Shown piece by piece: positions 1 to 64,000 of a stretch of DNA of 64,000 nt. The position numbers and the translations under genes were made by a program. Source of the stretch: Winogradskyella pelagia. Its GTDB lineage: Bacteria > Bacteroidota > Bacteroidia > Flavobacteriales > Flavobacteriaceae. How positions within the stretch are numbered: the stretch's first letter is position 1; each line of letters opens with the position of its first letter. Under the pieces are notes generated by a model. That model ran no database searches. It had not been told where the DNA came from and saw only the letters and a program-made list of their open reading frames with translations. Where the stretch lies: assembly GCF_017581965.1 (NCBI RefSeq), contig NZ_JAGEVF010000001.1, positions 124,001 to 188,000 on the forward strand. Direction: 5' to 3'.

Positions 1-990
1 TGACAGGTATTGGTTGTGGTTGTTGTATTGGTTAAGCATACCTGCCTTAAAATTAATAATCTCGTATTGTTTGTTTAAAACATCTTGTCTGTCACCAATT
101 CCCACTCCAAAGGGTAAAGCAGCGGCAATCTCCTTTGAAGCTAGATAATTGATTAAAAGCCGGTGCTCTAACGTGTTTTTGGTAACTGTAAACCTGTTCT
201 TTGTAATAATGGTGTTTAAATCAAAGTCTAACGTGTTCCCAAAGGTTTGTATTCTCTGGTGAACAACAGGAATTTGAAATGCCAAGATGCCTAATAATAT
301 ACCTAGCAATGCCGTTGCAAGCATTTTTTTTAAGTTATCTCGTTTCTTTATAATTAAAAACAGCCATAAAGCTATTAACAGTAAAACAGAGAGTTTATTT
401 CCTAATATAACAATAATTCCAAGGGTTGATAACAAGATGATTGCATTTAAAAGGATGTTATTCTTAAGGGAAATCTCTCTTGAGCTTACAATTAACGGAA
501 TTAGTAAAATAAAAATCAAATAGAATTGACTTACTCCTAATTTTTCTTCTAAGGTAAAATGAACAAATGTGCTTACAACTCGATTATCTATAAAAATATG
601 AATAAATAGAAGGGCTAAAAACAAAATGGGAATAGTAAACTTTAAATACAGAAGTAATTTTTGAAACAGATTATTATTTTTAGGCTCTGCATAAATTACC
701 AATGGCAGAAAAAGCAAAGGTAGCAAAACCTCAACACGTCTTAATCCTTCTGTGGTATTGGTTGAATACAACAAACTAAATACTTGTATAAGGAATAACA
801 GTATAAAGCCAAGAACTATTTTATTAGCATAAAGTGTTTTGAATTTGGTTTTTAAATTGCTAGGGAGGTCAAACAAGAAGAGAGCAAGAAGCAAATAAGC
901 TACAATATTGGAAACTGCATAGGACACAACAAATGATACAAGCATAAGGTAGCAGAGGATATAAAAAACATATTGTTTTTTAGTTACCAT
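1..990 (-). CDS. O-antigen ligase / Wzy_C-type polymerase, 3' end cut by window
   Basis: The frame opens at an ATG at 990 and stays open to the window edge, giving 330 codons with the C-terminus missing. The product is very hydrophobic, with a chain of membrane segments. Just before the edge it has the motif HNQYL (residues about 325-329) after a polar loop, which is what Wzy_C/WaaL-type O-antigen ligases and polymerases show in their large periplasmic loop. Such proteins transfer or polymerise undecaprenyl-linked glycan on the outer face of the inner membrane. The start overlaps the end of the upstream beta-helix gene by 11 bases, so it is the last visible member of the glycan operon. Ligase versus polymerase cannot be decided from sequence; a second polymerase-like gene (1998-3323) makes ligase the slightly better guess. 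Confidence 0.75.
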   Translation of the reverse strand, partial: MVTKKQYVFYILCYLMLVSFVVSYAVSNIVAYLLLALFLFDLPSNLKTKFKTLYANKIVLGFILLFLIQVFSLLYSTNTTEGLRRVEVLLPLLFLPLVIYAEPKNNNLFQKLLLYLKFTIPILFLALLFIHIFIDNRVVSTFVHFTLEEKLGVSQFYLIFILLIPLIVSSREISLKNNILLNAIILLSTLGIIVILGNKLSVLLLIALWLFLIIKKRDNLKKMLATALLGILLGILAFQIPVVHQRIQTFGNTLDFDLNTIITKNRFTVTKNTLEHRLLINYLASKEIAAALPFGVGIGDRQDVLNKQYEIINFKAGMLNQYNNHNQYLS

Positions 991-2008
991 GTTCCAATTC
1001 ATTTTTAACGAGCACATTGGTAAGAACATTGTCATATATCGGCATATCCTTTGCAAGACTGTTAAATTCAATATTTTCTATAATGCACGGTTCCGGATAA
1101 AAGCCCAAATCAAATCTTGCACTATAGGTTCTAGAGCGGTCATTGGCATAAATCTGCAAGGTATCTATGGTGCAGTCATTGCATTTATTAAACCACGCTC
1201 CTACAAAATCGCGCTCTGAGCCTAGCTCGGCATCCTCCAAACCAAACATGTTTTTATTTGTGCCCAATCCAAAGTTTTCAATCTTAATTCTCTTTATGCT
1301 ATGGTTTTTTCCTGTAAGATACAATGCGGTCCTATCGGTATTTTTAATTAAAAGATTATCTATTGTAATACCTTCAGGATTATTATTCCAACCATGAACC
1401 TGAAATGCTGCTGCACTATACTTAAAAAAATCGTCTTCTGTTCCTCCTGTTTGTTCAATTTCTAATGTTCTTATTTCAATGTTTTTAGTGCCTAGGTAAA
1501 TGCTCATCCCTCTGTTCTTTTTTTTATAAAGGCTTTTAGCTTTATTAGATTTTATGAGTAATGTATCAAACTTTATATCGTTTGAATTACGCATAAAAAC
1601 CTTATCAAGAACTGTCAATTTTCCTTCAAAAACTAGCCTTTGGGATTTTTCATTGTCCTTATCAATAATTTGAAATGTTCCTGCTATAATAGCATCATCA
1701 AAAACTAATTTAACATCACTTAGCCCTTGAAGCAATAGATTGAGATAATAGGTGCCCTTAACAAACTTTAATGGGATTCCGTGGTCTGCTAACTCCATTA
1801 AAGATAAGAGATCCTTATCAGCATAATAATTGTCAGGATATATACCATAGCGTCGCACATCGCCTTTAGGAAAGCTGTCATTTAAAACATATGCCTTATC
1901 GTCAAAAGCATTGTTGAGTATTGGAGCTTCTAGCAAAATAATGGAATCATTGTTTTTACAGGTTAAAAACAATAAGAACAAAATAATGGTTGTAATCCTA
2001 AATCTCAT
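980..2008 (-). CDS. Lipoprotein with parallel beta-helix (pectate-lyase-like) fold
   Basis: 342 residues. The N-terminus is a short charged start, a hydrophobic stretch and a lipobox ending in Cys17 (LFLTC), so export and lipidation are predicted. From about residue 90 onward there are regularly spaced short strands of the type I-x-I-D-x-L-x-I-x-N, which suits a right-handed parallel beta-helix. That fold is used by polysaccharide lyases, hydrolases, epimerases and phage-type depolymerases. No catalytic residues can be assigned by eye. The start overlaps the Wzy-like gene upstream by 11 bases and the end overlaps the ligase-like gene by 11 bases. It is one of three beta-helix proteins in this glycan operon, so a role in trimming or modifying the exported polymer is my inference. 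Confidence 0.7.
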   Translation of the reverse strand: MRFRITTIILFLLFLTCKNNDSIILLEAPILNNAFDDKAYVLNDSFPKGDVRRYGIYPDNYYADKDLLSLMELADHGIPLKFVKGTYYLNLLLQGLSDVKLVFDDAIIAGTFQIIDKDNEKSQRLVFEGKLTVLDKVFMRNSNDIKFDTLLIKSNKAKSLYKKKNRGMSIYLGTKNIEIRTLEIEQTGGTEDDFFKYSAAAFQVHGWNNNPEGITIDNLLIKNTDRTALYLTGKNHSIKRIKIENFGLGTNKNMFGLEDAELGSERDFVGAWFNKCNDCTIDTLQIYANDRSRTYSARFDLGFYPEPCIIENIEFNSLAKDMPIYDNVLTNVLVKNELEHGN

Positions 2009-3323
2009 CTTTTCTAACTACCAATTTATTGGGCCAATATCTAATTAAAATTACGGTTAAAATAATCGCCGTTAAGAAATACAAATTCCCACCCATGGCA
2101 AAGTTAACAAAGAAAGACGCCAGTACTACGACACCTAAAAAGGCATAAACCAAGATGTTAACTTCAGAACCCTGTTTGGCTTTTAAATAAGTTCTTTGGG
2201 TAAATCTTCCTAACAAAAAGCTGAACACGAAACCAAAAACTCCAAAATCGATAAAAAACGGTCCCCAAAACGTCGTATAAACTGCTGGTTTATAAGAAAC
2301 CTCGTTCAAATCTGCAAATGAGGGAATATTAATGCCAATAATTTTTAAGAATTTAAAATAGGTATAGAACTCAAACATGCCATAATAATATCCCCAAGAT
2401 TTATCCAGGTGACTGATAAGTCTAATATATTCAGCCACACTGTGGGCAAAATAATGCTTAAGGCTATAGGCACTCATCAATTTATTCTTTTCTAAAGTGT
2501 TTTTTGAATTTCTAACATTATACTTAAAATCACTATCCATTTTAGAATCGTGATAGAACTCCCAGATTCTTATTGTGTCATAATAATTAAACGCAGCAAG
2601 TCTATTATTCACTACTTTCTGACTAAAAATAATGAAGCCAATGAGTAAAACAACTGTCGGTATCCAAACTTTCTTTTTAAGTAGGATACTAGGTAATTTA
2701 AAAAGATGGTGTGAGTATATCTTAATGCTAGTATGCGATTTAAAAAAGCTAATGCCAGAGGCCAAAAATGTTATTAAAAGCATTACACCAACAAAAACAA
2801 TGAGAAGCCTACTCTCCGTTAAAATGGAATCTGCGATAGGAAATAAACCAAATAGAGCCACAAGAACAAAAAAAGCCTTATTCATGTTCTTATACCATAA
2901 TATTGCCAACATAAGTGCGATGGTTGCAAAAGGGTAGGTTACTGCAGAAAACACCCCCAACAGGCCAGAACCACCTTCTTGTGCCAACAATTCCATCCGC
3001 GTTTTTACAAGGTTGTCAGCAAAATATATACCCTGAATTATGAGTCGTTGATATATTCTAACCAAAACTCCAGAAACCCCAACAGCAAAAAGTAAGACAA
3101 CCAACAGCTGTTTTTTCTGGTTGGAGATGTATTGTGGTCTAACCTTAACAGATTTAATAGATTTTAATCCCAGGACAAATAAGATATTGAAGACTACAAG
3201 CGTAAATACTGCAAACCATACCGAATCGCCTAAATTGATATAGGTTGCCGGTATTGTAAGAAATGCTAGAAGCCATATTACAAATGAAATTAACAATAGA
3301 TTTATTGGTTTTACTAATGCCAT
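1998..3323 (-). CDS. Oligosaccharide repeat-unit polymerase, Wzy-like
   Basis: 441 residues with about ten or more predicted membrane segments over the whole length. A large polar loop at roughly residues 235-345 contains many Tyr, Asp and His residues. This layout is that of Wzy-type polymerases, which join undecaprenyl-linked repeat units in the periplasm. Family members share little sequence, so the call rests on topology and context: it sits one base downstream of an acyltransferase gene and overlaps the following beta-helix lipoprotein gene by 11 bases in the same operon. It could instead be another polytopic glycan-export protein, although the length and the position of the loop do not fit a Wzx flippase. 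Confidence 0.65.
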   Translation of the reverse strand: MALVKPINLLLISFVIWLLAFLTIPATYINLGDSVWFAVFTLVVFNILFVLGLKSIKSVKVRPQYISNQKKQLLVVLLFAVGVSGVLVRIYQRLIIQGIYFADNLVKTRMELLAQEGGSGLLGVFSAVTYPFATIALMLAILWYKNMNKAFFVLVALFGLFPIADSILTESRLLIVFVGVMLLITFLASGISFFKSHTSIKIYSHHLFKLPSILLKKKVWIPTVVLLIGFIIFSQKVVNNRLAAFNYYDTIRIWEFYHDSKMDSDFKYNVRNSKNTLEKNKLMSAYSLKHYFAHSVAEYIRLISHLDKSWGYYYGMFEFYTYFKFLKIIGINIPSFADLNEVSYKPAVYTTFWGPFFIDFGVFGFVFSFLLGRFTQRTYLKAKQGSEVNILVYAFLGVVVLASFFVNFAMGGNLYFLTAIILTVILIRYWPNKLVVRKDEI

Positions 3324-3324
3324 C

Positions 3325-4323
3325 TCAATGTGTTAAGGGGTTTTTAAAAAGAAACTTTAAGAGTTTAAATCTCTTGGTGATTTCGATTAAGACCAACGGG
3401 GCAATCAAGCCTACAGATAGACCAAAAACAAGGTGTATCCCTAAGTTGGAGACTCCAAAAAACTTATCTAACACTATTCTTGTACCAGAGGCAAATAAAA
3501 TATGTGCTAAATAGATTTCTAGTGAGTATTTACCCAAATAGGAAAAGCTCTTAAGCGTTAACAAAACAACTATAAATATAACAGCTAAAACACCGAGAAT
3601 CGCTGGAATAATCTGGTTGTCATAATTAAGTCTTTGATTGTTTATATTGAATAAAACCACCGCACTAAAGGCGAAAAGTGAAACTACCATAAGAGCTAAG
3701 GACCATTTTATAGTTAGCTTTTGTAACATTTGTTTACCGTGTAGAGCGTATAAAATACCTAATTGAAAGAACAAAAAATTATAGCCGAACTTTTGAGCTA
3801 CATACCAAAAATCTATATCATAAACTCGAAGGAAGATACCAACAATAATTAATGAAGCAAGAAGGTAATTATGCCATTTTGGTTGTACATAGTGATATAG
3901 AAACGCTGAAATTGAAAATATTAGGAGTAAAACATACAGGAACCACATTTGGCCTTTTGGTAGCACAAAGACATCCAAAATATCAGCAATATTAGTGTTG
4001 CCATTGGTATACCGATCTAAACTTAGTTGTACAATAAATTGTATAACAGACCATAGCATATAGAGATAAAACAAAAGAGAGAACTTATCCTTAAGAAACA
4101 CTCTTAACCCTCTCTTCTGTAAACTCTTCAGGAAGAAAATACCCGAAAGAAAAAAGAACAAAGGCATATGGAAGGTGTAAATGATATAATCCGTATTGAT
4201 AAATATGGCCCCATTAAAAAGTTCTGCATTGTTTAAGCCTCTAATAACATGACCAAGAACTACAAGAATAATTCCCAATCCTTTGGCACGATCTATCCAT
4301 TCTATTTTTCTTGTATTTGCCAT
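3325..4323 (-). CDS. Acyltransferase family 3 (membrane O-acyltransferase)
   Basis: 332 residues, about ten hydrophobic segments. The N-terminus reads WIDRAKGLGIILVVLGH, with the conserved R12 and H25 of the Acyl_transf_3 family, followed by FHMPLFFFLSG at about residues 51-61, another family signature. These integral inner-membrane enzymes transfer acetyl or other acyl groups to hydroxyls of surface sugars. It lies between a hexapeptide acyltransferase and the Wzy-like polymerase, so O-acylation of the repeat unit is the natural role. The acyl group and the sugar position cannot be read from sequence. Confidence 0.88.
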   Translation of the reverse strand: MANTRKIEWIDRAKGLGIILVVLGHVIRGLNNAELFNGAIFINTDYIIYTFHMPLFFFLSGIFFLKSLQKRGLRVFLKDKFSLLFYLYMLWSVIQFIVQLSLDRYTNGNTNIADILDVFVLPKGQMWFLYVLLLIFSISAFLYHYVQPKWHNYLLASLIIVGIFLRVYDIDFWYVAQKFGYNFLFFQLGILYALHGKQMLQKLTIKWSLALMVVSLFAFSAVVLFNINNQRLNYDNQIIPAILGVLAVIFIVVLLTLKSFSYLGKYSLEIYLAHILFASGTRIVLDKFFGVSNLGIHLVFGLSVGLIAPLVLIEITKRFKLLKFLFKNPLTH

Positions 4324-4337
4324 ATATGACCTTTGTC

Positions 4338-5081
4338 CTACTTTTGAGGCTTCTCGTAGACCTCCTCTACCAAATCGTGTCCTTCAATGCGGTTTAATTT
4401 TGATTTTACAGTGTCAAGATTATTGTCAATGTAGCGCAAAGGTTGGTTTACATGCATACCTGGCTCGGTCAAGTCCTTAGAAACCACACTGCCCGCACCC
4501 AGATGTATGGCATTGCCAATGGTTACACCAGGATTAAAAATACAGCCAGAACCTATATAAACATTATCGCCTATTTTAATGTCGCCATCTATACGCGCTC
4601 GGCTTATACCTGTATCTGCGTGATAGTAGCCATGAGTCCAGAGTTGTGAATTGATGCCTGCTAAAATTGAATTATTGCCAAAATAAACACCTTTAGTCAA
4701 ATCAATAAAATGATTAGAAACTATAAAGGTATTCTTTCCGAGATATAATGAAGCATCCCCGACTGAAACTCTATTATCTCCCCTTCTGAACTTATTGTTA
4801 TTTGATATACCAGATTTAATTCCAAGAAAAATGTCGAATGGCCCTTTAAAATAATTTAGATTTTTAATGAAGGCATTTTCTTCTAACACAATTTTTTTGT
4901 TTTTTATGAAATTAAAAAAACCTATCCTACTCTTTGGTTTAAGAATAATCTCTTCAGCTAAAAGAATATTAATGCCCAGTTTGGAACTATAAGAAATTTT
5001 ATGCCCTATTAGATTTAATAAGATTTTTCTTAAAATCCCTAATGGAACTAAACCTAATAATAGTGTTAATATTTTATTCAT
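4338..5081 (-). CDS. Hexapeptide-repeat (LbH) acyltransferase
   Basis: 247 residues. Short I/V/L-G-x-x-x-x repeats build a left-handed parallel beta-helix in the second half, best seen at about residues 168-205 (IKIGDNVYIGSGCIF, then GVTIG and IHLGAGSVV). A WTHGYYH stretch at about residues 148-154 supplies a His of the type used as catalytic base in this superfamily. The enzyme should be cytoplasmic and acylate a nucleotide-linked or lipid-linked sugar. The first half is less repeat-like. Its start overlaps the stop of the upstream beta-helix gene by one base (TAATG), so translation is probably coupled. Confidence 0.85.
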   Translation of the reverse strand: MNKILTLLLGLVPLGILRKILLNLIGHKISYSSKLGINILLAEEIILKPKSRIGFFNFIKNKKIVLEENAFIKNLNYFKGPFDIFLGIKSGISNNNKFRRGDNRVSVGDASLYLGKNTFIVSNHFIDLTKGVYFGNNSILAGINSQLWTHGYYHADTGISRARIDGDIKIGDNVYIGSGCIFNPGVTIGNAIHLGAGSVVSKDLTEPGMHVNQPLRYIDNNLDTVKSKLNRIEGHDLVEEVYEKPQK

Positions 5082-6946
5082 TAGTTTAAATTGCCTGAAA
5101 AATTAGTGACATTTGGGCCTGATAACAGTTGAAAATCTTCTCCAGAATTATTTGTAATCCTCACCTCGATATTCTTAGGACTACTGATATAAACATTGGT
5201 AGAAAATACAATAGTAGAATACCCGGCTGTTGTCGAGGTATAAAATTGTGAATTTAGTGGAATGAAAGCCCCACTTTCTTCATAACCAAAGTCTATTTTA
5301 ATAGTCTTTCCTATAGATAAATTATTAATTCCTAAAGTTAAATTAAATGAATAGTAACCAATTGATGTTGTCAAATAGTGGTCGTTAATTAAATCAAATG
5401 AATTATTGGTGTCAAAAATAACGTTAGTCCAATTTAGCTTTATTCGATTACTCCCATTTGGAACTACTAAATCAGTACCTGACATATCTCGGTTATCAAC
5501 AATAAAGAATGGAGAATTATTATTATCTATTAGTGTCGAACCGTTATGAATTACTAAATTATTACCATTTGAAAAACCCGGTTTGATTTGATAAAAATTC
5601 GAATTATTAACTCCGTTTAAGACGTTATTCGTGTCTAGGGTGTTTTCTCTAAAAACGGAGTAAGCGATATAGTTATTTAATTCAATCACATTTTGATAAT
5701 TAGATAAAACGTGAGACGAATAACGGAAAAAGTTATTGTTAATTCTTATTCCCGAAACAAAACCATTATCGTTATAAAAACCTCCAATTTTACAACTGCT
5801 TTTTATGCTTTGATTATTAACAAATCTATTATAACTGATTTCAGAATTTGTTGAGGGTTTTATCCAAATATGATGATTGTTGTTGCCGTCAAACTCAACG
5901 TTATTAATTGTAAAACCGTTCGAATTTACTCCTCTTCTATTAAGAATTATACCTGCTGATGTATTAGTCCCATCGAATCCACAACCTGTAATTAAGCCGC
6001 CCTCTACTTTAGCCAAATGGCCCTCAAAATAAATTCCACCTTTTTGACATGCATAAATTTTTAGATTATTTGAATTAAAATTGAATCCTACGCCATTCTC
6101 GCCTTTAATCCCGTAACCTTTACACCTGTCTATTTCAACATTACTTAAAATTGTAGATGTTGAGGCATAATAATCTGGATTTCCATAAATTTCATTCACA
6201 TTGATATCTACATAACCACCCGGAACGTTTGAATTATGAGTGACATAATTTCCAAAATTGGCTAGATAATTAACTTCAAAAGGGTAATTTATTGAGTCGG
6301 GAGATAGCAAAGGTATGTATATGCCATTTTCTGAGAAAAGGTTATTTTCAAAACCAGCGACACCAAAATTATTAAAACTAAAGGCTTTGCATCCAAACAT
6401 TAATACACCTCCTTTTGGTGGTTCTGACAGCACATTACAATTAGCATTGATTCCATTTTCGCCTGGTAAACTTGGGCTATAAATTGAGAAGTCACTAAAA
6501 AATCCATTTGTTTGAAATTTATTAACCACGATGTCGTTATTCTCATTCGTTACTCCTAATAAAAGAAATGCATAATCACTCGTTCGATTAATAAAAATTG
6601 TACTATTTAACCCATCGCCTTGTATTTTTAAACCTGGTGGATTCAATATATTTGAACTGTTCGTATTTGAAACCATGTTCATTTTTGGTCTAAAAACAAT
6701 GGGGCAATCCAAGTAGTAAGTGCCTGCATCTATAACCAAAGTCGCTCCATCCAATTCATCTACCGCCTGCTGAAGACTTTCAGATATTTCTGAGTTGGGC
6801 TGTATCGAATATTCTTGATTAAAAAAAACAAACTTTTCATATTGCGAATCATCTTCTAATGGATAGCCTTCAATAAAATTATATTCTTTTACACAGCTAG
6901 TGAAAATTATTGCAACCGCAATAGCAGATGGTATTTTTACTTTCAT
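5081..6946 (-). CDS. Large Asn-rich parallel beta-helix lipoprotein
   Basis: 621 residues. The N-terminus has a hydrophobic segment ending in a lipobox-like FTSC with Cys18. Residues 60-90 (VIDAGTYYLDCPIVF) resemble the N-terminal part of pectate-lyase-superfamily proteins. The middle, about 130-440, is a long series of NN-x-F/I-x-x-N-like strand and turn units typical of right-handed beta-helices. The last 120 residues look like a separate beta-sandwich. The protein is unusually rich in Asn and its DNA is AT-rich (a sampled 60-base line was 30% GC against 45% in pseI), which may point to recent acquisition. Activity is unknown; glycan lyase, epimerase or depolymerase are the options. Confidence 0.7.
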   Translation of the reverse strand: MKVKIPSAIAVAIIFTSCVKEYNFIEGYPLEDDSQYEKFVFFNQEYSIQPNSEISESLQQAVDELDGATLVIDAGTYYLDCPIVFRPKMNMVSNTNSSNILNPPGLKIQGDGLNSTIFINRTSDYAFLLLGVTNENNDIVVNKFQTNGFFSDFSIYSPSLPGENGINANCNVLSEPPKGGVLMFGCKAFSFNNFGVAGFENNLFSENGIYIPLLSPDSINYPFEVNYLANFGNYVTHNSNVPGGYVDINVNEIYGNPDYYASTSTILSNVEIDRCKGYGIKGENGVGFNFNSNNLKIYACQKGGIYFEGHLAKVEGGLITGCGFDGTNTSAGIILNRRGVNSNGFTINNVEFDGNNNHHIWIKPSTNSEISYNRFVNNQSIKSSCKIGGFYNDNGFVSGIRINNNFFRYSSHVLSNYQNVIELNNYIAYSVFRENTLDTNNVLNGVNNSNFYQIKPGFSNGNNLVIHNGSTLIDNNNSPFFIVDNRDMSGTDLVVPNGSNRIKLNWTNVIFDTNNSFDLINDHYLTTSIGYYSFNLTLGINNLSIGKTIKIDFGYEESGAFIPLNSQFYTSTTAGYSTIVFSTNVYISSPKNIEVRITNNSGEDFQLLSGPNVTNFSGNLN

Positions 6947-6954
6947 ATCATATA

Positions 6955-8475
6955 TTATTTGGTATTTAATAGTTGATTTACTCTTCTATAAAATCTGCTG
7001 GTTTTTTCATCATATGCATTGTTTTTTATGGTACTATGAACATCATTTATGTCAATTTTTTGAAGTCTTAAATCATTGTAATAGAATAAAAATTTCTCTT
7101 CTAAAATCATATCTATAATATACTTTGGTCTTGATATTTCTAAATCCTCATTCTTATACCTCACAGTACTATAAACAATATTAGGTGTGGCAAAAGGCAT
7201 GATTGTTTCCATTTTCTCCTGTTTAGAACTGTTCACTACTACTTGATTATCTGAACCCTGACAAAAAGATAATATTTTAACATACATCTCTTTGGAATAA
7301 AAGCTCTTTAGGTGGGCAGTCTTTCTTTGTAAATAATCCGAGATGTAGTCCATGTAAGAATCAGTCATTTTATCATCAAGCACTCTAGAGTACTTAAATT
7401 CGTCAAAAAGTGCAATTAATTTTTGAGTGTCAGACTTTGGAAGTATGAATTTCCTTTTAGTCTTAATATTTAGAAGGAATAGTCCAATTATAGACCTAAA
7501 CGAATTGGGTCTATATAAAATAAGCCTTCTAAAATAGCTCATCAATGAGTTTTCTGATGGGCCAAATGACAATATACTGTCTGAACTCTGGCCATTTATG
7601 ATAATATAATCTTTACCATACTTCTCTCTAACCATACTTGTTCCAATGTAATGTAGTATTGAAAAATGCCTGTCAAATAATTGCTTATTGACAATCTCAT
7701 CAATTTTATTTTGAGGTACTTCCCCTAAATCAATTTGTAATTCTTCAAGTGGAATTTTCAGAGATTGAGAAATAGCTCTAACGCGAGCAACATCTTTTGC
7801 TCCAATTTTACTAATTGGATTGAGTTTAAAATAAATTGCTTTATAAGGTATATTATATTTAATAATGTAATTGAGTAATAAGCAAGAATCCTTTCCTCCA
7901 CTGAAGAACAATAGAACAGGTCTGTTTTTTTCTTTTATACATTTAAATGTATCATCTAAATCTTCCTCAACGGCTGTTTTGTGATTAATAATTGAGGGGG
8001 TTCGTTCTAAATCATTAAAGTAAGAAAGCTCAGTAATACTGTTGTCTTTAATTTCTAAAATACTTGCAGGACTTAACTTTTTAATTTCATTAATAAAAGT
8101 AGATTGACCTGTTGTATAGCGGTGTTTTTGCCAGTAGATATATTCATTTTCATTTTTGGAAATATTTCGTTCTAATTTTTCCAAAATAAAATTGTAGTCA
8201 TCGCTGACAAGGATTTTACCTTCTATTTTCGACCAATAAACCCTGTAGCCACCAAGAATATCGCTAGTAAGAGTAATGGAGTTTTGAGCAATGTCAATTC
8301 TAACCCAGTAGCCTTTTAATGAATTTGCAAAACTTGAGAGACTTGTCTTATCAGCACATTCAATATTAATAACACTCCCGAAAAGAAAAAAATCCTTATC
8401 TGCGTGATATGGCTCTTCACTAATTTTTATTTCAACAATAGTTTTTCCGACCTTTAAAGATTTAGAATACATCAA
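6955..8475 (-). CDS. Asparagine-synthetase-like ATP-pyrophosphatase without glutaminase Cys
   Basis: 506 residues. SGGKDS at 192-197 is the PP-loop of the adenylate-forming domain of asparagine synthetases and relatives. The first 155 residues follow the class II glutaminase layout (GGYRVYW at 75-81 and SDDY at 91-94), but residue 2 is Met and no N-terminal Cys is available after Met removal, so glutamine hydrolysis is not expected. Beta-lactam synthetase is a known family member with the same loss. The product probably activates a carboxylate and joins it to an amine or ammonia. In this glycan operon a uronic acid or another acidic sugar is a plausible substrate, by inference only. Its DNA is AT-rich like the neighbouring beta-helix gene. 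Confidence 0.75.
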   Translation of the reverse strand: MMYSKSLKVGKTIVEIKISEEPYHADKDFFLFGSVINIECADKTSLSSFANSLKGYWVRIDIAQNSITLTSDILGGYRVYWSKIEGKILVSDDYNFILEKLERNISKNENEYIYWQKHRYTTGQSTFINEIKKLSPASILEIKDNSITELSYFNDLERTPSIINHKTAVEEDLDDTFKCIKEKNRPVLLFFSGGKDSCLLLNYIIKYNIPYKAIYFKLNPISKIGAKDVARVRAISQSLKIPLEELQIDLGEVPQNKIDEIVNKQLFDRHFSILHYIGTSMVREKYGKDYIIINGQSSDSILSFGPSENSLMSYFRRLILYRPNSFRSIIGLFLLNIKTKRKFILPKSDTQKLIALFDEFKYSRVLDDKMTDSYMDYISDYLQRKTAHLKSFYSKEMYVKILSFCQGSDNQVVVNSSKQEKMETIMPFATPNIVYSTVRYKNEDLEISRPKYIIDMILEEKFLFYYNDLRLQKIDINDVHSTIKNNAYDEKTSRFYRRVNQLLNTK

Positions 8476-8491
8476 TATTTTTACCTATAAA

Positions 8492-10585
8492 TTACTGTTC
8501 AAACATACCCAACTTTTCTAAAAAAGTAGCGGTAACATAAAGATTATTATTGTAATTATTTTTGATTTTTATTTCACCGTTGTCCATGACAACCACATTA
8601 AACTTGTCAGATTTATAAAGTGAATTTAAAGTCTTTTCCGAAATCGAGGCTTTTGCAGTAAATACGTGTACACGGTCGGATTTAAAAACAACTATAGCCT
8701 TCGGATTATTAACTGCACGATAAAATAATATACAGCCAACTTGTCCTGGATCATTTGAAGATAGAACCAAGGTACCGGTATTAATCTTCATCCTGTTCTC
8801 CGCAGTTAGGTTAGGAACCCTCACGGTCCGGCTATTATTCTCACGGTTTAAATCAAATTTTAAAACAAAGTTTTTATGTATTCCGTTAACAGATTTATTT
8901 AAATGCAAATCATTGGCCTCATGAATTTTATACTCAGAAATGCACTCTAGTCCACTTAATTTTAGATAGCTGCCCTCGTTGTTATAAATGGTTTCATTTG
9001 CTCTATTAATCTCCCTTATATAGAAATACTCATCTCCCAACAATTTATAATTTCCTGAATTATCAAAAAAACAGTTGTTATTAATTTTGGAATATACACC
9101 CCACTTTGATAGCCTAATTACTGATGCATTGGGCTCTATTTTAGACTCACCTTTTGTTCTAAAAAAACTAATACTGTTGTTATTTACAGACGTATTTATA
9201 GCGAATTCCTTCGTAGACTGATTTCTGCCTTTTGAAACATAATGGATCGTCTCATCACCACCAATATGCAATAATCCCTTCTCCGAAAATTTAAAATTTT
9301 TAATCCATTGATCGGTTTGTTGGATTGCACAATTTTGAATAATTGCACCTACTGATGATTTCAACGTTACCGCACTGGGATAATTACCATCTAATTCAGT
9401 GGTCTCTATAATAATACCCTTTGACCTGTAAGGTTCAAAGAACCCATCGTGGTTGTCTTGGTTCGCATTGTAAAACCCTCCTAATGGGTTGTATGTTGTT
9501 GTGTCTGCCTCTGGATTTCGTTCAATAGCCTTGCCATTAAAAGAAATAGCGCTCATTTTAGAGTGAAAATAAGAAGAGTTCCAAACAACCCCAGCTCTTA
9601 AATTATTTATTACTCTAGAGCTTTGAAGCGTAAATATTGGAGAAATATTATTTATTTTACTAAAAATGCCTACGGCATTATCTCTTATAAAGCAATACTT
9701 TACCTCGGTATAAAACGAAGCTGTTAAGTCAGGATTAAGGTTGGGATTACCGTCAAACAAAATACCTGCATTTTTAAAAAACCGTATTTCAACGTCTTCA
9801 ATATCATTGTTTTTGCAGGCATAAAAAACAAAACCATTATTTGCGCCTTCACTCTTTAATTTGTGTTGTCCGTTAAGGCCAAAACCCTTTAAGATATTTC
9901 CAAAAATGGGTTTATGGCCATCACTACCATTTTTTCCACTAACCTCTAAAAAATTTATACCTGCCTTCATTATTCTAAATTCTGTGGATGTCATCCCCTT
10001 TCCTATAAGTTTAACACCATGAAAATTAGTTGAATTATCAGCTCTTTCTTTGCGTAATGTGTGCTCTATTCTGTAAATCCCCTCCGACAATTTTATCTCC
10101 CCATTGGAACAATTAATTGCCATTTGTATGGCATAAGCATCATCATCCTCAACATCGCTTAGTAGGGTCTCTATTGCTGAAGCACCAAACCATTCTGGAT
10201 AAACCATGTCATTATTCAACAATCCTGAAATTCGGGATATTTTTTCATTATAGTCTGAATCGTCGTTAAATGATGAAAAATCAAAAATTTTGTGTCGCCC
10301 TGCCTCTAGTGTGGCGTTGCTGAATATAAGACTACCATTATTGGATTTATCAAACTCCAACAAGGCACCATTAAAAAATTTTAGGGTCTTATCGCTTGGT
10401 ACAACAAGATTTGGGGTCTTGATTTTAATCTTTGATTTTATGGTAATTGTTTTTACTGCATAATTATTTAAAGCCGTTTTGAAATCTGTCTCAGTTGAAC
10501 CTGCATTCAATACAACCTCTACCTCTTGAGCTTCCGCTAAAAAAGTGAAGGCAGTAAAAAGTAGTAAACAAATGTGCTTCCTCAT
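8492..10585 (-). CDS. Exported parallel beta-helix protein (pectate-lyase superfamily)
   Basis: 697 residues from the ATG at 10585. A TTG four codons upstream is in frame, but the ATG gives a clean signal peptide (MRKHICLLLFTAFTFLAEAQ) with a likely cut after AEA. Residues 25-100 match the entry region of pectate-lyase-like proteins. Around residue 140 comes YPEWFGA, then AIQMAINCSNGEIKLSEG, the usual opening of the pectate_lyase_3 type of fold. Strand-turn repeats follow to about residue 520. The last 150 residues are not beta-helical and may bind a ligand or anchor the protein. It is the third exported beta-helix protein of the operon and the only one with an ordinary signal peptide instead of a lipobox. 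Confidence 0.72.
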   Translation of the reverse strand: MRKHICLLLFTAFTFLAEAQEVEVVLNAGSTETDFKTALNNYAVKTITIKSKIKIKTPNLVVPSDKTLKFFNGALLEFDKSNNGSLIFSNATLEAGRHKIFDFSSFNDDSDYNEKISRISGLLNNDMVYPEWFGASAIETLLSDVEDDDAYAIQMAINCSNGEIKLSEGIYRIEHTLRKERADNSTNFHGVKLIGKGMTSTEFRIMKAGINFLEVSGKNGSDGHKPIFGNILKGFGLNGQHKLKSEGANNGFVFYACKNNDIEDVEIRFFKNAGILFDGNPNLNPDLTASFYTEVKYCFIRDNAVGIFSKINNISPIFTLQSSRVINNLRAGVVWNSSYFHSKMSAISFNGKAIERNPEADTTTYNPLGGFYNANQDNHDGFFEPYRSKGIIIETTELDGNYPSAVTLKSSVGAIIQNCAIQQTDQWIKNFKFSEKGLLHIGGDETIHYVSKGRNQSTKEFAINTSVNNNSISFFRTKGESKIEPNASVIRLSKWGVYSKINNNCFFDNSGNYKLLGDEYFYIREINRANETIYNNEGSYLKLSGLECISEYKIHEANDLHLNKSVNGIHKNFVLKFDLNRENNSRTVRVPNLTAENRMKINTGTLVLSSNDPGQVGCILFYRAVNNPKAIVVFKSDRVHVFTAKASISEKTLNSLYKSDKFNVVVMDNGEIKIKNNYNNNLYVTATFLEKLGMFEQ

Positions 10586-10624
10586 AATAATGACCAAATG
10601 ATAGTATTAATTAACTATTTAAAT

Positions 10625-11938
10625 TTACTGTTTATTTAATACTTTATGAAAGGCCTCATACATAAAGTCTATATTTGATTTCGAAATACAGTTTAAATCC
10701 GAAAATGGGTCGGAAATAATTCCTTTGTAACTAGAACTATTAAGTTTATTAATAAAAGTGGCTTGTTCCGTTTTGGTTAATTTAGGGAATGTTCCATTCT
10801 TTACCCTCACTATAAGCTCATTAAGATCAGGCTCTAAATTCTTTAAGTAGTAGCAATTTTCTGCTGTATTGTTAATCGTATTAACGAGTGTACCAATAGG
10901 CTTGTTGCTTAAAATACACTCTATGGCTATGGTACCTGTTACGGTTACAACTAAATGCGCATGGGGCAAAACGTCGTCCATTAAAACGCTATGGTGAAGC
11001 GCCTCTATATTATCATTCTCTTGTACTACACGGATGAGATCGGTTGATAATTCATATTTAGATTTTGGATTGGGCTTAACAAATAGAACAGCATTTTCTG
11101 GTAATGCTCTAGCCAATTTGTATACAAGTTTTGTTTGGTCCCGGTAAGCCCTACCCCAAACGTCAATGTTGGCTTCAGGTTGCATTTGCAAGGGGTAAAG
11201 CACCTTAAAACACTCATCGGATGGTACGTTTAATTTCGCAATTGCATCCCAGGTACTAATATTTTTTACCCTTTGTTTTTCAATGGCACGTTTAATAAAT
11301 GGGCTTGGTGTATTGAAGGATTCTCCTGAAACATGAGCATATACCTTTTTAATCTTATCCTTGAGTAATTTTGATTTTGAAGCTGGTTGAGGCTTCATAT
11401 AATCAGGCAGTGCAGCCCTGTTGACTATTTGATCTACAACATCTTCAGCCTCCTCAAGGGGCAGCTGCTCTCCACTTCCTTTATAGGGGTTTAGCGTATC
11501 ATATTCATAAAATGAAAAGCGTCCCACAGGATACCTACAGGATGAAGGGTTAAGATAGCGTATGCTTCTTTTTTTACATTGTGCAATGGTAAGTAATTCA
11601 TGAAATGCTGTTGACTCACCGAAAACTATATCGGGTTTTACCTGGTCTAAAATAGTACCTATTTCATTATAGTAATAATAGAAGTAAGACTTGTCTTTCT
11701 GCCCAAAGTGATTGTGCTGCCTATCACTGTAGATAACATCTTCTACCTCAGGGATCATGTTGTCTACTTCTATATTCCTCTTGGGGTAATTTATAATATG
11801 AAATTTACCACCACTCTTTGGTGTAAAGAGTTTGTTTTGAATAATCCAATTAATATCGTAGCCATCTGCTTTCAATCTCTCTACGATGGGGTCGAAAAAA
11901 AACGTTTTATATCTGTTTTCTATAAAAACTAGGGTCAT
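10625..11938 (-). CDS. Capsule-type glycosyltransferase (GT-B), candidate pseudaminyl transferase
   Basis: 437 residues, soluble. The C-terminal half carries HLVVTVTGTIAIECIL with NKPIG a few residues later, the donor-site signature of capsule polysaccharide transferases (KpsS/KpsC-like and CDP-glycerol-transferase-like GT-B enzymes). The N-terminal half starts with FIENRYKTFFFDPIVERL, typical of the acceptor domain. It begins four bases after the stop of pseI and is the first gene after the CMP-pseudaminic acid pathway, so transfer of the nonulosonate is the obvious hypothesis. I cannot assign donor or acceptor from sequence, and it lacks the features of known bacterial sialyltransferase families that I would recognise. 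Confidence 0.7.
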   Translation of the reverse strand: MTLVFIENRYKTFFFDPIVERLKADGYDINWIIQNKLFTPKSGGKFHIINYPKRNIEVDNMIPEVEDVIYSDRQHNHFGQKDKSYFYYYYNEIGTILDQVKPDIVFGESTAFHELLTIAQCKKRSIRYLNPSSCRYPVGRFSFYEYDTLNPYKGSGEQLPLEEAEDVVDQIVNRAALPDYMKPQPASKSKLLKDKIKKVYAHVSGESFNTPSPFIKRAIEKQRVKNISTWDAIAKLNVPSDECFKVLYPLQMQPEANIDVWGRAYRDQTKLVYKLARALPENAVLFVKPNPKSKYELSTDLIRVVQENDNIEALHHSVLMDDVLPHAHLVVTVTGTIAIECILSNKPIGTLVNTINNTAENCYYLKNLEPDLNELIVRVKNGTFPKLTKTEQATFINKLNSSSYKGIISDPFSDLNCISKSNIDFMYEAFHKVLNKQ

Positions 11939-11942
11939 TTTA

Positions 11943-12986
11943 TCAACTTTCTATCATTTCCAAAGCCAAGGGTTGGCCTCTTTCAATATTCTTAACAAAA
12001 CGCTTACCTAGAAGTGTTTTATAATGCTTAGGGTGCAACCCATAACCAGGCCTAATGGACCTAATATTATCCTCAGTTACAATGTCTCCTGATTTAACAT
12101 TCTTAACAACAAATAATGACCTTGCGAATTTCCTATTCTTCTCTACCTTCTTGGACACTTCATATGAAACAGTTCCTAGAAGCTTCTCCGTATCTCGGAC
12201 CTTGCCCACCATTTCCTTGAATTCATCAAAATCAAGAGAAAAATCAGCATCAGGTCCACCAATTGATTTATCCAAAATAAAATGCTTTTCAATGATTTTA
12301 GCACCAAGTGTTGTGGCAACCACTGGAGCCAAAAAACCATAAGTATGATCACTAAAGCCAACCTCAACATTAAACCGTGATTTAATATCTGGTATGGTGT
12401 TTAAATTAGCAAGCTCAAGAGGAGCAGGATAAGACGATGTGCACTTTAGCAAAGCAATATCATTATTTCCTGCAGCGCGGCAGGTCTCTACTGCAAGTTC
12501 AATATCTTTTTGTTCTGCTATCCCAGTAGAAATTATAATAGGCTTGCCTTTTTGGGCTGTATACTCGATAAGTGGTATATCCTGTATTTCGAATGATGCA
12601 ATTTTATAGGCCGGAGGATTAAATTGTTCTAAAAAATCAACTGCAGTCTTATCAAAAGGCGAAGAAAAACACAATAAGCCTTCTTCTTGTGCAACACGGA
12701 ATAAAGTTTCGTGCCACTCCCATGGCGTATATGCTTCACCATATAGCTGATACAAGCTTTTGCCATCCCATAAAGTACCTTCTTCTATTCTAAAAAATTC
12801 ATTATCACAATCGATTGTAAGTGTGTCTGGCGTATAAGTTTGAAGTTTGATGGCGTCAGCACCTGTTTTTTTTGCGGCCTTAATGGTTTCAATCGCAACA
12901 TTGATGTCACCGTTGTGGTTTGCTGACAATTCTGCAATTATAAAACACGGATGGTTGTCCCCAATTGGCCTATTCCCTATATTCAT
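11943..12986 (-). CDS. pseI: Pseudaminic acid synthase PseI (NeuB family)
   Basis: 347 residues, the usual length. The NeuB TIM barrel spans about residues 1-260 with ELSANHNGD at 19-27, KLQTYTPDT at 47-55 and EKHFILD at about 234-240. A C-terminal SAF (antifreeze-like) domain covers about 285-347. The enzyme condenses the 6-deoxy-diamino-hexose released by PseG with phosphoenolpyruvate to make pseudaminic acid. The motif pattern fits PseI better than sialic or legionaminic acid synthases, and the whole set pseB, pseC, pseF, pseG around it supports this. Its start overlaps the formyltransferase gene by 17 bases. Confidence 0.93.
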   Translation of the reverse strand: MNIGNRPIGDNHPCFIIAELSANHNGDINVAIETIKAAKKTGADAIKLQTYTPDTLTIDCDNEFFRIEEGTLWDGKSLYQLYGEAYTPWEWHETLFRVAQEEGLLCFSSPFDKTAVDFLEQFNPPAYKIASFEIQDIPLIEYTAQKGKPIIISTGIAEQKDIELAVETCRAAGNNDIALLKCTSSYPAPLELANLNTIPDIKSRFNVEVGFSDHTYGFLAPVVATTLGAKIIEKHFILDKSIGGPDADFSLDFDEFKEMVGKVRDTEKLLGTVSYEVSKKVEKNRKFARSLFVVKNVKSGDIVTEDNIRSIRPGYGLHPKHYKTLLGKRFVKNIERGQPLALEMIES

Positions 12987-13851
12987 TTCCTAAAATATTT
13001 CCTATTTCAAATGTAATATTTTCTGTGCGGATAACATCTAAGGTTATATACGCATCAGGTGTTTTCACTGTTATAACTGGTGTTGTTGCAACTACCTCTC
13101 CGTTGTTAACCCCGACCTGTTCTATTGATTTAACTATACCTACCTTGTCAATAACTACTTTTTGTCCATTCATAAACGTAAATGCGCCAGGGTAAGGAAA
13201 TGCCTGTGCTCTTACCCAATTCCTAATAGCTTCGCTATTCCAACTCCAATCTATTTCCCCATCCTCTGGTGTTCTTTTACCAAAATATGAGGCCAATCCT
13301 TCGTCTTGTGGGGTAAATTTAACACCATCTTCAGACACCTCTTGTAAAATACTCAAGATTAATGGATAATAGGATTGTTTATATTTTTTAAGGATGTCTG
13401 CACCTGTTTCTTCATCACCTATTGGAATTCTAACTTGTTTTATAACATCTCCTGTATCACATCCAGAATCTATTCTATGAGCTGTTATTCCAGCTTCCTT
13501 CTCCCCGTTAATAATTGACCATACATGAGGGGTGCGGCCTCTATATTTTGGGAGTAGCGAACCATGGAGATTAAAGGTTAATTGCTCGGCGTGGTTAATA
13601 ATATCTTCTTCAATAAGAAAAATATAGTTTATAGAGATAATAACATCTGCAACAAATTGCTTTATGAAATTATACCCTTTTCCTCCCCTAGGATTACCTG
13701 CATAAACAGGAATATTGTTTTGTTCAGAAAACCTAATGATTCCCTTAGAATTTCTGTCGGTTAAAACAAACTGAACTGTGTAGGTTTTAGTGAGCTGCCC
13801 TAATGTAATTAGCCCTAAATCTCCACTACAAAGAATACCAAGGTTTAACAT
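12970..13851 (-). CDS. Sugar N-formyltransferase in the PseH position
   Basis: 293 residues with the formyltransferase fold. The catalytic triad is present: N94 and H96 in FNLHGSLLPKYRG, and D132 in DSGCDTGD. The C-terminal part (about 205-293) resembles the second domain of methionyl-tRNA formyltransferase-like proteins. Its length, and its place between pseG and pseI with overlaps of 7 and 17 bases, argue for a sugar-amine formyltransferase using N10-formyl-tetrahydrofolate. The pathway normally needs the acetyltransferase PseH to acylate the 4-amino group, and no GNAT gene is present anywhere in this operon. I infer that this enzyme replaces PseH and yields the 4-formamido intermediate, hence a 7-N-formyl pseudaminic acid. 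Confidence 0.85.
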   Translation of the reverse strand: MLNLGILCSGDLGLITLGQLTKTYTVQFVLTDRNSKGIIRFSEQNNIPVYAGNPRGGKGYNFIKQFVADVIISINYIFLIEEDIINHAEQLTFNLHGSLLPKYRGRTPHVWSIINGEKEAGITAHRIDSGCDTGDVIKQVRIPIGDEETGADILKKYKQSYYPLILSILQEVSEDGVKFTPQDEGLASYFGKRTPEDGEIDWSWNSEAIRNWVRAQAFPYPGAFTFMNGQKVVIDKVGIVKSIEQVGVNNGEVVATTPVITVKTPDAYITLDVIRTENITFEIGNILGNEYRE

Positions 13852-14861
13852 AATTCCTTAACTAAGTCTTTAATTCGGTTAGTAATATTAGAGTCAAATA
13901 ATCTTGACTGCGATAAGATAAATTCACTATAATCCTTCATTTCTAAAAGTGCTGTAATGCTCTTCTTTAGCTCCTGGTCTGTCCGTAATTTTAAATCCCC
14001 TACTCCACAAATTGCTCCTTCATTTAGGAATCCATTATATATATTTTCTTGATTGTCTACATAATATCCGCTGAGTATCGGCATTTTAACACAGCAGAGC
14101 TCGTAGAGAATGGTACTTGCTGGAGCAATTCCAAAATCGCATTGTTTCATAACACTGAGTAAACTGCTTTCGGAAAGATTAGAGTACGACGAAATTCTGT
14201 TTTCATTTTCTTTAATTAAATCTTTCAAGGATTCATGCTTATAAGCTCCTCCCAAAACTATGTGAATTCTTTCTATTTGATTTAATTCTAATAAAAGTTG
14301 TGCAAACCTTTGTGTAAAATTAAAAGGGTCTGAGCCACCAAAACATAGAAAGACCTCTTTTATAGGCCTTATAGCACGTATCTTTTTTGCTGCCTCAATA
14401 AATTTGGGGCGCAGCATTGCGTATTCTGTCCCAAGAGCAAACTTGGTATATGGCTCTGAAAAATAGTCTTGAGATTTAAGTCCTGGAGAATGATTTATAA
14501 CGATGTCTGCAAACATCCTTTCTTTCCCAAGATCGTCAATGTAAACTAAACTGAATCCCTTAGATTTAACTTCTTTTTGGTAGTTTGTATTAAACTGATA
14601 GCCATCTGCAATGAGGATGTGGTTTTTAGACTCAAATCTAGAGGATAACCATCTTATCTCTTCTTCTGTTGAAAACTCTAAAGGTATAGTCGCCAAAGGA
14701 TATTGCTCAGGAATTACAGAACTTGTAGAATCAGCTTTTGTGAGAAAAATGAATTTGTATTTGCTTTTAAGCATTTCTACAAGACTAAATAGTCGAAACA
14801 AATGGCCTAACCCAATTTGAACGTTTCCATCTGCTCTAAAAAGTATTGTCTTGTCTATCAT
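13845..14861 (-). CDS. pseG: UDP-sugar hydrolase PseG
   Basis: 338 residues. The N-terminus FRADGNVQIGLGHLFR (residues 8-23) is the PseG signature, with the GxGH loop that supplies the catalytic His. A GT-B-like C-terminal half has CFGGSDPF (about 175-182) and FGIAPASTILYEL for UDP binding. PseG removes UDP from the 2,4-diacylamido-2,4,6-trideoxy-altrose nucleotide, handing the free sugar to PseI. There is no C-terminal GNAT domain, so PseH is not fused here as it is in some bacteria. It overlaps pseF upstream by 26 bases and the formyltransferase downstream by 7 bases. Confidence 0.92.
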   Translation of the reverse strand: MIDKTILFRADGNVQIGLGHLFRLFSLVEMLKSKYKFIFLTKADSTSSVIPEQYPLATIPLEFSTEEEIRWLSSRFESKNHILIADGYQFNTNYQKEVKSKGFSLVYIDDLGKERMFADIVINHSPGLKSQDYFSEPYTKFALGTEYAMLRPKFIEAAKKIRAIRPIKEVFLCFGGSDPFNFTQRFAQLLLELNQIERIHIVLGGAYKHESLKDLIKENENRISSYSNLSESSLLSVMKQCDFGIAPASTILYELCCVKMPILSGYYVDNQENIYNGFLNEGAICGVGDLKLRTDQELKKSITALLEMKDYSEFILSQSRLFDSNITNRIKDLVKELC

Positions 14862-15546
14862 CCATCATCAATTTATATTTGATTTCGGCCATTGTCCAAT
14901 CCGAATGTGTATCAATGTCCTGCGCCTCTAGTTCGTCAACTATAATACAACCTGTATTTGGCACCCAAAGTTTTTTGTGCTTTAAAAGCGCTTGTGTTTT
15001 AATCCAATAAAACTGTCCAGCATCATGATATGTAGGTTCTAAATCCTGAGATCTAGAATTAATGTGGTCCGGCTCTAGAAGTCTCATACGGTAAGATTTT
15101 TCCAAGCGTACAGCCCGCTGTATTGGAAAACTGTATTCTAAAACAGGAAAAACTGCTTCAAAATTATTTTTGAGCATTAAACTTAGTCCTTGATTTAATT
15201 TCTCTGGTGTCACGAATGGCGCTGTAGGATAAATGCAACAAATAGAATCAAAAGACCCTCCTTGCTGCTTTACGTTTTCGATTACTTCTAATAAGACATC
15301 GACAGTCGTTGCGAAATCATCTGAATTTTTTGAACTCCTTAAAAACGGTACTTCAGCACCTAATCTCTTGGATAGTTCGGCAATTTCCTCATCGTCTGTT
15401 GACACAATGACCCTGTCAAAGAGCTGACAGTTCCTTGCTGTATTTATTGGATATGAAATAATCGGTTTTTCTAAAAAGTTCTTGATGTTCTTTCTCGGAA
15501 TTCTTTTGCTTCCTCCTCTAGCTGGTATTATCGCAAGATTACGCAT
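14836..15546 (-). CDS. pseF: Pseudaminic acid cytidylyltransferase PseF
   Basis: 236 residues, the usual length. IPARGGSKRIPRKNIK at residues 7-22 is the nucleotide-binding motif of CMP-nonulosonate synthetases, and SSDDFAT and YPTAPF follow as expected. The enzyme activates pseudaminic acid with CTP to give CMP-Pse, the donor for glycosyltransferases. The gene overlaps pseC by 8 bases upstream and pseG by 26 bases downstream, so it belongs to a tightly coupled operon. In Gram-negative pathways of this kind, PseF rather than NeuA is expected given the neighbours. Confidence 0.92.
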   Translation of the reverse strand: MRNLAIIPARGGSKRIPRKNIKNFLEKPIISYPINTARNCQLFDRVIVSTDDEEIAELSKRLGAEVPFLRSSKNSDDFATTVDVLLEVIENVKQQGGSFDSICCIYPTAPFVTPEKLNQGLSLMLKNNFEAVFPVLEYSFPIQRAVRLEKSYRMRLLEPDHINSRSQDLEPTYHDAGQFYWIKTQALLKHKKLWVPNTGCIIVDELEAQDIDTHSDWTMAEIKYKLMMDDRQDNTF

Positions 15547-16690
15547 ATGTAAACTCTAAAACCTTTGAAATCACAAATTCTTGTTCCTCTGCGGTTAGGG
15601 TAGGATACATTGGCAAGCTGATACATTTAGAATAATAAGTTTCAGAGTTTTTTAAATCTGCATCGCTATATCCAATAGTTTTGTAATAAGGAAGTGTATG
15701 GACTGGGATGTAATGTATCTGAGCAAAAATATTCTGATTTCTCAAATGGTTATAGAGCTCTTTTCTGTCCTCAACCTCAACAACGAACAAATGGTGTGCA
15801 TTATACATGCCCTCTGGCAAACTTTGAAATTTTAATTTTCCTTCAAAAGACGCCTTATAACGTTGGGCTATTTCATTTCTTTTAATAACCCCATGACTAT
15901 TTTTCCTTAATTGCGTAATGCCCAATGCACTTTGAATATCAGTTAGTCTATAATTATAACCCAGTTCTTGCATTTCATAATACCATCCGCCATGATTTTC
16001 GGCCATATTATCCTTTGTAATTCCATGGGTTCTCAGTTTAGAGAGTGACTTGTATAAGGTTTGGGAATTGGTTGTCACCATTCCACCTTCGCCGCAGGCA
16101 ATGTGTTTAACTGGATGAAATGAAAAAACACTCATATCTGAATAAACGGCATTACCACTATTTTGTTTTACCCCTTTTGAGTCCGTAAAATAAGCTCCAG
16201 GAGCATGGCAAGCATCTTCAATAATCCAAAGGTTGTGCTCATTTGCAAGTTCTCTGAACTTCTCGAGATTTACCGGTAGGCCAGCAAAATCAACAGGAAT
16301 TATACCCTTGAAAAACCCTTTCGGCATACTTTCTATTAAAGCCTTTGTGCTCTCTAAAGAGAGAGTATACGTATCCCTATCTATGTCGGCAAACCATACT
16401 TCTCCTCCACAAAATCTAACGCAATTTGCAGAAGCAGCAAAAGTTATTGGAGAAGTTATAACACGCTCGCCTTTCTTTAAATTTAATGCCATTACGGCCA
16501 AGTGGAGTCCTGCAGTAGCGTTTGAAACAGCTACCGCATATCTGCTCCCAATGTAGTCGGCAAATGCTTTCTCAAATTCTTCAACTTTTGGACCTTGGGT
16601 CAAGAAATCTGCTTTGAGCGTATTTACTACGGCATCAATATCTTCTTGATCTATAGCTTGCCTGCCATAAGGAATAATAGTTTTTCCCAT
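15539..16690 (-). CDS. pseC: Aminotransferase PseC (DegT/DnrJ/EryC1 family)
   Basis: 383 residues. The PLP-binding lysine is K195 in FSFHPVKHIACGEGG, with IIEDACHAPGA (D159) contacting the pyridine nitrogen. These are the DegT-family hallmarks, and TQGPKVEEFEKAFA at 31-44 is typical of the PseC type. It transaminates the 4-keto product of PseB to UDP-4-amino-4,6-dideoxy-L-AltNAc, the substrate that is then N-acylated. It starts five bases after pseB ends and overlaps pseF by 8 bases. Confidence 0.93.
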   Translation of the reverse strand: MGKTIIPYGRQAIDQEDIDAVVNTLKADFLTQGPKVEEFEKAFADYIGSRYAVAVSNATAGLHLAVMALNLKKGERVITSPITFAASANCVRFCGGEVWFADIDRDTYTLSLESTKALIESMPKGFFKGIIPVDFAGLPVNLEKFRELANEHNLWIIEDACHAPGAYFTDSKGVKQNSGNAVYSDMSVFSFHPVKHIACGEGGMVTTNSQTLYKSLSKLRTHGITKDNMAENHGGWYYEMQELGYNYRLTDIQSALGITQLRKNSHGVIKRNEIAQRYKASFEGKLKFQSLPEGMYNAHHLFVVEVEDRKELYNHLRNQNIFAQIHYIPVHTLPYYKTIGYSDADLKNSETYYSKCISLPMYPTLTAEEQEFVISKVLEFTYA

Positions 16691-16695
16691 AGTAG

Positions 16696-17715
16696 TTATA
16701 CTTCAAAAGTGGAATCGACATGCTCCTTTATTAATGTCCTTAGCGAATCAACGGTCTCCCAATCGTCATTTTCTCCTGAATTATAACTGAACCCGGAAGA
16801 TACTTTTTTAGCATCAAATTCTTTTATAAAGTCCTCTAAATTCCATTGGTGCGTTGCTGGAAGTATAGTATAATATTTTCCCAAGTCATATGTATAAAAT
16901 GAGTCAGAAGCGGTAATCATTTCTTCGTGCACTTTTTCTCCTGGTCTTATTCCAACTACCGGTTTATCACAATTAGGTCCAATGGCCTCTGCAACATCAG
17001 TAATCTTATAGGATGGAATTTTTGGAACAAACAGTTCTCCACCCCAGGCATGCTCTAGGGCATGCATAACCATATCTACACCACCTTGCAAAGAAATATT
17101 AAATCTCGTCATATTAGGGTCTGTTATGGGTAAACGATTATCTTCTCTTTTCCTTTTAATAAAAAAAGGAATAACCGATCCGTTTGAGCCCATGACGTTT
17201 CCGTAACGCACAACAGAGAAACGAATAGGGTTTGTCCCTTTGATATTATTTGCTGCAATGAATAATTTATCTGAAGTTAGTTTTGTAGCACCGTAAAGAT
17301 TAATTGGCGCACAGGCTTTATCCGTAGACAATGCCACGACACGCTGAACATTAGTCCTTAGACAGGCATCAACAACATTCTCCGCGCCATTTATATTGGT
17401 CTTTATACATTCATCAGGGTTGTATTCCGCAATATGAACGTGTTTCATTGCAGCGGCATGGATGACATAATCTACGTGTTGGAATGCTCTAATTAAACGG
17501 TCCCTATCCCTTACGTCCCCAATGAAAAATCGCAACTGAGGATACTTATTGGAAGGGAATTCCTGGGCCATTTGAAACTGTTTCTGCTCATCTCTTGAGA
17601 AAATAATCAGCTTTTTTATTTCAGAGTGGTGTTTTAAAACATATTTGGTAAGGGCCTTGCCTAAGGACCCAGTCCCTCCAGTAATAAGAATTGTTTTATC
17701 TTTTAGTGTAAACAT
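16696..17715 (-). CDS. pseB: UDP-GlcNAc 4,6-dehydratase (inverting) PseB
   Basis: 339 residues from the ATG at 17715 (MFTLKDKTILITGGTG). An in-frame ATG ten codons upstream at 17745 would add a non-conserved hydrophobic tail and would lie across a good -7 box, so I chose the inner start. TGGTGSLG binds NADP and YGATKLTSDK carries the SDR Tyr and Lys. The enzyme catalyses 4,6-dehydration with C5 inversion of UDP-GlcNAc, the first step to pseudaminic acid. It is the first gene of the pse run, 100 or more bases downstream of the Wzz-like gene, and probably has its own promoter. Confidence 0.92.
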   Translation of the reverse strand: MFTLKDKTILITGGTGSLGKALTKYVLKHHSEIKKLIIFSRDEQKQFQMAQEFPSNKYPQLRFFIGDVRDRDRLIRAFQHVDYVIHAAAMKHVHIAEYNPDECIKTNINGAENVVDACLRTNVQRVVALSTDKACAPINLYGATKLTSDKLFIAANNIKGTNPIRFSVVRYGNVMGSNGSVIPFFIKRKREDNRLPITDPNMTRFNISLQGGVDMVMHALEHAWGGELFVPKIPSYKITDVAEAIGPNCDKPVVGIRPGEKVHEEMITASDSFYTYDLGKYYTILPATHQWNLEDFIKEFDAKKVSSGFSYNSGENDDWETVDSLRTLIKEHVDSTFEV

Positions 17716-17733
17716 TAGTAGTAATTTAAAAAG

Positions 17734-17741
17734 CAAAAATA
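17734..17741 (-). promoter_or_regulatory. Candidate -7 promoter box for the pse operon
   Basis: TATTTTTG on the minus strand fits the Bacteroidota -7 consensus TAnnTTTG and lies 18 bases before the pseB ATG at 17715. No clear TTG box is seen about 19-21 bases upstream, so this is a moderate call. Confidence 0.4.
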
Positions 17742-17818
17742 ACATTATACATCATAAAATTAAGCCATTTATTTTTTAATAAAATTCAAATAGTTTAGGC
17801 TCAATTTTATCAGTACTG

Positions 17819-18874
17819 TTATTCATCATAATTTTTAATAAATCTATACACTTTGGAGGTGTAGAAAATAATTGCCATAAGTATAAGTGCTGCAACAGGG
17901 AAAAGAAGTGTTTGGCGACTTAATAATCTTACCTCCAATCTTCCTACTTCCTCAAATCCAGATAAGATATCATAGTAATCACTTTCTTCAATTAAAGTTT
18001 CTTCAATCGCTCTCAATTTTTCTCTTACATTTACCTCTTCTCGAAATAAATCGAACTCTCTAGTTTCGGTTTTTTCTTGAACAATAGGGAATATGCTCTT
18101 AGAACTGATAGTGCCACCAGAATTCTTGGATTCAAATACTTTGATTTCTAAATAGGTTCTTTGAAGACTGTCTATTCGCTCAAGCTGCTTCTTGTATGTT
18201 GCCTTTTTAATTAGGAGAGAGGAATCTCTTATTCTTTTAAGTTTTTTTGAATATTCATTCTCAAAAGTTTTCACAAAACCTCTTTCCAAAAACTGAAATA
18301 TTCCATTTTCAACAGCTTTAGCCTCAATAGAAAAAACACTTCCCGAGAGTATATCCCTGTTTTCTATGAAGTCCTCATAACTAATGTCATTAGCCAAAGT
18401 GCTATCAATAGATTTTCTATAGTCATTATATTCCTTAAGCAAATCGTTTTGTGTTTCTGGACCTATCTTGATGGAAAAACCTCTTAATTGATTGGCCTGA
18501 ATGGTGTCAATTTCAAAAATATCTGCCAACTCGTTTATATTATTTGAATTAATAAGTGCGTTAAAATAATTCACGTTGTTGGCCAATTGATATTTTGAAT
18601 CGAAGTAAGGCCTAACCAACATATCCGAAATGTATTGCTTTTCTTTGAACTTGTCAGCTACAAAACCCAATATCGTAGCTAACATAATAACTATACCTAC
18701 TAGTTTAATATTATTTATAACGGGTTTTAAGCTATAAATTATGGTTTTGAATAGCGCCTTAAAAACACTTACAATAAACCCAAATACCTTCTCAAATAAA
18801 CGGCCGATAGCATTAAACAATTGACCCAAGTCTACTTCTTCAGTTTGAGTTTTTTCTGGTAAATTATCACTCAT
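17819..18874 (-). CDS. Wzz-like chain-length determinant protein
   Basis: 351 residues. There is one membrane segment at about residues 58-74 and a second near the C-terminus (about 324-341), enclosing a periplasmic part of some 250 residues with a long charged helical region (about 190-315). This two-helix layout with a coiled-coil arm is the Wzz/PCP topology, which sets polymer chain length with Wzy. The usual proline-rich C-terminal motif is not obvious. An N-terminal amphipathic region before the first helix (residues 15-50) is longer than in classic Wzz. It follows the DUF6909-like gene by three bases and precedes pseB, which links the upstream block to glycan assembly. Confidence 0.72.
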   Translation of the reverse strand: MSDNLPEKTQTEEVDLGQLFNAIGRLFEKVFGFIVSVFKALFKTIIYSLKPVINNIKLVGIVIMLATILGFVADKFKEKQYISDMLVRPYFDSKYQLANNVNYFNALINSNNINELADIFEIDTIQANQLRGFSIKIGPETQNDLLKEYNDYRKSIDSTLANDISYEDFIENRDILSGSVFSIEAKAVENGIFQFLERGFVKTFENEYSKKLKRIRDSSLLIKKATYKKQLERIDSLQRTYLEIKVFESKNSGGTISSKSIFPIVQEKTETREFDLFREEVNVREKLRAIEETLIEESDYYDILSGFEEVGRLEVRLLSRQTLLFPVAALILMAIIFYTSKVYRFIKNYDE

Positions 18875-18877
18875 ATC

Positions 18878-20569
18878 TTATGAATTAAATATTTGTTCTA
18901 AGATTTTTTTAGTTATTACATATGTCGGTTTAACACCAGCAGTACCAAGACCTCCAGAAGCTAAAGTGCTTCCGGTTTCTAATGGGTTGTCACTGGCATA
19001 GTACGCATATCTTACTTTCACATCTTCATTGATGCTCCCTCTAACTTTAGAGGCAGCCTGTATGGCTTTTTGATAATGGGCGCCTTCCATCTCTAGTCCA
19101 ATGACATTCCATGTCGATTTTTTAAAGAACTTTAATATTTCTTTATTTTGGAGTGAAGTGCCTAAAACCGTTACCATAGTACCTTCATATACATCAACGC
19201 CGCAATCTACTAAATCGTTTTTATTTAGTTCGTTTTTAAAGGGATAATTATCTGCAGTTCCTTCAAATATATGTGCCGATGGTATCATAACATCTCCCTT
19301 TCCACCCTGAAGAATCCCCGCCTTACCCATTATAGAAATAGATTTGACATCTAAATGTACATTGGAGCCATTAACCTTAACTGGTTTTAGCAATTCGTCC
19401 ATGGTTTCATAGGCTTGCTCTCCAAAGGCATAGTCCATAACAATAATCACAGGCGCCTCTTTCTTAGGCTGTTCTTTATGATTAAAATAGGTCTTTGTAA
19501 AATCTATTTTTTGGGTATCAAAAATCTGAACATCTATATTAGTGCCCGAAGTGTCCCTTACATATATCATTCCGTTTGAGTAAGCGAGTTTTTCCACTTT
19601 ATTTCGCAGAAGCTTATTTTCTGTATTGCTTAAGGCCTCATAAACCTCAAAAACACGCTTGGCATTTTTAGCGGGTGTGATGGCGGTTTTGGCAAAAAGT
19701 GAATTCATAACGCTATGCATATTGGCGCTTATAATATGCACTGGGCGCTCTAACAAATCGTTTTTGTGCAGTACAGCCTTTATTTCGTCAGACCATATTT
19801 CTCCATGGATATGATGACCTAACCTCTCCCTTAAAACAGGGCTGAAGGTTACCGCTCTTTTATTATTATCCATAGCCTCCTCAATAGCGAGTTTTCCAAT
19901 CCAATAAATAATGTGCAGTAATCGCTCTGGTTGGTCTTCTGTTGCAAATTTTGAATAGGCTTCTGTTAATTCATTAAATGTTCTGCCCAAGATATTAGCC
20001 GTGTGGGTTATGGCGACTTCTCTTTCTTTTTGTGTAAGCTTTTTTATAGTGTTTACAGCTATTTTCAGCTTTTCCCAATCTCTTATGGTTTTACCCTCAT
20101 CATTTATTAAAACACGCTTGCGAATTTTATGGGACTCTACAAATAGAAAAGTGAGATGGGTAAGAATATCATAGATTTCAGAACGGCCTCTGGTAATCTC
20201 AATATTCATCTGTTCGCTATCAATACGATAGCAATTACGTCGACGTTTTGGGGGGATTATGGGTTTAAAATGTGAATTGGCATAGCCTTCATCACTTGTT
20301 AAATTAATAAACCTGCACTCTTCTATACCTTGTGGTAATCGGTCAATTACATATTGCAACCCCTCGAGCTCGGCTTTTTCTTCCCCAATCGAACCGTAAA
20401 TTTCAGGCCGTAATAGCAATAGGGCTTCAATTAGAGTTTCACCCGAAACACCCATAGGCTTGTAAAAACCTCGATTGAAAAGGTGGCGCATTGTAATATA
20501 CATGCGCTCAATAGCATTAGAACTCTCTTGCGCCCTTGTTCTACCTTGTCTCTTCTTTATAGTGCTCAT
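18878..20569 (-). CDS. DUF6909-like protein with nucleoside-phosphorylase-like C-terminus
   Basis: 563 residues, soluble. From memory this resembles the conserved Bacteroidota family DUF6909. The N-terminal 270 residues are helical with many charged residues and no motif I know. The C-terminal half (about 365-560) looks like a nucleoside phosphorylase/hydrolase core. It has IIVMDYAFGEQAYE, then GKAGILQGGKGDVMIP, and later GLEMEGAHYQKA, like the M-E-x-A motif that contacts ribose in PNP/MTAN enzymes, followed by ASDNP at the place of the usual SD. Function is not established. The fold call is mine, and a structure comparison would settle it. It is cotranscribed with GH3-like and Wzz-like genes. 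Confidence 0.75.
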   Translation of the reverse strand: MSTIKKRQGRTRAQESSNAIERMYITMRHLFNRGFYKPMGVSGETLIEALLLLRPEIYGSIGEEKAELEGLQYVIDRLPQGIEECRFINLTSDEGYANSHFKPIIPPKRRRNCYRIDSEQMNIEITRGRSEIYDILTHLTFLFVESHKIRKRVLINDEGKTIRDWEKLKIAVNTIKKLTQKEREVAITHTANILGRTFNELTEAYSKFATEDQPERLLHIIYWIGKLAIEEAMDNNKRAVTFSPVLRERLGHHIHGEIWSDEIKAVLHKNDLLERPVHIISANMHSVMNSLFAKTAITPAKNAKRVFEVYEALSNTENKLLRNKVEKLAYSNGMIYVRDTSGTNIDVQIFDTQKIDFTKTYFNHKEQPKKEAPVIIVMDYAFGEQAYETMDELLKPVKVNGSNVHLDVKSISIMGKAGILQGGKGDVMIPSAHIFEGTADNYPFKNELNKNDLVDCGVDVYEGTMVTVLGTSLQNKEILKFFKKSTWNVIGLEMEGAHYQKAIQAASKVRGSINEDVKVRYAYYASDNPLETGSTLASGGLGTAGVKPTYVITKKILEQIFNS

Positions 20570-20594
20570 CTTTAAATAACCTGTAAATATAGCC

Positions 20595-22097
20595 TTATTT
20601 TGTTAACTCCAATTGGTACATTTTATCTGCTATTTTTCGGTCATTAGAAAGCCTCGGAATCTTATTTTGACCCCCTAATTTTCCGATGGATTTCATATAA
20701 TCTTGGAACCCGTTTTTTTTCACCTTTGTTAATTTTAGAGGCTGCAATATTTTACCTTCAATCAAATCAAAATAATAGCTGTTTTGCTCTTGTAAAGCCT
20801 TGTCTAAGATCTGAACAAATTTAGATTCCTCCTCAGGCTCTTTTTCAAACTCAATAAACCATTCGTGATAAGGCAGGCCTTCAACTGGATTGATTTGAGG
20901 TGCAACCGTAAATTCGTTTATGGAGGCAGAACTTTCTGCAACTGCATTTTGCACGGCCTGCTCAACTTCTTTTCCTATAACGTGTTCACCAAAGGCTGAT
21001 ATAAAATGCTTTATTCTGCCACTAACAATAACGCGATAAGGATGGAGCGAAGTAAACTCAACAGTATCTCCGATATTATAGGCCCAAAGCCCAGCTGTTG
21101 AAGAAATAATAATAACATAATTAACCCCAAGTTCAACATCGCCTATGGTTAATCTTTGAGGGCTATCATCAAAAAACTTATCTGCCTCTATAAACTCATA
21201 AAAAATACCCGAATTGAGCTGCAACAGCATTCCTTGTTCCTCCTGTTTATCTTGAAAGGCAAAAAAGCCTTCACTTGCAGGATATAGTTCTATACTATCT
21301 ACTCTACGCCCAATTAAGCTTTCAAATTTTGCTCGATAGGGCTCGTAATTTACACCTCCGAAAATAAACAGATTAAACCCTTTAAAAATGTCACCGACCT
21401 TCTTTCCTGTTTTTAAGGTTAACTTTTCAAAATACATCTGTACCCATGACGGAATACCAGATATAACGGTCATGTCTTCATCTATTGTTTCTTGTACGAT
21501 AGCATCAACCTTGGTTTCCCAATCTTCAATACAATTGGTCTTGTAGGTAGGCATTCTATTTTTTTGAAGGTATTTTGGCACATAATGCGCCACAATACCT
21601 GAAAGTCTACCAAGCCGAATTCCGTTTTTCTCTTCTAAAACTGGGCTACCTTGTAAAAAAATCATTTTCCCATTAACAAAATCAGCATTGCCAGTTTCGT
21701 GGATGTACATTAAAATAGCATTTCTCGCTGCATTTATGTGAGTTGGCATACTCTCTTTGGTAATAGGGATATATTTTGCACCAGAAGTTGTGCCTGAAGT
21801 CTTAGCAAAATACAGGGGCTTACCAATCCAAAGGACATCGCTTTCCCCGTTTACGGTACGCTCAACATAAGGCTTTAATTCCTCATAATCTCGTATCGGT
21901 ACATTTTGCCTGAATTCCTCATAGGTTGTTATGTTCTTGAAATCGTGATCAACACCAAAAGCCGTATTCTTGGCTTTTGAGATAAGCTGTTTAAAAACCC
22001 TTTGTTGTGTTTCTGTTGGCTTGGAGGCCCATTTGTTTAGTTTAAACGCAACATACTTTGCAAATAGCTTTGAAAGTTGAGATTTTAATGAGGTCAT
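20595..22097 (-). CDS. GH3-family adenylate-forming enzyme
   Basis: 500 residues. TSGTTSG at 100-106 is the ATP-binding motif, and ASEGFFAFQ and GDTVEFTS fit the later nucleotide-contact motifs of the GH3 family. GH3 enzymes (named after auxin-conjugating plant enzymes) activate a carboxylic acid as acyl-AMP and join it to an amino acid or another amine. Bacterial versions are widespread in Bacteroidota, but their substrates are unknown to me. Its start codon overlaps the stop of the M23 gene by one base (TAATG). Confidence 0.9.
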   Translation of the reverse strand: MTSLKSQLSKLFAKYVAFKLNKWASKPTETQQRVFKQLISKAKNTAFGVDHDFKNITTYEEFRQNVPIRDYEELKPYVERTVNGESDVLWIGKPLYFAKTSGTTSGAKYIPITKESMPTHINAARNAILMYIHETGNADFVNGKMIFLQGSPVLEEKNGIRLGRLSGIVAHYVPKYLQKNRMPTYKTNCIEDWETKVDAIVQETIDEDMTVISGIPSWVQMYFEKLTLKTGKKVGDIFKGFNLFIFGGVNYEPYRAKFESLIGRRVDSIELYPASEGFFAFQDKQEEQGMLLQLNSGIFYEFIEADKFFDDSPQRLTIGDVELGVNYVIIISSTAGLWAYNIGDTVEFTSLHPYRVIVSGRIKHFISAFGEHVIGKEVEQAVQNAVAESSASINEFTVAPQINPVEGLPYHEWFIEFEKEPEEESKFVQILDKALQEQNSYYFDLIEGKILQPLKLTKVKKNGFQDYMKSIGKLGGQNKIPRLSNDRKIADKMYQLELTK

Positions 22098-22966
22098 TAC
22101 TGAAATTCAATAAAATTAGTTGGGTTAACGGGGTAGCCTTTGTTCCAAAGTTCAAAATGAAGATGTGGACCAGTGCTTAATTCACCTGTATTGCCAGACA
22201 TTGCAATGACTTCCCCAGACTTAACCAAATCACCTTGGGCCTTAGTTATTGAGTTATTGTGCTTGTACACTGAAATCAGCTCTTGACTGTGCTCAATAAT
22301 GATAACGTAGCCCGTTTCAATAGTCCACTCTGCAAAAATTACCGTACCGTCTGCAGTAGACTTTACTGGTGTATTTTCAGGTACAACCACATCAACAGCA
22401 AAGTGCTTTTCTTCTAGATTGTAGCCCTCTGATATAGTACCATTAACCGGAGGAAATAGCACAAAATTAGATGGGTCTATGCTAGATTCAAAGACATTGA
22501 ATTTGTCTTCTTTTTCTACTTTAGCCCTGAGCAACGAATCCTCTCTGTTCTTATTTATGTTTAAAAGCACCTCCTCATTGGCTGCTTCCTCAATTAAGGA
22601 GTCCCTGTTAATTTCTAAAGTCTCTACTTCTCCTGTAAGCACTTTTCTTATTGAAGCAAAATATCTTTTATTTATTTCAAGTTCGTTAACTAACGAATCT
22701 GTTTTGTAATTAAGCAGCGAAGCTCTTTTTTTCAATGACGCAGACGAATAGCCTGGTATATATTCTTTAAGCGGTGTAAAGGCAATAAGCAAAATCGTAA
22801 AAAAAACAAGGAAAATTGCTGAAATGGACGTAAGAACAAAAACATTTAGTCGCGTTAGCTTAATAGCAAAACGCTCTTCAAAAGTATCTTCGTTTAGTAT
22901 AACCAAGCGATACTTGTGGAGTAATTTTTTAGCTATTTTTTTTTCTTTTTTTTTCTTTTGCTCCAT
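22097..22966 (-). CDS. M23 family metallopeptidase (membrane-anchored, cell-wall)
   Basis: 289 residues. A Lys-rich cytoplasmic start is followed by one membrane segment (about 43-63), a coiled-coil stretch (about 75-160) and a C-terminal LytM/M23 domain (about 165-285). The zinc ligands H188 and D192 (HFAVD) and H270 (HLHFE) are all present, so it should be an active endopeptidase acting on peptidoglycan cross-bridges in the periplasm. This build resembles MepM and EnvC-like proteins. It is the first gene of the operon running into the GH3, DUF6909 and Wzz-like genes. A -7 box lies only five bases before the ATG. Confidence 0.92.
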   Translation of the reverse strand: MEQKKKKEKKIAKKLLHKYRLVILNEDTFEERFAIKLTRLNVFVLTSISAIFLVFFTILLIAFTPLKEYIPGYSSASLKKRASLLNYKTDSLVNELEINKRYFASIRKVLTGEVETLEINRDSLIEEAANEEVLLNINKNREDSLLRAKVEKEDKFNVFESSIDPSNFVLFPPVNGTISEGYNLEEKHFAVDVVVPENTPVKSTADGTVIFAEWTIETGYVIIIEHSQELISVYKHNNSITKAQGDLVKSGEVIAMSGNTGELSTGPHLHFELWNKGYPVNPTNFIEFQ

Positions 22967-22971
22967 TAAAA

Positions 22972-22979
22972 CAAAATTA
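22972..22979 (-). promoter_or_regulatory. -7 box of the M23 operon, near-leaderless
   Basis: TAATTTTG on the minus strand matches TAnnTTTG and ends five bases before the M23 ATG at 22966. With the usual spacing, transcription would begin one or two bases from the start codon. No convincing -33 box is visible. Confidence 0.4.
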
Positions 22980-23053
22980 GTTAAAATAGTGGTAAAGGTG
23001 ACTTATAAGCTTTATAAGATCTTTAAATAACGTAAATATTAAAGGATAATTAT

Positions 23054-23061
23054 TAACTTTG
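23054..23061 (+). promoter_or_regulatory. -7 promoter box of tatA
   Basis: TAACTTTG is an exact match to TAnnTTTG. It is 19 bases before the tatA ATG at 23081, in the 114-base divergent gap to the M23 gene. No clear -33 TTG is present. Confidence 0.5.
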
Positions 23062-23080
23062 TGCCATTAAACTAAAGATT

Positions 23081-23263
23081 ATGATTTCAAGTAGTATCTT
23101 ATTAGGGACACCAGGTGTATGGCAAATTGTGCTGATTGTAGTGATAGTCCTATTACTGTTTGGTGGAAAGAAGATTCCAGAATTAATGCGAGGCCTAGGT
23201 AGCGGATTAAAAGAGTTTAAGGACGCTAGTAAAGAGGAGTCGCCCGATAAAGACAAAGAATAA
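23081..23263 (+). CDS. tatA: Sec-independent translocase subunit TatA/E
   Basis: 60 residues. A short periplasmic start is followed by one membrane helix (about 13-27), the hinge [17 protein letters not shown] and an amphipathic then acidic tail. This is the complete TatA/E architecture. The protein oligomerises to form the pore for folded proteins exported by the twin-arginine pathway together with TatC, which is not in this window. The gene stands alone between divergent M23 and convergent DUF4837 genes, with its own promoter and a hairpin terminator. Confidence 0.93.
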
Positions 23264-23277
23264 TATTTTCTGAAACT

Positions 23278-23307
23278 AAAAGCCAACTCAATGAGTTGGC
23301 TTTTTTT
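23278..23307. terminator. Bidirectional hairpin terminator between tatA and DUF4837 genes
   Basis: AGCCAACTCA (23281-23290) and TGAGTTGGCT (23292-23301) are exact reverse complements, flanked by an A-tract on the left and seven or more Ts on the right. It can stop transcription of both convergent genes. Confidence 0.85.
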
Positions 23308-24283
23308 ATTTAATTTTTATAGATTTTATAATTGATTCTAGCTCAAAAATATACTCTCGCTTTTTAAGTGAGGGCGCATAAACATAGCCATCAGCAATGA
23401 GATATCTTTGATTCACCTCATCCTTTATAGCATAAGTTATAAATGGCCCAGCCATGTATTGTCCTTTAACCTCCCAAACACCCCTTACCTCATAGGCCTC
23501 TTTATTATCAATGATGGTTTTATATAATGAAGGCGCATAGGCGTCTTCAACAGTCATATAAATATCATCTTCTCCTGGTATCTGGGTTTTTGTGATTTCG
23601 TCTCGCACTTGAGTAATCGCCACTATTGTGCTGTCATTTTCGGTAATAGCTTCTAACGGTACTTCATAGAACATAAGGTCCATGGTTTTAGTATTACTTA
23701 AACTTTTCCTTATCCAAAAAAAGTCATTAGTTGCCTTACCTATTTTATATGCTGAAGGTATGTTTACAGAAAAGCTTAAAGCATCTTCCATTTGTTTATC
23801 GTCCAATAAGGACAAGTTGATGCGCCTTTGCTTTTCTTTGACTTCTTCTTTTATAAAGGCATCGACAATTTTCCTTCTATTATCGGTTAGTTGAGTAATG
23901 ATTTCGGCATTCGTTTTTCCACCTACAACAATGACGGTTTGTGGTTTGGCAAAAGCTTCATTAACCACTTTAGTGGTTGGTTCTAATTCCCCTTTTTCAA
24001 TCTTTAATATAATTCGGCTTCTCCTAGCAAAACCATCAAAAACCTGAGGCGGAATTTGTCGCATTGCAAAAATTGGTTCGTCTTGCGGCAAGCCTTCTAG
24101 AGGTGCTGCAAAATTTTTTCTAACAGCCTCACCTACGGCTCCGTCCCAGAGTTGATTATCTACAACTACAGAAATATTATTAAGGTTTCCGTTAGAAGCA
24201 GGCAAATAAATAGTTTTATCCTTTTTTTTGTCTGAACAGCTTAAAATAAAAATACTGATTACTAGTGCCAAAAACACTCTCAT
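23306..24283 (-). CDS. DUF4837 family lipoprotein
   Basis: 325 residues. The signal ends in a lipobox FILSC with Cys16, so it is an envelope lipoprotein. The rest fits the Bacteroidota-restricted DUF4837 family, to judge from the conserved opening LPASNGNLNNISVVVDNQLWDGAVGE (given here as a run of short blocks: LPASNG, ISVVVDN, LWDG, VGE) and the SYKIGKATNDFFWIRK-like middle. No enzyme motif is visible. It follows the LysM transglycosylase gene by 23 bases, so a cell-envelope role in the same operon is likely, but the function is unknown. Confidence 0.85.
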   Translation of the reverse strand: MRVFLALVISIFILSCSDKKKDKTIYLPASNGNLNNISVVVDNQLWDGAVGEAVRKNFAAPLEGLPQDEPIFAMRQIPPQVFDGFARRSRIILKIEKGELEPTTKVVNEAFAKPQTVIVVGGKTNAEIITQLTDNRRKIVDAFIKEEVKEKQRRINLSLLDDKQMEDALSFSVNIPSAYKIGKATNDFFWIRKSLSNTKTMDLMFYEVPLEAITENDSTIVAITQVRDEITKTQIPGEDDIYMTVEDAYAPSLYKTIIDNKEAYEVRGVWEVKGQYMAGPFITYAIKDEVNQRYLIADGYVYAPSLKKREYIFELESIIKSIKIK

Positions 24284-24306
24284 AAATTCTGTTTTTTGTT
24301 GGTTAT

Positions 24307-25866
24307 TTATTTAGACACAATTAGTGTCGTCCCTATTTTAAGTTTATTACCACTAATATCGTTCCAATCTTTAATATTTTGAACGGAAACTCCAGAAAAT
24401 TTTTGAGCGATGCTCCAAAGAGAATCGCCTTCCTTTACCTTGTAAGTTGTTTTTCCCTTAGTATTTTTAGTTGTTTCTTTAGGCTTTGGTTTAGTTGCGG
24501 GTGAAGGATTCCTAGGGTAAATTGTTAACCGCTGGCCAATTCTTAAATTATTACTTCGAAGGCCATTCCACCGTTTTATTTGACTTACCCTAACCCCATA
24601 CTTTCTTGCAATTTTACCTAAATAATCACCACTTTTAACCCGATATCTTATTTTTGAATCTACCTTAAGAAGTTCAGGTAGTGGTTTCTCACGTTTATTG
24701 AAATCTTCTTTGGCATAGGCATAAATCTCTTTTTCATTACTTGTAAAAATCCCTATGGCTTCACGAGGTAATCTCAATGCATATGTTTTACCCTCAATCT
24801 TAGGGATAATATCTAGTTTATATGAAGGATTTAAAAATTGGAGCTCTTCTATATCCACGCCTGTAGTCTCTGAAACTTGATCTAAACTTATCATTTCTTT
24901 AACGTGAATTGTGTCTGTCTGCATATATTGAAATGATGGTCGCTCTGGTTTAAATCCGTGTTCCTCAGCATATTCAAATATGTACATCGTTGCCAAAAAA
25001 GCAGGTAGATAACCCGCCGTTTCTCGTGGTAAAAACGGTCTTATATTCCAGTAATTCTTATAACCACCCGAACGCCTTATTGCTTTGTTTACATTGCCAG
25101 GCCCAGAATTATATGCCGCTAAGGCTAAATCCCAATCACCAAAAATTTCGTACAGTTTAGAAAGGTATTGCGCTGCGGCTGTTGTGGATTCTATAGGATC
25201 ACTTCGTTCATCAACATAACTGCTAACATCCAAATTATACATTCTACCCGTAGTAAACATGAATTGCCACAGTCCTGTAGCACCAACTCTAGACCGAGCT
25301 CTTGGTTTTAGGGCCGACTCAACAATAGCTAAATACTTGATTTCTAAAGGAATATTGTAGTTGTCTAACTCTTGCTCAAACATTGGAAAATAGAAATGAC
25401 TAAGCCCCATTAAACGCTCTAAAGAAGACCGTCGCTGTTTTAGGTATCTCTTAATAACACTCTCTAAAGATGGATTATATTCAATATTAAATGGTGTTCT
25501 GGCGTTGAGTCTTTCCAGCCTCGCCTTGAGCGTATCTGTTGAAAGCTCCGGATAATCCATGGGCTCATAAGTAAGCTCAGAAACTGATTTATAGATGGTG
25601 TCATATAGCGAATTGCTGTAGAGCTCATCAAGCCACTTTTTGTCTAATTTTACTGCTTCAGGATTGTCTTCTAGATTTTTTATGTCAATTGAATCTAATT
25701 CTGCAAGAATGGGTTCTTTTAGGGTTAGTATTTTCCCGTCTACTATAGAATCTCCAACCTTGATAGGGCCGTTGCTTTTAACAACGATGGTGTCTTGTTT
25801 TTTCTGGGCAAAACCTAGAAGCGCAAACACGCTCAAAAGTATTATCAGGTTTCTTTTAAACCTCAT
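24307..25866 (-). CDS. LysM lytic murein transglycosylase, MltD-like
   Basis: 519 residues with a signal peptide (cut near FAQ at 19-21). A transglycosylase SLT domain covers about 140-290. YLAIVESALKP carries the catalytic Glu, GATGLWQFM follows, and ALAAYNSGPGNV is the AYNxG motif. Two LysM domains near the C-terminus (about 408-453 and 474-519) bind peptidoglycan glycan strands. The enzyme cuts murein with 1,6-anhydro product formation in the periplasm. Family members from Gammaproteobacteria (MltD) have the same order of domains. It precedes a DUF4837 lipoprotein gene by 23 bases. Confidence 0.93.
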   Translation of the reverse strand: MRFKRNLIILLSVFALLGFAQKKQDTIVVKSNGPIKVGDSIVDGKILTLKEPILAELDSIDIKNLEDNPEAVKLDKKWLDELYSNSLYDTIYKSVSELTYEPMDYPELSTDTLKARLERLNARTPFNIEYNPSLESVIKRYLKQRRSSLERLMGLSHFYFPMFEQELDNYNIPLEIKYLAIVESALKPRARSRVGATGLWQFMFTTGRMYNLDVSSYVDERSDPIESTTAAAQYLSKLYEIFGDWDLALAAYNSGPGNVNKAIRRSGGYKNYWNIRPFLPRETAGYLPAFLATMYIFEYAEEHGFKPERPSFQYMQTDTIHVKEMISLDQVSETTGVDIEELQFLNPSYKLDIIPKIEGKTYALRLPREAIGIFTSNEKEIYAYAKEDFNKREKPLPELLKVDSKIRYRVKSGDYLGKIARKYGVRVSQIKRWNGLRSNNLRIGQRLTIYPRNPSPATKPKPKETTKNTKGKTTYKVKEGDSLWSIAQKFSGVSVQNIKDWNDISGNKLKIGTTLIVSK

Positions 25867-25930
25867 TTTCTAAATATTTAATGAAATACCACAACGGCTT
25901 TACTTCGCTTTAAGTGCGTTATTACTCTTT

Positions 25931-27118
25931 TTAACTCAGAATTGCAGCTATTCCTGGCAATGTTTTACCTTCAAGACTTTCTAGCATGGCACCTCCACCA
26001 GTACTTACATAACTTACTTTTTTCTCAAAACCAAATTGCTTAACCGCGGCAACAGAATCTCCTCCTCCTACAAGCGAAAATGCACCGTTTGCTGTTGACT
26101 CAGCAATGGAGTCGCCTAATGCTATTGTTCCCTTTGCGAATTTTTCTAATTCAAAAACTCCTAAGGGTCCGTTCCATAATATGGTTTTACAGGCTTGAAC
26201 CACGACATCAAAATTTTCTAAAGATTTTGGACCTGCGTCTAAACCTTGCCAACCCTCTGGTATTTTACTCACATCAACTATTTGCGTGTCTGCATCATTA
26301 CTAAAAGCGTTGGCAGCGACGACATCTACAGGCAAGTGCACCTGTACATTTTTAGCTTTGGCCTGCTTTAAAATATCGTGTGCCAATTCCATTTTATCAT
26401 CTTCACAAATCGAGTCACCTATTTGACCGCCTTGAGCCTTTATAAATGTAAAGGTCATGCCTCCACCTATAATAAGATGATTCACTTTATCTAAAATATT
26501 TTCAATAACTGTAATTTTTGAAGAAACTTTAGCCCCGCCTAAGATTGCTAAAACCGGTTTTTCTCCGTCCTCCATTACTTTTTTAATACTCTCTATTTCC
26601 TTAGCTAATAAGTACCCAAAGCATTTTGTTTCTTTAAAGTACTGAGCTACTATTGTTGTTGAGGCATGTGCCCTATGTGCGGTACCGAATGCGTCATTAA
26701 CATAGATATCGCCCAATTTTGATAGTTGTTTTGAAAAACTTTCATCCCCCTTTTTTTCTTCATCGTGAAATCGCAAATTTTCAAGTAGTAAAATTTCACC
26801 CGGTTGCAAGTTGTTGGCCATAGACTCTGCTTCTTCACCTACACAATCGCCAGAAAATTTAACCTCTACACCGAGAATATCTTCAATTTTAGGCACAATA
26901 TGCCTTAGCGAAAATTCGTCTTGAATACCTTTAGGCCTACCCAAATGCGACATAAGCACACAGCTTCCGCCATCTTCTAAAACCTTTATAATGGTTGGTT
27001 TCGCTGAAATAATTCTAGTATCATCTGTTACCTCAAAATTATCATTAAGTGGCACATTAAAATCTACACGAATTAAGGCGCGTTTATTTTCAAAGTTAAA
27101 GTCGTCTATAGTCTTCAT
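25931..27118 (-). CDS. pgk: Phosphoglycerate kinase
   Basis: 395 residues from the ATG at 27118 ([17 protein letters not shown]), the normal length. An in-frame upstream ATG at 27139 would overlap the -7 box and add seven non-conserved residues. [16 protein letters not shown] and [13 protein letters not shown] are the phosphoglycerate- and nucleotide-binding motifs, and GGGDSVAA near the C-terminus completes the nucleotide site. The enzyme makes ATP and 3-phosphoglycerate in glycolysis. It is monocistronic and divergent from holB. Confidence 0.97.
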
Positions 27119-27136
27119 TTTACATATTTTGTTGAA

Positions 27137-27144
27137 CAAATATA
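27137..27144 (-). promoter_or_regulatory. -7 promoter box of pgk
   Basis: TATATTTG on the minus strand matches TAnnTTTG, 18 bases before the chosen pgk start at 27118. It supports that start over the ATG at 27139. Confidence 0.5.
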
Positions 27145-27171
27145 AAGATTAGAAAGCATAAAAAAATTACA

Positions 27172-27179
27172 TAGTTTTG
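27172..27179 (+). promoter_or_regulatory. -7 box of holB, near-leaderless
   Basis: TAGTTTTG matches TAnnTTTG and ends four bases before the holB ATG at 27184, so the mRNA would start at or next to the start codon. No -33 box is clear. Confidence 0.4.
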
Positions 27180-27183
27180 CTTT

Positions 27184-28347
27184 ATGTTATTTTCCGAAAT
27201 TCTAGGCCAACAACATATTAAAAGTCATCTCACCACAAGCGTAGATAATGGCAGAATTGCGCATGCGCAATTATTTGTGGGGCCTGAAGGCTCTGGCACT
27301 CTTCCCATGGCATTAGCATATGCGCAATATATACTGTGCGGAAATAAAAACGGTGAAAATACAAGTGGTTTAGACACTTGCAATATAAAATTTAACTCCT
27401 TTTCCCATCCAGACCTTCATTTTGCTTTTCCAGTTACCATTAGTGGTAAAGTAAAAAGTAAGCCTATTTCTAATTATTATTTAGAAGAATGGCGACAACT
27501 CTTAGAACAGCAGCCTTATGGTAATTTATTTGACTGGTATAAACTTTTAGGTGTTGACAACAAACAAGGGCAAATTGGCGTAGACGAAGCCGCAGAAATC
27601 GTTAAATCTCTGTCTCTTAAGTCTTATGAGGGTGGTTATAAAGTAATGATTATTTGGATGGCCGAAAAAATGAATACCCAATGTGCTAATAAGCTTTTAA
27701 AACTCATTGAAGAACCTCCGCAGAAAACCATTTTCATTTTAATTGCCGAGAATGAGGAGCAAATAATCAATACCATCAAATCTAGATGTCAAATCCTAAA
27801 TTTCCCACCTCTACCGGAAGAGGCTATTTCAGATGGTTTGGTGAAACAATATCATCTAGAACATGGTGTTGCCAAAAAAATTGCACATCAAGCCAACGGC
27901 AATTACAATAAAGCTTGCGATTTAGTATATCAAGATAGTGAAGATATTCAATTTGAAAAGTGGTTTGTCATATGGGTGCGCTCTGCCTTTAAAGCCAAAG
28001 GAAACAAAGCTGCTATACACGATTTGATTAGCTGGTCAGAAGAAATCGCAAAAACAGGGAGGGAAACCCAAAAAAAGTTTCTAAGCTTTTGTTTAAACTA
28101 CTTTAGGCAAGCACTTCTATTGAATTACAAGGCTAACGAATTAGTTTATGTTGAACCCAAAACCAATAATTTTGAGCTCTCAAAATTTGCTCCATTTGTT
28201 CACGACACTAACATTATGGACATATCAAAAGAATTAGAGACAGCTATATACCATATAGAACGAAATGGCAACTCTAAGATTATTCTTACAGATTTATCCA
28301 TTAAACTTACACGATTACTGCACAAAAAAAGCGAGTCGGACGTTTAG
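27184..28347 (+). CDS. holB: DNA polymerase III clamp-loader subunit delta'
   Basis: 387 residues. The opening FSEILGQQHIKSHL and VGPEGSG are those of the clamp-loader AAA+ family. The Walker A loop lacks its Lys (GPEGSGTLPM), as expected for delta', which does not hydrolyse ATP. AEKMNTQCANKLLKLIEEPP and IKSRCQIL with the SRC motif are present. The zinc-finger region shows only two of the usual four cysteines (C56 and C68 region) before HPDLHF, so it is probably degenerate. The protein loads the sliding clamp with delta and tau. It diverges from pgk across a 65-base gap. Confidence 0.9.
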   Translation: MLFSEILGQQHIKSHLTTSVDNGRIAHAQLFVGPEGSGTLPMALAYAQYILCGNKNGENTSGLDTCNIKFNSFSHPDLHFAFPVTISGKVKSKPISNYYLEEWRQLLEQQPYGNLFDWYKLLGVDNKQGQIGVDEAAEIVKSLSLKSYEGGYKVMIIWMAEKMNTQCANKLLKLIEEPPQKTIFILIAENEEQIINTIKSRCQILNFPPLPEEAISDGLVKQYHLEHGVAKKIAHQANGNYNKACDLVYQDSEDIQFEKWFVIWVRSAFKAKGNKAAIHDLISWSEEIAKTGRETQKKFLSFCLNYFRQALLLNYKANELVYVEPKTNNFELSKFAPFVHDTNIMDISKELETAIYHIERNGNSKIILTDLSIKLTRLLHKKSESDV

Positions 28348-28372
28348 TTAAATCTAAACTTGACTTCAGTTA

Positions 28373-28894
28373 TTATTCTTTTTCAGTTTCTGCTTTGCCA
28401 TTAAGTTGTTCTAAAACAGCCTCGGTTATATCATTTGCTTCAGCACCATACATTACGCTACCGGCTTCATTGGCTCCAAAAATAAACGTATATCCATTAG
28501 ATTTACCATAGTCTTTAACAAAGGCCTTAACCTCTTTAACAATAGTATCAAGGTTTTGCTGCCCTTCTTTCTGCAATTCTTTTTCTTCATTACTCAACTG
28601 AAAATCTTGCATTTGTTTTTTTTGGACTAAGGCTTGATATTCTTCCTCAGCTTTACTTTGATTCATTTTAGTGGCTCTTGATTGCCACAACTGGGCCTCT
28701 ACCTGAATAGCTTGTTGAAGACTGTCTGCTTTTTTGTTAAATCCATCGATTTTTGCCTGAAATTTAAGTTCGAAATTTTTTTTCTTGTAATATTCATTAA
28801 CAACTTTGCCATTATCTATAAATGCAATCTTTTCTTGTTGCTGGCAAGATGAAACCATTAAAAAAATACTAAGTGCAAAAATTAATCTATTCAT
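28373..28894 (-). CDS. OmpH/Skp-like periplasmic chaperone, lipoprotein form
   Basis: 173 residues from the ATG at 28894 (MNRLIFALSIFLMVSSC). The upstream in-frame ATG at 28921 lies inside the -7 box and is rejected. The signal ends in a lipobox with Cys17. IAFIDNGKVVNEY then opens an OmpH/Skp domain, followed by a long charged coiled coil (about 40-120) and the C-terminal strand GYTFIFGAN that completes the beta-barrel core of Skp trimers. Skp holds unfolded outer-membrane proteins, but the lipid anchor would tie this one to a membrane, unlike soluble Skp. It stands alone and is convergent with holB. Confidence 0.85.
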   Translation of the reverse strand: MNRLIFALSIFLMVSSCQQQEKIAFIDNGKVVNEYYKKKNFELKFQAKIDGFNKKADSLQQAIQVEAQLWQSRATKMNQSKAEEEYQALVQKKQMQDFQLSNEEKELQKEGQQNLDTIVKEVKAFVKDYGKSNGYTFIFGANEAGSVMYGAEANDITEAVLEQLNGKAETEKE

Positions 28895-28918
28895 TTTTTT
28901 TAATCTAAAATTCAATTG

Positions 28919-28951
28919 CAAATGTAAACAAGTATAGTTGTGTGGTACAAA
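28919..28951 (-). promoter_or_regulatory. Promoter of the OmpH-like gene
   Basis: On the minus strand a TTTG (28951-28948) is followed after 21 bases by TACATTTG (28926-28919), fitting TTTG-N19..21-TAnnTTTG. The predicted start of transcription leaves a leader of about 20 bases before the ATG at 28894. Confidence 0.6.
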
Positions 28952-29107
28952 AATTTTATGGTATTGACAAAATCTATTAAAAATTGAATAATCAATAAAT
29001 CAACTCTATATATTTCGAATCGATTTTAAGCGTTTTTAAGCGCGTTTTATAAATCTACAGCACATGCTTTGGTTGCGTTTTCATACCGCCCTAAAAAAGT
29101 ACTTAAA

Positions 29108-29965
29108 TTAAGAATTAGTCTTTTTAAAGATATAAATTATAGAAGAATATTCTTTAGTTCTTCTAGACTTAAGATTTGACATGAAACCAATCCATAATGC
29201 TTTTATTGGATTCATCCTTCCGGTTTTATATTTTTCCGAAAGCAAACTCACATAAAACGCATCGAAGAGCATTGGTTGTTCTTTCTGTAATTTAAAACCA
29301 TATGGCTTAAATATTTCTTTAATTGAAGATCTCGAAAAATGCCAAAGATGCCTTGGAACGTCATAAGCGGCCCAAAAATCTTTATAATGTTTAGCGTCAT
29401 AACTATTAAAATTAGGCACCGCAATAATTAAATGACCATTTAGCGACAGGGCATTTTTAAAAATCTGCAAATGCTTTTGAAGATCTGGCAGATGTTCCAA
29501 AACGTGCCATAAGGTAATAGCATCAAACGAGCCAGATTCAAGGCTGGATAAATAGTTAACATCATACACGGTATTTTCAACCTTACTAGCGGCTATACTC
29601 TTAGCTTTTTCATTGGGTTCAACACCAGATACTATCCATCCATTTTTATGTGCAAATGCTATAAAGTCTCCTGTACCGCACCCGATATCTAAAAGCCTTT
29701 TACTTTTGGACGAAAGACTATTAAGCAATCTGAGCTTTCGTTTTAATGCAATTTTTCGAACGATGTGATATACAAATTCAAAAATATTGCGCTTGTGACT
29801 AGTATGAGAAATATAATCTTCACTTTTGTAATAATCAGCTAGTGATTGCTCTTTTGGTTGTGGCGATGTTATTAACATATCCAACTCATTATGACGCAAT
29901 AAATCGAACTCCTCTCCTGATACAGAATGATCTTTAACCTTTAAAAAGATAGTGTCCTTTGTCAT
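29108..29965 (-). CDS. Class I SAM-dependent methyltransferase
   Basis: 285 residues from the ATG at 29965 (MTKDTIFLKVKDHSV). An earlier TTG or ATG frame extension to 30016 would run through the parS-like palindrome at 30009-30024 and is less likely. LLDIGCGTGDFIAFA (about 90-104) is motif I for S-adenosylmethionine binding. TLWHVLEHLPD is motif post-I/II of the Methyltransf_11/23 type and HLWHFS follows. The substrate is not evident. Related flavobacterial proteins are small-molecule or lipid methyltransferases with an N-terminal region of about 80 residues like this one. It is downstream of mnmG in the same direction. Confidence 0.85.
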   Translation of the reverse strand: MTKDTIFLKVKDHSVSGEEFDLLRHNELDMLITSPQPKEQSLADYYKSEDYISHTSHKRNIFEFVYHIVRKIALKRKLRLLNSLSSKSKRLLDIGCGTGDFIAFAHKNGWIVSGVEPNEKAKSIAASKVENTVYDVNYLSSLESGSFDAITLWHVLEHLPDLQKHLQIFKNALSLNGHLIIAVPNFNSYDAKHYKDFWAAYDVPRHLWHFSRSSIKEIFKPYGFKLQKEQPMLFDAFYVSLLSEKYKTGRMNPIKALWIGFMSNLKSRRTKEYSSIIYIFKKTNS

Positions 29966-30008
29966 AAAAAGGGCTGTGAATAATTTGATTTGCGGGGTAT
30001 ACCAAAAT

Positions 30009-30024
30009 TGTTCCACGTGGAACG
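30009..30024. other. parS-like ParB-binding site, copy 1 (downstream of mnmG)
   Basis: TGTTCCACGTGGAACG contains the perfect 14-base palindrome GTTCCACGTGGAAC at 30010-30023. This is the core of the bacterial centromere site parS (consensus TGTTnCACGTGnAACA). It lies in the 68-base gap between the mnmG stop at 30034 and the methyltransferase start. Confidence 0.8.
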
Positions 30025-30033
30025 TAATACTAA

Positions 30034-31905
30034 TTATCGTCCTAAATAAACAAGTAAAACAGATATATCATTAGGTGATACGCCACTTATCCTTGATGCT
30101 TGCGAAATAGTTACAGGCTGTATTTCTGCTAATTTTTGCCTAGCCTCCATACTCATTGATTTGAGTTTTGAGTAATCAAAGTTCAAGGGTATTTTCACGT
30201 TCTCCAAACGATTTAATTTATCGGCATTATTCTTTTCTTTTTCAATATATCCCGCATATTTCACTTGAATTTCCGTCTGTTCTATAATCTCAGAATCTAA
30301 ATTGTTTTGGTCCATATAAGACGCAACAGACTTAATTTTTTTCATATCCCTAATGGTAATGTTTGGTCTAGCATAAAGCTTAAACATCTTATCCTGTTGC
30401 TTTACGGGTGCAGATTTTTTTGACTCTAAAATTGGATTTACTTCTTCCGGAGTAACGCTCGTGTCTTTAAAGAATTCTACAAAAGCACGTGCTCTCGATT
30501 CTTTCTCCTCCATGCGCCTTAGTCGTTCTTTTGAGGCTATGCCAAGTTCATATCCTTTTGGGGTTAGTCTAAAATCAGCATTATCTTGCCTTAATAAAGT
30601 CCTATATTCTGCCCTTGACGTAAACATCCTGTACGGCTCTTCTGTTCCCTTTGTAATTAAATCATCAATCAACACACCTATGTAGGCCTCGTCTCGTTTA
30701 AGCATAAACGGTTCTTTTTCTGCGATCTTAAGGCTCGCATTTATCCCAGCCATCAGCCCCTGGGATGCTGCCTCTTCATATCCAGTTGTGCCATTTATCT
30801 GACCTGCAAAATAAAGACCTTGTACTAGTTTTGTTTCAAGCGTATGTTTTAATTGAGTAGGAGGAAAATAGTCGTATTCTATAGCATAACCAGGTCTAAA
30901 GAACTTAACTTGTTCAAAACCTCTTACCGAACGAAGTGCTTTGTACTGGACATCCTCTGGAAGTGATGTGCTAAAACCATTTACATATACCTCAACGGTA
31001 TTCCAACCTTCTGGTTCAACAAATAACTGGTGCCTGTCTTTATCTGCAAAACGATTTATTTTATCCTCTATCGACGGGCAATACCGCGGACCTACGCTTT
31101 TTATCCTTCCGTTAAACATAGGTGAGCGATCAAAACCTTCTCGCAATAGCTCATGGACCTCTAGACTTGTATAGGTCATATGACAAGACCTTTGTTCCTC
31201 TAACGGTTTAGTTATATCTAGATATGAAAATTTTTCGGGCTGAGCGTCTCCAGGCTGTTCGATCATTTTTGAATAATCCAACGACCTACCGTCTACTCTA
31301 GGCGGCGTGCCTGTTTTCATTCTTCCAGCATCAAAGCCCAACTCAATAAGTTGCTCAGTAATACCAGTCGCGGCTCTTTCACCTGCTCTACCTCCTCCAA
31401 AATTCTTATCTCCAATATGAATGAGCCCATTTAGAAAAGTCCCATTGGTTAAAACAACCGACTTGGCTTTAACATCAATTCCCAAGGACGTCCTTACGCC
31501 AGCCACCTGATTTTTTTCAATCAAAAGACCTGAGACCATTTCTTGATAGAAATCAAGATTTTTAGTTTTCTCCAACATTAAGCGCCATTCCTCAGCAAAA
31601 CGCATACGATCACTTTGAACCCTTGGACTCCACATTGCCGGTCCTTTAGACTTATTTAGCATTTTAAATTGAATAGCAGAATTGTCAGACACAATTCCGC
31701 TATACCCTCCTAACGCATCAATCTCTCTAATTATCTGACCCTTTGCAATTCCACCCATCGCTGGGTTACACGACATTTGAGCAATGTTTTGTAAATTCAT
31801 AGTTATAAGCAGTGTCTTGCTACCCATATTCGCGGCAGCTGCGGCGGCTTCACTTCCGGCGTGGCCCCCTCCTACTACTATTACGTCATACACATCACTA
31901 AACAT
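30034..31905 (-). CDS. mnmG: tRNA uridine-5-carboxymethylaminomethyl modification enzyme MnmG (GidA)
   Basis: 623 residues, normal length. The FAD-binding VIVVGGGHAGSEAA is at 9-22. MSCNPAMGGIAKGQ with its essential Cys follows, and GTPPRVDGRSLDY and FFAGQINGTTGYEEA-like motifs are present (here YFAGQINGTTGYEEA). A C-terminal helical domain binds MnmE and tRNA. With MnmE it makes cmnm5U at the wobble position of several tRNAs. It follows ybeY and DUF4175 on the minus strand but has its own promoter and is bracketed by two parS-like palindromes. A position near the replication origin is common for mnmG in many bacteria. Confidence 0.97.
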   Translation of the reverse strand: MFSDVYDVIVVGGGHAGSEAAAAAANMGSKTLLITMNLQNIAQMSCNPAMGGIAKGQIIREIDALGGYSGIVSDNSAIQFKMLNKSKGPAMWSPRVQSDRMRFAEEWRLMLEKTKNLDFYQEMVSGLLIEKNQVAGVRTSLGIDVKAKSVVLTNGTFLNGLIHIGDKNFGGGRAGERAATGITEQLIELGFDAGRMKTGTPPRVDGRSLDYSKMIEQPGDAQPEKFSYLDITKPLEEQRSCHMTYTSLEVHELLREGFDRSPMFNGRIKSVGPRYCPSIEDKINRFADKDRHQLFVEPEGWNTVEVYVNGFSTSLPEDVQYKALRSVRGFEQVKFFRPGYAIEYDYFPPTQLKHTLETKLVQGLYFAGQINGTTGYEEAASQGLMAGINASLKIAEKEPFMLKRDEAYIGVLIDDLITKGTEEPYRMFTSRAEYRTLLRQDNADFRLTPKGYELGIASKERLRRMEEKESRARAFVEFFKDTSVTPEEVNPILESKKSAPVKQQDKMFKLYARPNITIRDMKKIKSVASYMDQNNLDSEIIEQTEIQVKYAGYIEKEKNNADKLNRLENVKIPLNFDYSKLKSMSMEARQKLAEIQPVTISQASRISGVSPNDISVLLVYLGR

Positions 31906-31919
31906 TATTATACCTTTTT

Positions 31920-31935
31920 TGTTCCACGTGGAACA
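31920..31935. other. parS-like ParB-binding site, copy 2 (upstream of mnmG)
   Basis: TGTTCCACGTGGAACA is a perfect 16-base palindrome identical to the parS variant known from pseudomonads. It lies 14 bases before the mnmG start, inside its predicted 5' leader, 1.9 kb from the other copy. The two copies share the same 14-base core, which cannot be chance at this spacing. Confidence 0.85.
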
Positions 31936-31977
31936 CTATCAAAATATATTCTTTATTCACCTTTCCTATAAGGCGTG

Positions 31978-32010
31978 CAAAGATAACACCTAACTCCCTA
32001 AAGAAGCAAA
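31978..32010 (-). promoter_or_regulatory. Promoter of mnmG
   Basis: On the minus strand a TTTG at 32010-32007 and TATCTTTG at 31985-31978 are separated by 21 bases, fitting the Bacteroidota consensus. The -33 box is inside the end of ybeY. The leader of about 70 bases contains a parS-like site. Confidence 0.6.
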
Positions 32011-32412
32011 CCTTGACAAATAGAAATCTTCCTTGCCTCTCATTATAGTCGCTTCTACAGTTGATTTATCCTTATAGCCACACAGATGCAATAATCCATG
32101 CACCATCACTCGAGCCATTTCTTCTTTAACGGAACATCTGTATGTGCCTGCGTTTTCAGTTACTCTTTCTACTGAAATATAAATATCACCATGTAACTTT
32201 TTTCCTACAGAATAATCGAAAGTTATAATATCTGTATATGTATCGTGATTAAGATATTCAATATTTATTTTGTGAAGATACTCATCGGTGCAAAAGACAT
32301 AACTCAATTCTCCCTTTTCCCGATTCTCATTTAGTATAACATCATTCAGCCAATTAGACCATTCCGCCTCATCTACTAGATGAAATTCCATTTCGTAATT
32401 AAAACTAATCAT
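31990..32412 (-). CDS. ybeY: rRNA maturation endonuclease YbeY
   Basis: 140 residues. VMVHGLLHLCGYKDKS carries two of the three zinc ligands, H105 and H109, but the third position of H-x3-H-x5-H is D115 rather than His. DTYTDIITFDYS and HGDIYIS are the other conserved parts, with an FDY version of the TDVLSF motif. YbeY is a single-strand endoribonuclease for 16S rRNA 3' end maturation and quality control. It overlaps the end of DUF4175 by 8 bases. Asp can replace His as a zinc ligand, so I still expect activity. Confidence 0.93.
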   Translation of the reverse strand: MISFNYEMEFHLVDEAEWSNWLNDVILNENREKGELSYVFCTDEYLHKINIEYLNHDTYTDIITFDYSVGKKLHGDIYISVERVTENAGTYRCSVKEEMARVMVHGLLHLCGYKDKSTVEATIMRGKEDFYLSRFASLGS

Positions 32413-35400
32413 TACTTCTCTTAAAATACTCCTGAATTTTCTTTTTCACATGATTCTGTAGGGGCAGCGGTTGACGATTTAAAATTTCTGTAGTATTAAA
32501 ATATTTACGCGCATTCGACAATTTTGAGTTTTCCATTTGATCGAATTCCTTCGTAGTGGTCTCAGATTGTCTCTTAGAATCCTCACCCTGTAAGAATGTC
32601 GCGTTCTCAAGCTTAAGTAACTGATGCTGCACATCCATCATTTTTTGCAACGTTTGGTTGGTGAAACCGTAGTTTAGCAGGTCAGATTCAATATCTTCCA
32701 TTTGCTTAATTAATTCACCAGCTGATTGTAACTTACCTTCCTTGGCTAATTTATCTTCCAAGGCCTGACGTAACTGCTGTTGTTTTTGATAAATCTTAAA
32801 TAACTGAGCGTTTTGTTCTTCCTCACCACCTTCTCCATAGCCCTCATTTTCCATAGAGTCTTTACCGGCTTCTTGTCCCTCAACACCATTATTGCCAGAC
32901 TTACCACTTTTCGCATTTTTACCCTTACCATCTGAAGATTTGCTGTTTCCCTCGTTCCCTGATTGACCGCTCTCACTACCTTGCCCTTCTTGACCTTTTT
33001 TACCGTCCTTACCACTTTCACCCTCTTTACCCTTTTCTCCCTTTTCTCCTTCTTGGCCATCTTTGCTTTTTTCACCTTCTTTACCCTCCTCACCTTTTTT
33101 CGCGCCTTCTTCAGCTTCTTTTCTAATTTCTTCTTGGGACTTAATAATATCTGGTAATTGCATACTTCCCTCCCCTTGACCCGGAGACGGATTCATTGAC
33201 ATTTCCATATTATCTAAAACATCGCTTAAAAAGCTAGCAAGTTCGTTACTAGCGGTTATGGCATATTGCTGTGCTGCTACACCTTGATATAAGCGGTTTT
33301 CAGCTAATAAATCTAAAGACTTGTCTATATTAAAATAAACATCTGTTATCTGTGAATTTACGCGTTCTGACAGTTTTGGTTGTCGCATAGAAAGTGCAAA
33401 CAAACTATCATCGATATGCTCAAAATGCTCTCTTAAATTGCTTTGCTCAATGATATATTTGCCATATTTATTATTGTCTATATCGATAGACTCAAATGTG
33501 TCCATTAAATCTTCTTGATCAAATGAATACAGTAGCAGATTTTCTAAAATTTGACGAAGCATTTCTATATCTTCTCCCATTTGATCGCCCCCTCCACCGC
33601 CGCCAGACATCATTTGAGCTAACATTTCACTCATCTTTTTCATCTTCTTAGCGGCCTGTTTTTGTTTCTTCTTGGCTTTTTGTTGCTGCGCTTTCGATTC
33701 TTCGGAATCTTGTTTTTCTGTATTTGATTCTTGCTCTTCTAGCGCTTCCTTGGCTTCGTTCTGATCAAACTTTATTTCGTCTTCCAAGAATTCATCTCTC
33801 TGCACGTCCATAGGCTTCTGAAGGCGTCTATCTTCTTGCTTAAGTTCGTCTATGCTTTTTTGAATCTTCTCAAACTTCCTGTTCAACTCGTCTTGAGCTT
33901 TACTTGTGTTTTCTTTTTCCTTTTGAGACAGTGCCTCTTGTTCTTTTGACAATTGATCAAGCTCGTTAGAAATCTTTTCGGCTTTCTTCATTACATAAAA
34001 TCGCTTGGTGAGCTCCAAAAGCTGTTTCATGCTACGTTGCTTATTCTTATTTTGTTTGGCTAATTCCTCTAATTTCTGGGCAAACTCTTCTTTATCAATT
34101 TTATCTTTGTACTCCTCGAGCTCCTTAAGCAACTCTTCGTCCTTCTTTAACTGTTCTTCATTCTCTTTAAGACGTTCCTTTAAATCTTCTTTAAATTGGT
34201 CTTTCTCCTCTTTGTCTTTTTGAAATTCATCAAGATTGTCTTGGAGCTTTTTATTAAAGTTTTTCATAAGCTGCTCTTGCTGTTTCTGCCGCTTCATAAA
34301 CTCCTCAAAACGTTTTTTATCATTAAAATTTAGCTGATCTTTTTCCTTTTGGGTCTTTGAAAATTCTTCGAGCTTCTTGTCTTGCTCCTTTAATTTATCA
34401 AAAGTCTCGCTGATATCATTAATGGTTTTGTTCTGCTCTTGAAGTTGTTTTTGTTCTTGTTCTTTTTGTGTTCGTTTTCTATAATTGAATACGGTGCTTT
34501 TTGATCGCTTAAAGTTATGAAGAGCATCGTTATCAAACACTTCAAAATGCAATTGATAACTCTTTCCCTCGACTATATCTTGATTGTTGGGAAATACACT
34601 TACAAAGTCACTAAAATTTGATTTTCCAATTTCTATAGGTATATAGGTTTTCTTTTCTTCATTATCTGTTGGATAGTATACCAATTGCAATTTGCTTAAG
34701 CCATAATCATCACTAATCTGACCATAGAAATAAAGGCTTTCATCATCAAGACTGTCCTTTTTCATCTTAATGTTAAGCTCTGGATAAGCATCCTTTACAA
34801 CGGCAATACTGTAGGCGAGATTTTCATAATCTTCTAGGTTTTTATTGCTCGTAGTTAAACTGTAGTTGAAATTAGAAAACAGTTGTCTTGAAGCCTCAAA
34901 AGCGCCTTTGCCCTTTGTAACAAAATCTAAGGTATCTATAGCATAAATAGTAACCCTATCCGTTGCTTTTGTCTTGGCTTTCCAGACTACTCGAGTGCCC
35001 TCTGGAACTGTTGCAGAGCCAGAACTTTTAACCACCTCATCCTGCTTTTTGGTATAAACTGGATAATCTAAAAACATTTCGAAATTTACAATATTCGGTG
35101 TGTTCATAACCTCCAATTCGTAGGTCCTGGACCTCACTTCATTTGCTGTCAACACAAATTCCGTTGTATTCTTAGGCACCTGAAACTCATACTGAAACCT
35201 ACCTCCTCCGAGTGCTTGAAGAAAATATGTTTGATTATTATACTCTATTTGGACGGTTTCTGGAACGAGACTACCAACAGTTGTGACCTTCAGAAGATAA
35301 TCTTTGCCCTCTATGGCATTTAAAGATTCATTATTAACAAAAAACTGAAATGGAGCGGGTGGTTCGTACGCCGTTTGATAATTTACCACGCGCTCATAGC

Positions 35401-35932
35401 TATCACTAAACCACTCAATTTTTCCCGATACCCAAGAAAATAGCAGTATAGCCAATGGTATAGCCGCATATTTCAAATACTTTATATTGGACTTAAAGCT
35501 AATGGCCGAAGAAAAAGGTACTGGGCTGAGCTCTCTAGATTTCTGCTCTATACTTGCAAGCAAGAGCTCTGATTGTTTTGGGCTTTGACTTAACTGTAAA
35601 ATATTTAAAAGCTTATCACTCACCTCTGGAAAATGACGCCCTATTAACCCTGAAGCTTTTTTGTAATCAATACCTTTTCTCAACTTAAACAAATGGAGCA
35701 AAGGCGAGAGAATAAATCTTATAAATAATGCAATCTCTACGAAAACAATGCACCAAAAGAGAATTGTTCTTGCTGTTGGACTTAGCCAAAGCACATACTC
35801 AACAAATAAAGTCAACAAAAAATAAAGCAGGCCAATTGCAAAAAATAAAATGGTGCCTTTAAGTAGTCCATTGGCATAATATTTTTTAATGAACTGCTCT
35901 AATTTGTTTATTATGTGTTTGTAGTCTCCCAT
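32405..35932 (-). CDS. DUF4175 family giant membrane/coiled-coil protein
   Basis: 1175 residues. Two membrane segments lie at about 20-42 and 53-73 and a third at about 150-168. Residues 190-400 look like tandem beta-sandwich domains. Residues 500-770 form a strongly charged coiled coil of Glu/Lys/Gln. A GGGGGG loop is near 785 and an extremely low-complexity Gly/Lys/Glu stretch covers about 944-1030. The protein fits the conserved Bacteroidota DUF4175 type. It is probably anchored in the inner membrane with a large periplasmic or cytoplasmic arm. Function is unknown. It is first in an operon with ybeY and mnmG. Confidence 0.85.
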   Translation of the reverse strand: MGDYKHIINKLEQFIKKYYANGLLKGTILFFAIGLLYFLLTLFVEYVLWLSPTARTILFWCIVFVEIALFIRFILSPLLHLFKLRKGIDYKKASGLIGRHFPEVSDKLLNILQLSQSPKQSELLLASIEQKSRELSPVPFSSAISFKSNIKYLKYAAIPLAILLFSWVSGKIEWFSDSYERVVNYQTAYEPPAPFQFFVNNESLNAIEGKDYLLKVTTVGSLVPETVQIEYNNQTYFLQALGGGRFQYEFQVPKNTTEFVLTANEVRSRTYELEVMNTPNIVNFEMFLDYPVYTKKQDEVVKSSGSATVPEGTRVVWKAKTKATDRVTIYAIDTLDFVTKGKGAFEASRQLFSNFNYSLTTSNKNLEDYENLAYSIAVVKDAYPELNIKMKKDSLDDESLYFYGQISDDYGLSKLQLVYYPTDNEEKKTYIPIEIGKSNFSDFVSVFPNNQDIVEGKSYQLHFEVFDNDALHNFKRSKSTVFNYRKRTQKEQEQKQLQEQNKTINDISETFDKLKEQDKKLEEFSKTQKEKDQLNFNDKKRFEEFMKRQKQQEQLMKNFNKKLQDNLDEFQKDKEEKDQFKEDLKERLKENEEQLKKDEELLKELEEYKDKIDKEEFAQKLEELAKQNKNKQRSMKQLLELTKRFYVMKKAEKISNELDQLSKEQEALSQKEKENTSKAQDELNRKFEKIQKSIDELKQEDRRLQKPMDVQRDEFLEDEIKFDQNEAKEALEEQESNTEKQDSEESKAQQQKAKKKQKQAAKKMKKMSEMLAQMMSGGGGGGDQMGEDIEMLRQILENLLLYSFDQEDLMDTFESIDIDNNKYGKYIIEQSNLREHFEHIDDSLFALSMRQPKLSERVNSQITDVYFNIDKSLDLLAENRLYQGVAAQQYAITASNELASFLSDVLDNMEMSMNPSPGQGEGSMQLPDIIKSQEEIRKEAEEGAKKGEEGKEGEKSKDGQEGEKGEKGKEGESGKDGKKGQEGQGSESGQSGNEGNSKSSDGKGKNAKSGKSGNNGVEGQEAGKDSMENEGYGEGGEEEQNAQLFKIYQKQQQLRQALEDKLAKEGKLQSAGELIKQMEDIESDLLNYGFTNQTLQKMMDVQHQLLKLENATFLQGEDSKRQSETTTKEFDQMENSKLSNARKYFNTTEILNRQPLPLQNHVKKKIQEYFKRSND

Positions 35933-36043
35933 ACCTTATTACAACTGACTAATCTACAATTTTATTTTTATTGCCAATTGCTTAAATTTGGTAAGATTCT
36001 GTTAATTCGATAGTTGAGTTTGTTAATATTCAACCTAACGCCA

Positions 36044-37087
36044 ATGAAAGACTTTAAATACTTAGCGGCATTTTCAATACCATTAATGGCTTTAATTGGG
36101 CTTTACCTCAAGGGGCATTGGGTTTGGGCAACACCAATCTACACCTTTGTATGCATTCCGGTTTTAGAGGTGCTTTTCCCGATTGATAACACCAACTTAG
36201 AACAAGATGAAGTTGAAAGTAAATTAAAACGAAAGGTTTTTGACTGGTTGCTCTATCTCAACTTGCCAATAGTGTACGGTATTTTAATGTATGGCCTTTA
36301 CAGCGTTGGAAATCATAATCTTAGAATTTATGAATTAATTGGGTTAATCTTCTCTACGGGAATTGTTTTAGGTGTGAACGGCATTAATGTTGGACACGAG
36401 CTTGGGCACAGGCAAAACACAAATGAACGGTTTATTGGCAAGGCATTGCTCCTACCCTCGTTTTATATGCATTTTTATATAGAACACAATCACGGTCATC
36501 ATTTACATGCGGCTACGCCTGAAGACCCTGCTACGGCTAGGTTTAATCAAAGTGTATATTCATTTTGGTTTACTTCTACAACTCGGCAGTATTTTAATGC
36601 TTGGCGCATTCAGAAGACACTGTTAAAAAGAAATAATCATCGTTTCGTTTCCATCAACAATGATATGCTTTGGTATTCGGTTTTACATATTTGTTATGCT
36701 TTCGTGGTATTTGTAATCTTTGGCAAGACCGCTCTTCTATTTGCCATCTTAGCCGGTATCTCTGGTTTTGTGCTTTTAGAAACGGTTAACTATATCGAAC
36801 ATTATGGCTTGTTACGTCATAAGACAAAGTCTGGTCGCTATGAGCGTGTTAAGGAAATGCACTCTTGGAACTCTAACCATGTTATCGGGCGCATAGTGCT
36901 TTACGAATTAACTAGGCACAGCGATCATCATTTCAAATCCTCTAAAAAATATCAAATATTAGACTGCCACGATCAAAGTCCTCAAATGCCTTTTGGTTAT
37001 CCTACCTCAATGGTACTTTCTCTAATTCCACCTTTGTGGTTTAGAATTATGAATAAGCGCGTACCCAAGGCAATGATATTATCTTAA
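36044..37087 (+). CDS. alkB: Alkane 1-monooxygenase (AlkB-type di-iron hydroxylase)
   Basis: 347 residues from the ATG at 36044. An in-frame TTG ten codons upstream has no support. Six hydrophobic segments surround the three histidine boxes of the family: HELGHRQN, EHNHGHHLH and RHSDHHF, plus NYIEHYGLLRH between the second and third. These bind the non-heme di-iron centre. AlkB hydroxylates the terminal carbon of medium-chain alkanes, with electrons from rubredoxin. No rubredoxin or reductase gene is nearby, so the electron donor must be elsewhere. Related enzymes act on fatty acids or sterol-like lipids, so the true substrate is not certain. Confidence 0.9.
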   Translation: MKDFKYLAAFSIPLMALIGLYLKGHWVWATPIYTFVCIPVLEVLFPIDNTNLEQDEVESKLKRKVFDWLLYLNLPIVYGILMYGLYSVGNHNLRIYELIGLIFSTGIVLGVNGINVGHELGHRQNTNERFIGKALLLPSFYMHFYIEHNHGHHLHAATPEDPATARFNQSVYSFWFTSTTRQYFNAWRIQKTLLKRNNHRFVSINNDMLWYSVLHICYAFVVFVIFGKTALLFAILAGISGFVLLETVNYIEHYGLLRHKTKSGRYERVKEMHSWNSNHVIGRIVLYELTRHSDHHFKSSKKYQILDCHDQSPQMPFGYPTSMVLSLIPPLWFRIMNKRVPKAMILS

Positions 37088-37098
37088 ACGCCCTTTTC

Positions 37099-37129
37099 TT
37101 TGTTCTGTGTATTAAGCAAGCTATCTTTG
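37099..37129 (+). promoter_or_regulatory. Promoter of gltX
   Basis: TTTG at 37099-37102 is followed after exactly 19 bases by TATCTTTG at 37122-37129. This is the best match in the window to the Bacteroidota promoter TTTG-N19-TAnnTTTG. The gltX ATG is at 37148. Confidence 0.75.
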
Positions 37130-37147
37130 CGGTCTAAATTATAATCC

Positions 37148-38671
37148 ATGTCAAAACATGTGCGTGTGCGCTTTGCGCCAAGCCCAACCGGCCCATTACA
37201 TATTGGCGGAGTAAGAACTGCGCTTTTCAACTATTTATTTGCAAAAAAACATGGTGGCGATTTTGTGCTCCGAATTGAAGACACAGACCAAAATAGGTAC
37301 ATTGAAGGCGCTGAGGACTATATTATTGAATCATTGAATTGGTGCGGAATCCCGTTTGATGAAGGTCCTGCAAAAAATGATAAGTTTGGACCGTACAGAC
37401 AAAGTGAGCGCCAAGAACTTTACAAAACATACGCTGATAAACTCATTGAAGACGGCAAAGCTTATTTTGCTTTTGATACACCAGACCAACTAGATGCGCA
37501 CAGAAAACAACATGAAGCTGAAGGTAAAACCTTTATTTACAATTGGCACAATAGGGAAAAAGGTAGATTAATAAACTCATTGGTTTTATCTAAGGAAGAA
37601 ACCGATGCTAAAATTGCCGCAGGAGACCATTTTGTGGTCCGTTTCAAATCTCCAAAAGACCAAACTGTTTCTTTAACAGATATTGTAAGGGGCGAGATTA
37701 AAATAGACACCAATACTTTAGATGATAAAATTCTGTTTAAAAGCGATGGCATGCCAACCTATCACTTGGCCAATATAGTAGATGATCATTTAATGGAAAT
37801 ATCTCACGTTATAAGAGGTGAAGAATGGCTGCCTTCTTTGGCGTTACACAAACTTTTATACGATGCTTTGGATTGGAAAGCGCCAGAGTTTGCCCACTTA
37901 CCGCTTATTTTAAACCCGACTGGAAAAGGAAAATTAAGCAAGCGCCACGCATCAAAACTTGGTATTCCGGTTTTTCCGTTAGAGTGGGTCAATCCAGAAA
38001 CAAAGGAAGTTTCCTTAGGTTTTAGAGAAGAAGGATATTTTCCCGAGGCTGTTATTAACTTTTTAGCGTTTCTTGGCTGGAATCCAGGGACCGAACAAGA
38101 GCTTTATAATATAGAACAGCTTATCAAAGATTTCGATCTAGACAAAGTTCAAAAGGGTGGTGCGCGTTTTGACCCGGACAAAACCAAATGGTTTAATCAT
38201 CATTACATGCAGCAGCAATTAGATATAGAATTAGCTCATACCTTTAAAAGTCTTAGGCCGGAGCTGAAAGACATTGACATTAACTATGTTGCTTTAATTA
38301 TTGGTTTAATAAAGGAACGTGCAACTTTTGTTAGCGAATTTTGGGATTTAAGCCATTACTTCTTTATTGCACCAGATAACTACGAAGAGAAAGCTTCTAA
38401 AAAGGCCATTAAGCCAGACACAATTGAGTATATGCAAAAGGCTATAGAACTTATAGCTGCCACACGCGAATTCACGGTAGAAAACCTACAAGCAAAAATT
38501 AAGGACTGGATTACAGAACACAATATTGGCTTTGGTAAGGTAATGATGCCGTTACGACTAGCTTTGGTTGGAGCTTTACGGGGTCCAGACGTATTTGAGA
38601 TTATGTTTATGATTGGTAAAAATGAAACCTTAAAACGTATCGAATCCTTTATTGGAAAGCTACCATCTTAA
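37148..38671 (+). CDS. gltX: Glutamate--tRNA ligase
   Basis: 507 residues. The class I signature PSPTGPLHIGG is at 11-21 and KLSKR at 262-266 is the KMSKS loop. LRIEDTDQNR is also conserved. The C-terminal anticodon domain is complete. It charges tRNA-Glu in the cytoplasm. Because a separate GlnRS is encoded 3 kb away, tRNA-Gln need not be misacylated by this enzyme. The gene has its own promoter. Confidence 0.97.
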   Translation: MSKHVRVRFAPSPTGPLHIGGVRTALFNYLFAKKHGGDFVLRIEDTDQNRYIEGAEDYIIESLNWCGIPFDEGPAKNDKFGPYRQSERQELYKTYADKLIEDGKAYFAFDTPDQLDAHRKQHEAEGKTFIYNWHNREKGRLINSLVLSKEETDAKIAAGDHFVVRFKSPKDQTVSLTDIVRGEIKIDTNTLDDKILFKSDGMPTYHLANIVDDHLMEISHVIRGEEWLPSLALHKLLYDALDWKAPEFAHLPLILNPTGKGKLSKRHASKLGIPVFPLEWVNPETKEVSLGFREEGYFPEAVINFLAFLGWNPGTEQELYNIEQLIKDFDLDKVQKGGARFDPDKTKWFNHHYMQQQLDIELAHTFKSLRPELKDIDINYVALIIGLIKERATFVSEFWDLSHYFFIAPDNYEEKASKKAIKPDTIEYMQKAIELIAATREFTVENLQAKIKDWITEHNIGFGKVMMPLRLALVGALRGPDVFEIMFMIGKNETLKRIESFIGKLPS

Positions 38672-38706
38672 CTTTAGCGCGAAAATAGGTTGAAGAAATT
38701 AGTTAT

Positions 38707-39387
38707 CTAAAATATTAAGAGCGCTGTCAAGGTCAGCATAGATTGATTACCCTTGAATTTACTAGTATTACTGCCTACATTGAGATTTTTATCATTAAGC
38801 CTAGCCAAAATATTGGTAAATCCGTAAATGTACTGTCCTCGCAATGAGAATCTTCCCAATCCTGCTGACAGACCAACAGCACCATTGATATTAAATCTTG
38901 AAATATCTGTTATATCCTCAGCTAATAAGTTGTTAAACCCTGAGATGACGTAAGCCTCCTTCTCTTGGTCTTTAAGTTCTAACTCACCGTTGTACTGTAC
39001 CATTGGCCCAGCATCTAGGGTTAGATTATTTCCTATTAATTTGGCGTGAAACAAAAAGGAGGCCTGTACAGTTAGCAATTTATATTCTACAAATTCATCT
39101 AAAGTAGAGGCTAATGGTCTTGCGCTAATGTCTATATTGTTTTCAGACATTTGAATGTTATAGCTTACATTGTACCATTTATGAGGTATATTCACCCAGG
39201 CCGTTAAGCCACCTAAATATCCTGTATTCGATTTTGTTTTAAAATTATCTGTGAGAAGGTCAAATTGAGTTACGCCGCCTTGAATTCCAATACCGTTTCT
39301 AATGGTATAGCGCTTGTGTTGCGAAAACCCGAGTGTAACATAACATAGGGTGATGACTACTAATATAGTGTGTTTAATGTTTTTCAT
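38707..39387 (-). CDS. Outer-membrane beta-barrel protein, small
   Basis: 226 residues with a signal peptide (MKNIKHTILVVITLCYVTLG, cut before FSQ or after). The rest consists of alternating strands with aromatic ends and closes with LTLTALLIF, the terminal-strand pattern of a beta-barrel. About eight to ten strands can be imagined, as in the OMP_b-brl families of Bacteroidota. Residues 45-60 read TKSNTGYLGGLTAWV. The cargo or ligand is unknown. The gene is flanked by convergent gltX and a divergent SPFH gene. Confidence 0.78.
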   Translation of the reverse strand: MKNIKHTILVVITLCYVTLGFSQHKRYTIRNGIGIQGGVTQFDLLTDNFKTKSNTGYLGGLTAWVNIPHKWYNVSYNIQMSENNIDISARPLASTLDEFVEYKLLTVQASFLFHAKLIGNNLTLDAGPMVQYNGELELKDQEKEAYVISGFNNLLAEDITDISRFNINGAVGLSAGLGRFSLRGQYIYGFTNILARLNDKNLNVGSNTSKFKGNQSMLTLTALLIF

Positions 39388-39478
39388 CTCAATTTAGGGC
39401 TGATTACAACAAACCTAATAAAAAGAATTAATATTACTTACATTTATAAACGTATTCAAATAGCATAAATTTTTAACT

Positions 39479-40402
39479 ATGGACAATTTTTTACTGATTC
39501 CAATTATCTTTATAGGACTTGTTGTTCTAATTTCTTCATTCTTTATTGTTAAACAACAAACTGCTGCAATAATTGAGCGTTTTGGTCGATTTCAAAGCAT
39601 TCGTCAGTCTGGTTTACAAATGAAAATCCCCTTGGTAGACCGTATTGCGGGTCGGTTGAGTTTAAAGATTCAACAATTAGACGTTCTTATTGAGACCAAA
39701 ACCCTTGACGACGTTTTTGTTAAAATAAAAGTATCTGTGCAGTTTGTTGTCTTAAGGGCTCAAGTTTATGATGCGTTCTATAAATTAGAAAATCCGCACG
39801 ACCAGATTACGTCTTTCGTTTTCGATGTTGTTAGGGCCGAGGTTCCTAAAATGAAATTAGATGATGTCTTTGTTAAAAAAGACGATATCGCTATTGCGGT
39901 AAAGCGGGAATTACAAGAGTATATGTCTGAGTATGGATATGATATTATTAAAACCCTAGTAACGGACATTGATCCAGATTCTCAAGTAAAGGCTGCTATG
40001 AACAGAATTAATGCCTCAGAACGCGAAAAAATCGCGGCGCAGTTTGAAGGTGATGCTGCCCGAATCCTTATCGTTGAAAAAGCTAAGGCAGAAGCAGAAA
40101 GTAAGCGTCTCCAAGGTCAGGGCATAGCAGACCAACGTCGTGAGATTGCTAGAGGTTTGGAAGAGTCAGTTGAGGTCTTAAATAAAGTAGGAATTAATTC
40201 TCAAGAGGCATCTGCTCTAATTGTTGTGACCCAACATTACGATACTTTACAGTCCATAGGCGGAGAAACCAATAGCAACTTAATCTTGTTACCTAATTCT
40301 CCTCAAGCTGGTAGCAATATGCTCAATGATATGGTAGCTAGCTTTACAGCAAGCAACCAGATTGGCGAAGCCATGAAAAATGCTAAAACTAAAAAGGGCT
40401 AG
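39479..40402 (+). CDS. SPFH/stomatin-like membrane protein
   Basis: 307 residues. One N-terminal membrane helix (about 4-24) is followed by the SPFH domain, about 25-200, with TAAIIERFGRF and SLKIQQLDVLIETKTLDDVFV. A helical region rich in Ala and Glu (about 175-240) follows. It resembles stomatin/QmcA proteins, which assemble into large ring-like microdomains in the membrane and interact with proteases. No NfeD-like partner gene is adjacent. A hairpin follows the stop. Confidence 0.9.
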   Translation: MDNFLLIPIIFIGLVVLISSFFIVKQQTAAIIERFGRFQSIRQSGLQMKIPLVDRIAGRLSLKIQQLDVLIETKTLDDVFVKIKVSVQFVVLRAQVYDAFYKLENPHDQITSFVFDVVRAEVPKMKLDDVFVKKDDIAIAVKRELQEYMSEYGYDIIKTLVTDIDPDSQVKAAMNRINASEREKIAAQFEGDAARILIVEKAKAEAESKRLQGQGIADQRREIARGLEESVEVLNKVGINSQEASALIVVTQHYDTLQSIGGETNSNLILLPNSPQAGSNMLNDMVASFTASNQIGEAMKNAKTKKG

Positions 40403-40410
40403 TAAATATA

Positions 40411-40435
40411 AAGGCGGCTCAAATTTAGCCGCCTT
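40411..40435. terminator. Hairpin after the SPFH gene
   Basis: AAGGCGGCT (40411-40419) and AGCCGCCTT (40427-40435) form a 9-base-pair stem with a 7-base loop. The T-tract afterwards is short, so it may act as a weak terminator or mRNA stabiliser between convergent genes. Confidence 0.55.
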
Positions 40436-40453
40436 GTTTCAAATAATTTAAAC

Positions 40454-40942
40454 TTACAAGCCACACAAAATTGCACCCATAACAGTAGTTGTTAGAATCC
40501 AATATCCTGAATTTACCAAAATATATTGTGCGCTTTTACGCTCAAATAAAGCTACGGTACCAATTATAGGAAGCGCACCAAGTACGCCAAAAATACCACC
40601 ATGTAAGGCGCCATGTTTAAAGGTCCTATAGGCATTTCCATAATCGCCCATAAACGCCTCAAAGGAGGGTTTGGCTAATTCTGGCTCCACCCCTATCATA
40701 CCAAAAGCACCAAATTGATGATTTGTAAATTGCATTAGCAATACTGCTAATAGTGCTGAAAATACAAGGGCAAGACCAAAAATAATTCCGATTTTACCTG
40801 TTTTCATTTTCTCTTCCGTCATACCAGAAGCACGCATCCAAACATTGCCAAAGCCTATGTTAGGATTATACCAAACAGCTCCAATTACTAGAGCCGCGAC
40901 CGCAGCAATTGGGATTGCTATAGGATTAATAGGTAATTCCAT
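40454..40942 (-). CDS. DUF1761 family membrane protein
   Basis: 162 residues with four hydrophobic segments. The start with AVAALVIGAVWYNP, then GFGNVWMRASGM, is typical of DUF1761 proteins, small polytopic membrane proteins of unknown function found in many bacteria. It is downstream of glnS on the minus strand but separated by a terminator, so it is probably transcribed alone. Confidence 0.85.
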   Translation of the reverse strand: MELPINPIAIPIAAVAALVIGAVWYNPNIGFGNVWMRASGMTEEKMKTGKIGIIFGLALVFSALLAVLLMQFTNHQFGAFGMIGVEPELAKPSFEAFMGDYGNAYRTFKHGALHGGIFGVLGALPIIGTVALFERKSAQYILVNSGYWILTTTVMGAILCGL

Positions 40943-40977
40943 GGTTATATTGATTTTAGTTAGTGTTAGAAAGGTAC

Positions 40978-41007
40978 AAAAAAACCTCTAAGTGTTAACC
41001 TTGAGGT
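40978..41007 (-). terminator. Rho-independent terminator of glnS
   Basis: On the minus strand ACCTCAAG (41007-41000) pairs with CTTAGAGGT (40992-40984) with one bulged A and a 7-base loop, followed by six or more Ts. It lies 25 bases after the glnS stop. Confidence 0.75.
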
Positions 41008-41031
41008 GTATTCAATAGTTATCCGTTAATT

Positions 41032-43059
41032 TTAAATGGTTTTAGCTTCTGCTACTAACAGTTCGTTTTTATCCTCAAGTGCTTTTTGAATAAACGCCTC
41101 TATGTTTTTGTTACGCTCTAAACCATTTTTAAGCAACTCTCTAAGCGTAATAAGAACGGCGATACGTGTACCCGCTTTTTTTACCGCAGTGCCGAATAAA
41201 GGCTCTATTTCTTCATATGAGACATTCTGAGCGAGATTTGAAATCTCTGATTTAACTTTCGCCTGCTTTTCTTCAGGTAGGTTAGTATACTTTTTACCCA
41301 ATTGTTGAATAATACTTATGGCAGAGCGTTTTTGTTGAGGCTTATTTTGCCTAATATTTTGACCCTGTTTATTTTGATTTGATTTTTGGGTCGTATTTTT
41401 TGATTGCTTTACCCAGCTATCACGCAATCCTACGGTTTTATTAAATACCAATGCACCAGATTTTGAATCTTTATCAACTATAAAATATCCTATGCGCTGA
41501 AACTGAAAGCGTTCACCTGGTTTAGCCGTCGCTAATCCTGGCTCCAAATACCCAGTCTTAATTGTAAGAGAGTTTGGGTTTAAAAACTCCATAAAGTCCT
41601 TACCCTTGTCAGAATCGGGAGCTTCATGCATAAATAAACGGTCGTATTCGCGAATTTCAGCCGAAATAGCGTGCCTCACGGAAACCCAATGCAAGGTACC
41701 CTTAACCTTTTTATCTGTATTGGTGTCGTAAGTACAGTGTATTTCCTGTACAACACCATTCTCATCCTTGACGACATCATTAGCCTTGATGATATAGGCA
41801 TTTTTTAAACGCACCTCCCCTTCTAGCTGTAATCTAAAGAACTTACTGCCTGCTGCTTCCTTAAAATCTTCACGCTCAATAAACAGCTCATTTGAAAAAG
41901 GTACTTTCCTATGGCCTGCACTTTCGTCCTCTTGGTTATTCTCAGCCTCTAACCACTCTTCTTTATCTTCAGGATAATTAGTTATAATAACTTTTACAGG
42001 GTCTAATACAGCCATAACCCTATTTGCTTTTTTATTTAAATCTTCGCGGATACAAAACTCCAATAAGGACACATCGATAACATTCTCACGCTTGGCAACG
42101 CCCACTTTTTCTATAAATTTCCTTATGGATGTTGGTGTATAACCTCGTCGTCTTAAGCCAGATATTGTTGGCATACGCGGATCGTCCCATCCATTTACAA
42201 TCCCCTCTTCAACTAAGCGCAATAATTTGCGCTTGCTCATTATAGTATAGCTTAAATTTAACCGTGCAAACTCTCGTTGTTTTGGCGGTAATGGCAAATA
42301 GTCTTTACTGTAGTGATAAACATTGTCTCTAAACCAATTATATAGTTTTCTGTGTGGTTTAAATTCTAAAGAGCACAAAGAGTGGGATATTTGCTCAATA
42401 TAATCGCTCTCACCATGCGTCCAATCGTACATCGGATAAATACACCAATCATTACCTGTTCTATGGTGATGCGCATACATAATGCGATACATAATAGGAT
42501 CTCGCATTAGCATATTAGGATCTTCCATATCAATTTTTGCACGTAATACATGCTCGCCAGCATGGAATTCACCCGCCTTCATTCTACGAAATAAATCCAA
42601 GTTCTCTTCAACAGGTCGATTTCTGTAAGGACTATTTTTTCCTGGCTCTTTAGGTGTTCCCTTCTGCTCTGCTATTGCTTCAGATGTTTGGCTGTCAACA
42701 TAAGCCTTTCCGTCTTTAATAAGCATTACGGCCCAATCATAAAGCTTTTGAAAATAATCAGAAGAGTAGAGCTCATCTTCCCAATGATAGCCCAACCATT
42801 TAATATCGCGCTTTATAGCATCTACATATTCTTGTTCTTCTTTTGAGGGGTTGGTGTCATCGAAACGCAAATTCACCGGAGCACCATACTTCTCCCCTAG
42901 ACCAAAACTTATTCCAATGGCCTTCATATGGCCAATATGTAGATAACCATTAGGTTCTGGCGGAAAGCGAAAACGCAACTTTTCTTTTGGCATTCCATTG
43001 GCCAAATCCTCTTCAATTATATGCTCAATAAAATTGAGTGATTTTATTTCTTCTGACAT
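41032..43059 (-). CDS. glnS: Glutamine--tRNA ligase with C-terminal extension
   Basis: 675 residues. The catalytic core shows PPEPNGYLHIGH (HIGH at 41-44) and MSKRK (274-278). The beta-barrel anticodon domain runs to about residue 551. A Gln/Asn/Lys-rich linker (552-578) then leads to a helical C-terminal module of about 97 residues with NGLERNKNIEAFIQKAL near its end. Such flavobacterial proteins are commonly labelled GlnRS/YqeY fusion proteins, but this tail is shorter than a full YqeY and I cannot confirm the relationship. The enzyme charges tRNA-Gln directly. Its promoter at 43110-43117 gives it a leader of about 45 bases. Confidence 0.95.
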   Translation of the reverse strand: MSEEIKSLNFIEHIIEEDLANGMPKEKLRFRFPPEPNGYLHIGHMKAIGISFGLGEKYGAPVNLRFDDTNPSKEEQEYVDAIKRDIKWLGYHWEDELYSSDYFQKLYDWAVMLIKDGKAYVDSQTSEAIAEQKGTPKEPGKNSPYRNRPVEENLDLFRRMKAGEFHAGEHVLRAKIDMEDPNMLMRDPIMYRIMYAHHHRTGNDWCIYPMYDWTHGESDYIEQISHSLCSLEFKPHRKLYNWFRDNVYHYSKDYLPLPPKQREFARLNLSYTIMSKRKLLRLVEEGIVNGWDDPRMPTISGLRRRGYTPTSIRKFIEKVGVAKRENVIDVSLLEFCIREDLNKKANRVMAVLDPVKVIITNYPEDKEEWLEAENNQEDESAGHRKVPFSNELFIEREDFKEAAGSKFFRLQLEGEVRLKNAYIIKANDVVKDENGVVQEIHCTYDTNTDKKVKGTLHWVSVRHAISAEIREYDRLFMHEAPDSDKGKDFMEFLNPNSLTIKTGYLEPGLATAKPGERFQFQRIGYFIVDKDSKSGALVFNKTVGLRDSWVKQSKNTTQKSNQNKQGQNIRQNKPQQKRSAISIIQQLGKKYTNLPEEKQAKVKSEISNLAQNVSYEEIEPLFGTAVKKAGTRIAVLITLRELLKNGLERNKNIEAFIQKALEDKNELLVAEAKTI

Positions 43060-43109
43060 TGATTACAATTAAATAAACCTCGTTACTGATGTAAGGCCTG
43101 AAAGTGACA

Positions 43110-43117
43110 CAAAATTA
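43110..43117 (-). promoter_or_regulatory. -7 promoter box of glnS
   Basis: TAATTTTG on the minus strand matches TAnnTTTG and lies 50 bases before the glnS ATG at 43059. No -33 TTG is obvious. Confidence 0.4.
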
Positions 43118-43183
43118 AGGAAAATGTAACGTTTATAAACTATTCCAGACCTATAGAATAGATAAATCAAAAACTTAAATATA

Positions 43184-43384
43184 ATGAACTATAGATGTCC
43201 TAAGTGTAATAATACAACATATGAAATAGACCAAATGCAAGCCACGGGCGGAACTTTCACCAAATTGTTTAACATTCAGAATAAAAAATTTACTTCTGTA
43301 ACTTGTAAAAAGTGCACTTACACCGAGTTCTTTAAGTCTAGCACAAGCACTATTGGTAATATATTTGACTTTTTTACAAATTAG
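43184..43384 (+). CDS. Small zinc-ribbon protein, DUF2082-like
   Basis: 66 residues. The two knuckles are C5-P-K-C8 and C41-K-K-C44, which would bind one zinc, and the piece between them (GGTFTKLFNIQNKKF) is typical of the nucleic-acid-binding zinc-ribbon family DUF2082. The C-terminus (TSTIGNIFDFF) is hydrophobic. It is monocistronic in the gap between glnS and folB. The function is not known. Confidence 0.85.
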   Translation: MNYRCPKCNNTTYEIDQMQATGGTFTKLFNIQNKKFTSVTCKKCTYTEFFKSSTSTIGNIFDFFTN

Positions 43385-43458
43385 TTCTTAAGCATCAATC
43401 GCTTTTGCGATTTAATTTATTTTCCTTTTTAATCGCTTAAAAAATGCGCTTATAGGTT

Positions 43459-43466
43459 TATTTTTG
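43459..43466 (+). promoter_or_regulatory. -7 box of folB, near-leaderless
   Basis: TATTTTTG matches TAnnTTTG and ends four bases before the folB ATG at 43471, so the predicted mRNA has almost no leader. Confidence 0.4.
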
Positions 43467-43470
43467 CACC

Positions 43471-43830
43471 ATGGGAATTATAAAAGTAGAAAACATCCGT
43501 ATTTATGCTCATCACGGCTGCTTAAAAGAAGAAACCCTTATCGGTAGCGATTACAGGGTAGATCTTAAGGTCAAAGTTGATTTGACAAAATCTGCAGAAA
43601 CAGACACCTTAGGTGACACTGTGGATTATGTGTTTCTAAATAAAGTGGTGCGACAAGAAATGGCGAAACCATCAAAACTACTTGAAACTGTTGCACAACG
43701 TATATTGACTCGTATTTTCAAGGAAGATAAAATGGTTGAAAAAGCTACAATTGCCGTTAGTAAACTCAACCCACCGATTGGTGGTGATGTAGAAATGGTT
43801 ACCATCGAAATGACACAAAAGCGAAAATAG
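43471..43830 (+). CDS. folB: Dihydroneopterin aldolase
   Basis: 119 residues, the usual length. AHHGCLKEE with the substrate-binding Glu, DYVFLNKVV with the conserved Tyr position, LLETVAQRI and the catalytic Lys region VSKLNPPIGG are all present. FolB converts dihydroneopterin to 6-hydroxymethyl-dihydropterin in folate synthesis. The formyl-tetrahydrofolate needed by the sugar formyltransferase in this window depends on folate, although the genes are far apart. The next gene in the same direction is a tRNA-Cys. Confidence 0.95.
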   Translation: MGIIKVENIRIYAHHGCLKEETLIGSDYRVDLKVKVDLTKSAETDTLGDTVDYVFLNKVVRQEMAKPSKLLETVAQRILTRIFKEDKMVEKATIAVSKLNPPIGGDVEMVTIEMTQKRK

Positions 43831-43884
43831 GCCCCTTAATGGTGTAAAACTTTAAATATTTATATATTTGCTCACGCTAAATAA

Positions 43885-43955
43885 GGCGTCTTGGCCGAGT
43901 GGCTAGGCAAAGGTCTGCAAAACCTTGTACAGCGGTTCGAATCCGCTAGACGCCT
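43885..43955 (+). tRNA. tRNA-Cys (anticodon GCA)
   Basis: The acceptor stem GGCGTCT (43885-43891) pairs with AGACGCC (43948-43954). The anticodon stem AAGGT/ACCTT encloses the loop CTGCAAA with anticodon GCA at 43917-43919 or so. The T arm AGCGG/CCGCT encloses TTCGAAT. The 3' CCA is not encoded. The 71-base gene lies between folB and the LysE gene. Confidence 0.96.
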
Positions 43956-43956
43956 C

Positions 43957-43987
43957 AAAAAATCCTCAACTACTGTTGGGGATTTTT
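43957..43987. terminator. Hairpin terminator after tRNA-Cys, shared with LysE gene
   Basis: AATCCTCAAC (43961-43970) pairs with GTTGGGGATT (43975-43984), with one G-T wobble, loop TACT. It has A-tract and T-tract flanks, so it can end both convergent transcripts. The LysE stop codon is at its right edge. Confidence 0.75.
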
Positions 43988-44669
43988 AATTTATTGGATT
44001 AACCTTGTCTATTTGTTCTTTACTTTTTTCATAAAGCTCTGGAAACAAGCCTTGTGATAAAAGTAAAACACCAAACCCAAGTATAACTAAAGCAATAACC
44101 TTTTTAGTCTTAAATACACGTCTTGGTGTTAATTTACTTTTAAGTCTTTTGGCGGCGGCTATTTTTATAAGGTCAGTGATGAAATAAGTCACTAACATTG
44201 TGCAGATAAAAACGAGGGTGCCGTTTTCTGAAGTGGTCAACGAAGTGCCAATAACAATAAAACCAAGCCAACCTAGCAATACGCCTATATTGATAAAGTT
44301 TAGCAGAAAACCCTTTACAAATAATTTGCCGTAATCTTTTTTGGGCAAAGTGATGCGCTGATGCTCCCTAACTATAGACCGAAACGATTTAGAGGTCTGA
44401 ATGAAGGAGATAATGCCATATACCACCAACAAGACTCCTCCAAAAATCAAAAAATTAGGATCATCTTTAATCTTTTCTATTAATTTATTGGTGCTGTAAA
44501 ACGCTAAAAGAATGAAGATTATATCGGCAAGGATAACACCAAGGTCAAAAATAATAGCACTTTTAAAGCCTTTGGTAGCTCCTGTCTCTAATAAAACAAA
44601 AAACACAGGACCAATTGTAAAGGCCAATATGATACCGAAGGGAATAGCCGTTAAAATATCATCTAACAT
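43986..44669 (-). CDS. LysE/RhtB family amino-acid exporter
   Basis: 227 residues, six membrane segments. The N-terminus IPFGIILAFTIGPVFFVLLETG has the family pattern, with the GP at about residues 20-21. LysE-family proteins export amino acids such as lysine or homoserine, or other small solutes, in exchange for protons. The substrate is not readable from sequence. The gene has a TATTTTTG box 19 bases upstream. Confidence 0.88.
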   Translation of the reverse strand: MLDDILTAIPFGIILAFTIGPVFFVLLETGATKGFKSAIIFDLGVILADIIFILLAFYSTNKLIEKIKDDPNFLIFGGVLLVVYGIISFIQTSKSFRSIVREHQRITLPKKDYGKLFVKGFLLNFINIGVLLGWLGFIVIGTSLTTSENGTLVFICTMLVTYFITDLIKIAAAKRLKSKLTPRRVFKTKKVIALVILGFGVLLLSQGLFPELYEKSKEQIDKVNPIN

Positions 44670-44687
44670 GGAAGACTAGTGTTTCCA

Positions 44688-44695
44688 CAAAAATA
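44688..44695 (-). promoter_or_regulatory. -7 promoter box of the LysE gene
   Basis: TATTTTTG on the minus strand fits TAnnTTTG, 18 bases before the ATG at 44669. No -33 box is seen. Confidence 0.45.
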
Positions 44696-44712
44696 AAAAA
44701 TATGAAAGGATT

Positions 44713-45384
44713 TTACATGCGCTTTATGCGACCGCCGAATACTCGACTTTCATCAATCTTTTGAGGATTTCCATAAATATATACGTCACCTCCTGCCCTA
44801 ATTCTGATAACAGCTAATTCTGAAGCGTTTATATAGGCCTCTCCTGCGGCATTAATACTAACCTCAGTTTTTTCAGTAACCATGTCTTTGGCATTATATA
44901 TACCACCAGTATAAATAGAAATATCTTGATTTTTTGAGATGCCTGAGGTGTTTATTATACCACCTGTAACAGCTCTTAGATTTGCATATTTAGTATTTAG
45001 TTGAGCGGTTATCTCTCCACCTTCTTGGACCTTAAGGTCTATTTCAAATTGGTCTATAACGTCCGCAACTTCAATTTTAGCACCTTCATTTGCATCTATA
45101 ACATCGACGGAGGTATAGTGAAGCACAACTACTGTATCGCTACCGGTATAGATTTCCTCGAGATTCATTCTAATTTTAAGTTTCCCATTTTTATTCAACA
45201 CCTCAACTTCATTTCGGTTATTACCTGTTATTACAACTTTATTAACATCAGATTTAATCATCTTAACTTTAATTAAGTCATAAACTTTTACGGTATTAAA
45301 TTCGCCCACCGTTTTTTCGAAAGTGTCCTGGGCTGAAGCAAACCCGATAATTAAAAGTGTAAATGAAAGTAATATGGATTTCAT
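44713..45384 (-). CDS. Head-GIN domain protein (DUF2807), exported
   Basis: 223 residues with a signal peptide (MKSILLSFTLLIIGFASA, cut before QD). The remainder repeats short beta-strands of the kind V-x-I-x-x-x-A-x-G-x-I, which make the parallel beta-roll of DUF2807/head-GIN proteins. FNTVKVYDLIKVKMI opens the domain. These proteins are common in Bacteroidota and are envelope proteins of unknown function. It is upstream of the LysE gene in the same direction, with its own start region. Confidence 0.85.
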   Translation of the reverse strand: MKSILLSFTLLIIGFASAQDTFEKTVGEFNTVKVYDLIKVKMIKSDVNKVVITGNNRNEVEVLNKNGKLKIRMNLEEIYTGSDTVVVLHYTSVDVIDANEGAKIEVADVIDQFEIDLKVQEGGEITAQLNTKYANLRAVTGGIINTSGISKNQDISIYTGGIYNAKDMVTEKTEVSINAAGEAYINASELAVIRIRAGGDVYIYGNPQKIDESRVFGGRIKRM

Positions 45385-45437
45385 AACGTTTTGTTTTGTT
45401 AGAATGATGTCAATTTTTTTAAATTGTTACAGTTTGT

Positions 45438-45674
45438 CTACTTTACTCGGTACATTTTTTTACTAAATAACCACTTCAAATAAATTTCTTTCTCCGACTG
45501 TTTGACAATTATTGAACGCCTAGGAGACAAAACAACAGCAACAACAGCAGATATCGCTCCTAAAACACCAGAGCTTTCAATAGTTAAAAAACGGCCCACA
45601 ATTAACCTGCACGTGGCAAAAATTACAAAAAATATTAGAAACGATATTAGAATGGCTTTTGTGTTTGCTGACAT
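45438..45674 (-). CDS. Small membrane protein of unknown function
   Basis: 78 residues with two hydrophobic segments (about 7-26 and 35-50) and a basic C-terminus containing SPRRSIIVKQSEKEIYLKW. I do not recognise a family. It starts three bases after the stop of the YbjQ gene and follows it in an apparent three-gene operon, which supports it being real. Confidence 0.6.
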   Translation of the reverse strand: MSANTKAILISFLIFFVIFATCRLIVGRFLTIESSGVLGAISAVVAVVLSPRRSIIVKQSEKEIYLKWLFSKKMYRVK

Positions 45675-45677
45675 AAT

Positions 45678-45977
45678 TTAGAGTGCTACTTTTACTGCGG
45701 TACCAGTGACAGATACCATGGCATAATTACCTGTTGTTAGTTCAATTTCTACCTTAATTCCAACTACTGCGTTGGCATTAAGCTGTTTGGCATTTTCCCT
45801 AAGGCGTTGAAAAGCTTGTTCTTTGGTAGAATCTACACTATTTTGAATTCTTTTAATGTATTTAGACACGCTAAATCCCATAGCCATGACTTCATCATGT
45901 ACAGCTACACCAGTTACAATACCCAAATAATCAACGATATTGTAGCCCTCAATGGAATTTGTGGTTGTTAGTATCAT
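45678..45977 (-). CDS. YbjQ/UPF0145 family protein
   Basis: 99 residues, close to the family's usual 105. The start ILTTTNSIEGYNIVDYLGIVTG and later ANAVVGIKVE match the YbjQ (DUF74, sometimes called heavy-metal-binding) fold, which forms a pentameric ring. There is no clear metal-ligand set and its role is unknown. It overlaps the zinc-ribbon gene upstream by four bases (ATGA type) and is followed by a small membrane protein gene. Confidence 0.88.
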   Translation of the reverse strand: MILTTTNSIEGYNIVDYLGIVTGVAVHDEVMAMGFSVSKYIKRIQNSVDSTKEQAFQRLRENAKQLNANAVVGIKVEIELTTGNYAMVSVTGTAVKVAL

Positions 45978-46225
45978 AGTGATTTATGTTTTAAATAGGC
46001 TTCCCATAATTGATGTGGATTGTGTACAGATAATTCAATACTGCCGCAGGAACCACAGATATTTGCTTGGAGCTGCCCTTTTTCAAATTTATTAAAGAAA
46101 ATATTATCCGTTGTTTTTATATGAATGGATAAATCTCTCATTTGATTCATGTGCCCATAGTCTACAATTCTTACTTCTGGGATTATCTTATTTGAACCAC
46201 ATTTGTGGCAAGAATTAGTATCCAT
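45974..46225 (-). CDS. Small zinc-ribbon protein
   Basis: 83 residues. Two CxxC knuckles, C6-H-K-C9 and C57-G-S-C60, make a zinc ribbon. The middle is polar with no membrane segment. I do not recognise a named family. It begins the operon with the YbjQ gene and the small membrane protein gene, overlapping YbjQ by four bases. Confidence 0.72.
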   Translation of the reverse strand: MDTNSCHKCGSNKIIPEVRIVDYGHMNQMRDLSIHIKTTDNIFFNKFEKGQLQANICGSCGSIELSVHNPHQLWEAYLKHKSL

Positions 46226-46286
46226 AATTATTAACTTTTAAATGTTAGAAGCTCAGAACACAATTTTGTTACACCGTTATGTCCAT

Positions 46287-48524
46287 TTATGCTTCAGGCT
46301 TACCAACCATATAAAAATCAAGATGTTTTTTCACTAAATCTGTATTCTTAACCTTAACTATAACCTCATCGCCGAGCTGGTACATGGTCTTGGCCTTTCT
46401 GCCAATCATGGCGTAATGGTCTTGATCAAACTCGTAATGGTCGTCCTTCATATCTCTCACACTTACCATACCTTCACACTTATTGGCTACTATTTCTACG
46501 TAAATTCCCCAATCTGTAACACCAGAAATAACACCTAAAAAATCGTCATCTTGATGATCTTGCATAAAGCGAATCTGCATGTATTTAATAGAGTCGCGCT
46601 CAGCTTTTGTTGCTAGATATTCCATATTACTGGAATGCTTGCAGCGTTCCTCATAAAGCTCCTCATTTGCCGACTTACCACCATCGAGATAATGCTGTAA
46701 AAGACGATGTGCCATTACATCTGGATAACGCCGTATAGGAGAGGTAAAATGACTGTAATACTCAAAGGCCAAACCGTAATGTCCAATATTATGTGTGGTA
46801 TATTCTGCCTTAGACATGGTGCGTATAGTAAGGGTGTCTACTAAATTTTGTTCTTTTTTACCTACAACATCAGACAGCAATTTATTTAAAGAAGATGCCA
46901 CACTATTGCGATCTTTAAAATTTAATTTGTGTCCAAATCGACCTACCACCGTTTGCAACTGTGCTAATTTAGACTCGTCTGGCTCATCGTGTACACGATA
47001 CACGAAGGTTTTTTTTGGTTTTTGTTTCCCAATAAACTCTGACACCTTTCTATTAGCCAATAACATAAACTCTTCAATAAGTTTGTTGGCATCCTTGCTG
47101 GTTTTAAAGAAAACACCTACTGGATTGGCGTCGCTGTCTAAATCGAATTTAACCTCTACCTTATCAAATGAAATAGCACCTTCTCGCATGCGTTTGGAGC
47201 GCATTTTTTTTGCCAATCGATCCAATATCACAACAGCTTCTGCTATTTCTGGTTTGGTATTGTATTGTTTCTCTGTTAGGGAAACTTCTTTTGGTATAGA
47301 GGTGTTTAATTGAGAAGCTTGCACTGCACCTAGTGTTGCTTTAGGATTATTTTCTATGATGGCCTGGGCCTCTTCATAGGCGAAGCGCGCATCCGAGTAA
47401 GTTACCGTTCTACCGAACCATTCGTTTTTAATCTCACATTTATCGTTCATTTGAAACACCGCAGAAAAGGTATACTTTTCTTCACGTGGTCGTAAGGAAC
47501 AAGCACCGTTAGAAAGTCGCTCTGGTAACATAGGCACCACACGATCCACTAAATAAATAGAAGTAGCCCGCTCATAGGCTTCCTCATCTAAAACTGTGTC
47601 TGGTTTTACGTAATGAGATACGTCTGCGATATGTATACCTATTTCGTAAATCCCATTTCTTAAAACGGTAAACGATAAGGCGTCATCAAAATCCTTAGCA
47701 TCCTTAGGGTCTATGGTAAAGGTTAAATCCTTACGCATATCTCGACGTTTAGCAATTTCTTCTGGTTTTATTGAAATATCTATGTTATTAGCATAAGTTT
47801 CTACCTCTTGAGGAAACTCCAATGGTAAGCCATATTCAGCCATAATAGAGTTAATCTCAGTCCCATGTTCTCCTGGTTTACCAAGTACTTTAATAACTTT
47901 TCCGTTTGGTGAATCTGACTTTTCTGGCCAATCTTCCAATGATACTAATACTTTGTCACCATCCTCTGCTTTATTAGTTTTGTTCATAGGTACAAAAATA
48001 TCGGTGTACATTTTGGTATTATCGGCTACGACAAAGGCAAAATTCTTTTTTGAGTGAATCTGTATGGTCCCAACATACTCGGATTTGGCGCGTTTAATAA
48101 CCCTAGTGATTTCACCTTCTTGTTTACCACGATGCTTTCTGCGGTATGCATAAAACTCTACTTCGTCTCCGTCTAAAGCTTTGTTAATGTTATTAGAGGC
48201 AACAAAGATATCGTCTTCAAAATCGTCAGAAATGATATAGCCGTTACCCCTGGCACTCATATCTAATATACCAGTAAAATATTCTGTGTTTACAACAGCT
48301 TTAAATTTACCACGCTCTACCTCCTCAATGTCGCCCTTTGCCTTTAATTGGTGGAGTTTTTTAATTATTTGATTGCGACTACTAGCATCGTCAAATCCAA
48401 GCTTAGAGGCAATTTGTTTATAGTTAAAGGCTTTATTTCGTTCTTTTTTTAGAATACCAAGTATAGTATTGGTAAGGTTGGAAATCTTATTTTTTCTAGA
48501 CTTCCTTTTTTTCTTTCTTGTCAT
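46287..48524 (-). CDS. rnr: Ribonuclease R
   Basis: 745 residues. A basic N-terminus (MTRKKKRKSRKNK) and a winged-helix segment (about 13-75) precede cold-shock domains (about 80-215). The RNB catalytic domain has TIDPKDAKDFDDAL (270-283; D272, D278, D280, D281 bind Mg). A C-terminal S1 domain follows, about 655-740. It is a 3'-5' exoribonuclease that digests structured RNA and helps in rRNA and tmRNA-related decay. It starts beside the candidate origin and is read away from it. Confidence 0.96.
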   Translation of the reverse strand: MTRKKKRKSRKNKISNLTNTILGILKKERNKAFNYKQIASKLGFDDASSRNQIIKKLHQLKAKGDIEEVERGKFKAVVNTEYFTGILDMSARGNGYIISDDFEDDIFVASNNINKALDGDEVEFYAYRRKHRGKQEGEITRVIKRAKSEYVGTIQIHSKKNFAFVVADNTKMYTDIFVPMNKTNKAEDGDKVLVSLEDWPEKSDSPNGKVIKVLGKPGEHGTEINSIMAEYGLPLEFPQEVETYANNIDISIKPEEIAKRRDMRKDLTFTIDPKDAKDFDDALSFTVLRNGIYEIGIHIADVSHYVKPDTVLDEEAYERATSIYLVDRVVPMLPERLSNGACSLRPREEKYTFSAVFQMNDKCEIKNEWFGRTVTYSDARFAYEEAQAIIENNPKATLGAVQASQLNTSIPKEVSLTEKQYNTKPEIAEAVVILDRLAKKMRSKRMREGAISFDKVEVKFDLDSDANPVGVFFKTSKDANKLIEEFMLLANRKVSEFIGKQKPKKTFVYRVHDEPDESKLAQLQTVVGRFGHKLNFKDRNSVASSLNKLLSDVVGKKEQNLVDTLTIRTMSKAEYTTHNIGHYGLAFEYYSHFTSPIRRYPDVMAHRLLQHYLDGGKSANEELYEERCKHSSNMEYLATKAERDSIKYMQIRFMQDHQDDDFLGVISGVTDWGIYVEIVANKCEGMVSVRDMKDDHYEFDQDHYAMIGRKAKTMYQLGDEVIVKVKNTDLVKKHLDFYMVGKPEA

Positions 48525-48682
48525 TTAATTTGTAATCATATTCACTTCCCAAAGGTGTTAGGAATTCTTCTTTTAAAACTTAATACAAATAGTGAAGTGC
48601 ATATTAAGTTATTACAAAGCTAAGGTATTAATATTTAATTAAGTTGAGTGAAGGTCAAATAAACAGAAAGCCAATTTTGAAC

Positions 48683-48691
48683 TTATCAACA
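48683..48691 (+). other. DnaA box-like 9-mer 1
   Basis: TTATCAACA, one base from the E. coli-type TTATCCACA and a common DnaA-box variant. Candidate initiator binding site in the AT-rich gap. Confidence 0.45.
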
Positions 48692-48887
48692 CATATATAC
48701 ATATTATCATTTTTCTTTTAAAATATTAAAAAATAAATAATTATGATTATAGGGTGTTAATAGGTAGTATAACTTTATGCAGTTTTATTTTGGAATTTTG
48801 TAGTTGACATTTTGTTATTAACTAATGAACATAAAAAGTATAGTCAACTTATTTAAAATGAGAATAGTCTTAATTATTATAAACAAC

Positions 48888-48896
48888 TGTTGATAA
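48888..48896 (-). other. DnaA box-like 9-mer 2, opposite orientation
   Basis: TGTTGATAA on the plus strand is the reverse complement of TTATCAACA. It sits in a short inverted repeat (CTGTT-GAT-AACAG, 48887-48899), about 200 bases from the first box. Confidence 0.45.
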
Positions 48897-49120
48897 CAGT
48901 AAAACACATAATTTATGAATATAATTTTAACTTTTAATGGTTAATTACTCAACTTTTAGGTTTAATAAGTTACTAGAAATTATAGCTTAAATTATTTGGT
49001 CAGTCTATTACAATACTGCTTTGTAAATTTTATTCAATTATCAAATATTTTTTTGTGATTACTTGTAAACAGTTATGAACATGTAATACCTAATATTATT
49101 AACCACGATGTATTAATTTG

Positions 49121-49128
49121 TAACTTTG
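49121..49128 (+). promoter_or_regulatory. -7 promoter box of rpiB
   Basis: TAACTTTG is an exact TAnnTTTG match, 24 bases before the rpiB ATG at 49153. The in-frame TTG at 49126 lies inside this box and is therefore not the start. Confidence 0.5.
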
Positions 49129-49152
49129 TCTTTTAAACTATTAAAATGCATT

Positions 49153-49587
49153 ATGACTATATCAATTGGTAACGACCATGCAGGTCCAGATTATAAAAAA
49201 GCAATTGTTGAACACCTTGAATCTAAAGGGATAACAGTGCAAAACTACGGTACAGATTCTCTTGACAGCGTAGATTATCCAGATTTTGTACATCCTGTAG
49301 CTAAAGATGTTAACGATGCTAAAGTAGATTTCGGAATTTTAATCTGTGGAAGTGCCAACGGTGTTGCCATGACGGCTAATAAATACCAAAATGTAAGAGC
49401 TGGTGTATGTTGGATGAATGAGATTACAGAATTAACACGTCAGCACAACAACGCAAATATTATTTGCATACCTGCGCGCTACACCTCGCTACCTCAAGCT
49501 ATCAAAATGGTAGACACATTTTTAAACACAGCTTTTGAAGGTGGACGTCATCAAAACCGCGTTAATAAAATACCAATGTCTTGCTAA
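49153..49587 (+). CDS. rpiB: Ribose-5-phosphate isomerase B
   Basis: 144 residues from the ATG at 49153 (MTISIGNDHAG). The active-site region is ICGSANGVAMTANK, with the Cys that acts as base and the ANK end typical of RpiB. GNDHAGPDYK is the phosphate-binding start. The enzyme interconverts ribose-5-phosphate and ribulose-5-phosphate in the pentose phosphate pathway. It is followed after 12 bases by a CDF gene and is the first gene to the right of the candidate origin. Confidence 0.95.
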   Translation: MTISIGNDHAGPDYKKAIVEHLESKGITVQNYGTDSLDSVDYPDFVHPVAKDVNDAKVDFGILICGSANGVAMTANKYQNVRAGVCWMNEITELTRQHNNANIICIPARYTSLPQAIKMVDTFLNTAFEGGRHQNRVNKIPMSC

Positions 49588-49599
49588 ACTTCGCATAGC

Positions 49600-50511
49600 A
49601 TGGGACACGCGCACGAACATCATCATGACCATCAAAATCTTAGTGGGCGTAATCTCTTAATTTCTATTGTACTTAATATTCTTATCACCGTAGCTCAAGT
49701 TATTGGTGGTATTTGGTCTGGGAGTTTAGCCCTACTTAGTGATGCACTCCATAATTTTAGTGATGTTTTATCTTTAGTTATTAGTTACATTGCCAATGTA
49801 TTAGTTAAGCGAAAAGCCTCTCTAAAACGCACATTTGGTTATAAACGTGCTGAAATTTTAGCAGCTTTTATCAATGCCAGTACATTAGTTATTGTTGCTA
49901 TTCTTTTAATTATTGAAGCTGTTGAGCGTTTTCAAAATCCACAAGAAATAAAATCGAATCTTGTCATCTGGTTATCTGTTATTGCCATTCTTGGAAATGG
50001 TTTTAGTGTGTTGTTATTAAAAGGAAACGCCAGTGATAATATGAATATGAAAAGTGCCTATCTCCACTTGCTTACAGATATGATGGCAAGTGTTGCTGTA
50101 TTAATAGGTGGTTTACTTATGAAATATTATCAGATTTGGTGGATAGATAGTGTACTCACTTTTGCTATAGCGGTGTATTTAATTATTATGGGTTGGGATT
50201 TATTAAAGAATTCTACCAAAGTGTTGCTGTTGTTTACACCTCAATCGGTACCAATTAAATCTATTGTTTCTGATATTCAGAATATTGAATTGGTAAAAAA
50301 TGTGCACCATGTGCATGTTTGGCAACTCAATGAAGATGAGATTCATTTAGAAGCACATATAGATTTTACTGAAGATATTCAATTATCTACATTTGATACT
50401 ATTTTAAACACTATTGAAGCTATTGTGAAGGAGAAATATCATATCAACCATATAAACATTCAACCAGAATTTGGTAAATGCGATGCCAAGGATGTGATTG
50501 TCCAAGATTAA
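49600..50511 (+). CDS. Cation diffusion facilitator (Zn/Co/Cd exporter)
   Basis: 303 residues. A His-rich start (MGHAHEHHHDH) is followed by six membrane segments. HNFSD in the second and HLLTD in the fifth helix carry the transport-site ligands of CDF proteins (the HxxxD type found in Zn-selective members). The C-terminal cytoplasmic domain (about 210-300) has HHVHVWQLN, the metal-binding fold. It exports Zn or similar ions against protons. It is in an operon with rpiB and the GNAT gene. Confidence 0.93.
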   Translation: MGHAHEHHHDHQNLSGRNLLISIVLNILITVAQVIGGIWSGSLALLSDALHNFSDVLSLVISYIANVLVKRKASLKRTFGYKRAEILAAFINASTLVIVAILLIIEAVERFQNPQEIKSNLVIWLSVIAILGNGFSVLLLKGNASDNMNMKSAYLHLLTDMMASVAVLIGGLLMKYYQIWWIDSVLTFAIAVYLIIMGWDLLKNSTKVLLLFTPQSVPIKSIVSDIQNIELVKNVHHVHVWQLNEDEIHLEAHIDFTEDIQLSTFDTILNTIEAIVKEKYHINHINIQPEFGKCDAKDVIVQD

Positions 50512-50523
50512 TAAATAAAGCAT

Positions 50524-50967
50524 ATGCTAAACATAGTAACAAAATCTTTTAATGAGCTGAATACTGATGAGCTTTATAAATTATTACAATTACGTAGTGA
50601 AGTATTTGTGGTTGAGCAAGACTGCGTCTATCAAGATATTGATGATAAAGACCAAAGAGCGCTTCATATCCTAGGATTTAAGGATGGAAGTTTAGTAGCA
50701 TATACACGCGTGTTTAAACCTGGTGATTATTTTAATGAAGCCAGTATTGGTAGGGTAGTGGTGGAGGAGAACGAACGCAATCATTCCTATGGTTATGCTA
50801 TTATGAAAGCTTCAATTGAAGCCATAAAGAACAAATTTAAAACTTTAGATATTAGGATTTCAGCGCAAACTTATTTGACTAAGTTTTATAATAATCTAGG
50901 TTTTTATAAAGTAGGAGAGGAGTACCTAGAAGATGGTATTCCGCATATAAATATGCTTTTGCATTAA
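50524..50967 (+). CDS. GNAT family N-acetyltransferase, ElaA-like
   Basis: 147 residues. LLQLRSEVFVVEQDCVYQDID (read here as two blocks, LLQLRSEVFVVEQ and VYQDID) is the ElaA opening, and GRVVVEENERNHSYGYAIM holds the acetyl-CoA-binding region. The substrate is unknown. It is twelve bases after the CDF gene. Its last four bases overlap the end of the convergent OmpA gene. Confidence 0.9.
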   Translation: MLNIVTKSFNELNTDELYKLLQLRSEVFVVEQDCVYQDIDDKDQRALHILGFKDGSLVAYTRVFKPGDYFNEASIGRVVVEENERNHSYGYAIMKASIEAIKNKFKTLDIRISAQTYLTKFYNNLGFYKVGEEYLEDGIPHINMLLH

Positions 50968-51803
50968 TTAGCAGATTTATCAATTCTAGTCACTAAAATT
51001 TCTACGCGCCGATCGAGTTCTGGCGCCCCACCAAGCGGGAATTTTCTGCGTTGACCGACATATCTCATACGTATACGTTTAACTCCTTTCTTAGCTAGAT
51101 AATCATAGACATATTTAGCCCTGGCAACGGATAAATTACGGATTTTGGTTTTGCGATCAATAGCATCTCGTGTGCCGTGTGTGCAACACACGTGGCCTTC
51201 AATGGTAAAATGAACATCTGGTCTTTGGGCAAGAATTTTAGCAATTTTATCTAGTACCTTCTCCGAGTCTTTGGTTAAATAACTATAACCAGTCCTAAAG
51301 TATATATTTTCAAGTTGTATCTTATCACCTTCTTTTAGCTCCCCTTTAAGTAAATCCTCGGTACTTTCTTTTTCTGGTAACTTTTCTTTCTTTCTTGGTG
51401 GATCGTAGGGTTGAACTATTATTTCTACTTTTCTATTAAGTCCTCTAATCTTGTAAACATCTTGATCGGCCACTATATTTAAAAGAATTTCACCTTTACC
51501 ATCAACGTTGGTTATTAAGGTTTCATCAAATTCGTTATTAGAGAAAACTTCTTTAATAGCATCCGCGCGCTGTTGCGAAAGGACCATGTTGTAGCTATCA
51601 CTACCGCGATCATCACAAAAACCGTAAATAGATATTTTTTTTACATCTAAATTTTCAATTTCCGAAAGAAATAACAAGAGTCTGCTGTGTTCGGTTTCGG
51701 GAATATCAAACTCATCGGTGAGAAAATACACCTGATGCTTCATTTCTTTTTGTGCGAGCACAAATTGAAAACTAAATAGTAAAAAAACGATTAGGGACTT
51801 CAT
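50964..51803 (-). CDS. Tandem OmpA-domain envelope protein
   Basis: 279 residues with a signal peptide (cut near VLAQ). There are two OmpA_C-like domains. The first, about 25-130, has IYGFCDDRGSDSYNMVLSQQRADAI. The second, about 160-275, has FTIEGHVCCTHGTRDAIDRKT followed by LSVARAKYVYDYL (given as shorter motifs). Both show the D and R positions that bind diaminopimelate in peptidoglycan. There is no beta-barrel, so it should sit in the periplasm or be held by partners, linking other envelope parts to the wall. The CC pair in the second domain is unusual. Confidence 0.88.
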   Translation of the reverse strand: MKSLIVFLLFSFQFVLAQKEMKHQVYFLTDEFDIPETEHSRLLLFLSEIENLDVKKISIYGFCDDRGSDSYNMVLSQQRADAIKEVFSNNEFDETLITNVDGKGEILLNIVADQDVYKIRGLNRKVEIIVQPYDPPRKKEKLPEKESTEDLLKGELKEGDKIQLENIYFRTGYSYLTKDSEKVLDKIAKILAQRPDVHFTIEGHVCCTHGTRDAIDRKTKIRNLSVARAKYVYDYLAKKGVKRIRMRYVGQRRKFPLGGAPELDRRVEILVTRIDKSAN

Positions 51804-51848
51804 GTTTTTCTATGTTTTCTTAATATTAAATATAAGCAATTATAGGCG

Positions 51849-53483
51849 TTATCTCAAAATACTAGCGTATTGTGTAGGATTATTCAGCACACTTAAAGCT
51901 TTAATAATATCTGGATTTTTAATGGTGTAATATTTATATAGTCCCTCACTGTAGAAGTAGCGTTTTATAATTTCATCAGTGAGCAAAGACTCCAATTGCG
52001 ATTTGTTTTCGTCGATAGCATTTGATTTATAAGACTGAATTGCAGCTGTTAAGTTATGGTAATCAGAGTTAATCACATTATCCAGTTCTTCTTCTTCGGC
52101 AACAGCCATGGCATTATTTAATGCTTTTTCGGTTTTAGTCTCAAAATTAAAACCAGAGGATTTTAAGAAGGTTTTAAACGATTTGTAATCTTTGTCGGAA
52201 AATTCAAAATTTTCAAATTCAGTTACCATATTTTTATAATAATACTCTGTAGCAAAGTTAAAAATTAGATTCTCGCCGACAATCGCTTTGCTAATGGTTG
52301 TTAGCTTTGAGTTTTCAATTTCAATATCTGGTTCAACACCGCCTCCATCAAACACCTCACGGCCATTTTTGGTTTTAAAGACGTTATAATTTTCTTTTTT
52401 TACGCGAGTTGCTTTTCCATTTTCATCCCTATTCCAATAATCTAGTGCTTGTATACAGCGTCCAGACGGTGTATAATACCTAGAAATTGTAATCTTCATC
52501 TGTGTGCCGTAGGTGAGTGGTTTAGGACGTTGAACTAATCCTTTACCAAAACTTCTAGACCCTACGATTACGGCTCTGTCCATATCTTGTAGTGCACCGG
52601 AAACGATTTCACTAGCTGAAGCACTTCTTCCGTCAATAAGTACCACTAAGGGAATCTCAGTATCAACGGGTTCTTTTCTGGTGTAATATGTTTTATTGTA
52701 TTTTTTAACTTTAGATTTTGTTGTTACCACCAATTCATTTTTAGGGACAAAGATGTTGGTAACATTAACGGCCTCTGAAAGTAAGCCTCCAGGATTACCC
52801 CGTAAATCCAATATCATCTGCGTAGCGCCCTGGTTTTTTAAAGCTCTCATTGCTCTAATAGTCTCGGAGGATGCTTTTGCATTAAATTTTCTCAGAACTA
52901 CATAACCCGTTTTATCATCAATCATAGAATAGTGTGGTACGGCTTTAATATCTAAGGATTCTCTAATAATATTTACTGTCTTAACCTCTCCTTGTCGTTT
53001 ATAGGTTACACTTACCTCTGTCCCGGCTGCACCCTGTAATAGGTTTGCCGCATCATCTTTAAAATCAGCCACAGTGACATTGCCCACTTTAATAATTTCA
53101 TCGCCGGCTTTTAAACCCGCCTTGTCAGCAGCGTAATCCTTATAGGGTTCAACAATTACAAGTCTATCTTTTAAAGTAAGTACTCTTGCTCCAATACCTG
53201 TATAGTCGCCAGCATTGTTAATTCGAGAAGCTTCAACATCCTGTTCGTTGTAAAATTGCGTATATGGATCTAAATCAGACAGCATACTTTTAATTGCTGT
53301 ATCCATTAAATCTCCAGGATTGGTATCGTCAACATAATTCATGTTGAGCTCTTTGAACATGGTAGTGAAAATTTCAATCTGCTTGGCAATTTCAAAGAAG
53401 TCGTTTTTAAATGCCGTTGTGCTATAAAAGATGACTAGCGCAACAACGGGAATGACTAGTTTTTTATGGGGTTTTAGTTTCAT
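51849..53483 (-). CDS. S41 family C-terminal processing peptidase
   Basis: 544 residues from the ATG at 53483. An in-frame ATG at 53513 would add ten residues inside rnpA. One N-terminal hydrophobic segment (about 8-24) probably acts as signal or anchor. A PDZ domain is at about 75-165 (RLVIVEPYKDYAADKAGL, GDEIIKV). The S41 catalytic Ser is in SASEIVSGAL and the Lys in SFGKGLVQ. The C-terminal 180 residues are helical. The enzyme cleaves periplasmic proteins near their C-termini. Its start overlaps the 3' end of rnpA by 20 bases, so the two are translated together. Confidence 0.92.
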   Translation of the reverse strand: MKLKPHKKLVIPVVALVIFYSTTAFKNDFFEIAKQIEIFTTMFKELNMNYVDDTNPGDLMDTAIKSMLSDLDPYTQFYNEQDVEASRINNAGDYTGIGARVLTLKDRLVIVEPYKDYAADKAGLKAGDEIIKVGNVTVADFKDDAANLLQGAAGTEVSVTYKRQGEVKTVNIIRESLDIKAVPHYSMIDDKTGYVVLRKFNAKASSETIRAMRALKNQGATQMILDLRGNPGGLLSEAVNVTNIFVPKNELVVTTKSKVKKYNKTYYTRKEPVDTEIPLVVLIDGRSASASEIVSGALQDMDRAVIVGSRSFGKGLVQRPKPLTYGTQMKITISRYYTPSGRCIQALDYWNRDENGKATRVKKENYNVFKTKNGREVFDGGGVEPDIEIENSKLTTISKAIVGENLIFNFATEYYYKNMVTEFENFEFSDKDYKSFKTFLKSSGFNFETKTEKALNNAMAVAEEEELDNVINSDYHNLTAAIQSYKSNAIDENKSQLESLLTDEIIKRYFYSEGLYKYYTIKNPDIIKALSVLNNPTQYASILR

Positions 53484-53850
53484 TTTGAGCTGTTTTTTTT
53501 GCAAATTTTTCAAGAAGTACCGTCATAGCATTATGTAATGCTTCAAAAGTTGTGCCTTCTTTGCTAATGTATAAAATCATAAACGCATAAGATGTTGAAC
53601 TATTGTTAAAGTATATCGGCTTACTAAGTCTAAAGGCTTCTCGCGTCAAACGTTTTATACGGTTCCTAGCTACAGCGGTTTTGTGTAGGCGCTTACTCAC
53701 TGAAAAACCTACTTTAATCCTAGCATCATCATCATTTTTTAAATACACTAGGCGTAATGGAAAAGCTGTAACAGATTTACCCTCATTAAACAACCTATCG
53801 ATAGTAGTTTTACTTTTTAGTTTGTTTGATTTGCCTAGTTTATATCTCAT
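53464..53850 (-). CDS. rnpA: Ribonuclease P protein component
   Basis: 128 residues from the ATG at 53850 (MRYKLGKSNKLKSK). A longer frame to 53895 adds 15 residues of a different type. VGFSVSKRLHKTAVARNRIKRLTREAFR (here in short blocks: VGFSVSKRLHKTA and RNRIKRLTREAFR) is the family signature. It binds the RNase P RNA and helps it cut the 5' leader of pre-tRNA. The usual neighbours rpmH and yidC are absent. It is followed by an S41 protease gene that overlaps it by 20 bases. Confidence 0.95.
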   Translation of the reverse strand: MRYKLGKSNKLKSKTTIDRLFNEGKSVTAFPLRLVYLKNDDDARIKVGFSVSKRLHKTAVARNRIKRLTREAFRLSKPIYFNNSSTSYAFMILYISKEGTTFEALHNAMTVLLEKFAKKTAQNETKTP

Positions 53851-53997
53851 ACACTGCGCGAGTAAGAACGGTAAATGTAATACATATCGCAGCAATTCAA
53901 AGCAGGGTTGTAATAACGGCCATGATAAAAATCATATTTTTAAGCTCTTTATTAAAGTAACTTACCAAGAATTTTCTATTAAAAACACACAGTAAAT

Positions 53998-55842
53998 ATG
54001 GGACATTTAGAAGTTAAATATCTTAAAAGCCCCAAAGAAAAGGCGCTTTATATACATCATCTTATTAAAGATTTAGAGGCTCTTGATTTGATGCTAAAGC
54101 GCGATATGATAGAGAAAAACCCAATAAGAATTGGTGCAGAACAAGAGTTTTGCCTTGTCACTGAAAGGTTTTTCCCTAATAATAATAGCGTTGAGGTGTT
54201 ATCTGAAATAAATGATGAGCATTTTACTACAGAAATAGGAAAATATAATCTAGAGATTAATTCTGATCCTCTTTTGCTAGAAGACGACTGCTTTTCTAAA
54301 CTATTTAATCAACTTAATTCTTTAATAAAAAAAGCTGAAGAAGCTGCCAATAAAAATAATTCAAAAGTTATATTAACAGGGATATTGCCCACTTTAAGAC
54401 TCAAACACATTAAAGAGGATTACATGACTGATAAGCCCAGGTATCATGTATTGAACGATTCGCTTAAGTCTTCTCGTAGAGAGAATTTCCATATCCACAT
54501 AAAAGGTGTTGATGAGTTAAACCTAGTTCACGACAGTGTTATGTTAGAGGCGTGTAATACCAGTTTTCAAACACATTTGCAGATTAACCCAGAGGAATTT
54601 GTAGCAAAATATAATTGGGCACAAGCTATAGCGGGCCCTGTTTTGGCGAGTTGTGCAAACTCACCGGTCCTATTTGGGCGTGAACTTTGGGCCGAAAGCA
54701 GGATAGCGCTTTTCACCCAAAGTATAGATACACGCACCAATTCATTTATACATAATGAAAAACAATCTCGAGTAAGTTTTGGGGCACATTGGGAGGAGGG
54801 AACGGTCACAGACATTTTTAAGGACCATATTTCTAGATTTAGAAGTTTGTTAAGTACTGGTGATTATGAGGACAGTATTGAAAAAGTAGAGCGCGGAGAC
54901 ATTCCTAAACTTAAATCTTTACAAATGCATAATGGTACGGTTTACAAATGGAACCGTGTTTGTTATGGAGTGGGAGGTGGAAAACCTCATTTAAGGATTG
55001 AATGCCGTTACATTCCGGCTGGTCCAACGCTAAAAGACGAAATTGCCAATATGGTTTTTTGGGTCGGTTTAATGCTTGGCCAACCAGATGATTTAAAATC
55101 TATCCAAAATAAGATGGATTTTAGAGACATCAAGCACAACTTCTTTAAGGCTGCAAGAAACGGAATAGAAGCGCAATTTATTTGGAGGAATACCCTAGTC
55201 ACGGCAAAAGAATTACTACTCAATGAGTTTTTACCTATGGCAAGACAGGGTCTTAAAAATAGAGGTATAAGCGATAAAGATATTGAAGAGTATTTAGGCA
55301 TTATAGAAAAGCGGATTCAATCACATACAGGCTCACAGTGGATTGTTAGTAACTTTAGAAATCTACAAAAAACAAAAACCAATTTTGAAGCTTTACAAAA
55401 CTTAACAGCTTATATGTATAAACATCAATTTGGTCCGGAAACAATTGACTCCTGGCCAGTTTTTGATCCAAATGCTAATTTAAAGATTGATGAGTCAAGA
55501 ATTGTTAAGCACAATATGAATACCAATATTCTTTTGGTCGATCAAAACGATAGCCTGGAGCTGGTAACTAACATTATGAAATGGAAGAATATCCATCATT
55601 TACCTGTAATTAATAGAAAGAAACAATTAACAGGCTTATTAACTTGGACCGATGTTATTAAATTAAGTGATAAAAAGCTTGACCTTAGAGTTAAAGATGT
55701 AATGACAAACAATTTAATTACCATTTCACAAGAGGCACCGTTAGAAGAGGCCAAAGAGGTTATGAAGAAAAATAAAATTAATTGTTTACCTGTTGTAAAA
55801 GGTTCGGAATTATTAGGTATTTTAACCACAAGCGATTTATAA
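53998..55842 (+). CDS. GCS2-like amidoligase with C-terminal tandem CBS domains
   Basis: 614 residues. Residues about 35-450 resemble the carboxylate-amine ligase family of glutamate-cysteine ligases (GCS2). IGAEQEFCLV has the Glu pair for Mg-ATP, YNLEINSDPLLL is the second strand motif, and HLRIECRYIPAGPT carries the conserved Arg. Two CBS modules follow (about 500-555 and 563-614), with IHHLPVINRKKQLTGLL and INCLPVVKGSELLGIL. CBS pairs bind adenine nucleotides and may regulate activity. The natural substrates are unknown. It is transcribed with an aspartoacylase-like deacylase gene that begins six bases later. Confidence 0.85.
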   Translation: MGHLEVKYLKSPKEKALYIHHLIKDLEALDLMLKRDMIEKNPIRIGAEQEFCLVTERFFPNNNSVEVLSEINDEHFTTEIGKYNLEINSDPLLLEDDCFSKLFNQLNSLIKKAEEAANKNNSKVILTGILPTLRLKHIKEDYMTDKPRYHVLNDSLKSSRRENFHIHIKGVDELNLVHDSVMLEACNTSFQTHLQINPEEFVAKYNWAQAIAGPVLASCANSPVLFGRELWAESRIALFTQSIDTRTNSFIHNEKQSRVSFGAHWEEGTVTDIFKDHISRFRSLLSTGDYEDSIEKVERGDIPKLKSLQMHNGTVYKWNRVCYGVGGGKPHLRIECRYIPAGPTLKDEIANMVFWVGLMLGQPDDLKSIQNKMDFRDIKHNFFKAARNGIEAQFIWRNTLVTAKELLLNEFLPMARQGLKNRGISDKDIEEYLGIIEKRIQSHTGSQWIVSNFRNLQKTKTNFEALQNLTAYMYKHQFGPETIDSWPVFDPNANLKIDESRIVKHNMNTNILLVDQNDSLELVTNIMKWKNIHHLPVINRKKQLTGLLTWTDVIKLSDKKLDLRVKDVMTNNLITISQEAPLEEAKEVMKKNKINCLPVVKGSELLGILTTSDL

Positions 55843-55847
55843 ACTTT

Positions 55848-57038
55848 ATGCAAACGAGCCTCAATAAAGATAAGACTCAAACCGAGTCGCCAGAGCGTAT
55901 TTTTCATCACATTGTTGGTAAATCTCCAGGTTCCACCCTTGTATTTTTTGCTGGAATTCACGGGAATGAATATGCAGGAGTAAAAGCCCTAAATACTGTC
56001 TTATCAAATATAGATTCAGAACAAATCAAAGGGGAGGTATATGGTATTTATGGCAATATAAAAGCATTGAAGGAAAAGCGACGATTTCTAGATTCTGATT
56101 TAAACAGGATGTGGACTACAGAACAGTTGGCAGTTTTAAAACAAAAGCCTGAATTTAACCAAGAGCAATTAGAGCAATTAGAATTAAATGCATTCATTAT
56201 CAAGCTTTTATCTACCAATTCGAGACCTATCTATTTTATTGATCTTCATACCACATCCAGCAAGACATTACCCTTTATTACCATAAATGATGCGCTAATC
56301 AATAGAAAGTTTTCAAAATGCTTTCCGGTTCCGGTGGTTTTGGGGATAGAGGAGTATTTAGAAGGTCCACTATTGAGCTATTTAAATAAGAGAGGATTCG
56401 TTTCTTTAGGTTTTGAGTCCGGTCAGCACACAGACCCAGAGGCGGTTACCAATTGCGAGGCTTTTGTTCATTTGGTATTAAATTGCTCAGGTGTCTTAAA
56501 AGAACCCGTTCATAAAAGTCTTAAAGTTTATGAAGATTATTTAAAGCAGTCTTCAGAAGAGGTCAATTCTACCTTTGAGGTTATTTATAAACACCATATT
56601 CAACCCAAGGAGCGTTTTGTTATGGAAAAGGGTTTTATAAGCTTTCAAAATATAGAAAAGGGCACGTTGCTTGCCCATTCTAATGCAAAACCCCTCTATT
56701 CTAATTATAACGCCAAGTTGTTTATGCCACTGTATCAAAAAACAGGCAATGATGGTTTTTTCATAATTAGACCAATTCCTCCAGTTTTTTTGAAATTATC
56801 AGAGTTTTTAAGAAAGATAGGGGCCGACTCCTTATTGACTTGGCTTCCTGGTATAAATTGGCAGGATAAAAACCTAGGTATTTTAAAGGCCAACTTAAGA
56901 GTAACACGTTTTATGGCAAAGTCTATTTTTCACTTGTTTGGCTACAGAAATAAACAAATAGATGAAACCCATATGCTATTATATAACAGGGAGCGTGTTG
57001 CTAAAAAGCATTTATACTCCAAAGAACCATGGTATTAA
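55848..57038 (+). CDS. Succinylglutamate desuccinylase/aspartoacylase family deacylase
   Basis: 396 residues from the ATG at 55848; longer frames overlap the GCS2-like gene in another register. FFAGIHGNEYAGV supplies the His and Glu zinc ligands, RRFLDSDLNRMW is the substrate Arg motif and YFIDLHTTSS the third ligand. GLEEYLEGPLLSY-like and FESGQHTDPEA (with the catalytic Glu) follow. The C-terminal 110 residues are an extra domain. The family removes acyl groups from acyl-amino acids such as N-acetylaspartate. The pairing with an amidoligase suggests synthesis and cleavage of the same amide. Confidence 0.88.
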   Translation: MQTSLNKDKTQTESPERIFHHIVGKSPGSTLVFFAGIHGNEYAGVKALNTVLSNIDSEQIKGEVYGIYGNIKALKEKRRFLDSDLNRMWTTEQLAVLKQKPEFNQEQLEQLELNAFIIKLLSTNSRPIYFIDLHTTSSKTLPFITINDALINRKFSKCFPVPVVLGIEEYLEGPLLSYLNKRGFVSLGFESGQHTDPEAVTNCEAFVHLVLNCSGVLKEPVHKSLKVYEDYLKQSSEEVNSTFEVIYKHHIQPKERFVMEKGFISFQNIEKGTLLAHSNAKPLYSNYNAKLFMPLYQKTGNDGFFIIRPIPPVFLKLSEFLRKIGADSLLTWLPGINWQDKNLGILKANLRVTRFMAKSIFHLFGYRNKQIDETHMLLYNRERVAKKHLYSKEPWY

Positions 57039-57040
57039 AG

Positions 57041-57069
57041 AAAAGCCGCAACATATTGTTGCGGCTTTT
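57041..57069. terminator. Strong bidirectional hairpin terminator
   Basis: AAAAGCCGCAACA (57041-57053) pairs perfectly with TGTTGCGGCTTTT (57057-57069), 13 base pairs with loop TAT, including the A and T tracts. It separates the deacylase gene from the convergent M1 peptidase gene. Confidence 0.9.
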
Positions 57070-57089
57070 AATCAAATAATTACAAAAAC

Positions 57090-58856
57090 TTATTTTACAT
57101 TAAAGGTATTATTCTCTCTGTTAATATCCGCCATCATTTGTGATGCATCAATTTCAATAGATTTAACCGCTTTTGAAGCCTCAAAAGTGTAGGTTGGCAT
57201 TGCCCAAGCCCAATCGTCTACAACTGTTGCTGAGGTTGGTTTTTCGCCCCTCATCATTTGTAGCGGGATGTAAAACTCCTCTTTTGTTCCGTCTATATAG
57301 GTCACAGATAAATCAATAGGCATTGGCATTAAACCGATACGCTCTAAAATTATGGTTTTATTCTCAACGGACTTTACACCGTAATCTATGGTGTTGGTTG
57401 TCTGTGCAAAATCAATATAATACCAATCTAGCTCAAAATCGGTGATGCGCTCTGCGGAGCGAATAATGTCATGAGGTTTTGGATGTTTAAAAGAGAAATC
57501 ATCAAAATATTTTTTGATGGTTTTCTTTAAATTTTCGTCTCCAATGACATAGCCCAGCTGTGCTAAAAAGACAGATCCTTTGCTGTAGGCAGAAATTCCA
57601 TATGACTGGTTATAGGTATATCTATCTGCATGTGTTGTTAGAGGCTGTTCATAGCCAGAATTTGCTAAGGCAATATAACTTCTATATGACCGTGCAACAG
57701 GGTTCTTCTGTTTATTTTCTCTAAGAGAGTTAGTTGCAAATGAAGAGATATAACTTGTAAAGCCTTCATCCATCCACTCGTGTTTAGCTTCATTGGTGGC
57801 TAATAAAAACTGAAACCATGTATGGGCCATTTCATGGGATGTTACCCCAAGTAAACTATTATAACTACGCTCACCTGTTATTAAGGTACACATGGCGTAT
57901 TCCATACCGCCATCTCCTCCTTGAATTACGGAATACTGCTCATAAGGATATCGTCCCACGTTCTCACTAAAGTAGGTCATAAGCTTAGCTGTATCCGGTT
58001 GAAGCGTCTTCCAATTGTCTAGATACTCTTGTTTCATGGTTTTTTTGTAGTAGAAATGTAAAGTAGGTCCGTTAGGCATCTCAAAGGTATCATGAATAAA
58101 ATCAGGATCCGCCGCCCAGGTAAAGTCGTGTACTTTTGGAGCTACAAAGTGTAAAGTTTTTTTACCTTTCTTTACCTTTGATTCACTTTGTAAATATCCT
58201 GTACCACCAACAACATAATCTTCATCAATTGTAAGCTTTATATCAAAATCTCCCCAAACACCATGGAACTCTCTCGCTATGTAAGGGTCCGCGTGCCACC
58301 CTTCAAAATCATATTCAGCCAATTTAGGGTACCATTGTGTCATTGAAAGCGCAACTCCTTCAGCATTATTTCTCCCAGATCTACGAATTTGAACAGGCAC
58401 TTGTGCGTCGAAATCCATATTAAATGTAGCCTTTCCTCCTGGCTTTATGGGTTCTGCTAATACCACCTCAAGCACTGTTCCAACGGTTTCAAACTTAACT
58501 GGCGTTCCATTTTGGACTAGAGAATTCACTTTTATATAGCCAATTTCATCAGGTTTTAGTTTGCTGATTTTATCAGCAATCTTATCACTTGGGTCAGCTA
58601 TGGTAAGCGAGCGCACATCCATTTCGCTTCCTGGTTGAAACGCGTTGAAATATAAATGATAATAAACGCGATTGAGTATTTCTGGTGAATTATTGGTGTA
58701 AACGAGTGTTTGCTTTCCCTTATATTGGAAGTTTTCAACATTCATGTCAATTTCCATTTTATACTCTACATGTTGTTGCCAATAACCATTATCAACTTGA
58801 GCCAAAGCATTGCTTGCACAAAAAATTGCGATAAAAAGGCTAAGTACGTTTTTCAT
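57090..58856 (-). CDS. M1 family metallopeptidase (aminopeptidase-like), exported
   Basis: 588 residues. The signal peptide cuts near NALAQ (about 19). HEMAH followed after 18 residues by Glu (in EWMDEGF) is the M1 zinc site. GGDGGMEYAM replaces the GAMEN exopeptidase motif with a GGMEY form. A Tyr for transition-state binding is in the later helical region. It is therefore a zinc peptidase secreted to the periplasm or beyond. It lies two bases downstream of the subtilisin gene in one operon, so the two peptidases probably act on the same food or envelope proteins. Confidence 0.92.
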   Translation of the reverse strand: MKNVLSLFIAIFCASNALAQVDNGYWQQHVEYKMEIDMNVENFQYKGKQTLVYTNNSPEILNRVYYHLYFNAFQPGSEMDVRSLTIADPSDKIADKISKLKPDEIGYIKVNSLVQNGTPVKFETVGTVLEVVLAEPIKPGGKATFNMDFDAQVPVQIRRSGRNNAEGVALSMTQWYPKLAEYDFEGWHADPYIAREFHGVWGDFDIKLTIDEDYVVGGTGYLQSESKVKKGKKTLHFVAPKVHDFTWAADPDFIHDTFEMPNGPTLHFYYKKTMKQEYLDNWKTLQPDTAKLMTYFSENVGRYPYEQYSVIQGGDGGMEYAMCTLITGERSYNSLLGVTSHEMAHTWFQFLLATNEAKHEWMDEGFTSYISSFATNSLRENKQKNPVARSYRSYIALANSGYEQPLTTHADRYTYNQSYGISAYSKGSVFLAQLGYVIGDENLKKTIKKYFDDFSFKHPKPHDIIRSAERITDFELDWYYIDFAQTTNTIDYGVKSVENKTIILERIGLMPMPIDLSVTYIDGTKEEFYIPLQMMRGEKPTSATVVDDWAWAMPTYTFEASKAVKSIEIDASQMMADINRENNTFNVK

Positions 58857-58858
58857 AA

Positions 58859-60460
58859 TTATTTAATCTTTGAGGCTAATATTAGAGCATTGTAGGCATT
58901 TGCTATTTTTCCTGTCTTAGAAAGCTCAGCGAATGGCTTTACATTAGAGGCGTCACCACCCACAACAACTTTAGTATTTAAAGCAAGGCCAGAATCTAAA
59001 ATCACTTGTTTTACTTGAGCCGCACTTAATTTAGGGTAGTAAGAACGAACCAGTGCTGCAACTCCGGCTACTCCCGGCGCGGCCATTGAGGTACCACCTT
59101 TAAAGTCGTACTCATTCTCTGGAGTTGTAGAATATACAGAAGAACCAGGAGCAAAAATATCTACGTTTCTTTTTCCATAGTTAGAAAAGCCAGAAACCAT
59201 TTTTGAGCCGTAATCATTAGTTAAAGAGCCCACACGTATATAAGTTTCTGAAACCTCAACGAAATTAACGTTATCGTCTGGGAAATTAGGTTCAACATCG
59301 ACGTTATTACTATCGTTACCCGCAGCGTGAATAATTACAACGTCATTATCTGAAGCATACTTTATAGCATCCCTTACCCAGTCAGCATGGGGAGAAAAAG
59401 ACTTTCCAAAACTGCCATTAATGACTTTGGCACCATTGTCAACTGCATACCTAATAGCTAGCGCAACGTCTTTATCATATTCATCACCATTAGGTACTGC
59501 TCGAATGGCCATTATCTCTACATTATTAGCAACACCATTAGCGCCAAGACCGTTGTTGCGTTCTGCCGCAATAATACCAGCGACATGTGTTCCATGAGAC
59601 TCTGATTTTTTAACGTGTTTTACGTTGCCATTGCCATAACCTATATCGGATAAATTGTTGATATCATCACCTGTCTTACGACCTTTTAGGTCTTTATTTA
59701 GGTGTGCATTGAGGCGTTCATTGATTTGTTCTAAAGCTCCTTTCAACTGGTCATTAGCCTCTGCCATGGACGATCCATTGGCGCTTACGTTTTTAGCAAT
59801 TTGAACGGCCTGCATAATGTTTTGATCTTGTGAGGTAATACCATTTACATCATCCGTGGTGTAAGTGTCCTTGCCTAAGTGTTTCTTTAACGTTTCATCT
59901 GCATTTTTTATAGCTTGTGCGATTTGCTCGTACTGTGTTTTCCGTCCTAGCCACGTTTCATATTCTGAATCATATAAAGCTTTTGCCTCTTGATACCTTG
60001 GGTTAGATGTGTCACCTGAAGCTAGCATACGCACATATTCCAATTGTTCGTCGTAAGCGTCACCAAGGAAATTCCAACCGTGGATATCATCAACGTACCC
60101 ATTATTGTCGTCATCCTTACCATTATTTGGAATTTCATCTGAATTGGTCCAGATAACGTCATCTAAATCTTCATGGTCAATATCAATACCCGAATCGATT
60201 ACAGCAACTATAACTTTTTTACCTTTTTTGTTTTTAATGATTTCCTCGTAAGCCCTATCCACAGCCATACCAGGAATAGTGTCTTTTTCTAAATCGAGAT
60301 GACCCCAATTCTTTTTTTCAGCTTCTGTTAGTTCAGTGACCTTGAGAGGAGACGAATCAATATTTTCTACTGGAGTAGATAAAATGTCTGAGGACCCACA
60401 GCCTAAAGCCAAGGCTCCAGCAATTAGCAATGTAATAAACGGTTTATAGGATAATTTCAT
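58859..60460 (-). CDS. S8 family (subtilisin-like) serine protease, lipoprotein
   Basis: 533 residues. The start ends with a lipobox ALGC (Cys21). The catalytic triad is D89 in VIDSGID, H289 in SHGTHVAG and S458 in GTSMAAPG. Asp to His is 200 residues, far more than the usual 30-60, because of a helical Asp/Glu/Lys insertion (about 135-280). The oxyanion Asn lies in HAAGNDSNN. Family members digest extracellular or envelope proteins. It is between the metallohydrolase gene (19 bases) and the M1 gene (2 bases). Confidence 0.93.
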   Translation of the reverse strand: MKLSYKPFITLLIAGALALGCGSSDILSTPVENIDSSPLKVTELTEAEKKNWGHLDLEKDTIPGMAVDRAYEEIIKNKKGKKVIVAVIDSGIDIDHEDLDDVIWTNSDEIPNNGKDDDNNGYVDDIHGWNFLGDAYDEQLEYVRMLASGDTSNPRYQEAKALYDSEYETWLGRKTQYEQIAQAIKNADETLKKHLGKDTYTTDDVNGITSQDQNIMQAVQIAKNVSANGSSMAEANDQLKGALEQINERLNAHLNKDLKGRKTGDDINNLSDIGYGNGNVKHVKKSESHGTHVAGIIAAERNNGLGANGVANNVEIMAIRAVPNGDEYDKDVALAIRYAVDNGAKVINGSFGKSFSPHADWVRDAIKYASDNDVVIIHAAGNDSNNVDVEPNFPDDNVNFVEVSETYIRVGSLTNDYGSKMVSGFSNYGKRNVDIFAPGSSVYSTTPENEYDFKGGTSMAAPGVAGVAALVRSYYPKLSAAQVKQVILDSGLALNTKVVVGGDASNVKPFAELSKTGKIANAYNALILASKIK

Positions 60461-60478
60461 ATGGTTTAATTTTAGTTT

Positions 60479-61336
60479 TTAAAAAATATCGTCACAGGTA
60501 TAGGTATCTTTTAAACGAACCCCTTTTTCTGTATGTTCTACGGTTATTATTTGGTTATGTGCATCATGTTCTAAAAACAGATAGTAATTGTGATCTGCAG
60601 CTATATTTAGAAATTTTTCTTTTTCGTCTAAGGTTAATAGTGGCCTGGTATCATATCCCATTACAAAAGGTAACGGTAAATGACCAGCTGTGGGCAACAA
60701 ATCTGCCATAAAACAAATTGTTTTGTCCTTATATTGAATCATCGGTACCATCTGTTTGTCTGTGTGGCCATTAGCAAAGAAAACATCAAATCCTAGCTCT
60801 GAGTTTTTTAACGTGTCATCTTCAGGTAGGTCAATAAACTTTAATCGTCCACTTTCACGCATTGGTAAAATGTTCTCTTTTAAAAACGATGCTTTTTCTC
60901 TTCTATTTGGTTGTGTGGCCCATTTCCAATGATCTGCATTGCTCCAAAAATGAGCATTTTTAAAAGCTGGTTCTAAAATAGTTCGGTCCTTATTCCATTG
61001 AATGCTTCCTCCACAATGATCAAAATGGAGATGAGTCATAAAAACATCTGTGATATCAGTCCTGTGAAAACCATATTTTTCCAGTGATTTGTCAATGGTA
61101 TTGTCTCCCCAAAGGTAGTAATAGCCAAAAAACTTATCGCTTTGCTTATCTCCCATGCCAGTATCGATTAAAATTAATCGATTACCATTTTCAATTAGCA
61201 AACAACGTGCCGCAATATCTATCATATTGTTGGTGTCGGCCGGGTTTGTGCGTTGCCATAAAGATTTAGGAACAACGCCAAACATAGCGCCACCATCTAG
61301 CTTAAAGTTACCTGATTCAATAGGGTATAATTTCAT
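60479..61336 (-). CDS. MBL-fold metallo-hydrolase
   Basis: 285 residues from the ATG at 61336 (MKLYPIES). An earlier TTG at 61354 is unlikely. THLHFDHCGGS is the HxHxDH zinc motif, LLIENGNRLILIDTGMGD opens the fold, and ANGHTDKQMVP and EHDAHNQ supply further ligands. The layout suits lactonase-like or alkyl-sulfatase-unrelated MBL hydrolases with one or two zinc ions. The substrate is unknown. A first gene in an operon with the two peptidases. Confidence 0.88.
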   Translation of the reverse strand: MKLYPIESGNFKLDGGAMFGVVPKSLWQRTNPADTNNMIDIAARCLLIENGNRLILIDTGMGDKQSDKFFGYYYLWGDNTIDKSLEKYGFHRTDITDVFMTHLHFDHCGGSIQWNKDRTILEPAFKNAHFWSNADHWKWATQPNRREKASFLKENILPMRESGRLKFIDLPEDDTLKNSELGFDVFFANGHTDKQMVPMIQYKDKTICFMADLLPTAGHLPLPFVMGYDTRPLLTLDEKEKFLNIAADHNYYLFLEHDAHNQIITVEHTEKGVRLKDTYTCDDIF

Positions 61337-61451
61337 AATCCCGCAATTTACCAAAATAGCATTGAAATTCTAAAAGCCTTTAGTTTTTATTGTGATTTTT
61401 TGAGTTGTAAAAAAAAACCTATTTTCGGGAGATTAATAAAAAATTGCACTA

Positions 61452-63278
61452 ATGGTTGAGTTAGCGGGAATTATTATTTTGGGAATACTGGCCCAATGGG
61501 TGGCATGGAAATTTAAAATCCCTGCAATCTTGCCCTTAATCTTAATAGGCCTATTAGTTGGACCTATTGCTGCAGAATTTATCAATGAAGACGGTTCTAA
61601 GTGGATTGAGCCTATTTGGAATGGAAAAAAGGGTTTATTTCCTGGCGAAGGGTTGTTTTATTTTGTCTCCTTGGCCATAAGTATTATTTTATTTGAGGGA
61701 GGACTTACATTAAAACGAAGTGAAATAAGAAATGTTGGTCCTGTTATAAGCAAACTTATAACTCTTGGCGCCGCAGTTACCTTTTTTGGCGCCGCGATTC
61801 TAGCGCATTACTTATTTCTTTTAAGTTGGGATTTGTGTTTTTTATTCTCGGGATTAATTATTGTAACAGGCCCAACAGTAATAACTCCAATTTTGAGAAA
61901 TATTCCTTTAAAACGAGACGTCTCTGCTGTTCTAAAATGGGAAGGAATATTAATAGATCCAATTGGAGCTTTGGTTGCCGTATTGGTATTTGAGTTTATT
62001 TCAGTTGGAGGAGAAGTGGGTTTTACTAGAACTGCTTTAATTGAGTTTGGTAAAATCGTACTCTTTGGTACTACATTTGGCTTTACGTTTGCCCACGCCT
62101 TGGTTTTTGCCATTAATAAAAAATTTATTCCACACTATTTGCTAAACGTTGTCTCACTATCGGTAGTGCTATTGGTTTTTATAGAGTCTGAGATTTTTGC
62201 TCATGAGTCAGGGCTGTTAGCCGTTGTGGTAATGGGTATGGTGATAGGGAATAGTAAATTAGAAAATATTAAGGAACTGCTCTATTTTAAGGAGTCGCTA
62301 AGCGTTCTGTTAATTTCCATTTTATTTATTCTTCTTGCGGCAAATATCAATTATCAAGATATGTTATTGCTATATCGCTGGGAAACATTGGCCTTGTTTC
62401 TTGTGGTAGTCTTTATAATTAGACCATTAGCCGTTTTTTTAAGCGCTACACAGTCTAAATTAAGAACAAACGAAAAGTTGTTTATTTCATGGGTTGGACC
62501 AAGGGGAATTGTAGCTGCTGGTATAGCATCGCTTTTTGGCAGTAAACTTCAAACCGCAGGGGTCGTTGGTGCAGAGTATATAACACCTTTGGTTTTTATG
62601 ATTGTTTTGGGGACAGTACTTCTCAATGCAACCACAGCACGTATTTTTGCGAAACTTTCGGGAGTATTTTTAACCAAATCCGAAGGTATTCTAATTGTGG
62701 GAGCTTCTAAAGTGTCTAGGTTGATTGCACAATATTTATCCGATAACGGTAGACATGTCGTTCTTGTAGACAGCAATCAAAATAATATACAAGAGGCTCA
62801 AAAAATTGGGATTGAAGCTTACACGGAAAATATCTACTCAGACACACTTCAAGATAATGTAGAATTTAGCGATATAGGCTATCTCTTAGCCTTAACAGGC
62901 AACGCTGATATTAATAGATATGCTGTTGAAAAGTTTGGAGCTCAGTTTGGAGAAAATGGCTCTTTTAGGCTGGCTTCTAAGGCTGAACTTGAACAAAGGG
63001 ATATTTCACCAGAAGACGGTGTTTTTACGCTTTCTGATGATTTTAATAATCTTATTGAGGTTACGGACAATTTTCCAAACATTCGCGAGGCACCTATAAA
63101 GGATATAGATAGTTATAATATACTATTGGATAAGTTTAAGTCTAATAAAGAACAAATTCCTTTGTTTGTAAAAACAAGCAAGGGCGAATTACATATTATT
63201 CCATCAATAGATGATAAGTTGGAAAAGGAAATTGACGCAAAAAGCAAATTGGTTTACTTGGGTAAATCAGTGGATTAA
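61452..63278 (+). CDS. CPA-type cation:proton antiporter with TrkA-N domain
   Basis: 608 residues. About twelve membrane segments cover 1-390, with [11 protein letters not shown] and [12 protein letters not shown] (the ID/ND-like pair region in the core helices). A TrkA-N/RCK-like nucleotide-binding domain follows at about 405-520 ([18 protein letters not shown]). The tail is polar. It exchanges Na or K for protons and is probably gated by the bound nucleotide. No subunit partner is nearby. It ends four bases into the convergent lepA stop region. Confidence 0.9.
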
Positions 63279-64000
63279 TCGTTAAGTTTAAGTACCGCCA
63301 TAAATGCTTGCTGTGGAATTTCTACATTACCAACTTGGCGCATTCGTTTTTTCCCTTTTTTCTGTTTCTCTAGGAGCTTGCGCTTACGCGAAATATCTCC
63401 TCCATAACATTTAGCGGTCACATCCTTACGTAGTGCTTTAATCGTTTCTCTAGCAATTATTTTAGCACCAATAGCTGCTTGGACCGGGATGTCAAATTGT
63501 TGTCTCGGGATTAACTGTCTTAGTTTTTCGGTCATTTTTTTACCGATAGAATAAGCATTGTCCGCATGGATTAATGCCGAAAGGGCATCTACCGTTTGCG
63601 AATTGAGTAAAATATCAACCCTAACCAATTTAGAAGCGCGCATACCTATCGGTGAATAATCAAAAGACGCATAGCCTTTTGATACTGTCTTTAATCTATC
63701 ATAAAAATCGAACACAATTTCTGCTAAAGGCATATCAAAACTAAGCTCAACTCGCTCAGTTGTTAAGTAAGTCTGATTTGTTATTTTACCTCGTTTTTCA
63801 ATACATAAGCTCATAACAGGACCAACAAAATCAGATTTTGTAATAATACTTGCTTTTATAAAAGGCTCTTCAACACGATTTAATGTTGAAGGTTCTGGCA
63901 AATCAGAAGGATTGTTTACAATAATGATATCATCTGGGTGCTTATTGGTAAATGCATGGTAGCTAACGTTTGGTACAGTGGTAATCACTGTCATGTCAAA
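63275..64000 (-). CDS. lepA: Elongation factor 4 (LepA), C-terminal part only
   Basis: 242 codons of the C-terminal half are visible; the frame continues beyond the window edge, so about 355 N-terminal residues with the GTPase domain are missing. The visible part begins [14 protein letters not shown] and continues with the LepA-specific C-terminal domain ([20 protein letters not shown] region, here [17 protein letters not shown]). It helps back-translocate or rescue ribosomes. The last bases overlap the end of the antiporter gene by four bases. Confidence 0.95.

Follow-up and report, generated by a model that had tools for sequence, protein, structure and literature searches.

The AT-rich gap between rnr and rpiB in Winogradskyella pelagia is very probably the chromosomal origin of replication (oriC), of the DnaA-dependent type, and the family Flavobacteriaceae as a whole seems to use this place as its origin. 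The gap spans positions 48525..49152 (no strand assigned) of the window, by which we mean the whole stretch of 64,000 nucleotides analysed here (C11:124001-188000); contig C11 belongs to a 3.36 Mb draft genome in 58 contigs. Our computations place the gap at or near the axis of two replication-linked asymmetries, 16S gene orientation and GC skew. Thus the original prediction of a candidate origin between rnr and rpiB is supported by the skew breakpoint of the contig, by the 16S genes of two sets of relatives and by the sign of the skew in two complete relatives.

Composition and DnaA boxes of the gap

The gap is 628 bp long, has a GC content of 21.3% and separates rnr (ribonuclease R, 46287..48524, minus strand, TIGR02063) at its left from rpiB (ribose-5-phosphate isomerase B, 49153..49587, plus strand, NF004051) at its right. 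The closest rpiB loci that carry a name come from Winogradskyella. In C11 1-540000, which is nearly the whole contig, the gap is the lowest-GC stretch at both the 600-bp and the 300-bp scale; judged by its composition, it offers a candidate for the AT-rich unwinding element of a DnaA-dependent oriC. These data agree with the original prediction, in which the gap was extremely AT-rich and its flanking genes pointed away from it. Its description as the only long gene-free gap was roughly right, since positions 45385-46286 of the window also lack an ORF of more than 100 aa but contain three small ORFs of 78-99 aa. One of these (45974-46225), located between a 223-aa ORF and rnr, encodes two CxxC pairs.

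Two exact DnaA boxes in opposite orientation together with near matches had also been announced, and sites of both kinds were recovered. The two exact matches to TTATCAACA are putative box 1 (48683..48691, plus strand) and a putative inverted box (48888..48896, minus strand). The near matches are TTATAAACA (48877..48885, plus strand), which stands head-to-head with the 48888 box at a distance of 2 bp, and TTATGAACA (49073..49081, plus strand), whose place in the alignment reads TTATTAACA in many relatives. In addition, the alignment and the gap counts pointed to an inverted DnaA-box-like site, CTATTAACA, at 48755..48763 on the minus strand (TGTTAATAG on the plus strand), the TGTTAAT part of which shows little or no variation across 20 aligned sequences (the window and the loci of 19 relatives chosen for their short gaps). 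The stretch between box 1 and this inverted site (48692..48754, no strand), in which 8 of 63 bases counted by eye are G or C, is the proposed DNA unwinding element.

The gap holds a cluster of boxes above chance, as a DnaA-dependent oriC does. None of 5000 dinucleotide shuffles of the gap reached two exact TTATCAACA boxes (shuffle mean 0.023), and its four TTATN[AC]ACA sites were equalled in a fraction of 0.0002 of 5000 such shuffles. When C11 1-540000 was read in 700-bp windows, the gap was the densest cluster of this motif, with 4 sites against a mean of 0.087 and a next best of 2. Sites with one mismatch to the box showed a mild excess only over the whole window (51 vs 34.3). The looser motif TTWTNCACA was discarded as uninformative, since genome-wide the reversed control had more sites (430) than the motif itself (332). 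A scan of the gap for a DnaA-trio found no clear one; all it yielded were three short A-rich stretches, each made up of three [TA]A[GA] triplets. According to the available part of a published study, the module of box and DnaA-trio was not identified in 15% of the genomes interrogated (PMC8287927).

From this layout, DnaA made from its distant gene would bind box 1 (48683), the 48755 site, the 48877/48888 pair and the 49073 site, and the bound protein would oligomerise and melt the AT-rich 48692-48754 stretch. The helicase would then be loaded and two forks would depart, the left one towards mnmG and the parS sites and the right one towards rnpA, while the ends of the gap may double as the rnr and rpiB promoters.

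It might also be proposed that the gap is merely a long divergent promoter or regulatory region, or an unannotated RNA, whose DnaA boxes regulate genes. Promoter-like elements indeed stand near both ends: candidate -7 elements were found for rnr (TAGCTTTG, 48615..48622, minus strand) and for rpiB (TAACTTTG, 49121..49128, plus strand). Both follow TAnnTTTG, which we take to be the Bacteroidota -7 promoter motif and which recurs in the rnr-proximal 190 bp in 18 of the 20 aligned sequences and in the final 140 bp in 11 of them. DnaA can act as a transcription regulator, and the rnr end of the gap (0.78-0.81 in the 20 sequences) is nearly as conserved as the core, probably reflecting the rnr promoter. 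However, the best-conserved 50 bp (48725-48774, 0.84-0.88) are internal to the gap, and a promoter would leave the replication-axis data unexplained. A known RNA in the gap was rejected because Rfam gave no match there at gathering score, the sole match in the window being a tRNA at 43885-43955. We thus regard a purely regulatory or RNA role as very unlikely.

16S orientation and GC skew around the gap

When the gap was taken as origin, all 60 16S genes of 27 genomes were on the leading strand, while random origins gave a mean of 30 and a maximum of 50 in 10,000 draws. The held-back set of 14 single-contig genomes gave the same picture (32 of 32 genes; random mean 16, maximum 30), and the two sets together give 92 of 92 16S genes, from 41 genomes, transcribed in the direction of replication. 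This is a coarse test, as an origin shifted by 10% of the chromosome still leaves 57-59 of the 60 genes leading. The first count used 60 of 71 rows, 11 short fragments of already counted genes being dropped, with at most 8 candidates scored per genome and 4 of the 31 genomes having no 16S row; the second used 32 of 37 rows after 5 fragments were dropped. Many chromosome lengths were rounded to 0.1 Mb, those of G019 and G077 were guessed just beyond the last match, and in G017 the rpiB side was taken as origin. An origin at dnaA, as in most textbook bacteria, would fit the many family records that start at this gene. Its probability is nevertheless close to nil: merely 9 of the 60 16S genes are then co-oriented, for which reason dnaA was rejected, and in G123 and G201 the sampled skew has its origin-type flip at a great distance from this gene.

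The best single GC-skew breakpoint of C11 1-540000 is at 172,500, the left edge of the gap (C11:172,525-173,152), with 95% ranges in three bootstraps of about -43 to +41, -37 to +34 and -31 to +33 kb. The cumulative skew of C11 reaches its minimum 12.5 kb to the right of the gap. Within the limits of a draft genome, an origin at the gap withstood the skew check that had been suggested with the original prediction. In two complete relatives, sampled as twenty 20-kb stretches per genome, the skew had the expected sign in 19 of 20 (G201) and 18 of 20 stretches (G123), and a second flip was found about opposite the gap. Finer skew was obtained from dense 400-kb stretches of three relatives. In G047 the raw breakpoint fell 486 bp to the left of the centre of the gap (95% range -10.5 to +8.0 kb). 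In G055 it fell at -0.5 kb, with an uninformative interval, and in G100 it fell 37 kb to the right, the gap being outside the interval of 23-52 kb.

The change of strand between rnr and rpiB itself contributes to the raw breakpoint. With third-codon-position skew corrected for gene strand, the breakpoint was 4.5-6.8 kb left of the gap in C11 and 8-10 kb left in G100, both with intervals that include the gap, 24-27 kb left in G055 (uninformative), and 15-16 kb left in G047, with an interval (-17.9 to -11.4 kb) that excludes it. The strand asymmetry expected of a DnaA-dependent oriC thus switches at the gap at a resolution of ~10-40 kb or coarser, some breakpoints missing it by 5-37 kb. Since the skew breakpoints do not single out the gap, the narrowing to it rests on composition, boxes and conservation.

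The strand-corrected breakpoints, which are left of the gap in all four genomes, might suggest that the origin is some other spot within ~10-30 kb of the gap, for example between mnmG and rnr. We consider this unlikely, because the other listed 700-bp windows of C11 1-540000 have at most 2 TTATN[AC]ACA sites, because the gap clearly exceeds the rest of this stretch in AT content, and because local inversions would be expected to shift such breakpoints.

Conservation of the gap and the mnmG neighbourhood

Among 249 genomes searched, 45 were single-contig; the first 31 of these were closer relatives for which the place of rpiB was listed, and the other 14 were searched last. Divergent rnr and rpiB are neighbours in 43 of the 45 family genomes, that is in 30 of the first 31 (gap of 544-5452 bp, median 854) and in 13 of the second 14; in G017 they are 37 kb apart. 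In six of the 30 (G123, G124, G097, G045, G130 and G237) the gap measures 2.2-5.5 kb, which suggests genes inserted beside the origin. The record G019:C1 starts inside the gap (rnr at 549 on the plus strand, rpiB at the other end on the minus strand), as if its depositors had placed the origin there. In G196, rnr has moved to a distance of 44 kb; DNA that is rich in AT (17% GC) and contains boxes still adjoins rpiB, and the DNA preceding rnr, at 23% GC, contains one TTATCAACA.

To place the pair outside the family, we tabulated the 34 same-class genomes with both genes listed from a draw of 138 Bacteroidota. The divergent pair was present in 14 of 14 family members, while in the 20 same-class genomes outside the family the two genes were in tandem in 2, far apart on one contig in 5 and on different contigs in 13. 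Both tandem cases belong to a sister family, with rpiB and rnr 359-404 bp apart (G260:C2:583085-586002 and G338:C1:2768848-2771810). The rnr/rpiB address looks specific to the Flavobacteriaceae.

The boxes recur in the gaps of relatives, whose counts are not independent since these genomes share ancestry. Of 80 loci, 67 gave a gap and 13 had no rnr match in the DNA examined; 56 of the 67 gaps, those below 1600 bp, were combined with that of the window. In these 57 gaps, TTATC[AC]ACA was present in 37 (2.5 in shuffles) and its exact form missing from 20, GTTATTAACA was present anywhere in the gap in 36 (0.8 expected) and CTATTAACA likewise in 36 (1.7 expected). The degenerate TTATN[AC]ACA gave 85 sites, against 12.5 in shuffles, in 26 gaps, namely that of the window and 25 of the 30 relatives' gaps, some of them with inserted genes. 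The densest cluster is not always in the gap: in G047 it is found 3.3 kb to the right of where the gap begins (4 sites vs 3), and in G100 a cluster 34 kb to the right ties with the gap (3 and 3). Stretches of lower GC exist outside the gap in G055 and G100.

The wider neighbourhood of the gap resembles that of oriC of the Escherichia coli and Bacillus subtilis type, with parS, mnmG and rnpA. In the window, mnmG (gidA; 30034..31905, minus strand, PF01134) is 17.8 kb left of the gap, between two parS sites at 16.6-18.5 kb. One of these is exact (31920..31935, plus strand) and the other has one mismatch (30009..30024, plus strand) to TGTTCCACGTGGAACA, which we take to be the parS consensus; none of 100 shuffles had two sites at <=3 mismatches. 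On the other side, rnpA (53464..53895, minus strand, PF00825) is 4.3 kb from the gap. The original prediction, which had put mnmG with parS 17-19 kb to the left, rnpA about 5 kb to the right and mostly minus-strand genes on the left, was confirmed; in the 72 kb to the left, 47 of 55 ORFs of at least 150 aa are on the minus strand. A plus-strand bias is absent on the right (31 of 57 ORFs plus within 77 kb). The same asymmetry, strong on the left and absent on the right, was observed within 100 kb in C11 (65/78 leading-strand genes on the left, 38/73 on the right), G047 (60/68 and 30/72) and G055 (59/64 and 24/65). Gene strand is a poor locator, with its cumulative minimum in C11 at 472-475 kb, and was rejected for this use.

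In the available parts of two papers on Flavobacteriaceae, Ori-Finder places oriC at or beside mnmG, in Mariniflexile litorale (PMC11278836) and in Algorimicrobium/Bizionia (PMC12843772). In the first of these, the figure legend swaps labels, mnmG being given as ter, and dnaA did not fit the skew plot. An origin at mnmG, to which the gap would be a mere neighbour, could call on these reports, on the parS sites flanking the gene and on its place in C11, inside both the raw skew interval and that of the strand-corrected 372-kb fit. Nevertheless, the strand-corrected 540-kb fit of C11 excludes mnmG, and so do both the raw and the strand-corrected intervals in G047 and G100 (mnmG being 56 and 52 kb away there). 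Just 17 and 84 bp of non-coding DNA lie beside mnmG in the window, which is little room for an oriC, and no exact TTATCAACA was found near it there. Moreover, in relatives it stands 7-57 kb from the gap and not always on the same side (left in 27 of 29 genomes, right, on the rpiB side, in 2), being on the leading strand in 26 of the 29. Given this lack of room, the variable distance and side and the skew intervals, mnmG was rejected, and we hold it to be distinctly unlikely as the origin. Judging from our own window and not from those strains, we read the published calls as the right neighbourhood and the wrong gene: as far as the available text goes, they deal with members of this family and probably point to the same part of the chromosome, whereas our site is the rnr/rpiB gap, ~17-18 kb from mnmG here. 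We did not find rnr/rpiB named as oriC in the literature searched, although an earlier listing, for example in DoriC, is possible; nor was it named in the available parts of PMC10225481, PMC9584773, PMC5109545, PMC4759079 and PMC13342612.

A probable DnaA-type origin far from dnaA

The rnr/rpiB gap as oriC would be of a known kind, DnaA-dependent as in E. coli and B. subtilis, at an address unlike the two published mnmG-based calls. As in these model bacteria, it lies between genes, is rich in AT and carries a cluster of DnaA boxes where the GC skew switches; unlike theirs, it has no clear DnaA-trio, is flanked by rnr and rpiB and is not beside dnaA, adjacency to dnaA/dnaN being common but not defining for this type. 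The original prediction was correct that dnaA is outside the window, the gene being on another contig (C58:17780-18265). In 30 single-contig relatives, dnaA is 0.23-0.47 of the chromosome away from the gap (median 0.34) and, if replication starts in the gap, is oriented head-on to the fork in 29. Such a head-on placement was not found in the literature searched for it. Distance between the two is already in print: according to the available part of one paper, a large distance between oriC and dnaA is common in Bacteroidetes, and the predicted oriC of Prevotella intermedia chromosome 1, which is from another family, likewise has multiple DnaA boxes at a skew transition with dnaA distant (PMC4755523). 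Blattabacterium is described, in the part available, as having no dnaA and an origin set by skew (PMC2768785).

The boxes of the gap follow TTATNAACA, whereas those of E. coli follow TTATCCACA. The DnaA of W. pelagia is an intact 475-aa frame whose recognition region reads QRDHATVLHACK, where the E. coli protein has RDHTTVLHA. It is our guess that the A at box position 6 is linked to RDHATV in this DnaA, against RDHTTV in E. coli. More broadly, and only tentatively, the Flavobacteriaceae might have a split layout in which the rnr/rpiB gap is the fixed site of oriC, with boxes of this type, and dnaA is kept head-on in the outer part of a replichore, towards the terminus, so that faster growth would lower the dosage of the initiator gene relative to that of the origin; the change from C to A at position 6 may go with RDHATV.

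If an origin in the gap is confirmed, the rnr/rpiB pair would give a large environmental family an origin address at gene level, different from published mnmG- or dnaA-based calls. It would be useful for rotating genomes, for estimating growth rates from metagenomic coverage and for building replicating plasmids. The conserved separation and head-on orientation of dnaA would thereby be exposed and could be tested.
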